Assembly: GCA_010094025.1 (NCBI GenBank)
Contig: ML991803.1
Coordinates: 62,001 to 126,000 of the forward strand
Reading direction: 5' to 3'
DNA length: 64,000 nucleotides
Source of the DNA: Viridothelium virens
Lineage: Eukaryota; Ascomycota; Dothideomycetes; Trypetheliales; Trypetheliaceae
The translations under genes were made by a program, and so were the position numbers. A model generated the notes under the pieces. It made no database searches and had not been told where the DNA came from. It was given only the letters and a program-made list of their open reading frames with translations. Below are positions 1-64,000 of this stretch, piece after piece (positions within the stretch are counted from its first letter, which is position 1; every line of letters starts with the position of its first letter).

Positions 1-1408
1 GGGATGGTCTCACTGTCTCCAACATGTCTGTATGTTTTAATTGCACAGGACTTCGGACAGTCAGATTTTCGTCATCGTCGTCTTCAGTTGTGTCTTCTTC
101 GACGACAGACTCGAACGTAGCAAAAGCTTTCAATCTCTCGGAAGAGAGCGCGCCAGCAAAGATGTCATTTGTCTGCCGTGGAAGTTGTAGCGCACTTTCA
201 GGGATCGAATCAAAATCATCGTCCCAGATATCATCGTCATTCTCTTCTGACGACCGGTATATTTTTGTGCTTTTCTGCGCGGCCGGATTTGACTCGATCA
301 GTTTACTTGGTGCCGGCGTTCTGAATTGCTCAGGAAGACTTCTGGACGGAGGCTGAGGGCTGAGCGAGATTGGTCGGGGATCCCGCCGTTGAGAGGATTC
401 AGGGGACTTGAGTTTATTGTTCCATTGCTTGACTTCCTTAACAGTCTCGTCGTATTGAGTTGGCTTGACCGGGACCTCTGCCTTGCCTGCACTGGCAATC
501 CATGGATGTTTGAGTAGCTTGCGTGCGGACACACGGAGATTGGGATCCTTTTGAAAACACTGCATTAAGAAGTCTCTAACGGCGGGCGATGCTCCATCTG
601 GCAGGGGAGGATGGTCATCATTGACAATACGAAACAAAGCCGGCATCGGTTGCAGCTGGTGATAGGGCGGCTTTCCTTCCAAAAGCTCAATGACAGTGCA
701 GCCCAAGCTCCAGATATCAGACGCGGTTGTTGCTCCAGAGAGCTCAATGACTTCTGGTGCCATCCAGTAGGGTGTACCCACCACACTGGCCTCGTGTAAT
801 CCCGTCGTTCGTGTGGCAACGCCAAAATCTGCAAGCTTGACCAACCCTTCTTTTGTAGTGAGGATATTCGCTCCTTTGATATCCCGATGGATCACACCTT
901 GCTCGTGGAGATATAGAAGACCATGGAGGACCTGGGACATATACAGAGCAACCAGATTTTCTGGAAATTTCCCAAAGTTTTTGCAAATGCTGTGCAGTGA
1001 TCCGTTCTCGCAGTATTCGAGGATGATATAGAGTGACTCCGCGGACTTGACAGATCCATGGTACTTCACAATGTTGGAGTGGTTCAGGTTCTTGAGCAGA
1101 TCAATCTCCAGCATAATGACTCTGAGCTCAGCTTTGGGCAGGTCTGCGAGCCTGACTTGCTTGACGGCCACCGTTTCCCCCGTGTTCCAATTCAGTGCTC
1201 TATAGACAGATCCAAATGCTCCTTTGCCCAGGCAATCGCCCAACTGGTAATCTTTTAACCCTTCGAGGTCTTGTGCCGCCCGTTGTGCAGCTCCGTCCTT
1301 GCTCGGTCTCGGTTCTCGACCTCCATCTTTCCCAGTTCTGGACGAAGCCGGTATTCTGTGTCCTGTTCCCCCTCCATTTGCTTTCTTGTCAGCACCTTGA
1401 GTCACCAT
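1..1408 (-). CDS. sepH: SepH/Cdc7-type septation kinase (3' end outside window)
   Basis: This is the serine/threonine kinase of the septation initiation network, which acts at the spindle pole body upstream of septum formation (SepH of Aspergillus, Cdc7 of fission yeast). The reading frame is open without introns from the ATG at 1408 to the window edge, giving about 469 residues of a protein usually well over 1000 residues long. A short Gly/Arg-rich leader of about 49 residues precedes the kinase domain. The glycine loop (GKGAFGSVY) follows near residue 60, the catalytic HRDIKGAN near 173-181 and the DFG motif near 194. The activation and APE region reads [13 protein letters not shown]. After the domain comes a low-complexity acidic and serine-rich linker. 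The ATG was chosen because it is the first one in frame and sits just upstream of the conserved start of the domain. Family assignment is very secure; the C-terminal part cannot be seen. Confidence 0.93.
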
Positions 1409-2181
1409 TGCCGTGGGAGAGCGCAGGAGGGTTTGTGAGAGACAAGGTTGCGTAGCGGTCGTCTCAAGCCGTCGGCGCGATGGAGGGACGACGTTTACCC
1501 CTCCCACACTTCATAGCAGAGCTGATCGAGGTGGAAGGGATCTGAATGGCTCTGGAAGATCCTCCGGCAGGCTTTGAGGGGCCAGAGTGCCGCGGAACGG
1601 CAGTCGTGAGAAACGTTACGGGTACGCACGCGACAACAGAGGCACCATGCATTGGTGATGACCCGGAAGGATTGTCGAGGTCAAGCTGCTAAATCAGGAG
1701 CTCGCAGAGCCCATTAGTGCTTCTGGGCCGCTTTTCAGCCGTTGCAACCACAAGAGGGTGGGGTGTGTTTCAGTTGTTCGAGGGGTACTCGGCGTGGATC
1801 ATGCGTCTCGAGTACATACGGAGTAGAGCAGTCGTGAACCTGTCTTCGGCTTCGGACTTTGAGCTCATATGCCCGACCCCACCAAAACAAATCGCGTCTC
1901 TGAGCTGAGGGCAAATAACAGAGGGGACGGTTCCTGTGAGCGGTACTGCTACAAAGATTCTATGTATTCACCATTTCATGATTATGCTATTCTAATGAGT
2001 ATGCCAGTCTAAATTCTATAGGCCCATTGGCCAGAAGCTGTCGTGCAGCACAAGGACCATCACTGGGGAGCTCCGGGTACCCGTGCGAAGTCTTGGGACT
2101 TTCGCGCCTTAATAGTTCGTACGTCCTTCAATGACTGCATTTCCTTTCGCAGGTAGGGATCGGTAAAATTCGAATCCCAGA
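1409..2181. other. Intergenic: sepH promoter and SDR 3' flank
   Basis: No gene was found here. The stretch lies upstream of sepH and downstream of the short-chain dehydrogenase, both on the minus strand. Short open frames are present but none looks like protein. Confidence 0.6.
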
Positions 2182-3387
2182 TCATCGTCCCGCTACCACG
2201 TTCAGCACCCCGCCATCAACAGCTATAACCTCGCCGTTCACGTATGCGTTCTTCGTAAGGAATAGCTATAACATACTAGTGAGCATCGCATCATCTTCTT
2301 CACACGTCAGGACAGGCGCATTTTACTTACTACAGCCTGAGCCATTTCCTCATCACTGCCAGCTCTCTGGGCCGGCACATCATGTCCCTTTGACATTACT
2401 TTCTCCGGAGGCAACTCGCTCTTCTGATCCGGTCCTGACTCTTTCGCAGTCATTTCGCTCGGAAAGTACCCAGGCGCAATACTGTTTACCCTCACCCGTA
2501 CCTTCTGAAACTCCGCACTCATTAGTCGGCTCAACTGGACAGTGGCGCCCTTTGCAGAGTTGTAGCTGAAGTGTCCCTGAGCATGACGCATAATACCGCT
2601 CATACTACTTATGACGATAACGGAGGCAGACAGATGGCCATGGGTCTCAGAGCCGGCTTGAAGAAGGGGGAGGAAGGCGACGGTGGTGAAATACACGGAC
2701 GTGACGTTGGTATTGTAATTCTGGTTCCAGACGTCTGGCGATTCTTGATTCCATAGCTTTTCCTTGAGACTTGGGGCGTGTTCTTCGTTGGGTTCCGCCT
2801 TCGTGCCTTGGATGCCTGCTGCGCAGACTTTCCAGCCGATAAGAATGTGAACCCTCCTATTGACGTTTGAGGGTCATACCGAGGAGATTGATGTGCTTTT
2901 CGCGCTTCGAAACCTCTGCTTCCACTTTCTCGAGATCATCCTTGTTCGTGACATCGCAAGGTCCAAGCCTAGTCCCCAGTTAGACCAGCTTAATGAGGCC
3001 ATAACTAATGGAGAGCATACGGTATTATTTCACCGCCTCCTTCTGGATTATGGGACTTCGCTGCTGTTTCTAAAGCTTCTCGTCCTACTATGACATCAGC
3101 CTATTTTTGTGTGCGCAAAATACCGATTCCACTGACGTCGCCCGAGTATGTATACTTTGGCACCTGGTCGTTCTTTAGCCACTTTCCTCGAAATTTCGTC
3201 ATCCAGAAAACTCACCGTTGGCAGCCAGGCATTGTGCAGCCATCAGTCCGATACCTTGGCGCTTTAGCCTATGAGTCCATTTGCAATAGATGTTCATCAG
3301 CGTACCTGATCCACCACCAGTAATGACACACACATAATCCTTGACTGAAAAGAGCTCTGAGGCTCTAAGAGCATGTGTGGGAGCCAT
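2182..3387 (-). CDS. Short-chain dehydrogenase/reductase, seven exons
   Basis: This is a classical NAD(P)-dependent short-chain dehydrogenase/reductase of 293 residues after splicing; its substrate cannot be read from the sequence. I infer exons at 3306-3387, 3216-3254, 3137-3163, 3021-3084, 2880-2968, 2331-2827 and 2182-2265. All six introns are GT-AG, 51-65 bp long, and phases match throughout. Splicing restores the Rossmann motif TGGGSGIG near residues 23-30, the cofactor segment ILGRRR and a CDVTNKDDL segment. The NAAG-equivalent is CAAG. Catalytic Ser lies in ISSMSG and the Tyr-Lys pair in YNSAK. The tail ends with the typical VDGG. It resembles the 3-oxoacyl-ACP-reductase-like (RhlG-like) branch of fungal SDRs, which is inference. 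The density of introns in so short a gene is notable. Confidence 0.85.
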
Positions 3388-4927
3388 TTTCGGAAAGGTA
3401 TGGGACGGAATTGAGACCTATGAGAAGCACGAGAGATCTATATAAAGAAGAGAGCCCTTGTAGACATCGAGAGCGCTAAAATTCACCTACCTTATTTCCC
3501 GTTGTTGTCTGTGATCCATCAAATGACGTCAGGAGCACATGTCCTGCAGAATCTCACCGCCCCATGCCCCTCGCGTCGTGCCTTGAACGCGTCCCAAATT
3601 GTAGAGTTTAGATCATCAGAAATATACACAATAGCAGACACGGACCTGATAATAATTAGACCTGAAATTGCAGAAGGATAATGGGACACCCACCAGCGGT
3701 CGGTGCTAGGCTTTTCGCTTGGAGTGTGGAGAGAAAAATTTGTTGATTCGGGAATTCTGTTTGAGTCTAAAACAAAAAACAGTTTTCCTTTTTAGGTAAG
3801 GTATGATCGCTGCCCTTCAAATGTTCGCAATGAAATGCCCTCATTAACAGCTTTCCCGTTTCTTTTGTCTTGCCCATATGTCAGTCTTGGATAGCTCTTG
3901 TATGACTTGAAACTGTTGTGTAAGATCGAAAGAAGCCCAGTGATACACACTCGGTAAGCAAGATTTCTACGAGGCTGGCTAAACACTTGTTAACGTAGAT
4001 GTAGACTCCCTATCTACGTTCATGCTATATTCGTCAACCTCAGATGAAGATTCTGCGCAGTGATTAGGAACATGTATACCGGCGTCAGAGTAGGTGAATG
4101 CTACGGAGATGGTGAGCATTATTGCTCACTTTACTGAATGGTACTGTACGAACAATCAGACGTAAGCCCGACCGCATTGCAGATAGCGCGAATGCATCAG
4201 ATAACGTAGCCCTATTCATTGACTCTTGCTTCCGGCTATTCGAAAACGGCCAGCGCTCAGCTATTCGCAGCCGACAAAACGAATCTGCCATGGAATAAGA
4301 AGAACATCTAGCCCTCTTCGCATTGTTCGCCTCGTTCGACAAATACGACAGATAGCACATGAGTAAAACTCCCCATTCATTGGAGCAACCATGCAGAGAG
4401 CAATGGCAGGCACGCTCGTTAGGCTCAATGATGATTTAACAAGGCAGACATTAGAAGATGGCGTAAGCGGAATACAAGCTAACTCTTTGACTATTTGAAC
4501 ACGATCTAGCGTTGCTCGTAAACCATCTACTCATTATATTACATGAATAATGTCCTTTCCTGACCTACGAGGATGACTGCTTGTTGTAATTCCCAGCTCT
4601 ACTCTCAACTCGAAAGCGATCCTCGGAAGCAATTCTGGAAGTGTCCTGACTGATGGTCCAGTAAGGACGAGTTTCAAGCCACCAATGTAGATGTGGCGAG
4701 TATTTGATGTTGCTAGATATCTGCGATCCGTATAATCATCTTGATAAGAATTTGCAAAGACCATTTCCAAGATTAGTGTCCTGCGTATACTTTTAGCGCC
4801 TGGCTTTCTGGATGCTAGCAGAGTACCTGATGGTGCTCCTGGGTGCTTCTGGAGGGGCGTGTTGGACTAGCTTCTGACTGCAACAGGCCTAAATGACTTT
4901 CTTAACGTTGATGAGCGCATCAAAGAT
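3388..4927. other. Intergenic 1.5 kb, no gene recognised
   Basis: This is upstream of the SDR gene and downstream of ICE2. Small open frames (for example minus-strand 4085-4360 and 4534-4770) show no domain, signal peptide or supporting splice structure. One perfect inverted repeat lies at 3992-4020. Confidence 0.5.
3992..4020. repeat. Perfect 9-bp inverted repeat with 11-nt loop
   Basis: AACGTAGAT at 3992-4000 is followed, after 11 nt, by its exact reverse complement ATCTACGTT at 4012-4020. It lies in non-coding DNA. It could be a hairpin or a dimeric protein-binding site; no function is claimed. Confidence 0.5.
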
Positions 4928-6340
4928 TCAGTCCATTTTCCAGTGGCTAGTCAAGCTACTATCGTCGTCGCCTTTCCCTAGATAGAGCTCCACGGTATAG
5001 AGGGCCATGGTACCTGCCAGATTAGCCCACCTCCAGATGTTGCCACCGGCATCTCCACCTTGGCTGGTCCACCATTCGCCTGGACCATCAGCACTTGCAG
5101 ACGCGAAATGCTGCATGAGAAGACTAGTGTACACGGCGATAAGTATACTGGGACTGAAGTAGCTGAGCAATCCTAGAATTTGGCCAAGACCATCACTGTC
5201 CTCCAGCGAAGGTTCTTGGGACAAGGCTCTAGCGCCAGACTCACGGACTACCGGGATGATGCGAGCACTAGCGTACATGACGAAAACCCGATAAGCCAGT
5301 GAAATAATAACGGAAGGCGTGACAGTCATGACTGCCGCAATGAAGAAGTTGAAAGCCGAGTGGACAGTGGATGGTAATGTAGATAGAGCGTGCATGATCG
5401 TCGAATATGACGCCATGATGATTGGAGGCAATGGTGGGAAGTCTGGCTGTGTAGGGGTATTCTCGGCGGCCTGCGATGCCACGTTTGGCTGGTAATCGGT
5501 GAAGATTTGGTAGATGCAAAGAGTGATATAGGCAAACTAGAAGTCGTCAGTTGTAATTTGTCAGATAACAGAGGGGTACGTACGAGCAACGAGCTTTCCA
5601 CCGGATTCCCTCTACCACTACCAATTCCCCAGGCCCCAAGAAAAATGACGCAGGTTATCGCAGCACCAATGAGGATGGCGTCGACGTTTCCAATATCTGG
5701 AAAGGTAGTAACTCGCCAAAGGAAGTACACGGAACTCGAAATTATCGAGGCGGCCATCATCAGGAGGCCGATCTGAGAACCGATAAGCCGCATAACATTA
5801 CTAATGGACCAAAGTACATACCATCCATGTGTCACCTCTTTCCCCGTTAACAAGCCATCGTGTTATCTGTCCAGCAGCTTGAATCACTAGGAGACTGCAG
5901 AATCCCTCTCCAAGCTGGAATAGAGGGGTCGAGTACCGCAGTAATATATCCCATGAGCCAACCAGAATGCTCTCAACAAAGCCATTCCTCCCAAAAAGCC
6001 ATTCGCTTATTGACTTATTTCCAGCTCTTTTGTAGTTGAACGTCCGCTCAACCCAGCCGTTGCTGTTTTCAGAATCGACAGAGAATTTGTTCAAGCTCCA
6101 TATCATCAAAGCAGGTATCACGAACCATTGCGACCAGCCAACAAGCTTGAGGAGGGCGTATCGGAATCGAGAGGTAGAAGGGGTTGCCAGCCGCAGGACA
6201 GAGAAAAGGAAATAGAATATAGCCAGTGAGAGCGAAAAAGCAAGGCCGCACTCTCTTCCGCCTACGTCGAATGCCAAGGGTATCGTGAAGACAATGTAGA
6301 ATAAGAACAAAATAGCTGCCAAGACTCGGAAGATCCACAT
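4928..6340 (-). CDS. ICE2: ICE2-family ER membrane protein
   Basis: This is a multispanning endoplasmic-reticulum membrane protein of the Ice2 family, which in yeast supports cortical ER inheritance, ER-plasma membrane contacts and lipid-droplet/ER lipid flow. I infer exons 5822-6340, 5584-5772 and 4928-5536 with two phase-0 GT-AG introns of 49 and 47 bp, giving 438 residues (the yeast protein is 491). The N-terminus MWIFRVLAAILFLFYIVF is a membrane segment followed directly by the family hallmark IPLAFDVGGRECGLAFSLSL. At least seven further hydrophobic segments follow, ending in an acidic tail (GKGDDDSS). It is divergent from the MYG1-like gene across an 821-bp shared upstream region. The start is the first ATG and fits the family N-terminus. 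Assignment rests on motif memory and topology. Confidence 0.85.
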
Positions 6341-7161
6341 TCGCGCGGGACTTGCACGCGTTCAAAGCGCGCCTAACGCATTGGGTGGCGTTTCGAGATC
6401 CCCAGTGGGCAGCAAAATGCACTGGAGCTGCGCCCACAGAGCATAGAAGTACTCCCGTAGTCCAGTGGCAAGACGTGCGTTGAGGCTTTGTACGCCAGGA
6501 CTGATCAAGGGCAGACCCTGCTATCTTTGTCTTGCATGTGCTCGAAAGTTGAAAGGAGTATTCGAATGGACGGCCACAGGAGAGATTTTCCAAACCAAGA
6601 CTTCAGAAACTGAAGGCTGGATGTCGTCGATAGAGCCAAACTTGGCTTTTAAGCGGACTTCAGTCGACCTCGTGGGAAGAGCGGTGGGCTTTCAACAAGT
6701 CGGCCCTGTCGCGTGCTCTCGCGGGGATCGAGGCCCTAGACCTGCAGTCGGAGTTAAAGTTGGCTGGTTGGTGCAAACAGCCGCGTCGTCGCATGAGAAC
6801 CTGTCTTAGCGGGAAAGATGACGGCTTCGAGGCTCTGAGGTTATTGTCAATGATCAGTGAGTGGTCGCCGAAAAAAAAAAGATGCGTATTGCCAATTTCC
6901 CATACCTTGGAAAAGCCAGCTTGAGGGCTTGGCAGGCAGGCGGAGCGGAGATTTCTACGGGGCACTTCGCGCCGAACCCGTTCCAACAAATTGCGCTTCT
7001 CCATAGAGCTTACTACCCCAGTTCAAGCTTCTCACAATCAGTGAGGTGCATGACAAAAAGAGGGCAATCACTGCATCGCTCTATCCATCACCGAACAAAT
7101 TGCGCACTAACGCAAGCAATTGACCCTACCACTACACATTAGAGCTGGAAGGAGTTTATGT
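6341..7161. other. Divergent intergenic region ICE2 / MYG1
   Basis: This is the shared upstream region of two divergent genes. I checked 6440-6530, where a tRNA-like D-arm word occurs, but no T-arm or acceptor pairing supports a tRNA. Nothing else was recognised. Confidence 0.5.
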
Positions 7162-8399
7162 ATGCGTCATATATGGATAGCGGCTCATAGTACTTTGATA
7201 CTGCTCGCAAAAGATCCAGGCATATCCAAGTCTTTCCCACTTTCTAAAGGTTCTGTACTCGTACAGCACGGTCGCTCTCGTTACGTTCTCACTACGGCTG
7301 AGTCACTAGCTAAACGGCAGAAAATGTCTGCTCCCTTGATTGGGACGCACAAGTAAGCTGTCCTTGTGCTCATGATCTCGGGTTTTGCTCAACCGCCTCC
7401 AGTGGACATTTTCATGCCGATGAGGCTTTAGCGGTGTATCTTCTTCGCATGCTTCCCGCCTACCGAGACAGTACTCTTGTCCGCACGCGCGATCCTTCTA
7501 AACTTGACCAATGTCACACTGTTGTCGATGTGCACGGGAAGTACAGCGCCAATGCCAACTTGTTTGACCATCACCAACGTGAATTCAATACCACGTTTCC
7601 TGGACATGAGACAAAGCTCTCAAGTGCTGGCTTGGTATACATGCATTTTGGCAGAGATATCATTGCTCAAGTGACTGGCCTGCCAAAGGACAGCGAGGAT
7701 GCAGATGTTCTTTACAATAAGCTTTACGATTGCTTTGTCGAAGCATTTGATGCAAACGACAATGGCATCTCACAATACGACACAGCTCGGCTTACAAAAT
7801 CTGGCATCGAAAAGCGGTTTGACGATAGCGGATATAGCCTGGCTTCTGTCGTGAACAGATACAATCGACACTACGAGGACGATGCCGGTAAGAGCCCAGA
7901 ACAGCTTCAACTTGAGGAAGATCAACGCTTCCTTAAGGCCTCCACGTTTGTCGGGGAGCAATTTTTTGAGGAGCTTCAGGATAAATGGAAAGCATGGTTA
8001 CCTGCAAGAAAATCAGTAGAGCAATCTTTCGTGGAGAGGAAAAAATATGATGAACAGGGACGAATCATGGTTCTATCAGAAGGCATGCCGTGGGCTGATC
8101 ATCTGTATCAACTCGAGAAGGCCAGTGGAGAGCCCGACCAGAACCAGGTCTTATACGTACTCTTTCCAGAGAGCCAGGAAGCAGATTCAAAGTGGAGAAT
8201 ACGAGCTGTCTCAGTTGAGAATGCTGGTTTCACGAACAGAAAGGATTTACCTGACGCGTGGAAAGGGGTCAGAGATGAGGAACTGGATAAAATCTCAGGC
8301 GTCCCAGGTTGCGTTTTTGTGCATGCTTCGGGTTTTATTGGGGGCAACAAAACATTTGATGGAGCATTGCAAATGGCCCAAAAAGCCGTAAAAAGTTGA
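7162..8399 (+). CDS. MYG1: MYG1-family metal-dependent exonuclease
   Basis: This is a DHH-like metal-dependent phosphohydrolase of the MYG1 (UPF0160) family. The animal protein is a 3'-5' RNA exonuclease of mitochondria and nucleolus. I infer exons 7162-7352 and 7403-8399 with a 50-bp GT-AG intron, giving 395 residues. Splicing joins IGTHN to GHFHADEALAVYLLRMLP, the first metal-binding block. Next comes TVVDVHG, where relatives usually have DVGG, then the diagnostic FDHHQREF. The C-terminal half carries the expected GCVFVHASGFIGG near the end. The first in-frame ATG at 7162 gives a basic and hydroxylated leader that could be a mitochondrial presequence. An alternative ATG at 7324 (MSAPLIGTH) would give 341 residues, close to the yeast protein. 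Both starts may be used. Confidence 0.88.
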
Positions 8400-8848
8400 G
8401 GTAATGTCGAGCAAGCCTAGCAGCCTCTACAGGCGGAACAGATGTTTGTTTGTTTCTTGTTTCGGAACATCTTTGAACCATTGTGCGCAGAAACGTTTCC
8501 AATGTTGATCACGTCGCGCGTGTTGAAAGGTTCAATGGGGGCACTGGGGGTTTCAAAAGAGGGACCCCGAAGATCTTCAGGAACGCGCCCGGATTGAGCT
8601 AGAACGCGTGAAACACGCTAAGCCCTTCCTGTCAACACTTCTGCATTCCTCCGACTCCTGAACTCTTCAAACAGCCTGTCCCTACAACATCTTCGTCCAA
8701 CACGCTCTTTACATCACTCGGCTACCTTTAAGCCTGTCACTCATTTGAGATCTACACGTCCAATCCATCTACAGTCTTTACGACCACGCTTTTTGCTCAA
8801 GCTCTTTCAGCGTCTATTATTCTTACTATTACGCCTAATTCTTTCACA
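8400..8848. other. Intergenic: promoter of GPI protein gene
   Basis: The last 200 bp are pyrimidine-rich with CTTTACATCACTC-type runs typical of strongly expressed fungal promoters. No gene was recognised. Confidence 0.5.
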
Positions 8849-9516
8849 ATGTTCGCTAAGGCATCTCTCGTCTTCGCCCTATTCGCCGCTTCGGCCCAAG
8901 TCGCATTTGCTGTCCCTCCCTCCTGCCTACTCGATGCCATTAAGTAAGGCAATGTTCTCATGTTGGACAACGAACATGAAACTAATGTCGTTGAATTAGC
9001 ACCCAACCAAACTCGGCCGATCTGAAGTCCATCTGCGGTAAGAACGCCGGTGCTGTCAAGAGTGCTATCACCAGTGGCTGCGGCTCCAACATCGACGACG
9101 CCATGTCGGCTTTCAAGAAGGTCTGCTCAGGCGTAGACCCAACTGACGGCGGCAACTCGACCTCTACCACCAGCTCTTTGGGCGCTTCGGGCACTGGTAG
9201 CTCGGGCGGCACCATTGTCTACACGACCACCTTTTCTGACCCGGCGTGTTCTTGCACCAAGACTCAGGTTAAGACAACCACAGGTGCTGGTGCCGGAGCA
9301 TCTGGCTTCCCTATCCAATCCGCCTCAAACTCAACCGTCCCTATTGCACCCGCCCAACCTTCTGCTCCCAATGCCTCTAGCGGCGGTCGCTCCGGCTCTG
9401 CATCGGCTACCTCCTCTGGAGGTGTTGCCTCTTCGACTGGTGCCGCCAGCAGTCTCGAAATCAGCAGCTTTGCTGGTGTGGCCGTTGCGGCTCTTGGCTT
9501 TGCCCTTGCACTGTAG
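8849..9516 (+). CDS. Small GPI-anchored cysteine-containing surface protein
   Basis: This is a predicted secreted, GPI-anchored cell-surface protein of 203 residues. Exons are 8849-8943 and 9000-9516 with a 56-bp GT-AG intron that restores DAINTQPNSADLKSIC. A clear signal peptide (MFAKASLVFALFAASAQVAFA) is followed by an N-terminal domain with four cysteines (PPSC, SICG, GCGS, KVCS). A Thr/Ser/Gly linker with a CSC pair (DPACSCTK) comes next, then a Ser/Ala-rich stalk and a hydrophobic C-terminus (VAVAALGFALAL) that fits a GPI signal. The cysteine count and spacing do not match the eight-cysteine CFEM domain, so I do not call CFEM. Relatives are common in filamentous ascomycetes; a specific role is unknown. 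It is likely abundant, given the pyrimidine-rich promoter. Confidence 0.8.
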
Positions 9517-9952
9517 AGGAAGGCACAATAATACTTGCTGTTTTGGAGGTCGGACTATGATGGTTGGAGGTATGAGCAGCGTGCTGGAGAGGACTTCGTT
9601 TCTTATAGACTTGGGCTACTTCGAATGGTTGCATTGGAGATAGTTGCTTTTTGGCTGAACGCTTTACTATTTCATTGGAACTGGTGGACATCACACCAAG
9701 GGGTGTATGGTAGCGCATAGCTTCTGTGTCCATGTGTGATCTAATCTATTGTTCTGATAATGAGAATTTCGGACTTCAGTTATGCTTCAACTCCCTGTGA
9801 GCGTGTGAAATTTGTATTCTGTGTTGGCTTTCACCCAACCAATCGGCGCTCCTCCGATAATTTTTGGGAGAAACTCATAATTTACCACGTTATCCAAAGT
9901 TCTGCTTGCGATCGTCAATTGAGCATTCATTGCAGCCCTCACCTCCCTCGCA
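9517..9952. other. Intergenic, nothing recognised
   Basis: This is the 3' flank of the GPI protein gene and the upstream region of the aconitase gene. No motif worth naming was seen. Confidence 0.5.
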
Positions 9953-12531
9953 ATGGGGCGCTTACCATATGATAAGTCTCAGCTCTTTTCTAATCGGGTA
10001 ATTACAGAAATCTTCTTCAAATACCACGACGCTTAGTTTCCATAGGCCCTTCGATCATCGCTCCGTTCGCTACGACAACGACGAAGATGTCTAGCCACTG
10101 TGAACGGCCCTCCTGCATCCTTTTCCCCCGAGGTCTCTTCCAGAATACCGCCATATCCCAAATTGCTTCGGAATCTACAAGAGGTCCGCCGTATCCTCAG
10201 CCCATCCCGCGCGTTAACACTCGGCGAGAAGATCCTCTACTCACACCTCGACAACCCCGAAGAATCCCTCCTCACCGACACGCGTAATGGCGCATCTATT
10301 CGCGGCGTTGCAAATCTCAAGCTTAAACCCGATCGGGTTGCTATGCAAGATGCCTCAGCGCAAATGGCCTTACTCCAGTTCATGTCCTGCGGTCTACCTT
10401 CCACAGCTGTGCCTGCCAGCATACACTGCGATCACATGATTGTGGGGGAGAGGGGAGCAGATATAGACTTACCTCAATCGATTCAAGGGAATAAAGAGGT
10501 GTTTGACTTTCTAGAATCAGCAGCGAAGAAATATGGAATTGAATTCTGGCCACCTGGCGCGGGCATCATACACCAAACTGTACTTGAAAACTATTCCGCG
10601 CCAGGTCTTATGATGCTGGGAACCGATAGCCACACACCGAATGCCGGAGGATTGGGCGCAATCGCAATTGGAGTGGGTGGAGCAGATGCGGTGGATGCGT
10701 TGGTCGATGCACCGTGGGAACTCAAAGCCCCGAAAATGCTTGGGGTGCGGCTTGAAGGGAAATTGAGCGGATGGGCGAGTCCGAAAGATATCATTCTGAA
10801 CCTCGCTGGGCAGCTTACTGTGAGGGTAAGTAAGTGGTCGTGATGGAACTTAGTCAAGAGACTGACAATATCCAGGGGGGCACAGGCTATATCATCGAAT
10901 ATTTTGGGCCTGGCGTGGAGTCATTGAGCTGTACTGGCATGGCAACGGTCTGCAATATGGGAGCTGAAGTTGGCGCTACAACTTCTCTATTTCCCTTCTC
11001 ATCTGGCCATATTCCTTACCTTGAAGCTACCCACCGCGATGCAATTGCTATGGAAGCTACAGCTATCGCTGACTCTCCGGATCGTCGTAACCTCCTGAAA
11101 GCTGATAATGGAGCAGAATACGACAGGGTTATTACACTTGATCTCTCTGCCCTTGAACCGCACATCAATGGCCCATTTACTCCCGATCTATCCACTCCTA
11201 TCTCTAGCTTTCCGGATGTCGTTAAAACGAACAGCTGGCCTGAGACATTTGATGCAGGACTGATCGGCAGTTGCACGAATAGTTCCTACCAAGATATGAC
11301 ACGAGCTGAGAACCTGGTCAAGCAAGCTTCTGCGGCTGGTCTCCAACCCAAGGCAAATTTTTATATCACACCTGGAAGCGAACAAATTCGTGCAACTCTT
11401 GAATCTTCGAAAACACTTGACACCTTTACTTCTGCCGGTGGCACTGTCTTGGCCAATGCTTGCGGCCCATGCATTGGACAGTGGAATCGTGTCGATGGAC
11501 CTGCAAAAGGCACGACGAACGCCATCTTCAGCAGCTATAACCGTAATTTCCGCGGTCGAAACGACGGCAACCCTTCCACCATGAACTTCCTTGCCTCTCC
11601 TGAACTCGTGACTGCCTTTTCCTACGCCGGCCGTACCACCTTCAACCCACTCACCGACACCCTCGAGACACCCTCCGGCACAGCCTTCCGCTTCGAACCT
11701 CCACAAGGCCAGGACCTCCCCTCCCACGGCTTCTCCGAAGGCAACCCAACCTTCCTCCCCCCCCCCGCCGTCCCCACCCCCTCCCACCCCATCAACATCG
11801 ACCCCAGCTCCGACCGCCTCGCCGCGCTCGAACCCTTCCCCGCCTTCCCCGACGGCGACCTAACCTCGCTCCGCGTCCTCGTCAAAGTCAAGGGCCAGTG
11901 CACGACCGACACGATCAGCGCCGCGGGGCCGTGGCTCAAATACAAGGGACACCTGCCCAACATCGCGAACAACACGCTCATCGGCGCCATCAATGCCGAG
12001 ACGGGTGAGACGAACCGAGCGTACGATTTGCTGGACCCGAATAACAAGAACAACGACGACGACGATGACGCCGCGTCGGCGCATGGGTATGGCATCCCGG
12101 AGCTGGCGAAGAAGTGGAAGGCGCAGGGGAGAGAGTGGCTTGTGGTCGCGGAACATAATTATGGAGAGGGCAGTGCGAGGGAGCATGCGGCGTTGCAGCC
12201 GAGGTGGCTGGGCTGTCGCATTGTGCTGGCGAAGAGTTTTGCGAGGATTCATGAGACGAATTTGAAGAAGCAGGGGGTGGTGCCGTTGACGTTTGTCGAT
12301 GAGGCGGATTATGAGGGGTTGAAGGGGTGTGATGAGGTGAGTACGGTGGGACTGTGGGATACGTTGAGGAATGGTGGAGAGGGAGAGGTAAGCTTGAGGG
12401 TACAGAGGGGCGATAAAGATTGGACTGTGAAAACACGGCATTCCCTGAGTAAGGACCAGGCTGGCTTTGTGTTGGCTGGGAGTGCTTTGAATCTTCTGGC
12501 AAAGAAGGCTGGGAAAAGCGTATCGACTTGA
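9953..12531 (+). CDS. ACO2: Aco2-type mitochondrial aconitase / homocitrate dehydratase
   Basis: This is an aconitase-superfamily [4Fe-4S] hydro-lyase. Aco2-type enzymes are the second mitochondrial aconitase of fungi; in yeast Aco2 dehydrates homocitrate in lysine synthesis. I infer exons 9953-9997, 10046-10825 and 10876-12531 with GT-AG introns of 48 and 50 bp, both phase 0, giving 826 residues. The spliced N-terminus is Arg-rich ([18 protein letters not shown]), a good mitochondrial presequence. Cluster ligands are Cys408 in IGSCTNSS and Cys471/Cys474 in ACGPCIGQW. Substrate blocks include [32 protein letters not shown] and, in the swivel domain, [13 protein letters not shown]. An unusual Asn/Asp run near residue 665 ([16 protein letters not shown]) sits in the swivel domain at a composition switch. 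The short first exon is the least certain part. Confidence 0.88.
11640..12500. other. C-rich to G-rich strand-composition switch (locus A)
   Basis: The plus strand is strongly C-rich to about 12000 (my count for 11761-11820: 39 C, 6 G) and G-rich after about 12060 (12361-12420: 27 G, 4 C). It lies wholly inside the plus-strand ACO2 gene. See the findings for the five-locus pattern. Confidence 0.7.
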
Positions 12532-13817
12532 AGGATGAAAAGCGAACATTGTGTGAACTACGAGCGCTTGATCCTATCCGACATTGTGGATTGGCAAAAA
12601 AACTGTCTAGAGAAGCGCACATATGTACATATGTACAGGAACAATAATCTGACAGCCTGCCTTATCCACAGTCAGGCTGGAAAATAGAAAGTACCTTATA
12701 TAGCATCGCACGGTACTTGGTTTAAAAATCCAGACGAAAGTTGTAGTCACATTAAAGTTTACTTAGATTTCAGATATATAACTTTAGAAAGAGCCTTATA
12801 ATTATATAATCTGAGAGTCTGTTGAACCTTTGGCAGAGTGATAAGGCACGTGTTTCCGGCGCCAGCGACACTAAAATTGCTGTGCTGAGGCCCAAGTGAA
12901 TTAAGCGATGCGAGAGCAGGTGGTGAGGGCGTCGACTCGCTTAGAGGTAGCGCCACCTCCGCCAAAACCCCCGCACAACAAGCATACCACCGATACGTTC
13001 ACAAAACTGCATTCACAGATTTTGTGACGCCCCTCAACAATCCGACTAAGGCTAAAGCTAAATAAATCACAAGTCTATCATGACCAGTAGTGACGAGAGA
13101 CACCCAAACAATGCTCCTAACTGGTATTCAGTCGGGAGGTCATTGCTCGGTCCCTACCGAGCTTTTTCTAGTGGTGGAAAGGAGCAGGGTAATTTATTTA
13201 GATTAGCCACCTGCACTTTATCTCTCCCGTGACCCTTTCCCCCCACCAGCACTGTTATTGGGTCTTGCAAGGTGGTATTTTCGGATACAGCTGCCTTATT
13301 CAAATTGCCAGACGAACATGCTTCCCATTTGACCCGGCGCTAGGAGGCTTTTGACCTTCTGCACCAGCACGACTCCTACCTAGGTACCAAACCCTTCAAG
13401 ACCTCAGGCAAGCACAGTCTTTCGGCGTTTTGAGAGCCTTCAGCGCAGAGTCGAATGGACGTTAGCTAAGTATCCTCGTATCCCTCATGTGTCGGATGTA
13501 CGGAATGACATTGCTATTGTGTCTTCCGTGCTGCCTCCCGTCTCGCCGGCTGATTTGAAGGCCTCAAATTGAATGCACATTTAACGTTACTCTTTCGTCC
13601 CGGCAGATTTCAAGACCCTGATCATAGTGCCGTTAGTAGGTCTGTGTTTCTACCGGTCCATCCTAGAACTCCCGTACAAGATGTGTAAAGGACATATATA
13701 TCACTAGTGTCGCTGTTCCATTTTTGATCCTAGATTTTTTTTTATCTGGCCAATTCGATTGTTCATCAATCCCTTTATATCTTCATTTCGCTTTCATAGA
13801 ACTCCCCAGGACCCGCC
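12532..13817. other. Intergenic 1.3 kb, promoter of CBM1 gene
   Basis: The segment 12680-12830 is AT-rich. Minus-strand open frame 12759-12965 (68 codons) has no recognisable feature and I do not call it. The remainder is presumably the regulatory region of the secreted CBM1 protein gene. Confidence 0.5.
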
Positions 13818-14645
13818 ATGCGTTCATTTGAAGCAGTCGCGGCCTTCGTGCTCGTTTTGCCATCCATTGCTCATGCCCAGCAATCTGTTTGGGGTCAATG
13901 TGGCGGCACTGGTTGGAGCGGCTCTACAACATGCGCATCAGGATCTACATGCGTTGAGCTCAGCCAATACTACTTCCAATGCCAGCCGGGCACAGCATCG
14001 AAAACTCTGTCGACATCTACGTTCAGCTCCACCCCAGCCACTTCAAAAACCCCTACAACAACGACGACAGGCCCGGCGTCGACGACAATTCCAGGTGGAG
14101 GTAGCACCACTGGCATCGGACCTGGAACCACGTTACAGAGCGGCTACTATTGGATTCGCTCTGTCGAGTCGCCCAATTTCCATAAATACTTGCAGACAGA
14201 CCCCGAGTACACCACTGGCCTTGCCATCATGGGTGACTACACATCAGCGGGCCAGTTCAATATCATCAACGGGCAGCTCGTCGAGCTGATTGACCCAACG
14301 AAGGGCACCTTGCTATACGCCAACGTCAGTCCGCCACAGGCGTCCGAGACTACCCTCCCGGTCTCCTTTAAAGCCACGCAGAACACGTACGGCACCTTCG
14401 CTTTCCAGGGCGACGCTGTGACTTGGTCGGTCTCGTCAATTAGCCGGCCGAACACCGCAGCTTGGTATGTGTGTGGGAGCCAGCAGCTGTTCATCAACCT
14501 AGGGGCCTACGACTACGGAACGCCTGCGGGATGTGCGGATGAGACGGTAAGTAGACATCTGAATGTAATGGTTATTCTGAGATAGAAGAGGCTGACGACC
14601 CATTGATAGATACACTACTATAACGGTGCTACTGCTGTTGATTAA
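13818..14645 (+). CDS. Secreted CBM1 protein with unassigned C-terminal domain
   Basis: This is a secreted protein of 254 residues. Exons are 13818-14546 and 14610-14645 with a 63-bp GT-AG intron. Residues 1-20 form a signal peptide ending AHA. Residues about 21-57 are a family 1 carbohydrate-binding module (VWGQCGGTGWSG, CVELSQYYFQC), which binds crystalline cellulose. A Ser/Thr/Pro linker runs to about residue 105. The C-terminal 150 residues form a domain beginning SGYYWIRSVESPNFHKYLQ and holding two cysteines (WYVCGSQ and AGCADE). I do not recognise a catalytic family in it. It may be a second binding domain that targets plant wall material. Without the second exon the protein would end in a non-conserved tail, so the intron is probable but not certain. 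Confidence 0.82.
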
Positions 14646-14919
14646 GTCAGATCATGCAACAGAGAAGAGAGGCTTTGTACATACTCCTATTGAGAAAATT
14701 TTAGATCCACAATTATGTCCGTATTGTGTGGTTTGGCCATATCTTTTGTTCGCGAAGTTTGCAAGTCCATGCGACGTTGACATTTCTCAAAAGCTCCAGT
14801 CATAGGTCACTGGGCATGACTATTCTCTCATCAAGTGATTCGGCTTCTCTCGCGTAACGGCTATCCATAACAGGGGTTGCTTCTCTCCACTGCAGAAGTC
14901 AAATTCTCCCGTATACGAG

Positions 14920-15876
14920 CTACCATGCATAAGAGTCTACCGTTAATGAGGTAAGAGCCCTTTCACTCTCCAATTCCGCCATATACTCGGACCCTCCGAG
15001 CTTCGAGACAAAATCGTACCACCAAAAGTCCTTCCGACAGAATCTCAGAGCAGTTGTAAACTCCCAATAATCCGGGTACCAACCCGCCGATTCCCAATCA
15101 ATGAATCCTGAAATATGACCGTTGTGGACCATGATATTGTGGTGCTTCAGGTCACCGTGGGTGAATACGATAGGATGGTGCATGGTGTCCATTCTCTTCG
15201 CACATGCAAGCTTCTCCTCGAAAGCGTCTCGGGACGAAAAACTGTGATCTGAAGCAACACAGATTAGGTCTTTGTTGAATTGGGTTTCTGATTCGCACGG
15301 CCCGATCAAGTGGTTGGGAACGCGAACACTTCTGATACCCACCCCTGTAACTGAGCAGATACGATCTCCTCCCCATGGATGAGACCACCTGCGCATTACG
15401 CGTAGAATAGACTGCAGCTCGGTAGACACAGTCTTGCGCTCCTCGTCGGTCATTTTTTTATATATCTCTCCCAGAGGTTTCCCGGGTACTCGAGTCATCA
15501 GGATTGAGACGGGAGCGTGAGGCGTGTCGGGATGTTCGCCATATGCGATGACTTTGGGCACTGGGGATCCAGCAGAACGTGCGATCTTCATAGCCGTGAC
15601 CTCCTCCAGTCGAGTGCCGTCTGACCATTTTAGAAGTAACCCGAAGGGAAGTTGCGCAATCTGATTATCGTATTCTATCCCAATCCAGCCACAGTACCGA
15701 CGAGAAAAGCGACGCAGATATGGATGAATGAGCCCGAAAACTCGACGGATAAATCGATGAGCGAGTGGTTCCGCAGGTGGAACAGACGAAGTCAAAGAAA
15801 CTGACCCCAGAGTTCGATGAGGCCAGGTGAAAGTCGGGAGTAGAATTTTGGGAATGAAACGGTAGATCCAATTCAT
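14920..15876 (-). CDS. APH-family (aminoglycoside phosphotransferase fold) kinase-like protein
   Basis: This intronless gene encodes 318 residues with the protein-kinase-like fold of the APH/choline-kinase family. Fungi carry many such proteins, mostly of unknown substrate, so antibiotic resistance should not be inferred. The start is the ATG at 15876 (MNWIYRF); the longer frame upstream begins only with a non-ATG codon. An N-terminal lobe contains LLKWSDGTRLEEVTAMKIAR, where Lys and Glu could orient ATP. The Brenner-type catalytic loop is HGDLKHHN (Asp242, Asn247). The metal-binding Asp is in GFIDWESAGWYPDYWE (Asp260), the usual fungal form of this motif. All expected catalytic residues are present, so the enzyme looks active. 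It lies tandem to and downstream of the CHAT protease gene, 563 bp away. Confidence 0.85.
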   Translation of the reverse strand: MNWIYRFIPKILLPTFTWPHRTLGSVSLTSSVPPAEPLAHRFIRRVFGLIHPYLRRFSRRYCGWIGIEYDNQIAQLPFGLLLKWSDGTRLEEVTAMKIARSAGSPVPKVIAYGEHPDTPHAPVSILMTRVPGKPLGEIYKKMTDEERKTVSTELQSILRVMRRWSHPWGGDRICSVTGVGIRSVRVPNHLIGPCESETQFNKDLICVASDHSFSSRDAFEEKLACAKRMDTMHHPIVFTHGDLKHHNIMVHNGHISGFIDWESAGWYPDYWEFTTALRFCRKDFWWYDFVSKLGGSEYMAELESERALTSLTVDSYAW

Positions 15877-16439
15877 CTGAAATCTGCTCTTAGAAAAAGT
15901 CACCACTGTAGGTGAATTTGCATATATCTCGTATAGCAACAATTGAGGTACCGAATGAGAATTTGCTAAAAGTGCGAGCCAATGCACGTGTCAAACCGAT
16001 GTACGCACGTACAGGAGCCTTCATCACGCAAAGTAGATTGATTTTGGATAAGTTGTGACGTAGGTTTTGTATTTACCAGGAAGACCGACCATCACTGGAA
16101 GCGCTCGGAGAAGAGTCATGATTTGGCTAGCTTGAGTCGCACTAGCTCCGGCTTGACCAGGTCTACCACGGGAAAATCTCTGCTGATTTCATTGCGACAC
16201 TCATCACCTGGGTGCCCATCATAAGAAGTGGCTTTGGTCGCAATCTGCACTCTCTAGAGCAGCGATCTTCGAACTGATGTAGGCGCGATGCAGGGACAAG
16301 CGATGGCACGGGTCATTAACGGCACCAAAATCGAAGCGATTATTTGTTCAATGCTGATGCCTCCAGGAGATGCTAGATCGTTCGTAGCATGCCCCTCCGA
16401 AACCATGTTGACTGTGGGGTCCTCCGCTGCAATCAACTC
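15877..16439. other. Intergenic between APH-like and CHAT genes
   Basis: This is the upstream region of the APH-like gene and the 3' flank of the CHAT gene. Nothing else was recognised. Confidence 0.5.
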
Positions 16440-19400
16440 TCACGGACCCATGTGCACGAAGCATGCCCATAGACGAGGCTCACTTAAATAGTCTCGCATC
16501 AGTGTTAACATTGCAAAATGGACCGAGAACGCCAATACGTCGTTGCTCAAGACGGTCGACTCTGTGAAGCTTTGTAGGGAGCTGTAAAACTTCTTTGCAA
16601 AGATTGGACAGATGAACTCACTGGCTGGCCACAACGTACCAACCACGTGAGGGAACCCGGCGATCTGAAAGGCATTCACAATATGCAGGTTTTCGTCAGC
16701 TAAGTTTGGGACTTGCGCGTCTGCAGTACAACAGGCAGCGAGGAATGCCAGAATAGCATTGTCAGCTGTACAGTGGAAAAGGTCGAGAACGGAAAGTTTG
16801 TCAGGCACAACGTCTTTGTTGGAGGTCTCCGACTGGGCTGCGGATCCTTGAAGCTTAGCATCGGTCATCAATACGAGATGGCTCTGCAACGGGTTTTTGG
16901 GATCGGATATGCCGTGAGTGATAAAATGGGCGAGGGAATACTTCGGGAGTTCGTGAAGCACCTCTTGAGCAGATGGATGAACAAGTGCTGTCCAATGGAT
17001 CTTGCTGTTGGCAGCTTGTATCCATTGTGTCTCCCGTTTCGCGCTCTTTAGGAACATTTTCTTCTTCCAATACGGAACATCTCGGCTCGGTCTTTCCATA
17101 CTGGTGATAAGCCCACGAAGCTCAACGCCTTCAATACCCTTAGATTTTTCGAAAGCATGATCGAGGACGCGAAAACTAGCTGCATAAGATGAAATCGCCC
17201 TTTTTGCAAGCACATCGGTACAAGGACCTTCCCAAATACCCGCAGCATGCAGTGGCAATCTCGAAAATACACCGCTGGCCATCCATTTGATTCGACAAGC
17301 TCCGAGCTGGGGTGGTTGTTCATTCAGCTTTGAATGCATTCTTTCTCTGTCAAAACCCAGTGCGTTGCAGATGGGCTCCACGACATGAAGCCATAGCTTA
17401 TAAAGCAAGCCCACCATTTTACTATTCATGAGTCTCATATCCAACGGTCCACCATCGCTTGGATGCGGATCCACTTGCGTCAGCTTGTTGTAGATGGTTC
17501 CTAGGTTTTGGAAAAGGTACGGATGTTCTGGCGGATCGCTCAGTTCGATGCTGGTTATGCGGGAGCGTGTCACGAGTATAGCGTGTGTACGATACTGAGA
17601 CGAATTCAGAGCGACGATTGCCCCGTCTCCTGCAAGGTGCTTCATCCGTGCGGTACCCAACGGGCGCAGAAAATTCTCAAATCCGGAGCGCTTTCTGATA
17701 TCTTGGATCACCTCTTGCAGCAAGGCCATTTTGTCAAGCTTCATCTTATCACGGCTCAAATATGCGTTATCCAAGGACTTTTCTGCTGATTCTCTGGCTG
17801 TGTTTGAGCTTTCAAATGCAGCAGCTCTACGTTCACAGAAAGACTCGTACAAATGTGGATGCTCGTTCTTCAGTTTTGGCAATTCTCCGATACTGTGGTA
17901 GGATGAGGATACGATCATGCCTCGGCCTTGCTCCCAGACTTCTAATGCCTTTGCCGTATCACCTACAACAAGTCCAGCAGTACAAGCACGAGCTGTTATA
18001 CCCGAGAGATCTGAGAGCATATATTGCTGGTCTTGCTCGTTTGGCGACGAGGCACAGTATATCGGGATGAGCTCTACAGCAGCTTGAAGGAAGGGCCATG
18101 CTTCGAGCCAGCGATTGCTCTCGATTAGCAGGTTGCACGCAAGATTGATTGCTTTCAGCCTTGTCGCCAGTGGCGCAGTCTTCATTCGCCAAGTCTCTAG
18201 ATACATGACAAGCGCACTGCCGAAATCTTCTGTCTCACCGGATTTTCGGTATTTGAGCGCATAAAGCACGCCAGCAGATAGGCACATTTGAGCCCACTCG
18301 TCAGACAAATGCTTTTTTGCGACCCCAAGTGCTTGATGAATGAAGTTGAGGCCCTGGGGCAGATATTGAATCTGACTGTCGTCCGCGATATAGAGGAGAA
18401 TGCAGTTGTTTGCGCCATTCAGCCATGCAGCAGGATAAGCGTCGACATCCGATGATGCCATCGCCTCTAGAAACAGTGTGTGAGCCTTTCGCAAATACTC
18501 AATCTTGTCTGTAGAGCGATAAAGACTATCGTACGTAGACGCCATATTGCTCATCATGAGACAATGAGTTGATTCAACTGATCCTACGGAGTTCAGAGCT
18601 GATTGGTAATGGCGCAAGGCCTCATGTGCATCATTTTCTTGGCCAAGCCGTTTGTATCGTGCTGTCAAAAGTAATCCTAGCTCATTTTGAAGCGTTCTCT
18701 TCGTCGTTGATGGTGCTCTCGGGACAGCTACGCCTTTTCGTGCAACTTCAATCGCTGCTTCCAAGTCCTCTAAGCTATTGGATACATTGTAGGATGTTCG
18801 AAGTAGGCGACTCAAGGTCCCGCTGAGTGCGGCAAATCGGGAGCTTTCTGCGCTTACCCTGCTGATTGCAAGATTGAGGAGCTTTTTGGCGATTTGAAGA
18901 TCTGTTATATTCTTGAAGCGAAAGAATCTCGCTTCTAGAAAGTCAACAAGGTTGCGTACGCGGTCTAGGAAAGACTCCAAAGTGACTTTGGGACTATGGA
19001 CAGCCTTGAAGCCAAGCTCGATTGCTCTGTTCAAGTCAACAACGTCCCCCAAGATTTTGTATCGAAGTGAGAGAGAGTACGAGAGGTTATGGAAGGCGCC
19101 CAAGAGATCATCGACGTCAAGTTTAACTTCCTCCTCTAACAGTTCGATTGAACGATCAAGATCCATGGGATGCCCTTGGAGCAAGAAGCGCTGACGAAGC
19201 ACGTTAGCAAGAGTATCGAGTTCTTCTTGATACCTGAGCCCATTTCGCTCCGTATTTGAGTCTAGCGCAGTAGCTGCTTGACTATAAGCCTCATCCATGA
19301 GCGGGGTATTGCGCTCCTCATCCGCCTTCGTGAGCAGACTCAAAGCGAGCTGAGAGCGTATAACCGCTCTCAAATTGGTCGGTGCTTCTAACGGTAGGGT

Positions 19401-19733
19401 CTCCAGTGCAAGACGCCGAAAATACAGCGACTTGGCGTTGTCTGTAGACGCGAGTGTCTGCTTGTTGCGGGCGGCGTAAGCATTGGCTAAATATGCAAGG
19501 CGAACCGCATGGTCTTGGAGTTTGGAACCATCGATCATTGTGTTACAGAGAAGGCGAAGATCTGTTTGTATGATCTCTTCCAAATCTTCCATTTGATGAT
19601 GTCGTTCGAACCTTGTGTACAGCAAGGCTCGAAGATCACTCCAATCCTGCCACGGATCATCGCTCGAGGGAGTACTGCGCAATTGCACTCGTGCAGCCTC
19701 AATCGCTACAGCTTCCTCGTCATGTTGATTCAT
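16440..19733 (-). CDS. TPR-CHAT caspase-like protease
   Basis: This intronless gene encodes a 1097-residue protein: a long N-terminal array of tetratricopeptide-type helical repeats (about residues 30-620) followed by a C-terminal CHAT domain (about 780-1097). CHAT is a clan CD, caspase/separase-like cysteine protease. The catalytic pair is visible as His940 in HFITHGISDP and Cys1001 in LAFLAACCTA. Typical flanking blocks are DENLHIVNAFQIAGFPHVVGTLW and the final WACFVHMGP. The dyad is intact, so the enzyme looks active. TPR arrays in such proteins usually serve as sensor or regulatory parts. The start is the first ATG in a frame with no upstream extension. It is divergent, across 232 bp, from a gasdermin-like gene, and CHAT proteases are known partners of fungal gasdermins. 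That context suggests a role in regulated cell death or allorecognition, which is inference. Confidence 0.92.
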   Translation of the reverse strand: MNQHDEEAVAIEAARVQLRSTPSSDDPWQDWSDLRALLYTRFERHHQMEDLEEIIQTDLRLLCNTMIDGSKLQDHAVRLAYLANAYAARNKQTLASTDNAKSLYFRRLALETLPLEAPTNLRAVIRSQLALSLLTKADEERNTPLMDEAYSQAATALDSNTERNGLRYQEELDTLANVLRQRFLLQGHPMDLDRSIELLEEEVKLDVDDLLGAFHNLSYSLSLRYKILGDVVDLNRAIELGFKAVHSPKVTLESFLDRVRNLVDFLEARFFRFKNITDLQIAKKLLNLAISRVSAESSRFAALSGTLSRLLRTSYNVSNSLEDLEAAIEVARKGVAVPRAPSTTKRTLQNELGLLLTARYKRLGQENDAHEALRHYQSALNSVGSVESTHCLMMSNMASTYDSLYRSTDKIEYLRKAHTLFLEAMASSDVDAYPAAWLNGANNCILLYIADDSQIQYLPQGLNFIHQALGVAKKHLSDEWAQMCLSAGVLYALKYRKSGETEDFGSALVMYLETWRMKTAPLATRLKAINLACNLLIESNRWLEAWPFLQAAVELIPIYCASSPNEQDQQYMLSDLSGITARACTAGLVVGDTAKALEVWEQGRGMIVSSSYHSIGELPKLKNEHPHLYESFCERRAAAFESSNTARESAEKSLDNAYLSRDKMKLDKMALLQEVIQDIRKRSGFENFLRPLGTARMKHLAGDGAIVALNSSQYRTHAILVTRSRITSIELSDPPEHPYLFQNLGTIYNKLTQVDPHPSDGGPLDMRLMNSKMVGLLYKLWLHVVEPICNALGFDRERMHSKLNEQPPQLGACRIKWMASGVFSRLPLHAAGIWEGPCTDVLAKRAISSYAASFRVLDHAFEKSKGIEGVELRGLITSMERPSRDVPYWKKKMFLKSAKRETQWIQAANSKIHWTALVHPSAQEVLHELPKYSLAHFITHGISDPKNPLQSHLVLMTDAKLQGSAAQSETSNKDVVPDKLSVLDLFHCTADNAILAFLAACCTADAQVPNLADENLHIVNAFQIAGFPHVVGTLWPASEFICPIFAKKFYSSLQSFTESTVLSNDVLAFSVHFAMLTLMRDYLSEPRLWACFVHMGP

Positions 19734-19965
19734 AGCGCGATCTGAACGATGAAGACTACACAGCGGGGAGCTTTAAGAGTGGTCGAAGTACAAGCACAGA
19801 GTACCGTGCAAGGGTGGAGACGAAGTCGTAGGTGAGCCACTAGAGTACTCTAGAGGTACGGGTCCGGTCCCAGCTCGCTGCAAGGCCAGAGCATTGCCTG
19901 CATTTTCCATTCTCGAAAGAGTCCTTGGTGACATAGCTTCGCAACTGCATTTGAGCGGTGAGAAG
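19734..19965. promoter_or_regulatory. Shared bidirectional promoter, CHAT protease / gasdermin-like
   Basis: Only 232 bp separate the two divergent start codons, so the genes probably share control elements. The interval contains a perfect 14-bp palindrome at 19840-19853 near its middle. No canonical TATA box is obvious. Confidence 0.7.
19840..19853. promoter_or_regulatory. 14-bp perfect palindrome CTAGAGTACTCTAG
   Basis: This is a perfectly self-complementary 14-mer, 107 bp upstream of the CHAT start and 113 bp upstream of the gasdermin-like start. It could be a binding site for a dimeric regulator acting on both genes; the binding factor is unknown. Confidence 0.45.
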
Positions 19966-20808
19966 ATGGGCAAGTCATCCATCTTCATCTCCTCCTATCC
20001 TCTCTCTTTGAAGGCGGTCTCACTCGGACGGCTCGTGAGTTTCGTCAAAAATCCAGGTCAAGATTCCTTTGACCCCACTCTTGAGCTACCCGATAAGCCA
20101 CAGGTCCTTTCGACCACGAGCGAGATCAACAACATCTCTAAGGTACTGAGCGCCTCCAACGGAGCAGGGTTAGAAGTAGCTTTGACAACCTTCGCAAGCA
20201 TCTTCTTGAAAGGCGAATCTAAGGATGTCAGACTGTTAGAGGCAAAGCAAGGCGTAGAGTACCTTCTGCTCAATGCCGACGATTGGTTTGAACGAATATG
20301 CAAGTCGGAAATGACACAGACCTGGCTCGAGCGGGCAGCGATGCGTGGAAGAAAGTCCTATCTCGTTACTGGTCTTCAGACTTTAAGTAACGTGGACATT
20401 AAAACCGACGTGACATGGAAGCTTGGCAATGGGGCCGGAGCGCAGATTCCTCTCCTTGCTGCCTCAAGCGTACCCCTGCCGACTCCGCTAGACCCTGCCG
20501 CCAAGGCAGACTACTCAGTCGAGCGCGGGTTGACCAACGCTGGCAACCTACCAGAAGAGAAAGTGTACGGTATACAATACCGTGAGATTAAGCTGAAGAA
20601 GGGAACGAGGTCGACCGTTTCAAATGCCAGTCTCAGGTCCAAGATCTGGTGGGAACAGATATGTACCGACCGCGACGCAAGCGGCATGGACATGGACGAT
20701 GAGGAGGAAGATGCTATCGAGGCTGAGCTTCTGGATGGTCTGACTGATTCCACCGAGATTCCATCTGACGTTGCGATGAATGAGGAGGAGACATATTTGC
20801 ATGCATAA
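19966..20808 (+). CDS. Gasdermin-like pore-forming protein (fungal RCD-1/HET-Q1 type)
   Basis: This intronless gene encodes 280 residues that resemble the fungal gasdermin-like family (RCD-1 of Neurospora, HET-Q1 of Podospora). These proteins kill cells by making pores in the plasma membrane after proteolytic removal of a short inhibitory C-terminus. Features I associate with the family are the N-terminal SSYPLSLKAVSLGRLV, then KNPGQD (residues 28-33), the mid-protein YLVTGLQTL (132-140) and the KVYGIQYREIKL strand (199-210). Residues about 233-280 form a very acidic tail (DMDDEEEDA and beyond) that would be the removable part. No mammalian-type large inhibitory domain is present, as expected for fungi. 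The frame is open upstream to 19894, but that codon is not ATG, so I start at 19966. The divergent CHAT protease supports the call. No similarity search was possible. Confidence 0.76.
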   Translation: MGKSSIFISSYPLSLKAVSLGRLVSFVKNPGQDSFDPTLELPDKPQVLSTTSEINNISKVLSASNGAGLEVALTTFASIFLKGESKDVRLLEAKQGVEYLLLNADDWFERICKSEMTQTWLERAAMRGRKSYLVTGLQTLSNVDIKTDVTWKLGNGAGAQIPLLAASSVPLPTPLDPAAKADYSVERGLTNAGNLPEEKVYGIQYREIKLKKGTRSTVSNASLRSKIWWEQICTDRDASGMDMDDEEEDAIEAELLDGLTDSTEIPSDVAMNEEETYLHA

Positions 20809-22199
20809 TCGTCATTTTTACTCAATCTGCGCATTCACGTACTTCGTCCAGATATGTGGGTGGCCATCACACAGAAGACAGAGATTGGATGATTACCAGT
20901 TCAACATTACTGCATATTTACCGCGTCTCTTAGGAATCGATCAAAAGTATGGATTGCGAAGGTGAGGGAGGAGCCTGGGACTGAGGAAACATACCTATAT
21001 GCATACCTACCTTAGGGACTAGCCTATGAAAAGTTGTGGGCCGCTACCATTGGTGAGATTATAGCTCGTAAAGCATTTTTATCAAAATCTCGACTCAGTC
21101 CCTATAGAACGCGGTGGTACACGAGAAAAAGCAAACTCCTATGATCTAATGTTGCTGGATAGACCACCAGGCGGTGCAACGAGAAATTGTTGGCGTGGCA
21201 CGCAATGGTGTAAGATCTTTTTGCGGCCCTTCTAGGCTTTATAAAGCTCAAGCATGATATCCATGGCGATTTCTACCGATTGTTCTTCAATATCGTATAA
21301 GGTAGCTTCCATCCGTACTAGTCCTCAGTCCGGAAGCGCAGGGTGGCCTGCAGAATGCCAGAACATGTGGGGGCAAATGCATTGACCACCTTTCGCGCCA
21401 CCGCGTTTCCTTCTTGCGTCCTCCGGCCTGAGTCCATTACACTCACGAACTCTCTTCCATCTCTTGCCCACTGGAGACAAAGCTTCAGATATCGTCGTAT
21501 CTACGATGCCACGCATACCTGCGGCTCTAGGGTGCACCTGGCGCAGAAGCACTCGTTCAAGGGATGAAGTGCAATCAGGTCGTTGCACGATAGTGGCCAG
21601 TTCGTCACTCCTTAATTGTCTTTTCAGAGTCAGACGCGTGAGCGCTGCCTGTACCATGCACGGACACAGCCGATGTGCTTAAGCGATCTATGCGAGTGTA
21701 AGAATTTGTCTTGTGTGAAATCGGAAAGAGACTGTTATGGGGCAAGAGGCTGAGAAGAGGTCTAACCCAAGTTGGACAGTCCGAACCATGACAATTCTTC
21801 CGAGCAAACGACGCCGCCAAGCGCTCTCGCAAATCAAATCCGCCAAGCCAATGGCCACCCAAGACCGGTGCGTCCAGAACCTACCAAGAACTTTATCATT
21901 TTCGCTCAGCCAGCAGCTCGCGCACGTGGGGTTCGCCAAGAAAAACTTCTCTCCCTCCGTGCCCACATCAAAGGCGAGTTATTACGGCATTCTGATCGAA
22001 ATCCAGTATCGCTGCGATCCTGGTGCCTTGAGGTGATCCTCGTCGACTGCCCTGCAGAAGATGGTGGGATGCCGCTGCAGGGAATAAATATAGATAGAGC
22101 CGCCGTCTCTATACCCGGTTTCTACCTGCACCACACCCCTCTTCACCTCTCACAGCGTCAGCCCCTCTTCCTCTTTGGACTTTCCTCATAGACATCATC
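20809..22199. other. Intergenic 1.4 kb, promoter of phosphate transporter
   Basis: Several short open frames (for example minus-strand 21325-21657) lack any support. A PHO-box candidate lies at 21923-21928 and an AT-rich TATA-like run (AATAAATATAGATA) at 22083-22096, about 105-115 bp before the transporter start. Confidence 0.55.
21923..21928. promoter_or_regulatory. PHO box (CACGTG, followed by GG)
   Basis: The word CACGTGGG matches the high-affinity site of the bHLH phosphate regulators Pho4 (yeast) and NUC-1 (Neurospora). It is 272 bp upstream of the PHO84-like start codon. Function is inferred from sequence and position. Confidence 0.55.
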
Positions 22200-23925
22200 A
22201 TGCCTGTCTGGGAAGAGCACTCGTACACTCGTAGGGACAGAGATGGCAACATTATGTCCCTCGAGGAGTACGAGGCCACTCACCCTCCGAGGGCTTTCAC
22301 GTGGGCCGACTTCAAGCTGTATGCCATTTGCGGTGTCGGTTTCATGCTCGACTCTTACGACCTCTTCATCGTCAATTTGGCCTCTCCCATTTGGGCTTAT
22401 GAGTTCTTCACCAAAGGCAACCTCGCTACAACCAAGACTGTTCCATCGCCAAGTATCCCCTTCCTCGTTCGTGGTACAGTCAATGCTGCCGCCAACATTG
22501 GTAATGTCATCGGTCAGCTCATGTTTGGCTTCTTGGGCGACACTTTTGGTCGCAAGTTTGTCTATGGCAAAGAGTTGATCATTGCTATCGTCGGAATTAT
22601 TATGATCATCTCTCTTCCAGTCAATGGCTCCGCCGGCCTTACCAAGGGTGTCGAAAAGATGTGGTGGCTCTTTGGTTTCCGCCTCTTGCTCGGCATTGGC
22701 ATTGGAGGCGATTATCCAATGTCTGCTGCCATTGTTGCTGAACGTTCCACTCTCAGCAACCGTGGCCGCATGCTTGGCTGGATTTTCAGTAACCAGGGTT
22801 GGGTAGGTTTGCTTCAGTTCTCTCCTCACGGTCCACGATATGATTGAGTTTGCTGACTTATTTCCCAAGGGCACTCTGGCCGCCTCTGTCATCACTTGTA
22901 TACTCTTACCGATTTTCAAGCATTCACTGACCCATGACAATTTCGGTAAAATCGACGGAATTTGGCGTCTGCAAGTCGGTTTGGCTCTTGTGCCGTGTTT
23001 CGCCCTTCTTTACTTCCGCCTGACCATGCCCGAATCCCGCAAATTCTTGCAGAGTACCGAGTTGTCTTCGGTCGCCACGAGTTCACTCAACACCTCGGCT
23101 GCTTCCCTTGACGCCGAGAAGCAAAACCTGAAAACAACCGATGGCAAACAGGTAGATGATCGTCGCATCTCCGTCGTCGAAGCGCACGCTACCCAACCAC
23201 CGAAGGGTGTCCAGATGGCTGCCTTCATCGAATATTTTAGTCACCCGCGCCATGCCATCACCCTTTTCGGATGCGCCTTCTCATGGTTCTTGGTCGATGT
23301 CGCCTTCTACGGAATCAATTTGAACCAGTCGGTCATTTTGACGGACATTGGATATGCGAGCGGCAAAACTCCTTACGACTATCTCCTCAAGAATGCCGAG
23401 GGTAATTTGATCATTGCTGTTGCCGGTTACGTCCCAGGTTACTTCCTTACCATCGCTTTCATCGAACTGCTCGGCCGAAAGTGGATACAGATCCAGGGTT
23501 TCCTCGTCACGGCCTTGATGTTCGGTATCTTGGCTGGTGCAAATGGTTCCCTGTCCTCTGCTTCTCGCTTCGCTCTCATCATCATTGCACAGCTCTTCTT
23601 CAACTTCGGTCCCAACGCTACCACCTTCATTGTGCCAGGCGAGGTTTTCCCATCGCGTGTGCGCGGTCTAGCTCATGGGTTTTGCGCAGCTGTCGGAAAG
23701 CTTGGTGCTATTTTGTCTGGAATTGGATTCAACTGGTGGTCGCAGAGCGACCATAAGAAGTACCCTGGTTCTATTGGTCTTAGCGGTGTTCTATGGATCT
23801 TCTTTGCCTTCGAGCTACTTGGCGCGATCGTCACGTTTTTCTGCGTCCCTGAAACGAAAGGCAAAGACTCTGATGCTATTGATTACGAAGAGTGTCAGTC
23901 CCGCGTCTCTCCTTCATCCACCTGA
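22200..23925 (+). CDS. PHO84: Inorganic phosphate transporter, PHO84-like (MFS)
   Basis: This is a proton-coupled phosphate transporter of the PHS family of the major facilitator superfamily, acting in the plasma membrane. Exons are 22200-22802 and 22870-23925 with a 67-bp GT-AG phase-0 intron, giving 552 residues. The phosphate-family signature GIGIGGDYPMSAAIVAE is present. The MFS loop motif is GFLGDTFGRKFVYGKE. DSYDLFIVNL lies in the first membrane helix, and the C-terminal half has the typical TTFIVPGEVFPSRVRGLAHG. A hydrophilic central loop of about 70 residues separates the two six-helix halves. A possible extra 3' intron (donor GTCAGT near 23896, acceptor near 23950) would end the protein at DYEE; I report the unspliced end. 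A PHO box upstream suggests induction by phosphate starvation. Confidence 0.9.
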
Positions 23926-24573
23926 TTTTCACGTGTTTCTTTTCAAATAGAATGGGCGTGGAGGGGATCATTATTTTTCTGCTTTTCGATATTACTTTGA
24001 CATCAATACAAAGCGCATACGTTACACCCAAACTTGATCTTATGCAACTGATAAGACGGCGAACAAAAGCAGCTGCGAGAGTAGGCCGCTGGGTACCAAA
24101 GAATTCATTCGCGTTGTTGCTGTTACATTAAAGTCGAATCGTTCACACGTTTGCTGTCACTGGTGTCTTCTTTTCGAAATAGATAGAAGAGCTACCCGCT
24201 CGTCTTTCGCTGGACTTCTAGGCTCGGCTGCTCAGGGATTTCCATCAATCACGTTCCCTACTCATACCTTGTCAATCTACTGCCTAATGCTCTATTTCAG
24301 CCGACAATACCCCGCACTAGCGCCATAAATAGGTATTTGGCCATTCCACCACTTGAAGACCCTGCATTTGGTCATGCAACAAACAAAGCTCAATAAAATA
24401 AATTGATCTCTAACCCAAAATCATGTGGCACATCATGTCGTTGGCCAATGCAACCCTGCGTATCTACACCAAATATCGGAGAATCGTAATGGCATCTAGC
24501 ATATATGTACTCTACGGAGCTTTCTCTGGGCAGTCCGATAGTTTTGGCCATCTCATCTCTTCGATTCCACACA
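23926..24573. other. Intergenic: PHO84 3' flank and GH74 promoter
   Basis: I looked for XlnR-type GGCTAA sites before the xyloglucanase and saw none that is convincing. An AT-rich run (CAATAAAATAAATTG) lies near 24392-24406. No gene was recognised. Confidence 0.5.
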
Positions 24574-26958
24574 ATGCATCTGTTTTCAGTCGTCAGTGCT
24601 GCCGTCGCATTTTCGGCTCTAGCAGATGCCTACACATGTCAGTGAGCCACTTCTGCAATGCTTTGATGCAAGACTAATCCTTCTCAGGGAAAAATGTGAA
24701 GACTGGCGGAGGTGGGGGGTTTACCCCAGGTATTGTCTTCAATACCGGCACGAAAGGCGTTGCCTATGCTCGGACGGATATCGGTGGCTTGTACAAGCTC
24801 AACTCTGATGACAGCTGGACACCGTTGACGGACTTCGCCAACTCAAGTACATGGTAAGTCGGATGAGTGGCCTGGATGCCGGCCGACTGACTCTCGTAGG
24901 AACAATTGGGGGATTGACGCTGTTGCCACGGATGCACTTAAGCCTCAGACAGTGTACGCTGCAGTGGGTATGTATACTAATAGCTGGTGAGTCTCAACAA
25001 GCTGCATATGCTTAGCGATGATTAATGGCTTTAGGGATCCGTCAAATGGAGCGATAATTCGAAGTAACGATGCTGGCACTACTTGGTCTAAGACACAACT
25101 CCCTTTCAAAGTCGGAGGAAATATGCCAGGAAGAGGTATGGGAGAGAGACTGGCAATTGATCCCAAGCTTAGCAGCACCCTCTACTTCGGAGCTCGCAGT
25201 GGTCATGGTCTTTGGAAGAGCACCGATTCTGGCGTCACGTGGTCGAATGTGACAAAGTTCCCTAACGTTGGTGAGTCTTACTTGGTATCCTGGCCAGACA
25301 CAGAAAGCTGACTTTCTTGAGGTAACTACGTTGCCGACGCTACCGATTCGACAGGATACAACAGTGACAATCAGGGAATTGCTTGGGTAACTTTTGATTC
25401 AAACTCATCCACCACCGCAGGCGCCACCTCTACCATTTTCGTCGGTGTCGCCGACACAGCCAACTCGGTGTATGTTTCCAAGGACGCCGGAAGCTCATGG
25501 TCCCGATTGGCCGGACAACCAACCGGGTTCCTCCCGCACAAAGGAAAGCTTTCACCAAAGGAGCATGCCCTATACATCAGTTACTCTGATGGAAGCGGAC
25601 CATACGATGGCACTAATGGCAGCGTTTGGCGTTACGATATTACGGCAAGTACCTGGAAGGACATCAGTCCTGGTGTTGACCCCTATTATGGGTATGGTGG
25701 TTTAGCTGTCGATCTCCAAAAGCCTGGGACTATCATGGTAGCTACATTGAACAGCTGGTACCCTGATGCCATAATCTGGCGCAGTAACAACAGTGGCGCA
25801 TCTTGGACGCCTATCTGGGAATACACCAGTTATCCAAATGAAAATTTCTACTATGGCATGAGCAATACCAACGCTCCTTGGATTCCCACCGTGCACGATA
25901 TCAATACCAAGACAATTGGTTGGATGATCGAATCCCTCGAGATCGATCCATTTGACTCAAATCACTGGCTATATGGGACCGGACTTTCAGTATACGGTGG
26001 CCACGATCTCCTGAACTGGGACACCAAGCACAATGTCAGCATCTCTGTTCTTGCAAACGGCATCGAGGAAACGTCTGTTCAGGCACTTATCGCGCCCCCA
26101 GGTCAATCCCTGGTCAGTGCAATGGGAGACATCGGCGGGTTCGTGCATTCCAGTTTGACAGCTCCGCCAGCGGCTGAGTTACCCCTCTTCACAACATCCA
26201 CTTCAGTCGACTATGCCGGCCAAGTCCCCAAGACGCTTGTCCGCACAGGCTCGGCATCCGATGGCTCAGCAATTCAGATCGCCCTTAGCAACGACGCTGG
26301 GGCGACGTGGAACCTTGACTATGGCGCCTCAACCTCCCAGTACGGCGGAAATGCTGTCCTGAATGCCGGTGGGGACACCGTACTCTGGTCAACGAGTGCA
26401 AACGGAGTGCTGGTCTCGCAATACACCAGTTCCTTTAGTGCAGTATCCGGTTTACCATCCGGAGCCGCGGTGGCCTCGGACAAGGTTAACTCGACTGTTT
26501 TCTACGGCGGCAGTGCCGGTTCCTTCTATGTTTCTCGGGACACGGGCAAGACGTTTACATCCTTCGGGAAACTTGGCTCATCCTCGGCTGTCAATAAGAT
26601 CGTAGTGAACCCTACAGTAGCTGGCGATGTCTGGGCATCCACCGATACCGGTCTCTTCCACAGCACCAATTATGGTGGCTCATTCAGCAAAATCGCGGGG
26701 CCAACAGTAGGATATGCGTTTGCATTGGGCAAGAGCAGCAGTAACACGTACAAGTACAACATTTTCGGCTTCTTCACGGTTAATGGTGTCGAGGCTCTTT
26801 TCGAGAGCAAAGACGTGGGCAGTACTTGGACGGAGATTAGTGATAGTGCACATGGATTTGGAAGCGCAAGTAGCAATCCTGTTACCGCAAGTCTGGATAC
26901 CGAAGGACTGGTCTTCGTTGGAACAAATGGTCGGGGTGTCTTTTACGGAACTCCGTAG
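24574..26958 (+). CDS. GH74 xyloglucanase (endo-beta-1,4-glucanase)
   Basis: This is a secreted glycoside hydrolase of family 74, which cuts the backbone of xyloglucan from plant cell walls. Exons are 24574-24637, 24688-24853, 24900-24986, 25035-25270 and 25322-26958, with four GT-AG introns of 46-51 bp, giving 729 residues. A signal peptide (MHLFSVVSAAVAFSALADA) precedes YTWKNVKTGGGGG, the usual mature start. The two tandem beta-propeller domains show repeated BNR/Asp-box words such as SNDAGTTW, STDSGVTW, SKDAGSSW and SKDVGSTW. The inverting catalytic aspartates are expected at Asp52 (ARTDIGG) and Asp454 (AMGDIGGFVH), both present. It ends right after the propeller (GRGVFYGTP), without the C-terminal CBM1 that many fungal GH74 enzymes carry. 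Endo versus reducing-end-specific action cannot be settled from reading. Confidence 0.94.
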
Positions 26959-28084
26959 ATGGCTATGAGGACTTTAGGAGTATGCATGTATTGTGCTATC
27001 ATATGCAACACTGTTCCCTCTCATGGATTTCTTGAAAAGCTCAACTGAACAAACATGACCCTCTTGCGTTGCTCTTGATCTGTAGACTTCCATTGCCAGT
27101 CCAAATGTCGGACAGATCTGTTGTTTCTCCAGAATCACAACTAAGCTTCGTCCCCTTCTAAGTAGCGTGGGATTATGGTATGTGGACAAGATACTCCTCT
27201 TCCCTCTGCCATGACGAAGACATGTAGCTACTGGATCTAGGCGCCTACAATACGGCAATGGTGTTATTCTCCTAGACTGTACGGAATGTGACGCTGCGGG
27301 TCCGTGATAACTGGCCAAGACAAGCTCTGTGGTAGGAGTGGCTGGGATAACTCAGACATCTATTGGAGAGTGGGACAGAATCCATGAGGCTTAGGAGATC
27401 AGCGAGGCCAGTCAGGTTTGAAACACTCATAGCTATGGAATTTTTTGACCGACTACCAAAGATTGCTCATCTAGATTGAGTACCAGCTCTTGACAATGCC
27501 TATCGCTTGGCGGCCCGAATACTGCGCATGCCGTGGAGATTCCTCTTAGCGTCGTAGTTGCCGCAACCGATATTTTTGTTCCGAAGACATCTCGTGATAT
27601 CTTGAAAGCCCAATCCGCAAGAGCCAGTTGAAACAAGGAGAAAACGCCATTTCTACTCTGTTGATGTACTCCTCAACAAGAGTGTTCCATATCGAAGGCA
27701 AGGTCTGGACCGGCTGCTTCAGCAGACTGTCCAGGGTTACAACTTACCCCTATGTGCCCAGGCCGGGGTTGCTGGGTTAACTGCTTGTACTGTAATGTTT
27801 AATGCTAGCGCGGCTGATAGTCTAGAATAGTCAAACTAGGACTAGCCGCATCGAGGCCAGACGAACTCCATCGTTTCTCCTCAACCAGGCTTTCCGGATC
27901 TTACGCCTCCTGAATTGGACGCTGGAGTCAGCCTCGAGAATTGAGAGAAGTTCTCCATATGATGACAGCGCATGGAAAGTCGCGTGGTGAAATGTCAAAT
28001 ATTAAGATTGTACTATGTTGAAGCAGTTGATTACAGCATTAATCCCTCATATCATGAGCATCTCCAACTCGTTTTGTTAAAAGT
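26959..28084. other. Convergent intergenic 1.1 kb
   Basis: This lies between the 3' ends of the GH74 and SOD-like genes. Minus-strand open frame 27433-27636 (67 codons) has no recognisable features. Nothing else was seen. Confidence 0.5.
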
Positions 28085-29060
28085 CTACAAGAAGAAAGCA
28101 GCAATGGCAGCGAAGACACCGGCAGCGCCGAAGCTAGTCAACGCGCCTGCGGCATTGCCAGGGTTGTAGGGCACCACAGTCTGCGATGGCTGCGCAGGCG
28201 ATGTTCCGTTAATTCCCGTGGAGTTGGAGACCTTCTGGAAGTTGGCGCAGGTGAGACGGGTAGTGTTGCTCGAGTGAATGACGATCGACTTGTCACCGAA
28301 GAACGCAGGGCTGCTGGGGTTGGTAGAGAGGAACGAATCCTGGAAGCGCGCAATGAACGGGCTCTGGGTGATCTTGCCAAACTTGCCTGCGAGATCGCCT
28401 ACCTGGCAGCTTGCGAGGTCGGCAGTGTTGCAAGGGTAGTACTCGCCACGGTCGGTGGGGTCGAGGTGGCCGACGGTGGCGGAGCAGTTGCCGTTGGCGG
28501 GAACGGCGAATTCGTGGATGTGGTAGAGGAAGGGGCCATAGGCAGCGGCGTTGGGGAAGCCGGCGAAGTTGACGACGATGCTAACGCCTGGGGTGCTGGG
28601 GTTGGAGGAGATGGTGATTGCACCAGTTATGGTCGAGCCCGTACCATCATCAACTACATGCGTATTAGCCAAAGAAGTGTGACTCCTGGCGGATCTGGCG
28701 GATCTTCATACAGTTAGTGCTTGGCAGCACAGCTTGGTAAGTGGCAGCTGGCAGGCTTGACTGAGTAGTGGCAGGGCCGTTGACAGGCTCAAAGCTGTGA
28801 CATGTCAGTAATCTGATGGCGGTTTAGCAAAGGAGTTGAATAGAAACTTACCTAGGATTAGCAGGTCCTTGATCAATGATGGCACCCTCCTCAGTCTCCA
28901 CGCCAGCGAAGGGCCCAGGAGTGACCGTTGGGAGGACCGGGAGAACACCGCTCAGGGTCGTGCTCAAGGTCTGAGGAGATGGTGGTGGAAAGCCTTCACC
29001 GGCGCCCTGACCGCGGACCACAGCGGCACCAAGCACAGCTAAAAGAGCATTTGCGTACAT
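28085..29060 (-). CDS. GPI-anchored Cu-only superoxide dismutase
   Basis: This is an extracellular superoxide dismutase-like protein of 286 residues. Exons are 28852-29060, 28712-28794 and 28085-28653, with GT-AG introns of 57 and 58 bp. A signal peptide (MYANALLAVLGAAVVRG) and a Pro/Thr-rich leader precede the domain. All four copper-ligand histidines expected of Cu/Zn-SOD appear, in YHIHEF (two), GHLDP and SIVIHSSN. The two zinc-site histidines between GHLDP and GDLAGKFG are missing, while the Asp in GDLAGKFG remains. That pattern matches the Cu-only SODs of fungi such as Candida SOD5. Conserved cysteines (GNCS and RLTCANF) could form the structural disulfide. An Asn-glycosylated linker and a hydrophobic tail (SFGAAGVFAAIAAFFL) fit GPI anchoring. 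It would convert superoxide to peroxide at the cell surface. Confidence 0.88.
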
Positions 29061-31310
29061 CTTGACTTTAACGAATGACTGAGCTGGTGGCAGAGAATTG
29101 ATTCAAAAGTGCTCCTTAGGACAGAACGATGATTGAGCAGCGAAAAGGAGATGAGACTGGTAAAGAGCGCGCGTACGCGTGTTTATACCTCACCTGAAGT
29201 GTTGTTGGCTCACTAGGCTGTAAGCCAGTGACATCAACATCTGTACACCATGTAAAGTTGGAAAGTTCGGATTGGTGCGTCAGGCTGCGGAAGGAAACTA
29301 GTGGAGATGAGACGGCATAAGCGACGCGGGCGCAAGGGAAACGGCAAGACGATTGGTACCCGGGAAGCTGCATCTTCTCGATCGAGGGCAACGGGAGACG
29401 GGACGTCAGGGGAGACGGGCTATTGTTTGATGTTAGTTGAGTCCCTTCTGCACCACGGATGCCGTTGTTTCCGCCAAGCTTTTCTCATCGAAACCGTGCC
29501 TGACGGGATCCAAGATTTGTCTAATCTCCAACTAGCCTAACGTGTGGGGTAGATCTAATTACCTAATTCTATCCTGACGGACATTTTCACCTTTTCATCA
29601 ATTAAACCAAATGTGCCGGTCCTCCGGAATCCCCGTCGCCCCGACTCCAGGAGTTGTATCTCAACACGCAATCTTCTCCTTTTCTCTTGAGACTTTTCCT
29701 AACATGTAGATGAGACTCAAGCTCGCATCGTTTGCTTGACCCCATCACATGGACTAAGCACAAATTCTATTTGCTTGGTCGATCTTGCGGGTTTCGTCCC
29801 CAAACAGCTCGGATCCAGAAAACTGCGCCCCGACTCTAGGTCTCGGCTTCCAAATCTACCGGTACTCCAGAGGTAGCGTCTCAAGCTTTTCCGCTGATAG
29901 AGATCTCTGTTTGACAGGAAGAGCTGCGCAATGTTTAGCAATATCAGTTTCACAACGGATTGTTGTATTCACGTGCTCTTTGCAAAGGTCGTCGATTCAG
30001 CTCCTGAGGACTTTGGTGCCCGCGCTCTCTTCTTTGCTACCTTACTCTAACTCCTCAGCACTAGTTTTCGCCCCATATGCAATTTCAATGACTTTCGTAT
30101 CCACTCTAACAGATTCCAGCTTCTTCAATCACTCAACATCATTGTCAAGTTTGGCATCGTATGCACCCATAACCTTGAAATTGTTTCTCAATGCTTGAAC
30201 GGTATCGTTTCATGCTGACCTTCCTCACCAAATATGTGATTTGCTCGTAGATGACGGAAAGAGTCAGACAAAGTAGTCACAAGTAAGACTTTGCGATGCA
30301 GATTTCCTTGGTACTCTGATTTCAAAAGTCGGCAGAAAATTTGCCCCAAAGCACTAATTCGCCCCAGGGATCCCACCACAGCGAACTAAGAGTACGATAT
30401 TCTGAATATCGTGTTCGTGGAGGATGGCGACATTATTAAATGTCATGTAAACTCGACAGATGGCAACTCCAGCTACCGTACAAATCTCCCTTTAGAAATA
30501 CTGTATGCAGTGTGACTATTAGGAGTCGAGTTTGCCTTGTAAGTTGGAAATGCGGCCAAGGCAAGTTTCAGGCTCGCCAATAGGATCCGCTCTTACCCGC
30601 AACGGCAAAAATCTACGACTAAAAGGCCTAGCCACACTCGTTTCGACTTAGGCTTATAAAGCGCCCCCTGGGATTTTGGTTGCTTGCTTTGCTCGAACTC
30701 TCACAGCCGGAGACAGTCGGAACGTTGATGACCGCAAGGAGCAATGGCGGAAACCTGGTCACACCGTCACACTGGCCACGGCTCGAGATAGTGCAGGCAG
30801 AGTGCTCCTATTGTTCGATTTTATGGAAGATCATGTTTAGTCGCCCTCAAGGCCTCCTCAATCCTGGCGCCAGGAAGCACGTTAGGGCCCATCTTGGGGC
30901 CTCTGAAATGCGCACGGTCAAAAAATCAGCCGGCTCTAATGTGGCCGAGCCTCAGGCGGAAAGTGGCTCGCCTGATATAATGCGCAGCTTCGTAGATGCG
31001 AAACCCAACGCAGCAGCCCACATCTCTCAGTACTCGATTGGCTAAGTCTGTTGTAATGAGGTTTGAGATACTTGTGAGCTGCGGTTTTACGACGGCGCCA
31101 CCAATCTTCCATTCCAGCTCGCTGGATGGGGAATATGTGCGAGTGGCCCAGAATCGCGATCCTTTCCCAGTGCTCAAAATGATGGCTGAGTATATCTCTG
31201 TGGTTAAAACCAGTCCTTCGTTACACCCCTTCACTTCTTGCTTGCTGACTGCTTGAAGAGATCTCATTGTGTCCCTATGCATAGCGTTTCCTGTTTTTTC
31301 TTATCTCGTT
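29061..31310. other. Intergenic 2.25 kb between divergent surface-protein genes
   Basis: This holds the upstream regions of the SOD-like and giant wall-protein genes. A TATAAA word is at 30655-30660. Plus-strand open frames at 29785-30198 and 30680-31045 have no good start and no clear domain. The segment near 30790-30830 reads VQAECSYCSILWKI, faintly like the N-terminus of HET-domain proteins. No gene is called. Confidence 0.45.
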
Positions 31311-34300
31311 ATGTTGCAATGTCTTTCAGGAAGCTATGCCGCGTATTTCCTGGTCACTTACGCGTGTGGCGCTACAGCTCGTCAGTTCATTACTACGTAA
31401 AGACAAGGAAACAAATACTAATTTTTTTCGATCAGTATACCTCTCGCCAAAGGAGGGAGGATCGTCTTCGTCAATCTCAAGGAATAGTACTGAATCCATA
31501 GCCTCGGCAACCTCAGCTAGTGATCCCTGGCTCTTGACAAATTCTGTGGTGCCAAAGTCATCTACCACGAGTCTCCCCTTAGGTGCCTATATCGCCTCCG
31601 GTCTATCCGGCATTGCACCCCAAACGGTGACCCCGGTGTATTATTCTTCCACATCGACATCAAAGGCGACGACGGATACTGCTTTGAGAACTCATTCAGC
31701 GTCTCAGGAAGCTGTAGTATCAATCAGTAATGGCTTTTCAATCTCGACGGATGACACGACCCAGCCGATTGCAGCCAATATATCATCGGCTTCTACTTTT
31801 TCGCAAGTAGAAAATATTCACAATAGCAGCAATACCACGACCACTACAAGTCAGCTAAATCGAACCATCGTCTCCTCAAATCCGGGCTCCAAAGCTTCTG
31901 TGACGAACGGAATACTTACCAACAGCGCATACTATAAGGCCGCCAAAGTCTCCTCAAGTTTGAATCAGACTGATGCCATTGCGGGCCACTCCAGTAGCAC
32001 TAACTCGTCGAGAATTACTAGTACTGCACCATTTCAGTCCTGTTACTCTGTCTCGAATTCTCGCCAACCTAAGCCTGCTAATACGTCAATTACGCAAGGT
32101 CTAAGCTCCACTGGTAATGCTACTGTGGATCAATGTTGGATGCAGTGGTCGAATTACTGGGACTTTCAATCTATCTACGGCCATCTCAATTGGCTTAACT
32201 ACAGTTCGGGCCAATATGCAACAACCTATTACGCAGACACGCAAATCGCGCAATCCGCTTGCGTCCAAGTTATCACCTCTGAGTGGACAAGTAATGCGCC
32301 TTATTCAAATACAGACCTCGAGTTTATGACTGAAACCGAGATTCATACTGCTACCATCATTGCCGATGGATTCACAAGGACTATAGAAACAGACACGCAT
32401 ACGGTGATAGCACAAGAATATAAAGCCGCGACTACAATCACGCCTTTGTCGACTATCACCAACGTTGCCACCTCGACATGGACGGAATACTCTGAGACGA
32501 AGATTGCGCTTAGTAGTAAACCTTCACCAAACTGCGAGCTCCCACCTTTAGTAACACAGTGTCAGGATATCTGGAGTTCTTGGGCCTCTCACCAGCTAAT
32601 GGGCACTCCCACTATGTCTGCTCCGTCATGTGGCACCGTTGCATCTTGTCAACCATCCTGGACAACGTACGACTCAATATGGAGCTCTTATTCTTCTTTG
32701 AGAGGCATACCATCGCCTTCATGTACACAGGCATCTATCGCAGAGCCCCTCTGCAATGCCTTGCGGTCTTCATATATTGATGCCGGATTTTCAGAGAACA
32801 ATGGTGTCATTACCAGTAACGGAGCTTCTGGGTTTAGCGGGGGCTTCATGGAGAGGCCTACCGTAAGCTGGCCCTCGGTTGATCCAGAGTTTCCAGATAT
32901 GTTCTTCCTGCCGACAACGACCAGCTACCTTTCTCCCACCTGGCCAAGGTCTTCGACTCTTGCTGCTGGGTGTACTCTTGGCTGCGGTAATTGCGCCATC
33001 ACTGGTGGCACTGTACAGTTGATCCACTGGCTGCAACCTGCACCTACACCAGCTATCAAGGGAACAAGGAAATCGCATGGGACAGTCGATGGCGCTGTGG
33101 TAGCATCTACACTTGGTACTACCTTCACCTCTCCCACAATCTATGTCTCTCTTGCCGATGTTCATGCCGGTGACTCGTGTTCGGCGATCGCCAAGACGCA
33201 CTCTAACACTATCCTGCCTTTGACTAACACAAATCAGCTTTCAAGCATCTGGGCCCAATACCAAGGTCATCTAAGCACGGTGTCCTTCAATTTCACAGAT
33301 CTTAACACTCCAATCCCAGCCAGCATATACACTCGACAGCCATGGTGTGCCGCTTGGACGTCTACAATGGCCACCGAAGATCTCAATTTTGGCGCATGTA
33401 ATAGATCTGCCACGTTCGGGCGTGGTGAGAGTACGTGCTATCCCACGTGCCCACAGACTCAGCCTTTCAATCCAATTCTCGTGCTACCAACCGGGTTTCT
33501 CAAACCCATCGATGTGGCGTGGGCCTCTTGCAATCTTGATATCCGGGGGGTCTTTGATCCACCCATTGTGTTGACAGCACAGTCAGCTGCCGCTCTACCT
33601 GTGGCTGCTCCCATCACCTCCTTCATCGATCCAAGCCCACCGGCTGCTTCCGTACAATCTGCACCAATAATGCAGACTCCCGCACAGACTGCGAATGTTC
33701 CAAGTGCGACGAATGATCCGTCAGCTGGCGCTGGTCCGCTTCCAAGCCCATCTGCTTCATTGATATCCTCGTCAACAGCGGCAGCAGCTGATTCACCCGC
33801 CGGCTCAACTGAAGCTTCTGGTTTATTGGGCTCGGTTTTCCCATCGATTCTACTAAGGCCCACTTCGACAGACCAAGTTACAACCGATGTCACCAAGACC
33901 AATACTGCTCTTGACCCTTCACTGGCGGCCGAGGAAACCCGCAGCGCGTCCGATCCATTTTCAACCCAAGTTTTCTCCCAATCAGCAGCCCGTGGGCAAG
34001 CTGTATCAAGCGAGAACTTCGTCAACCCCTCTCAGTCATTTTTGAGCGCAGATCCACAAGTGCCTCCTACGCAAGACGGTGGAGGACAGTCTGCCACGGC
34101 CGATCCAGGCAGCTCAAAAGCTGTCATTGAAGGATCAACTCCACCAGCTGGAGTTTTGCCATCTGTCCCAGGCAATCCGTTATTTGCTGGAGTGGACAGC
34201 CTTGCTGTTGGGAGTAGCACTACCATTAACCTACCTATGACGAGTGGAAACGAATATTCAGCGGCAAATGGACTAGCGGGCGGCACTCCACCAGCATTAC

Positions 34301-36015
34301 CAGCAGACCCAGGATTCATCTATATCGCATCCGATGGTTACCCATCGAATATCCCAGGAGCCATCATCTCAGAGAAAATTCCGGCCGCTACCATAGCTGG
34401 GCAAGCTTTCAGTATTGGCAGTGACGACTTCAATATTGGAGGCAGTCAAACTGCACCATCTGAAGGTTTCTTAAGCGGCGATGGAATACTTACTTCGATA
34501 TTCATGCCTGTAGAGACTATTGCCGGACAAGCTATCGGTGTTGGCAAGACTGTTGTTCATGTTGGAGGCACTGATGTTGCACATTCGACTGCCACAGCTT
34601 CGGGTATCACCGATGCCAATCAGGCATCGGCTGCGGCAGTCACGATTGCCGGACAAGTGTATACGGCGGACTCGCGAAGTGGACTGATAATTGGATCAAA
34701 TACATTGAGGCCAGCAGACCCTGCTGGGACAATCGCTGGACAAGCTATCAGTATTGGTAGTGACGGGGTTATCATCGGAGGAGACCACATCGCCTACTCT
34801 GCTGTTGCAGCTAGTGCTGCTGATGGCGCCTCCCAGATCCTGACTGCAGTGATGACGAATGGTGAGCAAGTTTACACGGCAGATCCGCACAGCGCTTTGG
34901 TAGTGGGATCTAGCACACAGGAGCAGGGAGGTTATCCGGCGACGGTCGGAGGACATATTGTTAGCATTGGAAGCAACGGGATTGATATTGACGGAAGCCA
35001 TATTTCGTACTCCTCGCCTTCAGGGACTACAATGCCTGGTGTGGCGTTGACAGTTGGTTCGAAAATATTGACAATAGCTTCTGGAGACCCCTTGGTAATC
35101 GGCTCACAGACGATACAACCCGGAGATACCGCAACAGTGACTGACCAGATTGTCGATATGGGTAGTGGTGCTGGCAATCTGGGTGGAAATTCCGAGCCCA
35201 CTACGATCGCATCGACAGCTCCTCCAGAAGCGGTCTTTGGTTTTGGCTCGTCCTTACTCACCGCTACGCTAGGACAACCGGTAGCAATCGGTTCCACCAG
35301 CCTTATTGTCGGTAGTCCCGAATTTGTCGCCTCTGACATGACCTTTTCTGTGGCATCTAGCGGTGTTGTAGTTGATGGCACTATCGTTCCGTTCTCCTCT
35401 TCCACACTGCTTCCAGAGACGGAGGCGCCCCTCACAGTCTCAGGAACCGCATATACTGACAGATACCTCTCTTCAGACGTACAAGTCACGGGTGATCCGC
35501 AAGGATCCATGACGACTATGTTCATTTCTGGGGCGGCAGCAACCATTGATGGGCAGCTCGTCAGTGCGGAACCTGGTGGCCTTGAAGTGGGAACACATGA
35601 TATATCTTTTCAGTCGAATGCAGCAAATTCCGGGCAGAAGACATCATTCACAGTAAACGGACAAACATATACCGCTGTTGAATCTCTAGCTTCCTCAGGG
35701 ACTGGTAAAGTTGCTATAGTTGATGGCTCCATAATTCTACCACTCGGCATGCCCGGGACCATTAATGAGGGGCCGAGCGCCTCTGTTGGTACCACTAGCG
35801 TGGTTGGCAACGAGACATCAACAGGAGCGTTGAGCTCTGCGACGACGGCTGGCAGTTCGCCAGCTTCAACTGGAATCGAAGGCGGATCGAGTGGAGGGGT
35901 CTCTTCAGCGACAACGACCAAGTCTAGCGCGATAGTCGCCCCAAATCCAACATACACAAGAAGTCCTTTGGCATTGCTGATAGCATACTTGGCTTTCATG
36001 ATTGTGCTTAGCTGA
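31311..36015 (+). CDS. Giant Ser/Thr-rich GPI-anchored wall protein with internal repeats
   Basis: This is a 1549-residue predicted cell-surface protein. I infer exon 1 at 31311-31380, a 55-bp GT-AG intron (31381-31435) with an ACTAAT branch-site word, and exon 2 at 31436-36015. This model gives a hydrophobic leader (MLQCLSGSYAAYFLVTYAC). The unspliced frame starting at 31336 lacks any signal peptide, which is why I prefer splicing. Residues about 25-260 are Ser/Thr-rich. About 260-750 are cysteine- and tryptophan-containing segments (CWMQWSNYWDF, CQDIWSSWASH, CQPSWTTYDSIWSSY). About 1015-1440 carry roughly ten degenerate repeats of the form TIAGQ-x-hydrophobic-GSD-x-IIGG. The end (SPLALLIAYLAFMIVLS) fits a GPI signal. 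The family of such repeats is fungal and mostly uncharacterised. Adhesion or wall structure is the likely role, which is inference. Confidence 0.82.
34380..35720 (+). repeat. Degenerate protein-level tandem repeats (TIAGQ...IGG units)
   Basis: Within the giant wall protein, units of about 40-60 residues recur: AGQAFSIGSDDFNIGG, AGQAIGVGKTVVHVGG, AGQVYTADSRSGLIIG, AGQAISIGSDGVIIGG and others. Alternation of AGQ-A and AGQ-V forms suggests a two-part repeat. They are diverged at DNA level, so the expansion is not recent. Confidence 0.7.
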
Positions 36016-36982
36016 CTGAAGTGTTTTTGGAGCACGGAAGAAAACGATTGGTAACCGAGCTCCGAAGGACATAGTCATCTTCGCCATCATGGACAATCGT
36101 CCGAAACCACTGTCTTCCTACTTTGAAGTATGGAATGGCGCTCATTGATGGACAGGGGGCCAAATAACCATCGGGGCTGTCGCCATTCGATCCGTTATCA
36201 AGTGGTCGGCCCTGACGGGAATTGAGCAATACACCTTGAGCAGAAATGTAGAATGTTCTCCGGTAAAGTTCAGCCCTTCCTATCATGCAAGATAACAGCT
36301 CGGCAAAGGCATGCAAAGTACCAAAATGTATTTTCAATCTGAACTCGCGAGGATGGAACGATGGAAACAAGGGTTTCTGTGTGGCTGTCTGCTCAAGAAC
36401 CCCGGGAACACGATTTTCGTAACTTCATTCGAATGCGGTGGTCGTAGAATACGGTTTTGTGAATCGGGAGGTAGAGTTAGAAGTCAACGTAAATATCGAT
36501 GCGGGCCATCTTTTGTACATGTATCGTAGCCAGTTCGCTACGATTCGTGTGCACAGACTTTTGCCCAGTACTCTAAGGTCATTATCAGAACCCGGCTGTG
36601 AGTCGCCGCTGCGCAGTCCCACAGCAATACTGCTCTAGGGCCATGAGAGAGAGGATGAGACGCTCACTATACGATATCCGGAATGCGACTCGGTGGTTGC
36701 TCATTCGGGGATGAAACGTTTGCCGGCTTCACGCTTCGTTTCAGCATCTCACCCATCTCAACACCGTAATCTTTATTACGTCACAGCGCTCTTCTATTTG
36801 ACCCGTATTCCGTACCAGCTCCGCCATCAACCGAGAGCATGCTACTCCGGCCAAACGCTACTTCCCTCGGGATCCATTCGACTTTCCCTTGGCTACCAGG
36901 CTGAGCGGATCTCTGCTTATGCCTGGTGAAGCCATCTGTCCAACCAACACCTTTCGCCCCTCTCCCTGAACACATACCCATC
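36016..36982. other. Intergenic, promoter of PAF-acetylhydrolase-like gene
   Basis: Nothing was recognised apart from a pyrimidine-rich segment before the downstream gene (36925-36980). Confidence 0.5.
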
Positions 36983-39203
36983 ATGGCTGGCATTCCAGCC
37001 CACATTAAGGGTGCGAGGCCCAAAGACGAGAAACTTTCCCGCACAGCGAGCATGACAAGTGGAACGCGAAAACGGCATAGCAATAAGCCCAAGTCGCGTC
37101 CGCCGCGGTCATTTCGGGATAAGTTGGGCTTCTTAAACAGCACCCTTCCAGGCTACTCCGGACCCTACAATGTCTGTAATCTCTGAACATATGCTGCTCT
37201 GATGTACCGATTCTAATTTAGCCCAACAGGTCGGTCTGATGGATATCGAGGTTCCTGCCCAAAACCCTCGCACGTTTTCACACATAACCCGTCGACGCCG
37301 ACATCTCCTACAACTCGAGACTGTTCTTCTGACAATCTATTATCCTTCTGCCATCGGCTCAGGAGCTGGACATGACCCAGCTGGTTACAAATACTGGTCC
37401 CGCCAAACATGGCTCCCGAGGCCGCGGAGGAAAACTGCACAGGGGTTTGGGCTACTTGCTGGTTTGGGAGATTGGATAACTCTACCGTTCTTCCTCGGAT
37501 CTACGATGTTCACCAAAATTCCTGCGTTCAAGAATGCTCGACTGGCTGATCATTGGCCCGTAGAGGAGAACTACGCAACAGGCGGAAAGAAAGTGAAGGA
37601 TACGGAGGGCCGACCCCCGGAAGGAGCCGAACCGGGATCAAAGCCGACGTTTCCTCTCATATTGTTTAGTCATGGCTTATGTGGGACACGCACAATGTAC
37701 TCAAGTTTATGTGGCGAGTTTGCAAGCTACGGATTTGTTGTCTGCGCCGTAGAGCACAGGGACGGAAGTGGACCTCGGACCTTCGTCAACCATAGCGAAC
37801 ACGGAGAAGGAAGTCGAAAGGAAAGGGAAATGAAGGGTAATTTAGATCACACGCCTGAAGAAAAGGAGAAAAGCTATGATGTTATAGATTACATCTGGCC
37901 ACAGAGTAATCCCTATGATACCAGTCCAAATAACGACAAAGGGGTAGATCGGGAACTAAGAAGTGCACAAATGGAACTGAGGTTAGCTGAGCTTGAAGAA
38001 GCATATTATTTATTGCAGCATCTCTGTGAAGGTGACGGGGAGGAATACATCGATAAACGCAATATGCGGAAAAGGGGCTATGCCGGCTCAAGCTCAAGAG
38101 GCCTTGAAGGAATCAACTGGAAATCCTGGCAAGATCGATTCAACCTACAACACGTCACCATGGTTGGACACTCATTTGGCGCTGCCACAACAGTCGAAGT
38201 TCTCCGAAGTGGAGAACGCTTCAAATTCGTCCGGCAAGGCATCATCTACGACATCTGGGGCGCAGCAGTCAACCCCCCAGCCGACGACCCTCAACACCGC
38301 ATCCACACTCCCCTCCTCGGCATCAACTCCGAAGCCTTCATGTACTGGGCCTCCAACTTCGACGCCGCCCTCTCCCTCGTCAAAGAAGCCGCCTCCCACG
38401 AGCCCCCACCACCCCCACAGTACCCCCCCGAAACCGTCCACCCGCCCGACACCAACTCCAAGCTGTCCTGGCTCCTCACCGTCCGCGGCACGGTGCACAT
38501 CTCGCAATCCGACTTCTCGATTCTCTACCCCGGGCTCTGCAGCGCCCTGCTGAAAGCCACGGCGGACCCCAAGCGCGCACTCGACCTCAACATCGACGCA
38601 TCCCTCGAGTTCCTGCGCTTCACCATGCCCGCTCATCTGGTGTGGGCGACTCGTGCGGTGCGCGCCGAAGCGCGGAACGAGAAGCTGGATGGTGAGGGGT
38701 CGGGCGCGGGGGTGCTGGACACGCAGCTCTTGACTGAGGGGGAGTTGCCGGGACATCGTCGGCCCGAGGACAAGTTTCTGGCGCTGAGACTGAAGATCCG
38801 GAATGAGTTTTGGAAGCGGATGGTGTTTCCGCGGCCGGTCCGAAAGGCTAGGGATGAGTGGCGGCGGAACAAGGGGAAGGTGGCGTTGGAGGATGAGGTT
38901 TGGATGCATTTTAAGCCGACTGATGAGGATTTGAAGCGGTTTGGAGTTGACTATCGCGGGAGGGAGGAAGATTCTGTTGGCGAACCGGATGTGGAGATAG
39001 GGAGGGATGTAGAGAGGTCGAGGAGTGGTGGGCGGGAGAACGGCGGAGTCGATGTTCCAAGTATTTGGCCTTATGGGTCAGAGAGAACTGAGAAGGACGA
39101 GGTACCAATGGCTGAGGGGTCAAGTAAGGAAACGACATCGAGGCCGCAGGAAGATGCACATTACCATCAACAAGACTATGTGGAAAATAAAGGAAAGCAA
39201 TGA
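36983..39203 (+). CDS. PAF-acetylhydrolase-like phospholipase A2 (group VII/VIII type)
   Basis: This is an alpha/beta-hydrolase of the platelet-activating-factor acetylhydrolase family, which removes short or oxidised acyl chains from phospholipids. Exons are 36983-37171 and 37230-39203 with a 58-bp GT-AG phase-0 intron, giving 720 residues. The N-terminus is very basic (RKRHSNKPKSRPPRSFRDK) with no signal peptide, so it is probably intracellular. The oxyanion region is LILFSHGLCGTRTMYS. The nucleophile Ser378 lies in GHSFGAA. A catalytic Asp probably lies in YDIWGAAVNP, and the His in VRGTVHISQSDF. The C-terminal 180 residues are hydrophilic and variable (SRSGGRENGG), beyond the usual family length. 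Residues near 460 are Pro-rich (EPPPPPQYPPE) where the coding strand is C-rich. It is convergent with the next gene, 195 bp apart. Confidence 0.86.
38200..39060. other. C-rich to G-rich strand-composition switch (locus B)
   Basis: The plus strand is C-rich from about 38200 to 38620 (38401-38460: 36 C, 6 G) and G-rich from about 38680 to 39060 (38821-38880: 28 G, 11 C). It lies in the plus-strand lipase gene. Confidence 0.7.
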
Positions 39204-39229
39204 AAATTCCCTGCCCCCAAGCTGTCTAT

Positions 39230-39990
39230 CGTGCTATATTTGACAATGCCCACCAATATATTATACCCCTCCCACATCCCTAGCGTACATCCGCCACATT
39301 CCTTGGACCCGCTCTCTCCTTTCTCCTCAATCTTCTCTGCGAATTCTCGCACCCGTACCCCTTCTCCAACCCCCTCTCCAATCTCTTCTAACAAGCTCTC
39401 AATCCATCTCTCCGCCCATCACATCCTCCTCCACCACCGAATCCAGCACCCAGCAAACCCAACAGCCCACCACTCCCTCCCGTCCATCCCCCATCGGCAC
39501 GCCATACAACCACTTCCCCACACTTCGCTCCTCGCCTTCGTCTTCACCTTGACCAACATGCCACCGCGTGCAGGCCGACGAGTTCGCAGCGGCCTGAGGG
39601 AGACGATACGGCGCGCGGAACATGACGTAAGCCCGAAACGGTTTCCCCGCGGCCATAGAATCGGAGATCGAATCGATGGTGGAGGAGGCAGTGTGCTGGA
39701 AGAGCATACTCGGCGTGAGCTGGAGACGGGGTGGGAGAGGCGAGGTCGGCGGAGGTGAGAATAGCGCAGGAGATGAGGGCGCAGTGTAGTATGCACTGGG
39801 CGGCGGAGAGAAGGGGCTCGACATGTCCGCACGTCGTGGGGATGAAGGTGGGAACGTGGCGTACTGTGTGCGGGTGCTACTGGCTGGTGGTGATGTGGGA
39901 GTGCCTTCTCTTGGGGAAGAGATAACTTCGTCGATAGTTGGAAGACTGCTGTAGGTGTGGCTGGGCGAAGTCGGCGGTGGTGGAGATTTC
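39230..39990. other. C-rich to G-rich strand-composition switch (locus C)
   Basis: The plus strand is C-rich over 39240-39560 (39421-39480: 33 C, 4 G) and G-rich over 39570-39990 (39721-39780: 33 G, 7 C). It spans non-coding DNA and the 3' part of a minus-strand gene, so codon choice alone cannot explain it. Confidence 0.7.
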
Positions 39991-41000
39991 TCTCTCTTAT
40001 ACAGAGATGGGCAGAGGTGGGTGACTTTGTACTCGAGAAAATTGTATTTGGGACTCGGATGACGGCGTAAAGGAAGAGTTGGTGGAGCAAGCAGCAAGTA
40101 AACCTCGTGAACAGTGCGAATCTCCTTTATCAGGCTGAGCAACGAAGTGACAGGCGACGTGGACAGTTCCGGAAACAGGACCACTGTTGACGATGGAGGA
40201 AAGCCTTTTGGGCTAGAAACAGAGGACGACAAGGATGGTGGAAATATGTCTGTGCTTGCTGAACTTGTGGTCGAGAGCGAAGATGATGAATATGTGCTGG
40301 GTGAGGAAGGCAGCAAGGCCGATGCTGACCGCTCTTCTTCATCCTTCTTGGCTGCCTCCTGTATGATGAGATCTAGCCAGTGGACGTCTTCTGCAGATAC
40401 CTCGAATTCAGTGATCGCGTTCCTCCTTCCCCTCACTTGTTCTGAGTTTGTTATAGTATCGTGAGGCTTGCCTGCATGCTCAATTGCAGCTTCTCTGATT
40501 GCGTCCGTAATATCTACAGAACACGCAAGGATCCAGACTTGCTTCCCTGTCTTCGCATCGATGAGGGATTTGATCAGTTGCAGCAAGAAATGTGGTCGGC
40601 CATCATCCCCCATATCCGTCAAAAGCGAGCTGTCCTCCTCACCTTCGCACACATGATTGAGGAATTGACAAGCTTCAGTTTGCAAACCGTTGGAGCTGAG
40701 CCGAAACCCCTGAGAGTAGAATTTCACAGGTCTCCCATGAGCGTGAGGGGAGCATAGAGCGAGGGATCTGAATAGGCGTGGGAATGAGAATTGCCGAGCG
40801 ATATTTGGAGCAAAGTTCGTGGACCGGTGATCAAATTCCTCGTTTAGGTTCTGGCCTCTCGTGCCAAATTGCACAGCTGGCAGTTTGGCAAATTCCAGAG
40901 CCAGTCTATCCATTTCCGCCATCCACTGCTGGACTTGTATCTTCTGGAGCTTTTGCAGAGGATGTGTTATGCCACTCGCTCGGTGCCCTGTCGGAATCAT
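39399..41000 (-). CDS. Uncharacterised fungal protein, Pro/Ser-rich C-terminal half
   Basis: I do not recognise this 533-residue protein. The start given is the first ATG (41000, MIPTGHRASG). A TATAAAA box at 41205-41211 on the same strand supports transcription toward it. The frame remains open upstream to about 41081 and reads protein-like (FLVVDNTTLGANYFWTG), so an unseen upstream exon is possible. The N-terminal 200 residues look globular, with LFRSLALCSPHAHGRPVKFYS and HFLLQLIKSLIDAKTGKQVW, a layout that faintly recalls a PAS-like sensor fold. Residues about 225-420 are Ser/Pro-rich low complexity interrupted by a conserved-looking block (SLLSLIKEIRTVHEVYLLLAPP). The C-terminus returns to order (FRAYVMFRAPYRLPQ). 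Pro richness partly reflects the C-rich coding strand of composition locus C. Confidence 0.6.
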   Translation of the reverse strand: MIPTGHRASGITHPLQKLQKIQVQQWMAEMDRLALEFAKLPAVQFGTRGQNLNEEFDHRSTNFAPNIARQFSFPRLFRSLALCSPHAHGRPVKFYSQGFRLSSNGLQTEACQFLNHVCEGEEDSSLLTDMGDDGRPHFLLQLIKSLIDAKTGKQVWILACSVDITDAIREAAIEHAGKPHDTITNSEQVRGRRNAITEFEVSAEDVHWLDLIIQEAAKKDEEERSASALLPSSPSTYSSSSLSTTSSASTDIFPPSLSSSVSSPKGFPPSSTVVLFPELSTSPVTSLLSLIKEIRTVHEVYLLLAPPTLPLRRHPSPKYNFLEYKVTHLCPSLYKREKSPPPPTSPSHTYSSLPTIDEVISSPREGTPTSPPASSTRTQYATFPPSSPRRADMSSPFSPPPSAYYTAPSSPALFSPPPTSPLPPRLQLTPSMLFQHTASSTIDSISDSMAAGKPFRAYVMFRAPYRLPQAAANSSACTRWHVGQGEDEGEERSVGKWLYGVPMGDGREGVVGCWVCWVLDSVVEEDVMGGEMD

Positions 41001-41622
41001 GAGCAAGTGATCTTGTTTCGGTGGTCCTGTCCAGAAGTAGTTTGCTCCAAGCGTCGTGTTGTCAACTACCAAAAAGGGTTCTTAAACACTGAAATCTGCT
41101 GTATAGAGAATTTGTAGTGGAATACCGGACTGAGGAGCAATTGGACGAATATGCAAAGTTGCTACAAGGTATGGAAGGATGAGATTGCGAAGTAGGATGA
41201 GAGATTTTATAGAAGTAAATGCGACATGTCTTACAACAAGATTGCTCCCTGTCTCATATTATCTTTATCCATCATTGACCTTCATTGAGGGATGTCTCGG
41301 AAAAGCTATGCAGCCATCGTCTTTGTCCCAAAAGCAAACACCTGAAAGTGTGAGAGGACCATCCTCAAGAACCCGAAAGCCAAACGTCAGATCCCGAGCA
41401 AGAAAAAGCATCAAAGAATCTAGAAACAAGAATCGTGTCTATTTGCGTACGAGATGGTCTATACATCTTGCACGATGCATCAGCATGACGATAACCACGT
41501 TGAACACAGCTTCTAATCAAACCAGAACCAAAATCAAATCGCTCAGAGTGTACGGAGTAGGCAGGGAAATTTGATTGAAGGGTCGCGCCAAGTACTCGAA
41601 TATGTTGCAAGTGCGCTGCTCA
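41001..41622. other. Intergenic between unknown gene and LAD 3' end
   Basis: This contains a minus-strand TATAAAA word (41205-41211) followed by a pyrimidine-rich tract toward the unknown gene, a typical fungal core promoter. A longer frame of that gene may begin inside this stretch (see its entry). Confidence 0.55.
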
Positions 41623-42789
41623 TTAATCCAAGCTTTGGATTTGTACTTTAATGGCACCCGTTCTAGGGTTTGATGCAGTTTCGAAAGCCTTCACAGCTTC
41701 TTCGAGTTGGAATCGGTGCGTGACAAGCTTCTTCATGTCAATCACTCCACTTCTCACGAGGCGAATCGCGCGAGGCCATGTATTTGCATATCGATACTGG
41801 AAGATAAGATCAACCTCTTGCGTGTTCACTCTGGCAAATGGAATAGTCATATCGTCCTTGCCGACGCCGGTTACGAATACCTTGCCGCCGAACTTCACGG
41901 CCCAGATTGCACCGGCGACACTACTCTGAACGCCAGTGCATTCCATTGCAACGGCCATTTTCTCACCATCAGCAGCAGCGATGATTTTCTCTCCGGTTTG
42001 CTGAGGCGTGTCGGAAAATTCGACCTTGTGTGTTTTCACAGTTGGCACAAGTTCCTTTGCGAATTTTAATCTTCCCTCGTCAATGTCGGTAATGACAAGC
42101 GGCTCTGCCCCTGCCGCGCGGCAGCACAACAATGTCACTAGGCCAATGGGTCCAGCTCCGCAGACGACTACGGGATCCCCCAGCCGCACGTCGGCCCGTT
42201 GCATGGCTGAGAGCGCGACACTAAGAGGCTCCAGCAGTGACCCATCCTCGTAGCTCATATTTCCAATCTTGTGACACAATACAGCAGGATGGTTGACATA
42301 ACGACGTAGGAGTCCAGGGACGGGAGGGGTAGAGAGGAACAAGACGCGCTCGCAGCCATTGTATCGACCGGTTAGGCATGGTTCACATTCATGACAGATG
42401 ATGTTGGGCTCGATAGCTACGCGATCGCCAGGTTTGAGGGACTTGACTGAGGGATGTGCGGCCAGAACTTCACCCGCGGACTCGTGGCCAAGAATGTGAG
42501 TATCCTCAACAACCATGGGACCTATACGGCCAGCGTGCCAGAAGTGTACATCAGAACTAGGGATTTGGGTCAACCAGCCGCCTTCAAAGATTCTCGTATC
42601 CGAAACTCACCCGCAGATTCCTGTACTCCTTATGGCGACGGTGACTTCGCCTTCCTTGAGACACTCGCCTTTTTGTACCGCCTCGAGTGTGGGCTGGGCA
42701 TCTGCAACCCAAAGATCATGCTTTGGATTAGTGTACACGCCAATGTTTACCTTTGAGGGCTGTGTAACCGTCTGTGTGGCTGTAGCCAT
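41623..42789 (-). CDS. lad1: L-arabinitol 4-dehydrogenase
   Basis: This is an NAD-dependent polyol dehydrogenase of the zinc medium-chain family that oxidises L-arabinitol to L-xylulose in fungal arabinose catabolism. Exons are 42611-42789 and 41623-42556 with a 54-bp GT-AG intron, giving 370 residues, the usual length. Near-identity to known fungal LAD blocks is seen: [15 protein letters not shown] at the start, then RSTGICGSDVHFW (catalytic-zinc Cys). [17 protein letters not shown] supplies the zinc His-Glu. [15 protein letters not shown] carries the structural-zinc cysteine cluster. GAGPIGLVT is the NAD loop, [14 protein letters not shown] binds the adenosine ribose, and the end is [18 protein letters not shown] rather than xylitol or sorbitol dehydrogenase is favoured by this overall match. 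It is divergent from RPB2 across 1.2 kb. Arabinose induction is likely from the family but not read from sites here. Confidence 0.93.
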
Positions 42790-43976
42790 TATGGCTTGTG
42801 TTGTCAATGAATTGAGGTAATGAGGGAGGAGAAGGAGACGAGTTGCGACAAGACGGAAACGGTGATGTGTGAAGAGGAGCAAAATTAAAGGCACTAACAA
42901 GTCTCTTTAAAAGGACCAGAACCCGTTTTAGGCCATGACGGTTTTAGCAATGTATGGGCTTCAACTTGCCGGGATCAGTTTGCTGGGAGAAGCACTAGTA
43001 GCAGTATTATCCAGACTATTCAGGGAAGCCGGAGCGACATGAAGCACCTCTTTGGGGGCATATCGACGCTCATTGGGCACCAGACTTGATGGAGCAGACA
43101 TTGTTGAGCAATTTTTCCGTCAACTGAGAGGGACCAATCGTCACTACGGCGGGGTTGTGGTTAAAACTTACCGCTCGGGAAAACCGTCCGGTCAAGTGCG
43201 TTCACTACGGCCATAACCGGCGTCACCTATGCAGTACAGTACTGGCCCGATAGAGTCGAGCCTTTATCTCTGAGGTGTGGGATGAGATGGTGGGATGGAA
43301 GCCAATCGACTAATCATCAAGATGCCTGAGGCTTAGCTATAGCCTCGTGACTAGAATCGAGATATGCAGGTACGGAGCTCCCGGGAACGCATCCCTCGAT
43401 TGGGACCTCAGGAGGAGATCTTTGGCGACAGATACTGCGAAATGCGTGTTGAGCGATTTCAAGCAGCCCTTCGAACAGATAGGCACCTGCGCTGCAGAGA
43501 GAGGTAAATTGTTTGGGGTAGGACGGTGTCTTTAGGAGGTACAAGAGCTGTGGGCTGAGGATTAAGACAGGACAGTTATTCTGCCCGCTCACTCCGCCAT
43601 AGGAGAAAATGTCCGGGAGCTTTATGTAAGCAAGATCTTACGAAAGCGCGTTAGCGCCATTCCGCGAGCCTCACAACCTTCGGCCCGATTTCCTTGGGAC
43701 TCTCAGGTACTCAGTTGCCTCCCGCGTCGCATTTCACTCTCCACTCCCCTACGCCGCCTCGGAGACGGCTTCCTTGAGTCGCCTCAAAAGGGGAACCTCC
43801 TTTGCATTGTAACCGCGACCTCTTGCATTAGGGAAGAAACCCCGCGCGCCTCGGCGTCTGAGACTGAGGCGCGTCAAAGCCGCCGGTGCCTTCCTTCTCA
43901 CCAGATCCGGTGCAGCTCGAGCGCAGCTCAACAATAATACAGTACTTCGTAAGGGAAACATCCAGGACAATACAGG
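42790..43976. other. Divergent intergenic 1.2 kb, LAD / RPB2
   Basis: This is the upstream region of both genes. The part near RPB2 (43640-43780) is pyrimidine-rich. No gene or RNA was recognised. Confidence 0.5.
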
Positions 43977-46900
43977 ATGGACGAATATGAAGATGGCTTT
44001 GGGCCGGACGATTATGAGGCAGAGGAGGGCACCGACATGGTTGCTGCCGATTTTTGGACGGCTATCGATTCGTTCTTCGACTCCAAGGGGCTGGTGTCAC
44101 AGCAACTAGACTCCTTCGACGAATTTGCCAGCTCTACCATGCAGGACTTGGTCACCGAAAATGGCCGCCTCATTCTGGATCAAAATGCGCCCCAGTCAGA
44201 CGACGACATGGACCCCATAGTGAAGAGGAGGTATGAGATTGAGTTTGGCAACATAACAATCTCACAAGCCGCCATAACAGAGGGTGATGGCAGCACCCGG
44301 CCTTTACTGCCGCACGAGGCCCGACTGCGGAACCTTACCTACTCGAGTCCCATTTACGTCGCGATGAAGAAGAGGGTCCTGGTTGCGCGCGAGCGCCCTA
44401 TCGGCACAGCTGATGGAGAAGAGGCAGAGCTCAACATGGAAGATCATCGACAAGGCGCAACGGAGCTAGTATGGGAACGAGAAGATGAGCCTGAGCCAAA
44501 TGATGAGGGGACCAGAGTCTTTATTGGAAAGCTTCCGGTTATGCTCAAGTCCAAGATCTGCGTTCTTAGAAACTTGCCGAACGACAGGCTGTATGCCTTC
44601 CAGGAATGTCCGTTCGACCAGGGTGGTTACTTCGTGATCAACGGAAGTGAAAAAGTCCTCATTGCCCAGGAGCGAAGTGCTGCCAACATAGTTCAAGTCT
44701 TCCACAAGAAACAGAGCGCAACGCCTTATGTGGCCGAGATACGAAGCGCGCTGGAGAAAGGTTCGAGACTCATCAGCAGCATGCAGGTTAAGCTCTACGG
44801 GAAGTCGACAGACATGCAAAATCTCATTGGCCAGAGTATTATGGCAACTCTTCCATACGTCAAAGCGGATGTTCCTGTGGGAATCATCTTCCGTGCACTC
44901 GGCATTGTTGCTGATGAGGACATCCTCAATCACATCATCTTCGACAAGAGCGATACACAGATGATGGAAAAATTGAGGCCGATTTTAAGTGACGCCTGGT
45001 CAATTCAAGACCGGGATATCGCTCTTGACTATATCGGGAAACGCTGTAATCAAAGTGGAACCCGAGAGAAGCGTATTCGTTATGCAAAGGACATCCTACA
45101 GAAGGAATTCTTACCCCATATCTCCCAGCAAGAAGGTAGTGAAACGCGAAAGGCTTTCTTCCTCGGCTATATGATCCATCGCCTTCTACAATGTGCCCTT
45201 GGAAGAAGAGAAGAAGATGATCGTGATCACTTCGGAAAGAAGCGCCTAGACCTTGCTGGGCCTCTTCTCGCTAGTCTTTTCAGGACTCTCTTTCAACGGT
45301 TAACTAAGGACGTATATCAGCACCTGCAAAAGGCCATCGAGACCAATAAGGAATTCAGCATCACGCTAGCTGTCAAATCAGTTCACATCACAAACGGTCT
45401 GCGGTACTCCCTATCTACAGGTAATTGGGGTGAACAGAGGAAGGCTATGTCGTCGAAGGCTGGCGTTTCTCAGGTCCTGAATCGCTACACCTTTGCCTCG
45501 ACTTTATCGCATCTGCGAAGAACGAATACTCCCATTGGACGTGATGGTAAAATTGCAAAGCCACGCCAGCTTCACAATACCCACTGGGGCTTAGTCTGCC
45601 CAGCAGAGACACCCGAAGGCCAAGCTTGCGGCCTGGTCAAGAATCTGGCTCTTATGTGTTACGTTAGTGTTGGCACACCTAGCGAACCCATCGTCGAGTT
45701 TATGAATCAAAACAATATGGAGATTCTGGAAGAATATGACCCGATCCAATTCCCCAATGCCACGAAAATTTTCGTCAACGGCGTATGGGTTGGTGTATCT
45801 CGGGACCCTTCGAAATTAGTCAAGACCATTCAAGATGTACGTAGGAGAGGCATGATTTCCTTCGAAGTCAGTCTTGTGAGAGACGTCAGAGAGCGTGAAT
45901 TCAAGATATTTACTGATGCTGGGCGTGTTATGCGACCCCTCTTTGTCATTGAAAACGACCCAAGGAGCCCCAACAGGGGAAACCTCGTCTATCAAAAGGA
46001 TCCACACGTCTACAAATTAGAGGATGATGACCGGATCAGGAAAGATCCTACTCTAGATGACGAGCAAAAGGAATCCATGATCTACGGCTGGCAAGGTCTT
46101 GTCCGGGACGGTGTGATTGAATATCTCGATGCAGAGGAAGAGGAGACCGCTATGATAATCATGTTCCCTGAAGATATTGCTACTCATCAGGCTATGCAAG
46201 CGGGACGCCCAGTTGGCTATGATGATGGACCGAAAGATCCTTTGGCTCGAGTTCAGGCCAAGCCAAATCCAAATGTCAAGACTTTCACACATTGTGAGGT
46301 CCACCCTGCCATGATTTTGGGCATCTGTGCAAGCATCATTCCATTCCCAGACCACAACCAATCTCCAAGAAACACCTATCAATCGGCTATGGGTAAACAG
46401 GCAATGGGAGTCATGCTAACAAACTTCTCTTCACGGATGGATACTATGGTCAACGTTCTCTACTACCCGCAGAAGCCGCTCGCCACCACTCACTCGATGA
46501 AGTATCTGAATTTCCAGGAATTGCCAGCAGGCCAAAACGCCATAGTTGCTATTGCATGTTATTCTGGGTACAACCAAGAAGATTCCGTCATTATGAATCA
46601 GTCTTCAATCGATCGGGGTCTCTTCCGCAGTCTCTTCTATCGATCCTACACAGACCAAGAAAAACGTGTTGGCATGTCCGTGGTCGAGCAATTTGAGAAG
46701 CCTATGCGCAGTGACACCCTTCGCTTGAAACATGGCACTTACGACAAGCTTGATGAGGATGGTATCATCTCGCCTGGTGTGCGTGTCTCGGGTGAAGACA
46801 TTATCATCGGCAAGACGGCCCCTATCGCACCAGATGCGGAAGAGCTTGGCCAACGCACCAAACTTCACATCAAACGTGACGTCAGCACGCCCCTTCGTAG

Positions 46901-47828
46901 CACCGAAAACGGCATCGTCGACCAAGTCGTGCTCACCACAAACACCGAAGGTCTCAAATTCGTCAAAGTCCGCACCCGTACCACCAAGGTCCCGCAAATC
47001 GGCGACAAATTCGCCTCCCGCCACGGCCAAAAGGGCACGATTGGCATCACCTACCGGCAAGAGGACATGCCCTTCACAAGCCAAGGCATCCCGCCCGACC
47101 TGATCATCAACCCGCACGCCATCCCCTCGCGCATGACCATCGCGCACTTGGTCGAGTGCCTGCTCAGCAAGCTTGGCTCGCTCAACGGCAACGAGGGTGA
47201 CGCCACCCCCTTCTCCCCCATCACCGTCTCCGACATCTCCACCTACCTCCGCGACCACGGCTTCCAGTCCCGCGGCTTCGAGGTCATGTACAACGGCCAC
47301 ACGGGGCGCAAGCTCCGCGCCCAGATCTTCTTCGGCCCGACCTACTATCAGCGTCTGCGCCACATGGTCGATGATAAGATCCACGCGCGTGCGCGAGGCC
47401 CGGTGCAGATTCTCACGAGGCAGCCCGTGGAGGGGAGGGCGAGAGATGGCGGGTTGCGGTTTGGAGAGATGGAGCGGGATTGTATGATCAGTCACGGTGC
47501 GAGCGCCTTCTTGAAGGAGCGGCTCTTTGAGGTGTCGGATGCGTTCCGCGTGCATGTGTGTGAGATCTGTGGGCTGATGACACCGATCGCGTAAGTGCAA
47601 GCGTTTTGATTCCATTTCTTAGCCGGCTTTTCGTTTTGGTGACATTGTGCTGACTTGATGGACAGGAATCTTAAAAAGAAGCAGTTCGAGTGTCGGCCCT
47701 GCAAGAATAAGACGAAGATCGCCCAGGTACACATGCCCTATGCCATGAAGCTGCTCTTCCAAGAGCTTGGTGCTATGAATATTGCGGCAAGGATGTTTAC
47801 GAATAAGAGTGGCGTCACTGTGCGTTGA
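43977..47828 (+). CDS. RPB2: RNA polymerase II second-largest subunit
   Basis: This is the Rpb2 subunit, which forms half of the active cleft of RNA polymerase II in the nucleus. Exons are 43977-47590 and 47666-47828 with a 75-bp GT-AG intron, giving 1258 residues (yeast 1224). Family blocks appear in order. The acidic N-terminus is followed by [19 protein letters not shown] in the protrusion and [17 protein letters not shown]. The fork region includes [45 protein letters not shown] lies near the active centre. The hybrid-binding domain has [18 protein letters not shown]. The C-terminal zinc ribbon CEICG is completed across the intron by CRPCKNK. The protein ends TNKSGVTVR. Pol II identity rather than Pol I or III follows from these blocks and the length. 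The intron near the 3' end is needed to complete the zinc site. Confidence 0.97.
46880..47560. other. C-rich to G-rich strand-composition switch (locus D)
   Basis: The plus strand is C-rich to about 47380 (47221-47280: 29 C, 11 G) and G-rich after about 47395 (47401-47460: 29 G, 12 C). It is inside RPB2, whose protein sequence is constrained, so the shift is mostly synonymous. Confidence 0.65.
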
Positions 47829-48978
47829 GAGGTTTGCGCCCAAGTTTTTTCAATTACTCTCAGTCAGGTCGCTTGATAGAAGGGCCCGGGGTTCTCTGCT
47901 GTTCTCCCCTAACGGGCTTTCTCAGCTTTTGACTGTTCATTGTTGTGTGCATTTCATGGCGTTCTCGATCCTTCGTATTGGGCGGGCTGCTCAAATTGGC
48001 CGGTGCATAGCCTGATGGAGGTGGATAGGGCCAACGGATAGGCGCAATTTCATTGAATCAAAGCCGTGTACAAGTAGATTGGTGACAAGCATGAGCGCTA
48101 GCCGCAGATGTTATAAAACATTATATATCTGAATTTTGAAACGCGCGATGTATCTCATCGACGAAGGGGGTCTTACCAAGAGTCAGAGTGGCTTTGGTTC
48201 TCGCGTCCCTTTGCAGGTGACGATTTCATAATTGGGATAAGCAATGGATATCACCTGCTTTGTATCACCGCAATGATCCTCAGGCGCGGCTGCAGGACTG
48301 GTATGAGTTCGGCGGTGTCAATGGATTTATATTTACGTAAATGGGTCCAGCCTGGCACGGGAGTCGGCATAGCGTATGCTGATCAGACAAGGTAAGACAT
48401 CTACAAGCTGCTTGTTCTCGTGCTATATAGGTACAGATTTGAGGAGCTGACTGGAACCAGCTCTTCATAAAACATATACCTTCACCGTCTAAAAAGACCT
48501 AAGGAGAGGCAGATATCTAGGCCTGCGTTTCCAACCAAGACCCCCTTTTAATCACCCCTTCTAGCCCTTATGCGAGTGTACAATGCGCAGATACGAAGTC
48601 CAATGAAACGAAACGAACAATATATTGCGATGGTCCTCCAAGCAGGCGACAGTAATGACAGAACCCAGCGGGTAAGACAACGAGTAGCGACTTCAAACAC
48701 AGATCTCTTGGAGAAACCAGACACCATAGCGCTATGCAAGCCTTCCATTCTCGAGTGGAACGCGTCATGCTCCGGGTTTACCCTCATGACGAGAGGTGCT
48801 GTAGGACCTGTATGACCATGCACAGGGCATGGATCGAAAAACGATACCTCCGAAAGATGACAAATACACAGTAGACCGAAAGTGCTGGTAGATTATCGAA
48901 TATTCCATTAGTTGCAGTGCTTGTATTGCACCGCCATGCAACTAGACCATACTTTGCGCAAAGGACACATTAGCATGT
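47829..48978. other. Convergent intergenic 1.15 kb
   Basis: This lies between the 3' ends of RPB2 and the Zn2Cys6 factor gene. Nothing was recognised. Confidence 0.5.
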
Positions 48979-50812
48979 TTAGTACCTGTTTTCCAAGTCT
49001 TCAACCGTATCTCGTTGCACACCGCCGGCAAACCGATCCCCGCGAGGGTCTTCAGCATTCGACTCACACCTGGCCGGAGGCTGATGCAGGGGTGCATACT
49101 TCTGACCACTGACAAGTGTTCCGCTTGAACCGGCATCCTGGTCGGCACTGTCACTTTTGGAGCCGGTGTCCGTGCTGTAGCTATAAAGTGTTGTTGTTGG
49201 TGGAGGAGAGGTCGATCGGCTGAACAAGGTATCGTGCGAAGATGGCATAGCTGGAAGTGCCGAAGAGAATGAAGGTGCTGAGCGACTAAGATTTAAGGAC
49301 CCGAGTGATGCATACGAATTTGATGGGCATGAAGAGCTATAATTGAAGGATGGCACGTTCGAAGCCGTGGGCCCTTCATTATCGGCTATTCCCAAGGTGA
49401 CATAACCCATAGGGGTAATGTTAGCATTTGGGACATCACCAATCGGAATAGTGGCTCCAGATGATAGAGACGGTCTTGATACGGGCGGAGGCATGAGAGT
49501 GCTTACGAGATGATTATTCAGGGAGCTTCTGCGACTTTCGGGCCCAGAGCTCGAGCCCATCCAGTTAGTGCCACTGGTATTCCTGTACATTGGACTGGCA
49601 TTCACAGCGCCCAAGTTGGGATTACTATCATGAGATGATAAACGAGCGCAGACATCAGTCTGCTCGCTATTCGACTTGACTGCAGGAGCAGCGCTACTAT
49701 TAGATGAGATGCTCTGGTTCCGAGTTGGCATCGGCAACTGGCGGCGCGCTTCAAGCGATGTTGGGTTCGGTAATGGTAAACAAGAATGAAGGGATGTCAT
49801 ATTTAACGACGACACTCCTTCGCATGTCACGCTGGAAACGCGGCCACCAGGATGCTGCCCGTATGAGATTGAACCGTGCGAATGTGGATCCTTATCGAAG
49901 TATCCAGGCTGATTGGGGTTCATCCATTGGCTCATTCCGGTCCAATTTCGGGTTGTTTCTTGGGCTCCATAGAAATGCCCTCCTGGCTCCTGAACATGTG
50001 GAGGACCATATGAGGGTCTTTGAAGGTTTAGTGTGTCAATTGATGGCTCCTCCGTGTATGCCCAAGCGTAAGCCGGTGAGTTTGTCGTCTTTACAGACAG
50101 TGCTTGTCCGTAGGCTTTGGGATAGCTGACATGCGCTCCTGGCGAGAGCACAGTATTCATGGCAGACGTTGGGCTTGGCAGGTCAGAACCATAATAATTG
50201 CTTGGAACACTCGAATTGCTGCACGGTATGCACTGCGTCGCGAATTCAAGAGTCTCTGAATTGACCTTTCTCGAGGATTAGCCATTTGTCACAAGTTTCT
50301 CCAGTGTACCAATCCACGTACCCTATTGAATTGGCAGTTCACCAGGTCAGCCCCGGCTGAGCGGCAATTTTGACATCCACTTCCATCCCCCGGGTCACCG
50401 CTACACCTTATCTTGCGTTTTCGACAGCGACCGCACTAGAGAAGTCTTGTAAGTTTCTCATCACATCGCAAGTGACTTGAGCTCCGTAATGAAGACAAAT
50501 GGAATAGGCCAGTCTCTCACGCTCGGACCCACAATAACCAGTAGACGTGGAGGCAGAGATCTCACAACTCACAGCAACGGGTATGCGCTTTCTTGGATTG
50601 CCCGTACTCGTTTCATTTTCATGCCTTTGTTCAGGCATCGCTCGTAATCCTGCCCTATTGCTGGACACCGGTGCGGCGCGAGCAGTCTGGCGAGAGCCGT
50701 GATCCATTGTTATTGGCGAATTTCGATGATAAGAATAGTGAGAAGCAGAGTTGTAGCGAGAAGTGTGGTATGATGGGTTTGGCTCCTCTCCTGCAAAATG
50801 TGTGCGAGTCAT
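48979..50812 (-). CDS. Zn2Cys6 (C6) transcription factor
   Basis: This is a fungal binuclear zinc-cluster DNA-binding protein. Exons are 50573-50812, 50322-50435 and 48979-50265, with GT-AG introns of 137 and 56 bp, giving 546 residues. Splicing joins RKRIPVA to CGRCRKRKIRCSGD, then CQNC and VNCQF, making the full cluster of six cysteines (spacing C-x2-C-x6-C-x9-C-x2-C-x9-C). Exon 3 is Ser/Asn/Pro-rich and disordered. I see no fungal_trans middle homology domain, so this may be a short class of C6 factor. The frame is open upstream of the chosen ATG to an acceptor at 50896 (exon from 50895). A phase-compatible exon at 51052-51256 beginning MSTKAITNSSLNADEP could add 96 residues. Target genes cannot be inferred. 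Confidence 0.82.
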
Positions 50813-53800
50813 AGTTTGTTCATTCGGCCAGGATGAATCAAGTGTCGTTATTGAAAAGCAGGAGGATGGATGAGAGGCGTATGAATGATAGGGACCTGCA
50901 AGGTACCATGAAATCAGTCGTACCAGTTTCCCTCCTTGGAGGAGGGGATTGCGCCGAGACGTATTGTGGATCCAGTCTCAGAGCCAAACTACCTTAATAG
51001 GCTGGTGTCGAATTAGCTCTTGAGACAAAATAATTGGGTCTCTCTTGATACCGTCCTCCGACTCTGATAAGCTCTTTTTGGCATGAATATTTGGAAGGCG
51101 TGTAGCCTGTAGAGTTTCTCGATGTTTCTCGTGAAATGACAGAGGGCTCAATGGAGGTTGCTTGCTGTTCCATGGAGTCGCAACTCGGAGCTCATTGATG
51201 GGCTCACTTGGTTCATCGGCGTTGAGGGAAGAATTGGTAATTGCTTTGGTACTCATCAACAAGCACTTATGCAGATCCGCTTGCGGATCGCGGATAGGAA
51301 CGCTATCAAGTCCAACAGCTCGTGTGGAGCGTTAGTGGAGACAGCGGTCAGCTGCAGATAGCGTCGAGCACGACAGGGCGTCGATCGCTGGCTTCAAAGG
51401 CTCGAGCATCAGGCTTCTGCATGACGAAATGGCAATCTATGGCCAGATCAAATGTGAAACGTAGTACTACGTTGAATCTTACACGAACATGTTAATACCT
51501 GCAATCATCTCCCGACACGAAGCTGGTCAAAATGACGGAGTGCTTATCCCAAAAGATCCAAACATCTAGAACTTAGGTGGCGGCCATAGAAAGATCCTTG
51601 ACCTACTACGAATTGGGTCAGTGGGATGGTCAGTGATGGAATTTTGGTGAAGACGGCTCACATTACCTTGCGAATATTGGCGGCCGTTTGACGACGACAA
51701 GGCAATACGAGCCTCTTGAAGGACCCAAGACCAGTCCGGGGGAATATTGCGTTTGCCTGAGGCGTCACACAGTCGGTACGCCTGGCTCAGGGCCTGGGAT
51801 ACAACACACTGATTGTACTGAGTAACGTGTGGTAAGCGATACCAATCAAACTTGATGGCAAGCAAACAAGACACAGACGTTTCTTGGGATTAAGGAGTAT
51901 TTGGAAGCTTGAGTTGTGGGGGTATCTTCAATAAGTGGGATATCATCCCGGCTAAGTGTCACCCAATCCCAACCAATCGACACTGGCAACGAGTTCTTCT
52001 TCTCATATCCGCTAAGAAGAGACTGCAATACTTTGCCTTACTCTCATCAAGACAAGCACACAGACGGCTGGCAACGCAGGGTTCCCCCAGCTCCCAGAAC
52101 CTGTTATTCAAAGCAAACATTCACCTGAACATAAGCAACTTTAGTCTAGTAGCTCCAACATTGGAGTGTCCAACATCATTAGCCTGTCTTGGCACGGTAC
52201 ATCTCGGGGCGCATACGCATGCATAACTGATTGGTCCAACGGCAGCGCCAATCTATGCCATTCACGTCGAGATCATGACCAAGGTCAAGAGGACCACCTG
52301 GAATCCTAGTTGAAGTCAGAAAAGTAAAGTATACTGAGAGCAAGCTTGCTACGCAGCCGTATGGTGGTATGTATCTGTCTTATGGAATGCAGTCCTCTGT
52401 TAAAGATTTGGGGGCAGCAATCCATGCGGTAAGCTCGTAGTCACATACAAGGGGGCTAGGGAAGTTCGCTGAACGTCTTGGCCAAAGCGTCGTCGATGCA
52501 CAAGCACGACAACGTGCTCGTACTCACTACGAATATATGGCAGCTGCTCGTGTTCCCTTTGAACGGTAGTCCACGGGTGAGGTGACTCCCGGTCGGAGCG
52601 GCTGGTGCGCAAAAATCGGTGCCCACTTACTACCTGGATTATTGACGTTTTAGCTAGTGTCGCCTTGCTGAAGAATGAAACCAGCTCACCTCTGTCTGGA
52701 ATATCAGTATTTGGAAAAGATGACTTAGCGCTGCTCGTACGTCATGAAAACAAACATCCATGTTACCAACGGGACACCGCGCAGGGCCACGAGCACGGCC
52801 TGAAACTTGTTTTAGGCATGCGTTCGGATGAACCGCTGGTGTTGCCCACGAATCACTCTCAGATGGAGATTACCAAACTTATGACCGAGCAATACGAAGT
52901 ATGATTTGTTACTGCAGGGGAGCAAGAACAAACCTTCCAGTGGGGCGAGTCATTTGATAGTCTCAGAGAATTACCGAGAGCCGTGGATCTTTGGTTCATG
53001 CATGGAAAAGGAACCAAGTATTCCATGGACAGAATTTACCGCGGATTTTGGGTGGCCAGGCACCGTAGGAGTGACAGAAGGTCCCGTGACTTTTGCAATT
53101 TGAGAAAGTCACCAAATATTTTTCGAAATACACGAACAAAATGTTGCAAAACATCCGTGGGGAGGATTAGGAGAGAAGATCAAGACACCACAGTTCGCAT
53201 TTGTACGCGGATGGAACGCGGGCCGGGCATACAACGATTCATGCAGGTAGCCGTTGCAGCGTGCTACCTTCGTCTGGCTGCAACATTTTGCAAGGAAGAT
53301 TTATTATCGTCTGCCTCATGTGGAAATCTGAAGGAAGCTGCAGTCTGTGCCAGCTAGCATGCATAAACAGTGACTTGACTGAGGAAGCTCAAATGCTGTA
53401 ACGTTGAATTATCCTTGGAACAGATGTGCGCATACGACCGCATCAGGGCGCAGGCACGGTAACAGAATCCTGAAGCATCCATGGCAGATCATGTCTGATT
53501 TTAATTCACTCGAGCGAATGGCACTCACTTTTTCCTGTCAGGCATCTAAATTCGTTCTTGGTGCGAGAAGTTATCACCTCCTGAGAAGCAGAGGTTCGTA
53601 TCGCGACAGCAACCCCTTCGCTTGGAGGCAGCTGGATGTAAATGGTATCGCTCAAGCAGGTACCAGCCCTGTAGGTCATGAAGTAGCAATTCAAATTAGC
53701 AAGGCTTGTTGGGGGGCAAGGTAAAAATTTGATGGAGTGATTAAAACTGTACATGGACGAGAAACATGCCCAGTCACGTGTCGTTTCCTCTTTCCAGAGT

Positions 53801-53995
53801 CCGAGGTTCTGCCGAAGCGCATGCTTTGAACTGCAGGGCCTGAGTACTCCGGGGTATGGGGATATTGATGGAGGTGGACAGCCAGATCTTCGCTTTTTAA
53901 ACCTCATATCTAATCAGAGCTCTACATATTGTCGCCGTATTGCAGCGTGTGCCGCGCTTCTGGCCCCGAGCCCTCTATTTCCACTTGCCACAAAC
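50813..53995. other. Intergenic about 3 kb upstream of C6 factor and cyp6
   Basis: This holds the upstream regions of two divergent genes. A candidate 5' exon of the C6 factor lies at 51052-51256 (minus). Open frames at 52605-53357 (plus) lack ATG starts or domains, and I call no gene. No repeat or RNA gene was recognised. Confidence 0.45.
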
Positions 53996-55369
53996 ATGTC
54001 TGCCCAGCTTGAAACTTCTCTGGGCGACATTGTCATCGACCTATTTCCTGAATACGCTCCCAAGTCTTGCCAAAACTTCATTAAGCTTTGCAAAATGAAG
54101 TACTACAATTTCGCTCCTTTCTACCACGTCCAACCAAATTTCTCTTGCCAAACAGGTGATCCCATCGGCCCCGACTCGAAAGATAGCGATGGAGGCACTT
54201 CCATATGGGGACTACTTGGTGGACCATCTGACAGGCTGTTCAAGGCAGAAATGAATCCAAAGCTCAAACATGCTAAGCAGGGGACGGTCAGTATGGCAAC
54301 AACACCGGCACCAAACGATCCTGACGTCCTGCTAGCTGGTAGCCAATTCTACATCACTCTTGGCGACAATGCCAACAGGCTCGATGGGAAAGCCGCCATC
54401 TTCGGTGAAGTAGTTGAAGGATTCGATGTCTTGGAGAAGATCAACAGTTGTTTTCTTGACATGGATACGGGAAGGCCGCTGAAAGATATACGAATACTGC
54501 ACACTCAAATCATTGATGACCCATTCGAAGATCCTGTGGGCCTCCAAACCCCGACTGGAAGCCCTGTCCCGACAGCGGCGCAACTATCGACACAGCGAAT
54601 TGCGCACGACGAAAATGTCGGGGAGAATGTAGACCAGGAAAGTTTGGAGAAGCTCAGAAGAGAACGTGAGGCTCGTGCACAAGCACTGACTCTCGAAATG
54701 GTTGGAGATTTGCCCTTTGCGGAAGTAAAGCCACCCGAGAACGTCTTGTTTGTCTGCAAATTGAATCCAGTAACCCCGGACAGCGATCTGGAGACAATGT
54801 TTTCCCGGTTCGGCACAATACTCTCATGTGAAATAATACGGGACAAGAAGACTGGTGACAGCCTACAGTATGCATTTATTGAGTTCGAGAACCAAGAAGA
54901 TTGCGAGCGAGCCTACACCAAAATGGACAATGTTCTTATTGATGACCAGCGGATTCACGTCGACTTCTCCCAAAGCGTTTCGAAACTATCTGGTGCTTGG
55001 CGAGACTCAATGAATTCGAAGCGCGCACAGAAAGCCGGTTTTGGCGGTATTGCTGACTTGGAGAAGCGGAAGCAGTATCGAGCAGAGTCAGATAGGGGCG
55101 GCGATCGAGTGAACGGATATGGAATGGTCTTCGATAAGGAATCCAAGGACCGCTATCGAAATGAACCTCGGCAGCAGAAGCATGACCGCGATCGAGACGA
55201 CCGTGATCGCCGGCGAGATGGCGTAAGGAAGCGTGAATATCACGACGACTACTACGACAGACGGAGGCACAGAGACAGAAGTCGCGACCAAAGACATAAC
55301 ATTCATCCCAGTAATCGAAGTAGAAGCCGGAGTCCAAGAAGGGATGACTATCGCAGCCGCAGGAGATAA
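53996..55369 (+). CDS. cyp6: Cyclophilin with RRM, PPIL4/Cyp6 type
   Basis: This is a nuclear peptidyl-prolyl cis-trans isomerase-like protein with an RNA-recognition motif, linked to the spliceosome. The intronless reading frame gives 457 residues from the ATG at 53996 ([19 protein letters not shown]), which matches the family start. The frame is open further upstream, to 53753, but that part is not family-like. Residues 1-165 form the cyclophilin domain ([41 protein letters not shown]). Some isomerase active-site residues differ from active cyclophilins, as is usual for PPIL4. Residues about 245-325 form an RRM (RNP2 [11 protein letters not shown]1 QYAFIEF). The tail from about 365 is Arg/Asp/Ser-rich ([13 protein letters not shown]). 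It is convergent with CTNNBL1, another splicing-linked gene. Confidence 0.93.
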
Positions 55370-55778
55370 TTGAGCAGAGGGGCAGCAATTTTTGCAATGC
55401 TCCAGAGGCTTCTAATGATATAAGTAGACGATGACAAGAATTCAAATTAGCTTAAAGCGCTCATTTCTAGTACATACCAATGTTTAGACATTGCAGTTTT
55501 CATGGCAACCACCGAGTATTGCCAGCATTGTCCTAATTTAATGTTGTCTAATATTCTGTTAGTATACCGACAGCATGCATGCAGAGGCTGGCGCGAATGA
55601 TCTAGAATAATTTGACCGACGGTCATCCTAAAATAACGTCCTCAGTGGATTTCCTCGATATACTGAACTACAGCGATGCTTCAACAGTTGTTTTGAATCG
55701 CATTATTTTGTATGGATCTTCTTAGGGCCTCCAAACGATATTCTGCGCTGACTATCGCGTGCGCATTGACGGTGTATG
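55370..55778. other. Convergent intergenic 0.4 kb
   Basis: This AT-leaning 3' flank is shared by cyp6 and CTNNBL1. Nothing was recognised. Confidence 0.5.
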
Positions 55779-57569
55779 TTATAAGAAAGTCATGAGAGTG
55801 CTCAGCATCTCCTTGACGCTTTGAGCCTCTTCATCATCTTCTTCCATTCCATCGACCTGCTCCTGTAACGTCTTTTTCACGTCTTGTAGCGCTTCATCCC
55901 TCTCCGCCAGAAGCGTCACAATGCGCTGTCTCGCGCCATCATCCTCCGCCACCAACCACGCCAGCACTACATCCACAGTCTGCAAACAATATAACCCTGC
56001 ATCCAATCTCCGACTCAACCACTCATCCGACCTATCCTGCTTCTCCTCTCTACTCAACCCCCTCCCCTCCTCCTCAATCTTCCTCTCCACACGCCCCACC
56101 TTCCCCGCAAACTCCCTCCGCAACTCCACCAGCCTCCCCACCTTCTCCCACTCCCGCTCCACAAACTTCGCCAACACCCGTATCCGCGCCGCGCTCTCCC
56201 CCGGCAAACACCTCAAGAGACTTGCGAAGACTCCCAACAGATGCTCCAGCCCGCTCGCATCCAGCCCCCCCTTCCGCTGCTGCTTCATAAACACCCCAAA
56301 CACCGTCTTCAGCCCCGCCGCCCCAACCAGCCGCTCGCACACCGGCGTCGCAGCGGCCGGCGCGCCCCCCAGCGCGTGGTCGAGCAGGCGCAGGGCGCGG
56401 GAGCGGGTGGGCCGCGGCGCGTCACGCAGCATGATGAGCAGGAGCTCGATGCCCTCGGCGTCGAGGAAGAGGGGTTTTGCGAGTGGGGAGTCGAGGAGGC
56501 AGGTTAGGGCGTCGAAGAGGTTCGAGACGTATTCTTCTTCGTCGGAGTCCTTTGGTGGGTCCTGGCGGCGGTAGGGCGCGAGGAGTTGGAGGAGGGTGTC
56601 GATGCCGTTGGTGGGGGCTTGCAGGTTTGTGAGGAAGGCGGTGCGGTTGTCTGGGGATGTTTGGAGGAGGATGGCGAGGAGCTCGGCGGTATATTGGGTG
56701 TTTTGAGTTATGGTCGGGGAGGGTGTTGAGGAGAGCCGCGAGAGGAGGAGTTGGAGGATGGAGGTTTTGGTGCCGATCTGGGTTGCTAATGCGGAATTGG
56801 AAGCAAGGTTTTCGAGGACGCTGAGCGAGTGGTAGACGCCGCTTCGGTCGGCTTCGTTGGCCTCATCGAAACGTGAGAAGTTGGAAATGAGTAGACTGAG
56901 GAGGTCTGCGTCCAGCATAGCGTTGACCACTGCATCCCATTGTGTCTGCTCCGCTTGGACGTCTTCATCTGTGAGCTCCGAAATTATTTCGATTGCGTCG
57001 ATTGCGATATCTGTATTTTCGTGGGAGAGCAAAGATACCAGAGAATTTACGCAACCTAATTTTGCAAACTCCTCGTATAGCTCGGGGTGTTCTGACAGAA
57101 TTGATAGAGCCTTCACAGATGCATCCAGATCTGCTTCTGAACCCATGAATTTCTGAGGATCATCTTCGAACTTCGACCGCAGCTCTGCATTTTTAGATAT
57201 TCTCTTCTCGAAGTTCAGACCCAGCTTTCGCACCCATGCCTTGTCAATCTTCTCGGGAACGTAGGACTCTTGATCGTACTCATCCAAGTAGTCTAAGGCT
57301 TCCTTCGACTCTTTATTGACGCCTCCGCCGAAGAACCTTCCCTCCTCATCGTCTTCTGGTTCCGGCTCATCATCTTCTGGCGGTCGAGCTACACCGTATT
57401 CTTCATCGTCTCCCTCCTCGACGGTTGCGTGGAGCTCTCCATTAGTATCACCATTAGGCTTTACTCTTGAGGATTTGTAGAGCTGCTGTGGATCGCCTGA
57501 ACTGTCAAATTTGCGTTTGGAGGCGGTGGAACTTCCGGAGCTCTTGAACAATTCGTCGATGCTTGTCAT
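55779..57569 (-). CDS. CTNNBL1: Beta-catenin-like protein 1 (CTNNBL1) homologue
   Basis: This is a nuclear armadillo-like helical-repeat protein. In animals CTNNBL1 associates with the Prp19/CDC5L spliceosome complex. The gene is intronless and encodes 596 residues, near the usual family length. The N-terminus has a basic cluster (ASKRKFD) and a long acidic stretch (PPEDDEPEPEDDEEGRFFGGG). The domain begins at LDYLDEYDQ and continues with the family-typical SEHPELYEEFAKLGCVNSLVSLLSHENTDIAIDAIEIISELTD (given only as a pointer; residues about 158-200). Further helical repeats run to about residue 530. A charged C-terminal helix follows, with QEQVDGMEEDDEEA near the end. It is divergent from the F-box gene across 194 bp. 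Its middle carries composition locus E, and protein variability there (Gly/Ala/Arg-rich) follows base composition. Confidence 0.93.
   Translation of the reverse strand: MTSIDELFKSSGSSTASKRKFDSSGDPQQLYKSSRVKPNGDTNGELHATVEEGDDEEYGVARPPEDDEPEPEDDEEGRFFGGGVNKESKEALDYLDEYDQESYVPEKIDKAWVRKLGLNFEKRISKNAELRSKFEDDPQKFMGSEADLDASVKALSILSEHPELYEEFAKLGCVNSLVSLLSHENTDIAIDAIEIISELTDEDVQAEQTQWDAVVNAMLDADLLSLLISNFSRFDEANEADRSGVYHSLSVLENLASNSALATQIGTKTSILQLLLSRLSSTPSPTITQNTQYTAELLAILLQTSPDNRTAFLTNLQAPTNGIDTLLQLLAPYRRQDPPKDSDEEEYVSNLFDALTCLLDSPLAKPLFLDAEGIELLLIMLRDAPRPTRSRALRLLDHALGGAPAAATPVCERLVGAAGLKTVFGVFMKQQRKGGLDASGLEHLLGVFASLLRCLPGESAARIRVLAKFVEREWEKVGRLVELRREFAGKVGRVERKIEEEGRGLSREEKQDRSDEWLSRRLDAGLYCLQTVDVVLAWLVAEDDGARQRIVTLLAERDEALQDVKKTLQEQVDGMEEDDEEAQSVKEMLSTLMTFL
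55900..56790. other. C-rich to G-rich strand-composition switch (locus E)
   Basis: The plus strand is C-rich over 55900-56340 (56041-56100: 35 C, 1 G) and G-rich over 56345-56790 (56581-56640: 31 G, 6 C). It is inside a minus-strand gene yet shows the same left-right order as in plus-strand genes. Confidence 0.75.
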
Positions 57570-57763
57570 GGCGTGCGGAAAGGTTGACAGAGCTTCAGGT
57601 CTGTAGGTTGTTGAGGTGTGACAGGGTCTCGCACACTACACGCGCTGCGCGTTGCCTCGAACGTATAGGAACAGCGCAATGTAAAAACAACTTCAATCTC
57701 AGACAAGGCAATATCCAACAGAGCTTCTGAAATTAGCTAATTGACATCTTTTTCGGCAACGCT

Positions 57764-59608
57764 ATGGCTAGCCAAGATGTAGATACTCTACAGCAGCGCG
57801 GCAAAAAGCTCTACCGCGACGCACAATATGCAGAGGCTCTTGACGCGTTTACAAAGGTTGTTCTTTATTCTCCAAGCTCAATATCTGGCCTTTTCTAATG
57901 ATGTTCAGGCCATTACAAGATGTCCTATGCCGAAGGCAAGTCTATTCGATAATCGAGCCGCAACATACGAAAGGCTTGGTGAATTGCAGAGCGCGCTACG
58001 CGATGCGCAAACCACGATTCGACGCCACAGAAAGGATATAACAGTAAGTATTGGAAATTTTCCCACTCCTCTAAGGCCGGTTCCTGAAGTTATCTTTCCT
58101 TTCATAGGGTTACCTACGGGCTGGTAGAGTCCTCCAGAAGATGGACGATCCAGAAATGGCACTTAAAATCTACAGCTACGGCCTGGGAAAGGTATCCATC
58201 AGCAACTCCGATGACTACAAATTACTATCCTCTGTCCATGGCAAGCTTTCTCGTCAACTTTCTCCCCCCAAAGCTCACGATCCTTTTACCCTCCTCCCCG
58301 TGGAAGTTGCCGAAATGATTCTCCACCATCTACGTTTCGAGCAGATTGTCCGCTGTCTGAGGGTCTCCAGACCCTGGAACGCGTTTTTAGTGTCGAGGCC
58401 ATATCTCTGGACTCATTTAGACCTCTCAAGAGCGAAGCGACATGTCCCCATCAGTTTCGTGTCTCACTCCTTACAAAGGTCAAAAACGCGGCTAACCCAT
58501 GCTACTCTCCATCGTTTGGGTGATCGGGATTTAAAAGCGATGGAGATGATTAGCAGGATTTGTCGCAATCTGGACACACTCGAAATTCTCAGCAGCGCTA
58601 GCTTAGGGGGCTCTTCGACATCGCTCATGTCGCTGAATGCTCTGACTGTCAAAAACCTTGTCATAGGCAAGGGCGCCGAAGTCACACTCGACACCGTATG
58701 TGGCATCCTCAACAGCTGCACATCACTTTCAAAGGCAGAATTCGAGTTTGTTGTCTCGCGAGGGTGGCAGGCAGACTGGAAAATTCCACTACCCAATTTG
58801 AGGCAGCTAAAGATGGTCGGCGGCCAACCACAAGTTTTGGGTGCATCTGTCTTGAACATGAGCACCTTGATGACTCGCATCACTAATATCGAAACGCTGA
58901 CCCTCAACAAGTGGAGCATGCATACGGCGTTCGGGTTCATTTCATTCGCATCTTTGCACAAGCTAAAATCGCTGGATCTCCTCGACTTTCGCATGGCTGT
59001 CACTTTGGATGACCTTCCTCCTTCGCTCACAGTTCTACGTGCCAACAATGGGGGGTCTGTCAATCCTAGTCTGAACACCAATACGAACGGCTCACCTCCA
59101 CTCCCGTTACTGACTGAATTGCAATGGAGTGACACCGACCATGTTCACACGTTCCTTCGCAATATTGCTGGGGGCCGCCAGCTTCAAAAATTGACAATGA
59201 ACAACTCATGTTACACTGCTAAAGAGTTGTCAAAGGTTTTGAATAGCAGTCGGCTTGGGGAGGAGTTGAGAGAGCTGAACTTATCGCATTCAGACTTCGA
59301 TGATGATCTGACAATTTTTGTCACTGGTATGATACAAGGTCAATCGATGATGAGTGACCCACCATGTTAATATGCTCACAGGGAAATTTCCGCTTCTCCG
59401 CCGTCTCGATCTCTCACATACGCTAATCACAGGAGTCGGAATAAAGACGCTTGTGCAGGGGCTGAAGTCACTTGAGTATCTCGCAGTCAACCAGTGTACG
59501 AACTTGAGCTCAGATGCTGTAGATTGGGCAGCTAAGCAGGGCATTCAAGTCGATCATCGATCACAAGACAAATTGTTGTCTGGTAGGAAAGTTCGCCTCG
59601 ACTACTAA
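57764..59608 (+). CDS. pof3: F-box protein with TPR and leucine-rich repeats, Pof3-like
   Basis: This is a predicted substrate receptor of an SCF ubiquitin ligase. Exons are 57764-57856, 57909-58043, 58108-59326 and 59382-59608, with GT-AG introns of 52, 64 and 55 bp, giving 557 residues. The N-terminal 110 residues form TPR units (RGKKLYRDAQYAEALDAFTK, FDNRAATYERLGELQSALRDA, AGRVLQKMDDPEMALKIY). An F-box follows at about 135-180 (LLPVEVAEMILHHLRFEQIVRCLRVSRPW). The C-terminal 370 residues are leucine-rich-repeat-like, ending LRRLDLSHTLITGVGIKTL. This TPR, F-box, LRR order matches fission yeast Pof3, which guards genome integrity at chromatin. The match is by architecture, so the symbol is tentative. 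All exon phases fit. Confidence 0.86.
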
Positions 59609-60292
59609 GACTCTCATTGAAGGCTCCCGGCTTTTGTAGAGCTGGGAAAACTCATAACCGCGCTGCAGTGAGATTTACTGACCAAATGGGTCCCAGTTCT
59701 AGCAGTTTAGTAGGAGAACGTAAGTTGAGAAGTGCCGTCATCCTGTTTGTATCCTGCATGAACGGGGCAATCTACGGTGAGATTTTGAACTATCCACTAG
59801 CTCCAATCTCACCAAGCCCTATTGGTTTCGGCGCAAAATCTCTTTCGAGTCTCGCTGCAGTACCTCCCGAATATGAAGGAAGCTGAAATTTCGATTGCTT
59901 CCTTGTTACCGAAGAAACATGCTCAACAGGAACGCGAATGGCGGCAAGAAAATTGGCTATGCAAGCTATCTTCTTTTGTTGGGTTTGGAAAATGGCTCAT
60001 AAAATAAACAAAACCATGTATTTAGGGCCGATACGGCTCTGAGCTTGCAGCAATGATCCAAACACGAAAGGTATAGTGCGTTCCTCTCGAGAAATCATAA
60101 TCCCCCTTTGACTATGCAGCCCAAGACATTCGTAGCTAGTTGTCTTTCCAAATAGACAGATTCTCACCGTATCTCCAAAGATCTTACATATCTAGAAATC
60201 TCGAAGCCAGCGAGCTTCCTTGTTTGCCCATAGTTACTCCTAAACGCCTTTACCGTCGTTTGAGATGTCGATTGAATCATCCTATATCGTAA
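59609..60292. other. Convergent intergenic 0.7 kb
   Basis: This is the 3' flank of the F-box gene and of wc-2. Short plus-strand frames (59617-60007) follow the F-box gene without any domain. Nothing was recognised. Confidence 0.5.
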
Positions 60293-61978
60293 TCACCCGC
60301 TACTTCCCGTACTCTGGCCTACAGGAAGGGATGCAGGGAGGCCTTGGTGTCCGGGAGTTCCTCCTTGGGGTCCCGCCGGCACGCCTTGGCGTTTCTTTTC
60401 TTTCTTTGCCCATCGTACTGGATATGTCAATCAGCATGGATATTCTCAATTGATGCTCAACCAGGCAAAGAGGTTTGGATGCAAGAAGAGAGCAAATTCG
60501 GGAAAGACTCACATCCACAAGCATTGCACAATGTCTTCGGCCCTGCCGGTCCTTTTCTCCACTCCGGACTGTCGAGTGTCCCGCAGTCAGTACAGACATA
60601 CTCATCCGTAACCTTGACCTTCTTTTTCTTCTCCCCTGCACCTATTCCATTACCTTTGTCCCTATCGGCCAAGATTACAATGCCAGCATCGCCTTTGATC
60701 AGTGCTGGCGATGTATCACCCGTCGAAATACCTTGTGACCGTTCACCGTCCCGGTACCGCAGTCCCGTCAGCATCTCAATGGTCTCGATGTGCGTTGCAC
60801 CTTCATACCGAGCCATTTTGTCATTGATGCTATCAGGTTTACTTGCAGCCAACGCCTCGTCCAGGTTCTGTCGCGTCAGCGCATTGGACGCAGCGCCGGG
60901 CTTTGCAGGTGGAGGCATGCCTCCATAGGCGCTTGCCGAAGGTGTGACTGAAGATTGGTTGGTCCCATCACCCAACGTGACGGGGTTCTGGCCATTCTCC
61001 ACACTGCCTAAACGGAGTGTTCCATCGACAGGACTTTCTGAGGGGGTCATGGAAGATTGTTGACCTTCAGTTCGCTGCTTCCAATACCGTTCTTGTGCTT
61101 CTGTCTCTTCGGCTTCCTCGCGTTTGAGTTCGGAGATGCGCTTTGTGAGGCGCTCATTTTCGATCTTGTGTTCGAGGAAGGAGTCTAGGAGAGCGGCGTT
61201 CTTGGTTGGGTAGGGACGGGCCATGAGAAAGAAACCGCGACAGAACCCAGCGCTGTTAGGGCTGGGGCCGAACTGGATGGCTTCGGAGGAGAGATGTGGA
61301 TGGCCGTGGGACTCAAAGATGGTGTACGTGTCGTCTGCTTTGCGAAAGCGATAGAAGAAGCGAAGAGGATTGCCAGAAGCGATTGACTCGTTGAATTCCC
61401 GCACGAAAATACCGCTATCATCTGGATGTATGAACTCACCAATGAATTTGCCTTGAATTTGTGAAGGATCATGGCCAGTCAGGAATTTGCAGGAAGGTGA
61501 GACATAGAGAATGCGCCCGTCTGGTGTAAGAATATGGAGGAAATCTTTGAGCTCTTCGAGTACACGTTGTGACCAGTTCCTCCGTTTTGTGAATTCTGTT
61601 AAGGTGCTCCCACTTGATTGGTTTGGCTGGATGCCAAATCCGGTAGGCAACGGGCCTGCGCCTGCCGCATTCATGGCTCCACTGTCTTGTTGTTGTAGTC
61701 CATATGCTGCTTCACTAGGCTCTATGGAGGGTTGCGTTTGTTGTGATGTAGCTGGAGGAAAGGACGTAGCGTCAGCTCCCGGTGGAAGAGAGAAGTCAAG
61801 GTCCATGGCCATCATGTCGCCCATATTGAGTCCATTGAGCATGTTGGGATCTTGCTCCAGCATGCCGGACATGGTGTCCACATTATCCATCTGTGGGAGA
61901 CGTCAGTCATTCACTTGGTCCGATCCGACTGCTACGCACCTCGGATGGCAACGTTCCTCCATTTTGGTACGAGGACAT
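60293..61978 (-). CDS. wc-2: White collar 2, GATA/PAS light-response and clock factor
   Basis: WC-2 (LreB in Aspergillus) pairs with the photoreceptor WC-1 to form the white-collar complex, which drives blue-light genes and the circadian clock. Exons are 61940-61978, 60513-61890 and 60293-60417, with GT-AG introns of 49 and 95 bp, giving 513 residues (Neurospora 530). The first exon supplies only [14 protein letters not shown] single PAS domain lies at about 115-235 ([41 protein letters not shown]). A coiled, Glu-rich helix follows ([28 protein letters not shown]; about 240-270, too long to be a chance helix). The GATA zinc finger uses Cys446, Cys449, Cys468 and Cys471 (Cx2Cx18Cx2C). It is completed across the last intron by [12 protein letters not shown]. 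It is divergent from RAD50 across 423 bp. Confidence 0.95.
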
Positions 61979-62401
61979 CGAAGCCCGGTGTGGCGTGACA
62001 CCACATGCGTGAGTCTACCAAGCGAACGTGAGAGGTGGGCAAGGCAAAGAGCGAATCAGAAGGTATGGTAAGGCCTGCATCGATATCGCGAGTGGTGGTG
62101 ATCGCTCTTCAATGTTGGCCTACCCGGCTCCTACAACTCTTACCTTGATTGGTCAGACCTAAATGGATATCACGTGAATTCGCGTCGACGTTGATACCTG
62201 TGGATGAGTGGCACGACTAGGTTTTACATCACCGCGAATCTCCAGGCTTCCACGGCTTCCTCTCACTACTACCTACCTAACCATGCTTCACCTTCGCTAC
62301 GATAGCATAAATACCCTTTCCTCCACGCCTTTGGTCTGGCAGCTTCTGAGGATTTTTTGCCCGAACTCAGTCATACCACTGAATGTTACAAGGTTGCCAA
62401 G
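61979..62401. promoter_or_regulatory. Shared upstream region of wc-2 and RAD50
   Basis: 423 bp separate the two divergent starts. A CGATATCG palindrome lies near 62080-62087 and a TCACGTGA palindrome near 62172-62179; binding factors are unknown. An upstream plus-strand frame beginning near 62284 precedes the RAD50 start. Confidence 0.5.
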
Positions 62402-64000
62402 ATGTAAGTATTACCTTAGATGAATACGTGACCTGACTTCGATGGCTGATATTGAATAGGTGTAAGTTCTGCTCGTCTACTTTCACTCAAAGTACGCGAC
62501 ATCTGACTGATGCTACGTAGCGAAGATAGATAAGCTATCAATCAGAGGAGTCCGCTCGTTCGACCCCGAAGTCGAATCAATTATCCAGTTCTACAGTCCA
62601 CTCACCCTCATTGTAGGATATAATGGGGCTGGTAAGACTACGATCATTGAGTGCCTCAAGTATGCAACCATAGGAGATTTGCCAGCCAAAAGCAAGACCG
62701 GTGGCGCCTTCATTCATGACCCGGACCTCTGTCACCAGAGAGAAGTGCTTGCTCAGGTGAAGCTATCTTTTAGAGGGACCAATGGAGCTCGAATGGTAGT
62801 GACACGAAGTCTCCAGCTCACCGTGAAAAAGACCGCACGGAACCAGAAAAAATTGGATGGCACTCTGCTTACGTCCAGAGATGGGGAGCGAACCGTCATC
62901 TCTTCACGTGCTGTGGAGCTTGACGCCGTCATGCCGCGATACATTGGCGCCTCTAGAGCCATACTGGATTCAGTGATCTTCTGTCACCAAGACGACAGTC
63001 TGTGGCCCATGAGTGAGCCTATTCATCTCAAGCAACGCTTCGACGATATCTTCGAAGCGTCAAAGTACACCCTAGCAATCGATAATATCAAAGTCCTACG
63101 GAAGAACTACAATGAGGAACTTGCAAAATATAAGATTATTGAACAGCAAGCAAAAGAGGATAAAGTCAAGGGCGAACGGGCAGAGAAGCGTTCGGAAGAA
63201 TTAGACCAGGAAATGCAAGTGCTCCGCACTCAAGCTCACGATTTGGGCGATCGTGTCAAGGAGGCAACAGTCAAATCGGAGGGAGCATGGACCCGTGCTG
63301 CTCAATTTGAGAAGACTGTTGCGGAGCTTGAAGGCAAGCGCATCGAAGAGCGCGCTAAACGCGACAACGTGAATCGTTTGCAGCGCAACCTGAAGCAGCT
63401 TGACCATACGGATGAAGAACTACAAGACATGCTTGAGCAATACGAGGAGAGAGTGCGGACGCTGCAAGACGATCGCCAAACGAAGACCCAACATTACAGC
63501 GAGTTGCTAAAAGAGATCGAGACTCAGCGGAAGCACCAAGGCGAAAAGCAGAAGGAAATCGGGACCCACGAAGCACGGAAGCAGCAATTTGAACGCCAAG
63601 TCGAAAACCGAGAGAATCTGATCAAAGAAACTGCTCATCGTCACAATATTCGAGGTTTCGATCTCGATGTTACTGACAGCCAGATCAAAGACTTCATGGA
63701 GCGTATCAACAAAATGGCTCGCGACCAAAACGGGGCCCTCGAACGCGCTCGGCGAGAAACCCAAGAGGAACTTCAGAAAGCCCAGGCCACGCTTAGCCGA
63801 CATAACGAACAGAAGTCTGCTCTGAACCAGAGCAGAGAAAACGCCAGAATCCAGATTGCAGCCAACGATCGCAAGATCTCTGGCTTGCAATCTCAGCTAG
63901 ATAAAATCGAAGTCGATGAAGGCGGTAAGGTTGTTCTAGAGTCCAGCATCCAAGACGTAGAGAAACTTCTGAGAAAAGCCAAAGACGATTTTGCAGGGGC
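62402..64000 (+). CDS. RAD50: RAD50 DNA-repair ATPase (3' end outside window)
   Basis: Rad50 is the SMC-like ATPase of the Mre11-Rad50-Nbs1/Xrs2 complex, acting at DNA breaks and telomeres. The frame from 62521 is open to the window edge, about 494 residues of roughly 1300. The conserved start M-S-K-I-D-K-L-S-I-R-G-V-R-S-F can only be formed by joining 62402-62403 (AT), 62460-62461 (GT) and 62521 onward (CGAAG...). This needs two GT-AG introns of 56 and 59 bp. Walker A is GYNGAGKTT (residues 34-42) and the Q-loop is FCHQDDSLWPM. The zone from about residue 195 is the start of the long coiled coil (rich in Glu, Lys, Gln and Arg). An alternative with one 117-bp intron would add an unrelated N-terminal extension from an ATG near 62284. 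I judge the split-ATG model better. Confidence 0.93.

What the first reader, a model, noticed from the sequence alone, without database searches (positions are those of the whole stretch)
16440..20808. Head-to-head TPR-CHAT protease and gasdermin-like gene: a likely cell-death module
The sequence shows a 1097-residue TPR-CHAT protease with an intact His940/Cys1001 pair, divergent across 232 bp from a 280-residue protein with fungal gasdermin-like blocks. Published work on RCD-1 and HET-Q1 shows that fungal gasdermins are released by proteases encoded next door, including CHAT-domain ones, and bacterial gasdermins use similar pairs. My inference is that the TPR array senses a trigger, CHAT clips the acidic tail, and the pore kills the cell in allorecognition or defence. 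The pairing in this species, and what the TPR part senses, appear undescribed to me.
Basis: partly seen in the sequence, partly recalled or inferred. Interest (0 to 1): 0.92.

Follow-up and report, generated by a model that had tools for sequence, protein, structure and literature searches.

The report
Fungal TPR-CHAT protease beside probable gasdermin
A fungal genome carries a caspase-like protease gene back to back with a small gene that is probably a pore-forming gasdermin, a known kind of fungal cell-suicide pair, so this is most likely a new example of something already described.

Summary
The protease half is confirmed: a 1097-residue, single-ORF TPR-CHAT protein (Pfam CHAT, E 3.5e-24). 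His940 and Cys1001 align with His and Cys in 13 of 13 fetched bacterial relatives.

The gasdermin half is plausible but unproven. The 280-residue protein has no Pfam, NCBIfam or PADLOC match, one weak PHROG match, and no PDB match. AlphaFold2 without homologues was unusable (pLDDT 34.2 and 31.4). The collections offered hold no fungal genomes. Support for gasdermin is position, size (280 aa against 278 for HET-Q1) and an acidic 5-kDa tail starting near the reported HET-Q1 cut.

The kind of pair is published. One review puts about 19% of fungal gasdermin genes near a CHAT gene. Verdict: probable new member of a known kind, low-to-moderate interest.

The parts
16440..19733 (-). TPR-CHAT cysteine protease gene, 1097 aa, one uninterrupted ORF (P0002)
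   Evidence: ORF; Pfam CHAT E 3.5e-24; relatives over most of the length on actinobacterial plasmids; best coding frame
16443..17303 (-). CHAT domain, residues 811-1097, catalytic His940 and Cys1001
   Evidence: His and Cys in 13 of 13 fetched bacterial relatives
17916..19733 (-). N-terminal TPR-type repeat region, about residues 1-606, repeat step about 45 residues
   Evidence: profile self-alignment offsets 44, 92, 136, 185, 227, 272, 317; 3 of 3 scanned bacterial relatives hit TPR_10; weak by single-sequence repeat search; no TPR model hit on the protein itself
19734..19965 (.). 232-bp shared upstream region between the two divergent genes
   Evidence: sequence
19966..20808 (+). 280-aa protein (P0001), candidate fungal gasdermin
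   Evidence: ORF with ATG; best coding frame; no Pfam, NCBIfam, PADLOC or PDB match; gasdermin identity inferred
20662..20805 (+). acidic C-terminal tail of P0001, residues 233-280, 5.29 kDa, net charge -17, candidate inhibitory tail; cut site not known
   Evidence: 18 of 48 residues Asp/Glu, reached by 0 of 100000 shuffles; because the boundary was chosen after reading, also tested as the best 48-residue window anywhere (19 acidic, 0 of 5000 shuffles); charge

Best explanation
A two-gene regulated-cell-death cassette of a fungus, probably an ascomycete. The TPR-CHAT protein is a latent sensor-protease whose repeat region recognises a trigger. On activation the CHAT cysteine protease cuts the neighbouring 280-aa protein in the linker before its acidic 40-48 residue tail (about residues 229-243). 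The freed 230-240 residue domain then forms gasdermin-type pores in the plasma membrane and kills the fused or infected cell. Shown here: both genes, CHAT family and intact His/Cys, TPR-type ancestry, divergent arrangement, acidic tail. Inferred: gasdermin fold, cleavage, pore formation, trigger and biological role.
For: CHAT E 3.5e-24; His940/Cys1001 conserved in 13 of 13 fetched relatives; TPR-CHAT homology over most of the length. P0001 is 280 aa with a 5.29-kDa acidic tail from residue 233; published HET-Q1 is 278 aa and loses about 5 kDa, 40 residues, by cleavage at F238 (PMC10989679 passages). Published clusters: about 80% of fungal gasdermin genes lie by a protease gene, about 19% by a CHAT gene (PMC10197012 section 15), and a TPR-bearing CHAT protease activates its gasdermin in P. 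anserina (PMC12881547 section 20). One bacterial relative of the protease lies divergent from CATRA/CATASP conflict-system genes.
Against: No sequence search places P0001 with gasdermins: 0 Pfam families at E<=10, although the Pfam library offered holds Gasdermin PF04598; 0 PDB chains at E<=10, although papers list fungal RCD-1 entries 8JYY and 8JYZ; 0 NCBIfam and 0 PADLOC. Two AlphaFold2 runs without homologues were unusable. RCD-1 membrane binding is attributed to positively charged amphipathic helices; in P0001 the only 18-residue windows with helical moment above 0.5 lie at 96-114 and carry net charge -2. A 232-bp divergent neighbour can arise by chance in a compact fungal genome (my judgement, not tested). 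No ORF of 60 aa or more in 13 fetched bacterial TPR-CHAT loci resembles P0001 (best E 2.3).
Confidence: 0.7

Rival explanations
1. The pair is functional but the small protein is not a gasdermin: it is another substrate or executioner (a different pore-former or a regulator) cut by the TPR-CHAT protease.
For: No gasdermin model or PDB match. One bacterial relative of this protease sits by CATRA/CATASP genes. A. fumigatus hetB has a CHAT-protein allele whose alternative encodes a 149-residue protein without predicted domains (PMC11138114 passages).
Against: Size and tail agree closely with HET-Q1; P0001 matches no Pfam model, the CATRA ones included.
Confidence: 0.15
2. Chance neighbours: an ordinary fungal TPR-CHAT protein and an unrelated small gene that happen to be divergent.
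For: Only one copy of the arrangement was seen; no fungal relatives are held, so conserved linkage could not be tested.
Against: Published frequency of gasdermin genes linked to proteases in fungi; the acidic tail and size fit the cleavable type.
Confidence: 0.15

Closest known systems
Podospora anserina gasdermin with TPR-bearing CHAT protease (two-gene cluster, Clave et al. 2022, known here through a review only)
   Same: Adjacent genes; TPR-type repeats plus CHAT protease; small putative pore-former
   Different: Activation reported there, not shown here; sequences not available for comparison
HET-Q1/HET-Q2 of P. anserina
   Same: Small protein of 278 aa against 280; about 5-kDa C-terminal piece
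   Different: HET-Q2 is a serine S8 protease, and het-Q1/het-Q2 are idiomorphs at one locus rather than a divergent pair
RCD-1 of Neurospora crassa
   Same: If P0001 is a gasdermin, the same pore-forming domain family
   Different: RCD-1 lacks an inhibitory C-terminal domain and is activated by its allelic partner, not by a protease; phmmer of P0001 found no PDB chain at E<=10
Bacterial TPR-CHAT proteins, mostly actinobacterial (26 of 31 plasmid records are Streptomyces), one beside CATRA/CATASP
   Same: Same architecture and catalytic residues; best match 25% identity over 97% of the length
   Different: No P0001-like ORF in the 13 loci fetched (12 actinobacterial, 1 Nostoc)
Aspergillus fumigatus hetB (passages)
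   Same: Large CHAT protein at a heterokaryon-incompatibility locus
   Different: Idiomorphic alleles; no gasdermin shown

Membership tests
CHAT (caspase HetF associated with TPRs) proteases | CHAT domain profile match | tested here: met
   PF12770 E 3.5e-24, 86.2 bits against cut-off 24
CHAT (caspase HetF associated with TPRs) proteases | Catalytic His and Cys | tested here: met
   His940 and Cys1001 columns hold His and Cys in 13 of 13 fetched relatives; that these are the catalytic pair is family knowledge, recalled
CHAT (caspase HetF associated with TPRs) proteases | Associated TPR repeats | tested here: met
   By homology only: 3 of 3 scanned relatives hit TPR_10 and align with the N-terminal region. 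The protein itself hits no TPR model, and the single-sequence repeat test was weak
Fungal gasdermins (fGSDM) | Profile or sequence similarity to gasdermin pore-forming domain | tested here: inconclusive
   No Pfam or PDB sequence hit. RCD-1 is described as a distant homologue of animal gasdermins, no fungal gasdermin was available as positive control, and sensitivity is therefore unknown
Fungal gasdermins (fGSDM) | Gasdermin fold | tested here: inconclusive
   AlphaFold2 without homologues, pLDDT 34.2 and 31.4; unusable, so no fold search was run
Fungal gasdermins (fGSDM) | Positively charged amphipathic helices (described for RCD-1) | tested here: inconclusive
   Crude moment scan: only windows at 96-114 exceed 0.5, net charge -2. 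Counts mildly against, but no reliable secondary structure is at hand
Fungal gasdermins (fGSDM) | Short removable C-terminal tail (HET-Q1 type) | tested here: inconclusive
   A 48-residue acidic tail is present; whether it inhibits or is cut is untested
Fungal gasdermins (fGSDM) | Gene next to an S8 or CHAT protease gene (true of about 80%) | tested here: met
   232 bp divergent from the CHAT gene
Fungal gasdermins (fGSDM) | Membrane binding, oligomeric pores, cell death | not testable with these tools
   Needs the bench
Heterokaryon-incompatibility (het) locus | Polymorphic alleles under balancing selection and incompatibility phenotype | not testable with these tools
   No genome of this organism is held, and no population data

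The most novel reading that the evidence does not exclude
The 280-aa protein is not a gasdermin but the founder of an undescribed family of small executioners with an acidic off-switch tail, controlled by a TPR-CHAT protease. Fungal CHAT sensors would then drive more than one kind of death protein.
Probability: 0.12. Interest if true: 0.7.

Novelty: new member of a known kind. Interest (0 to 1): 0.3.

Why it matters
If right, it adds one more compact pyroptosis-like pathway in which sensor, protease and pore-former are encoded by two neighbouring genes, with a protease whose architecture is shared with actinobacterial TPR-CHAT proteins. What such repeat sensors recognise in fungi is an acknowledged open question (PMC12881547), and a pair of uninterrupted genes is a convenient place to test it. 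The locus itself does not change the known picture.

Tried and rejected
Relatives of P0001: the search for related loci in genome contigs and viral contigs, which scans six exact 8-residue peptides and so sees close relatives only, matched 52 and 48 stretches, none confirmed; tblastn against plasmids at E<=10 gave no match. Relatives of P0002: genome contigs 11 stretches, none confirmed; viral contigs none; tblastn against plasmids gave the bacterial relatives. PDB sequence searches with P0001, its first 155 residues, P0002 and the CHAT region: no hit (limit E<=10, but 0.1 for P0002). PADLOC: no hit for either protein. PHROGs: one weak hit for P0001 (phrog_24097, E 0.055, unknown function), taken as chance. 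NCBIfam: P0001 none; P0002 to Csx29 TPR-CHAT (E 8e-6, 25 bits against a cut-off of 300; shared CHAT domain, not membership) and to a glutathione-transferase model (E 0.056; chance). Single-sequence repeat search in P0002 residues 1-640 gave 3 units at independent E<0.01, one of them the seed; of 20 shuffles, run for fewer rounds, 19 gave 1 and 1 gave 2: weak on its own. Amphipathic-helix scan of P0001: only 96-114, net negative, against an RCD-1-like basic helix. Neighbours of bacterial CHAT genes: 10 chosen ORFs scanned with Pfam, no gasdermin (2, 8). Gasdermin model PF04598 in two plasmid records: no match. Fold search was not run because both models were unusable.
Full report
The window is fungal by its genes: RNA polymerase II subunit 2, aconitase-family, ICE2 and a fungal cellulose-binding (CBM1) protein. 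That it is an ascomycete is my inference. No whole genome is held for it, so paralogues and relatives could not be examined.

The observation. One search lists a 1097-aa ORF at 16440-19733 (-) and an ORF containing a 280-aa ATG-initiated protein at 19966-20808 (+). The start codons are 232 bp apart and face away from each other. With codon usage from nine other ORFs of the window, each is the best of its six frames, and the other five frames hold stops. The longest open run in 200 base shuffles of the 2.5 kb around the small gene was 223 codons, so both ORFs exceed chance.

The protease. Pfam gives CHAT at E 3.5e-24 over residues 811-1096. Tblastn of the CHAT region finds 67 plasmid records at E<=0.01, and of the whole protein 31 at E<=1e-5, 26 of them Streptomyces; the best runs over 97% of the query at 25% identity (E 3e-51). 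I fetched 13 loci, mostly from the top of the lists, 12 actinobacterial and 1 Nostoc. In 13 of 13 the columns of His940 and Cys1001 hold His and Cys. No TPR model matches P0002 directly. Best alignments begin at residue 10 in 2 of 13 relatives and between residues 38 and 842 in the other 11; the Nostoc protein matches in the CHAT region only. The 3 of 3 relatives scanned match TPR_10 above cut-off. A 14-row profile of residues 1-640 aligns with itself at offsets 44, 92, 136, 185, 227, 272 and 317, a step of about 45 residues (E-values from self-comparison are inflated). The single-sequence repeat test was weak. I conclude it is a TPR-CHAT protein with intact catalytic residues.

The small protein. 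It has no family in Pfam, NCBIfam or PADLOC (limit E<=10, but HMMER's filters drop most matches above about 0.1), one weak PHROG of unknown function (E 0.055), and no PDB chain at E<=10, whole or for residues 1-155. No relatives were found in genome contigs, viral contigs or plasmids, the first two by a scan that sees close relatives only. AlphaFold2 without homologues failed twice, for the whole protein and for residues 1-235 (pLDDT 34.2 and 31.4). These misses do not refute it either: RCD-1 is called a distant homologue of the animal gasdermins (PMC10989679 passages), and I had no fungal gasdermin as positive control. A crude helix scan gave no basic amphipathic helix like those described for RCD-1; the only windows above 0.5 are at 96-114, net charge -2. 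What can be measured for it is the anatomy. The last 48 residues carry 18 Asp/Glu (0 of 100000 shuffles reach this; the most acidic 48-residue window anywhere has 19, 0 of 5000 shuffles), net -17, 5.29 kDa. Published HET-Q1 is 278 aa and loses 40 residues, about 5 kDa, at F238.

What is known. One review states that about 1900 fungal gasdermins are known in 400 genomes, that about 80% lie by protease genes, about 63% by S8 proteases and another 19% within 10 kb of a CHAT gene (PMC10197012 section 15). A second gives CHAT in about 17% of the linked proteases (PMC10989679 passages). A third states that in P. anserina a TPR-bearing CHAT protease activates its gasdermin (PMC12881547 section 20). 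The primary papers Clave 2022 and Daskalov 2020 are not held, so I rely on reviews. A CHAT gene at a het locus has been reported in A. fumigatus (PMC11138114 passages).

Mechanism. The best-supported account is a sensor-protease that cuts off the acidic tail of a neighbouring pore-former. CHAT family, the His/Cys pair and gene arrangement are shown; the gasdermin fold, the cut, the pore and the trigger are inferred. I give 0.7. Rivals are a functional pair with a different executioner (0.15) and chance neighbours (0.15). One bacterial relative of the protease lies divergent from CATRA/CATASP genes, and no ORF of 60 aa or more in the 13 bacterial loci resembles P0001 (best E 2.3), so a P0001-like partner is not seen in these bacteria.

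Verdict. Probable new member of a known kind. Paper searches used. The kind of pairing is in print; no paper in those listings names this locus, and since the species is unknown to me I could not search for it by name.

Noticed in passing
14920-15987 (-): APH/choline-kinase-like phosphotransferase ORF (PF01636 E 1.7e-21) downstream of the CHAT gene on the same strand. A review mentions kinase-like domains among gasdermin-linked sensors, but a link here is speculative.
   Followed up: partly
16440-19733 and 19966-20808: Third-position G+C of the CHAT gene (0.50) is close to the neighbouring APH ORF (0.50) and lower than the small gene (0.59), RPB2 (0.60) and the transporter ORF (0.59); five genes only, no test made.
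   Followed up: no
L007:647-6505: Streptomyces sp. NBC_00376 plasmid: TPR-CHAT relative divergent from CATRA (PF20269, PF20270) and CATASP (PF20271) genes, a head-to-head layout like that of the fungal pair.
   Followed up: partly
31336-36015 (+): 1559-aa ORF rich in Ser/Thr by eye, with recurring 'IAGQ...IGSDG' type units and no Pfam match at E<=0.001; may be a fungal cell-surface repeat protein.
   Followed up: no
16440-19733 (-), P0002: The fungal TPR-CHAT protein aligns over up to 97% of its length with actinobacterial proteins at about 25% identity; ancient shared architecture or transfer between kingdoms was not tested with a tree.
   Followed up: no
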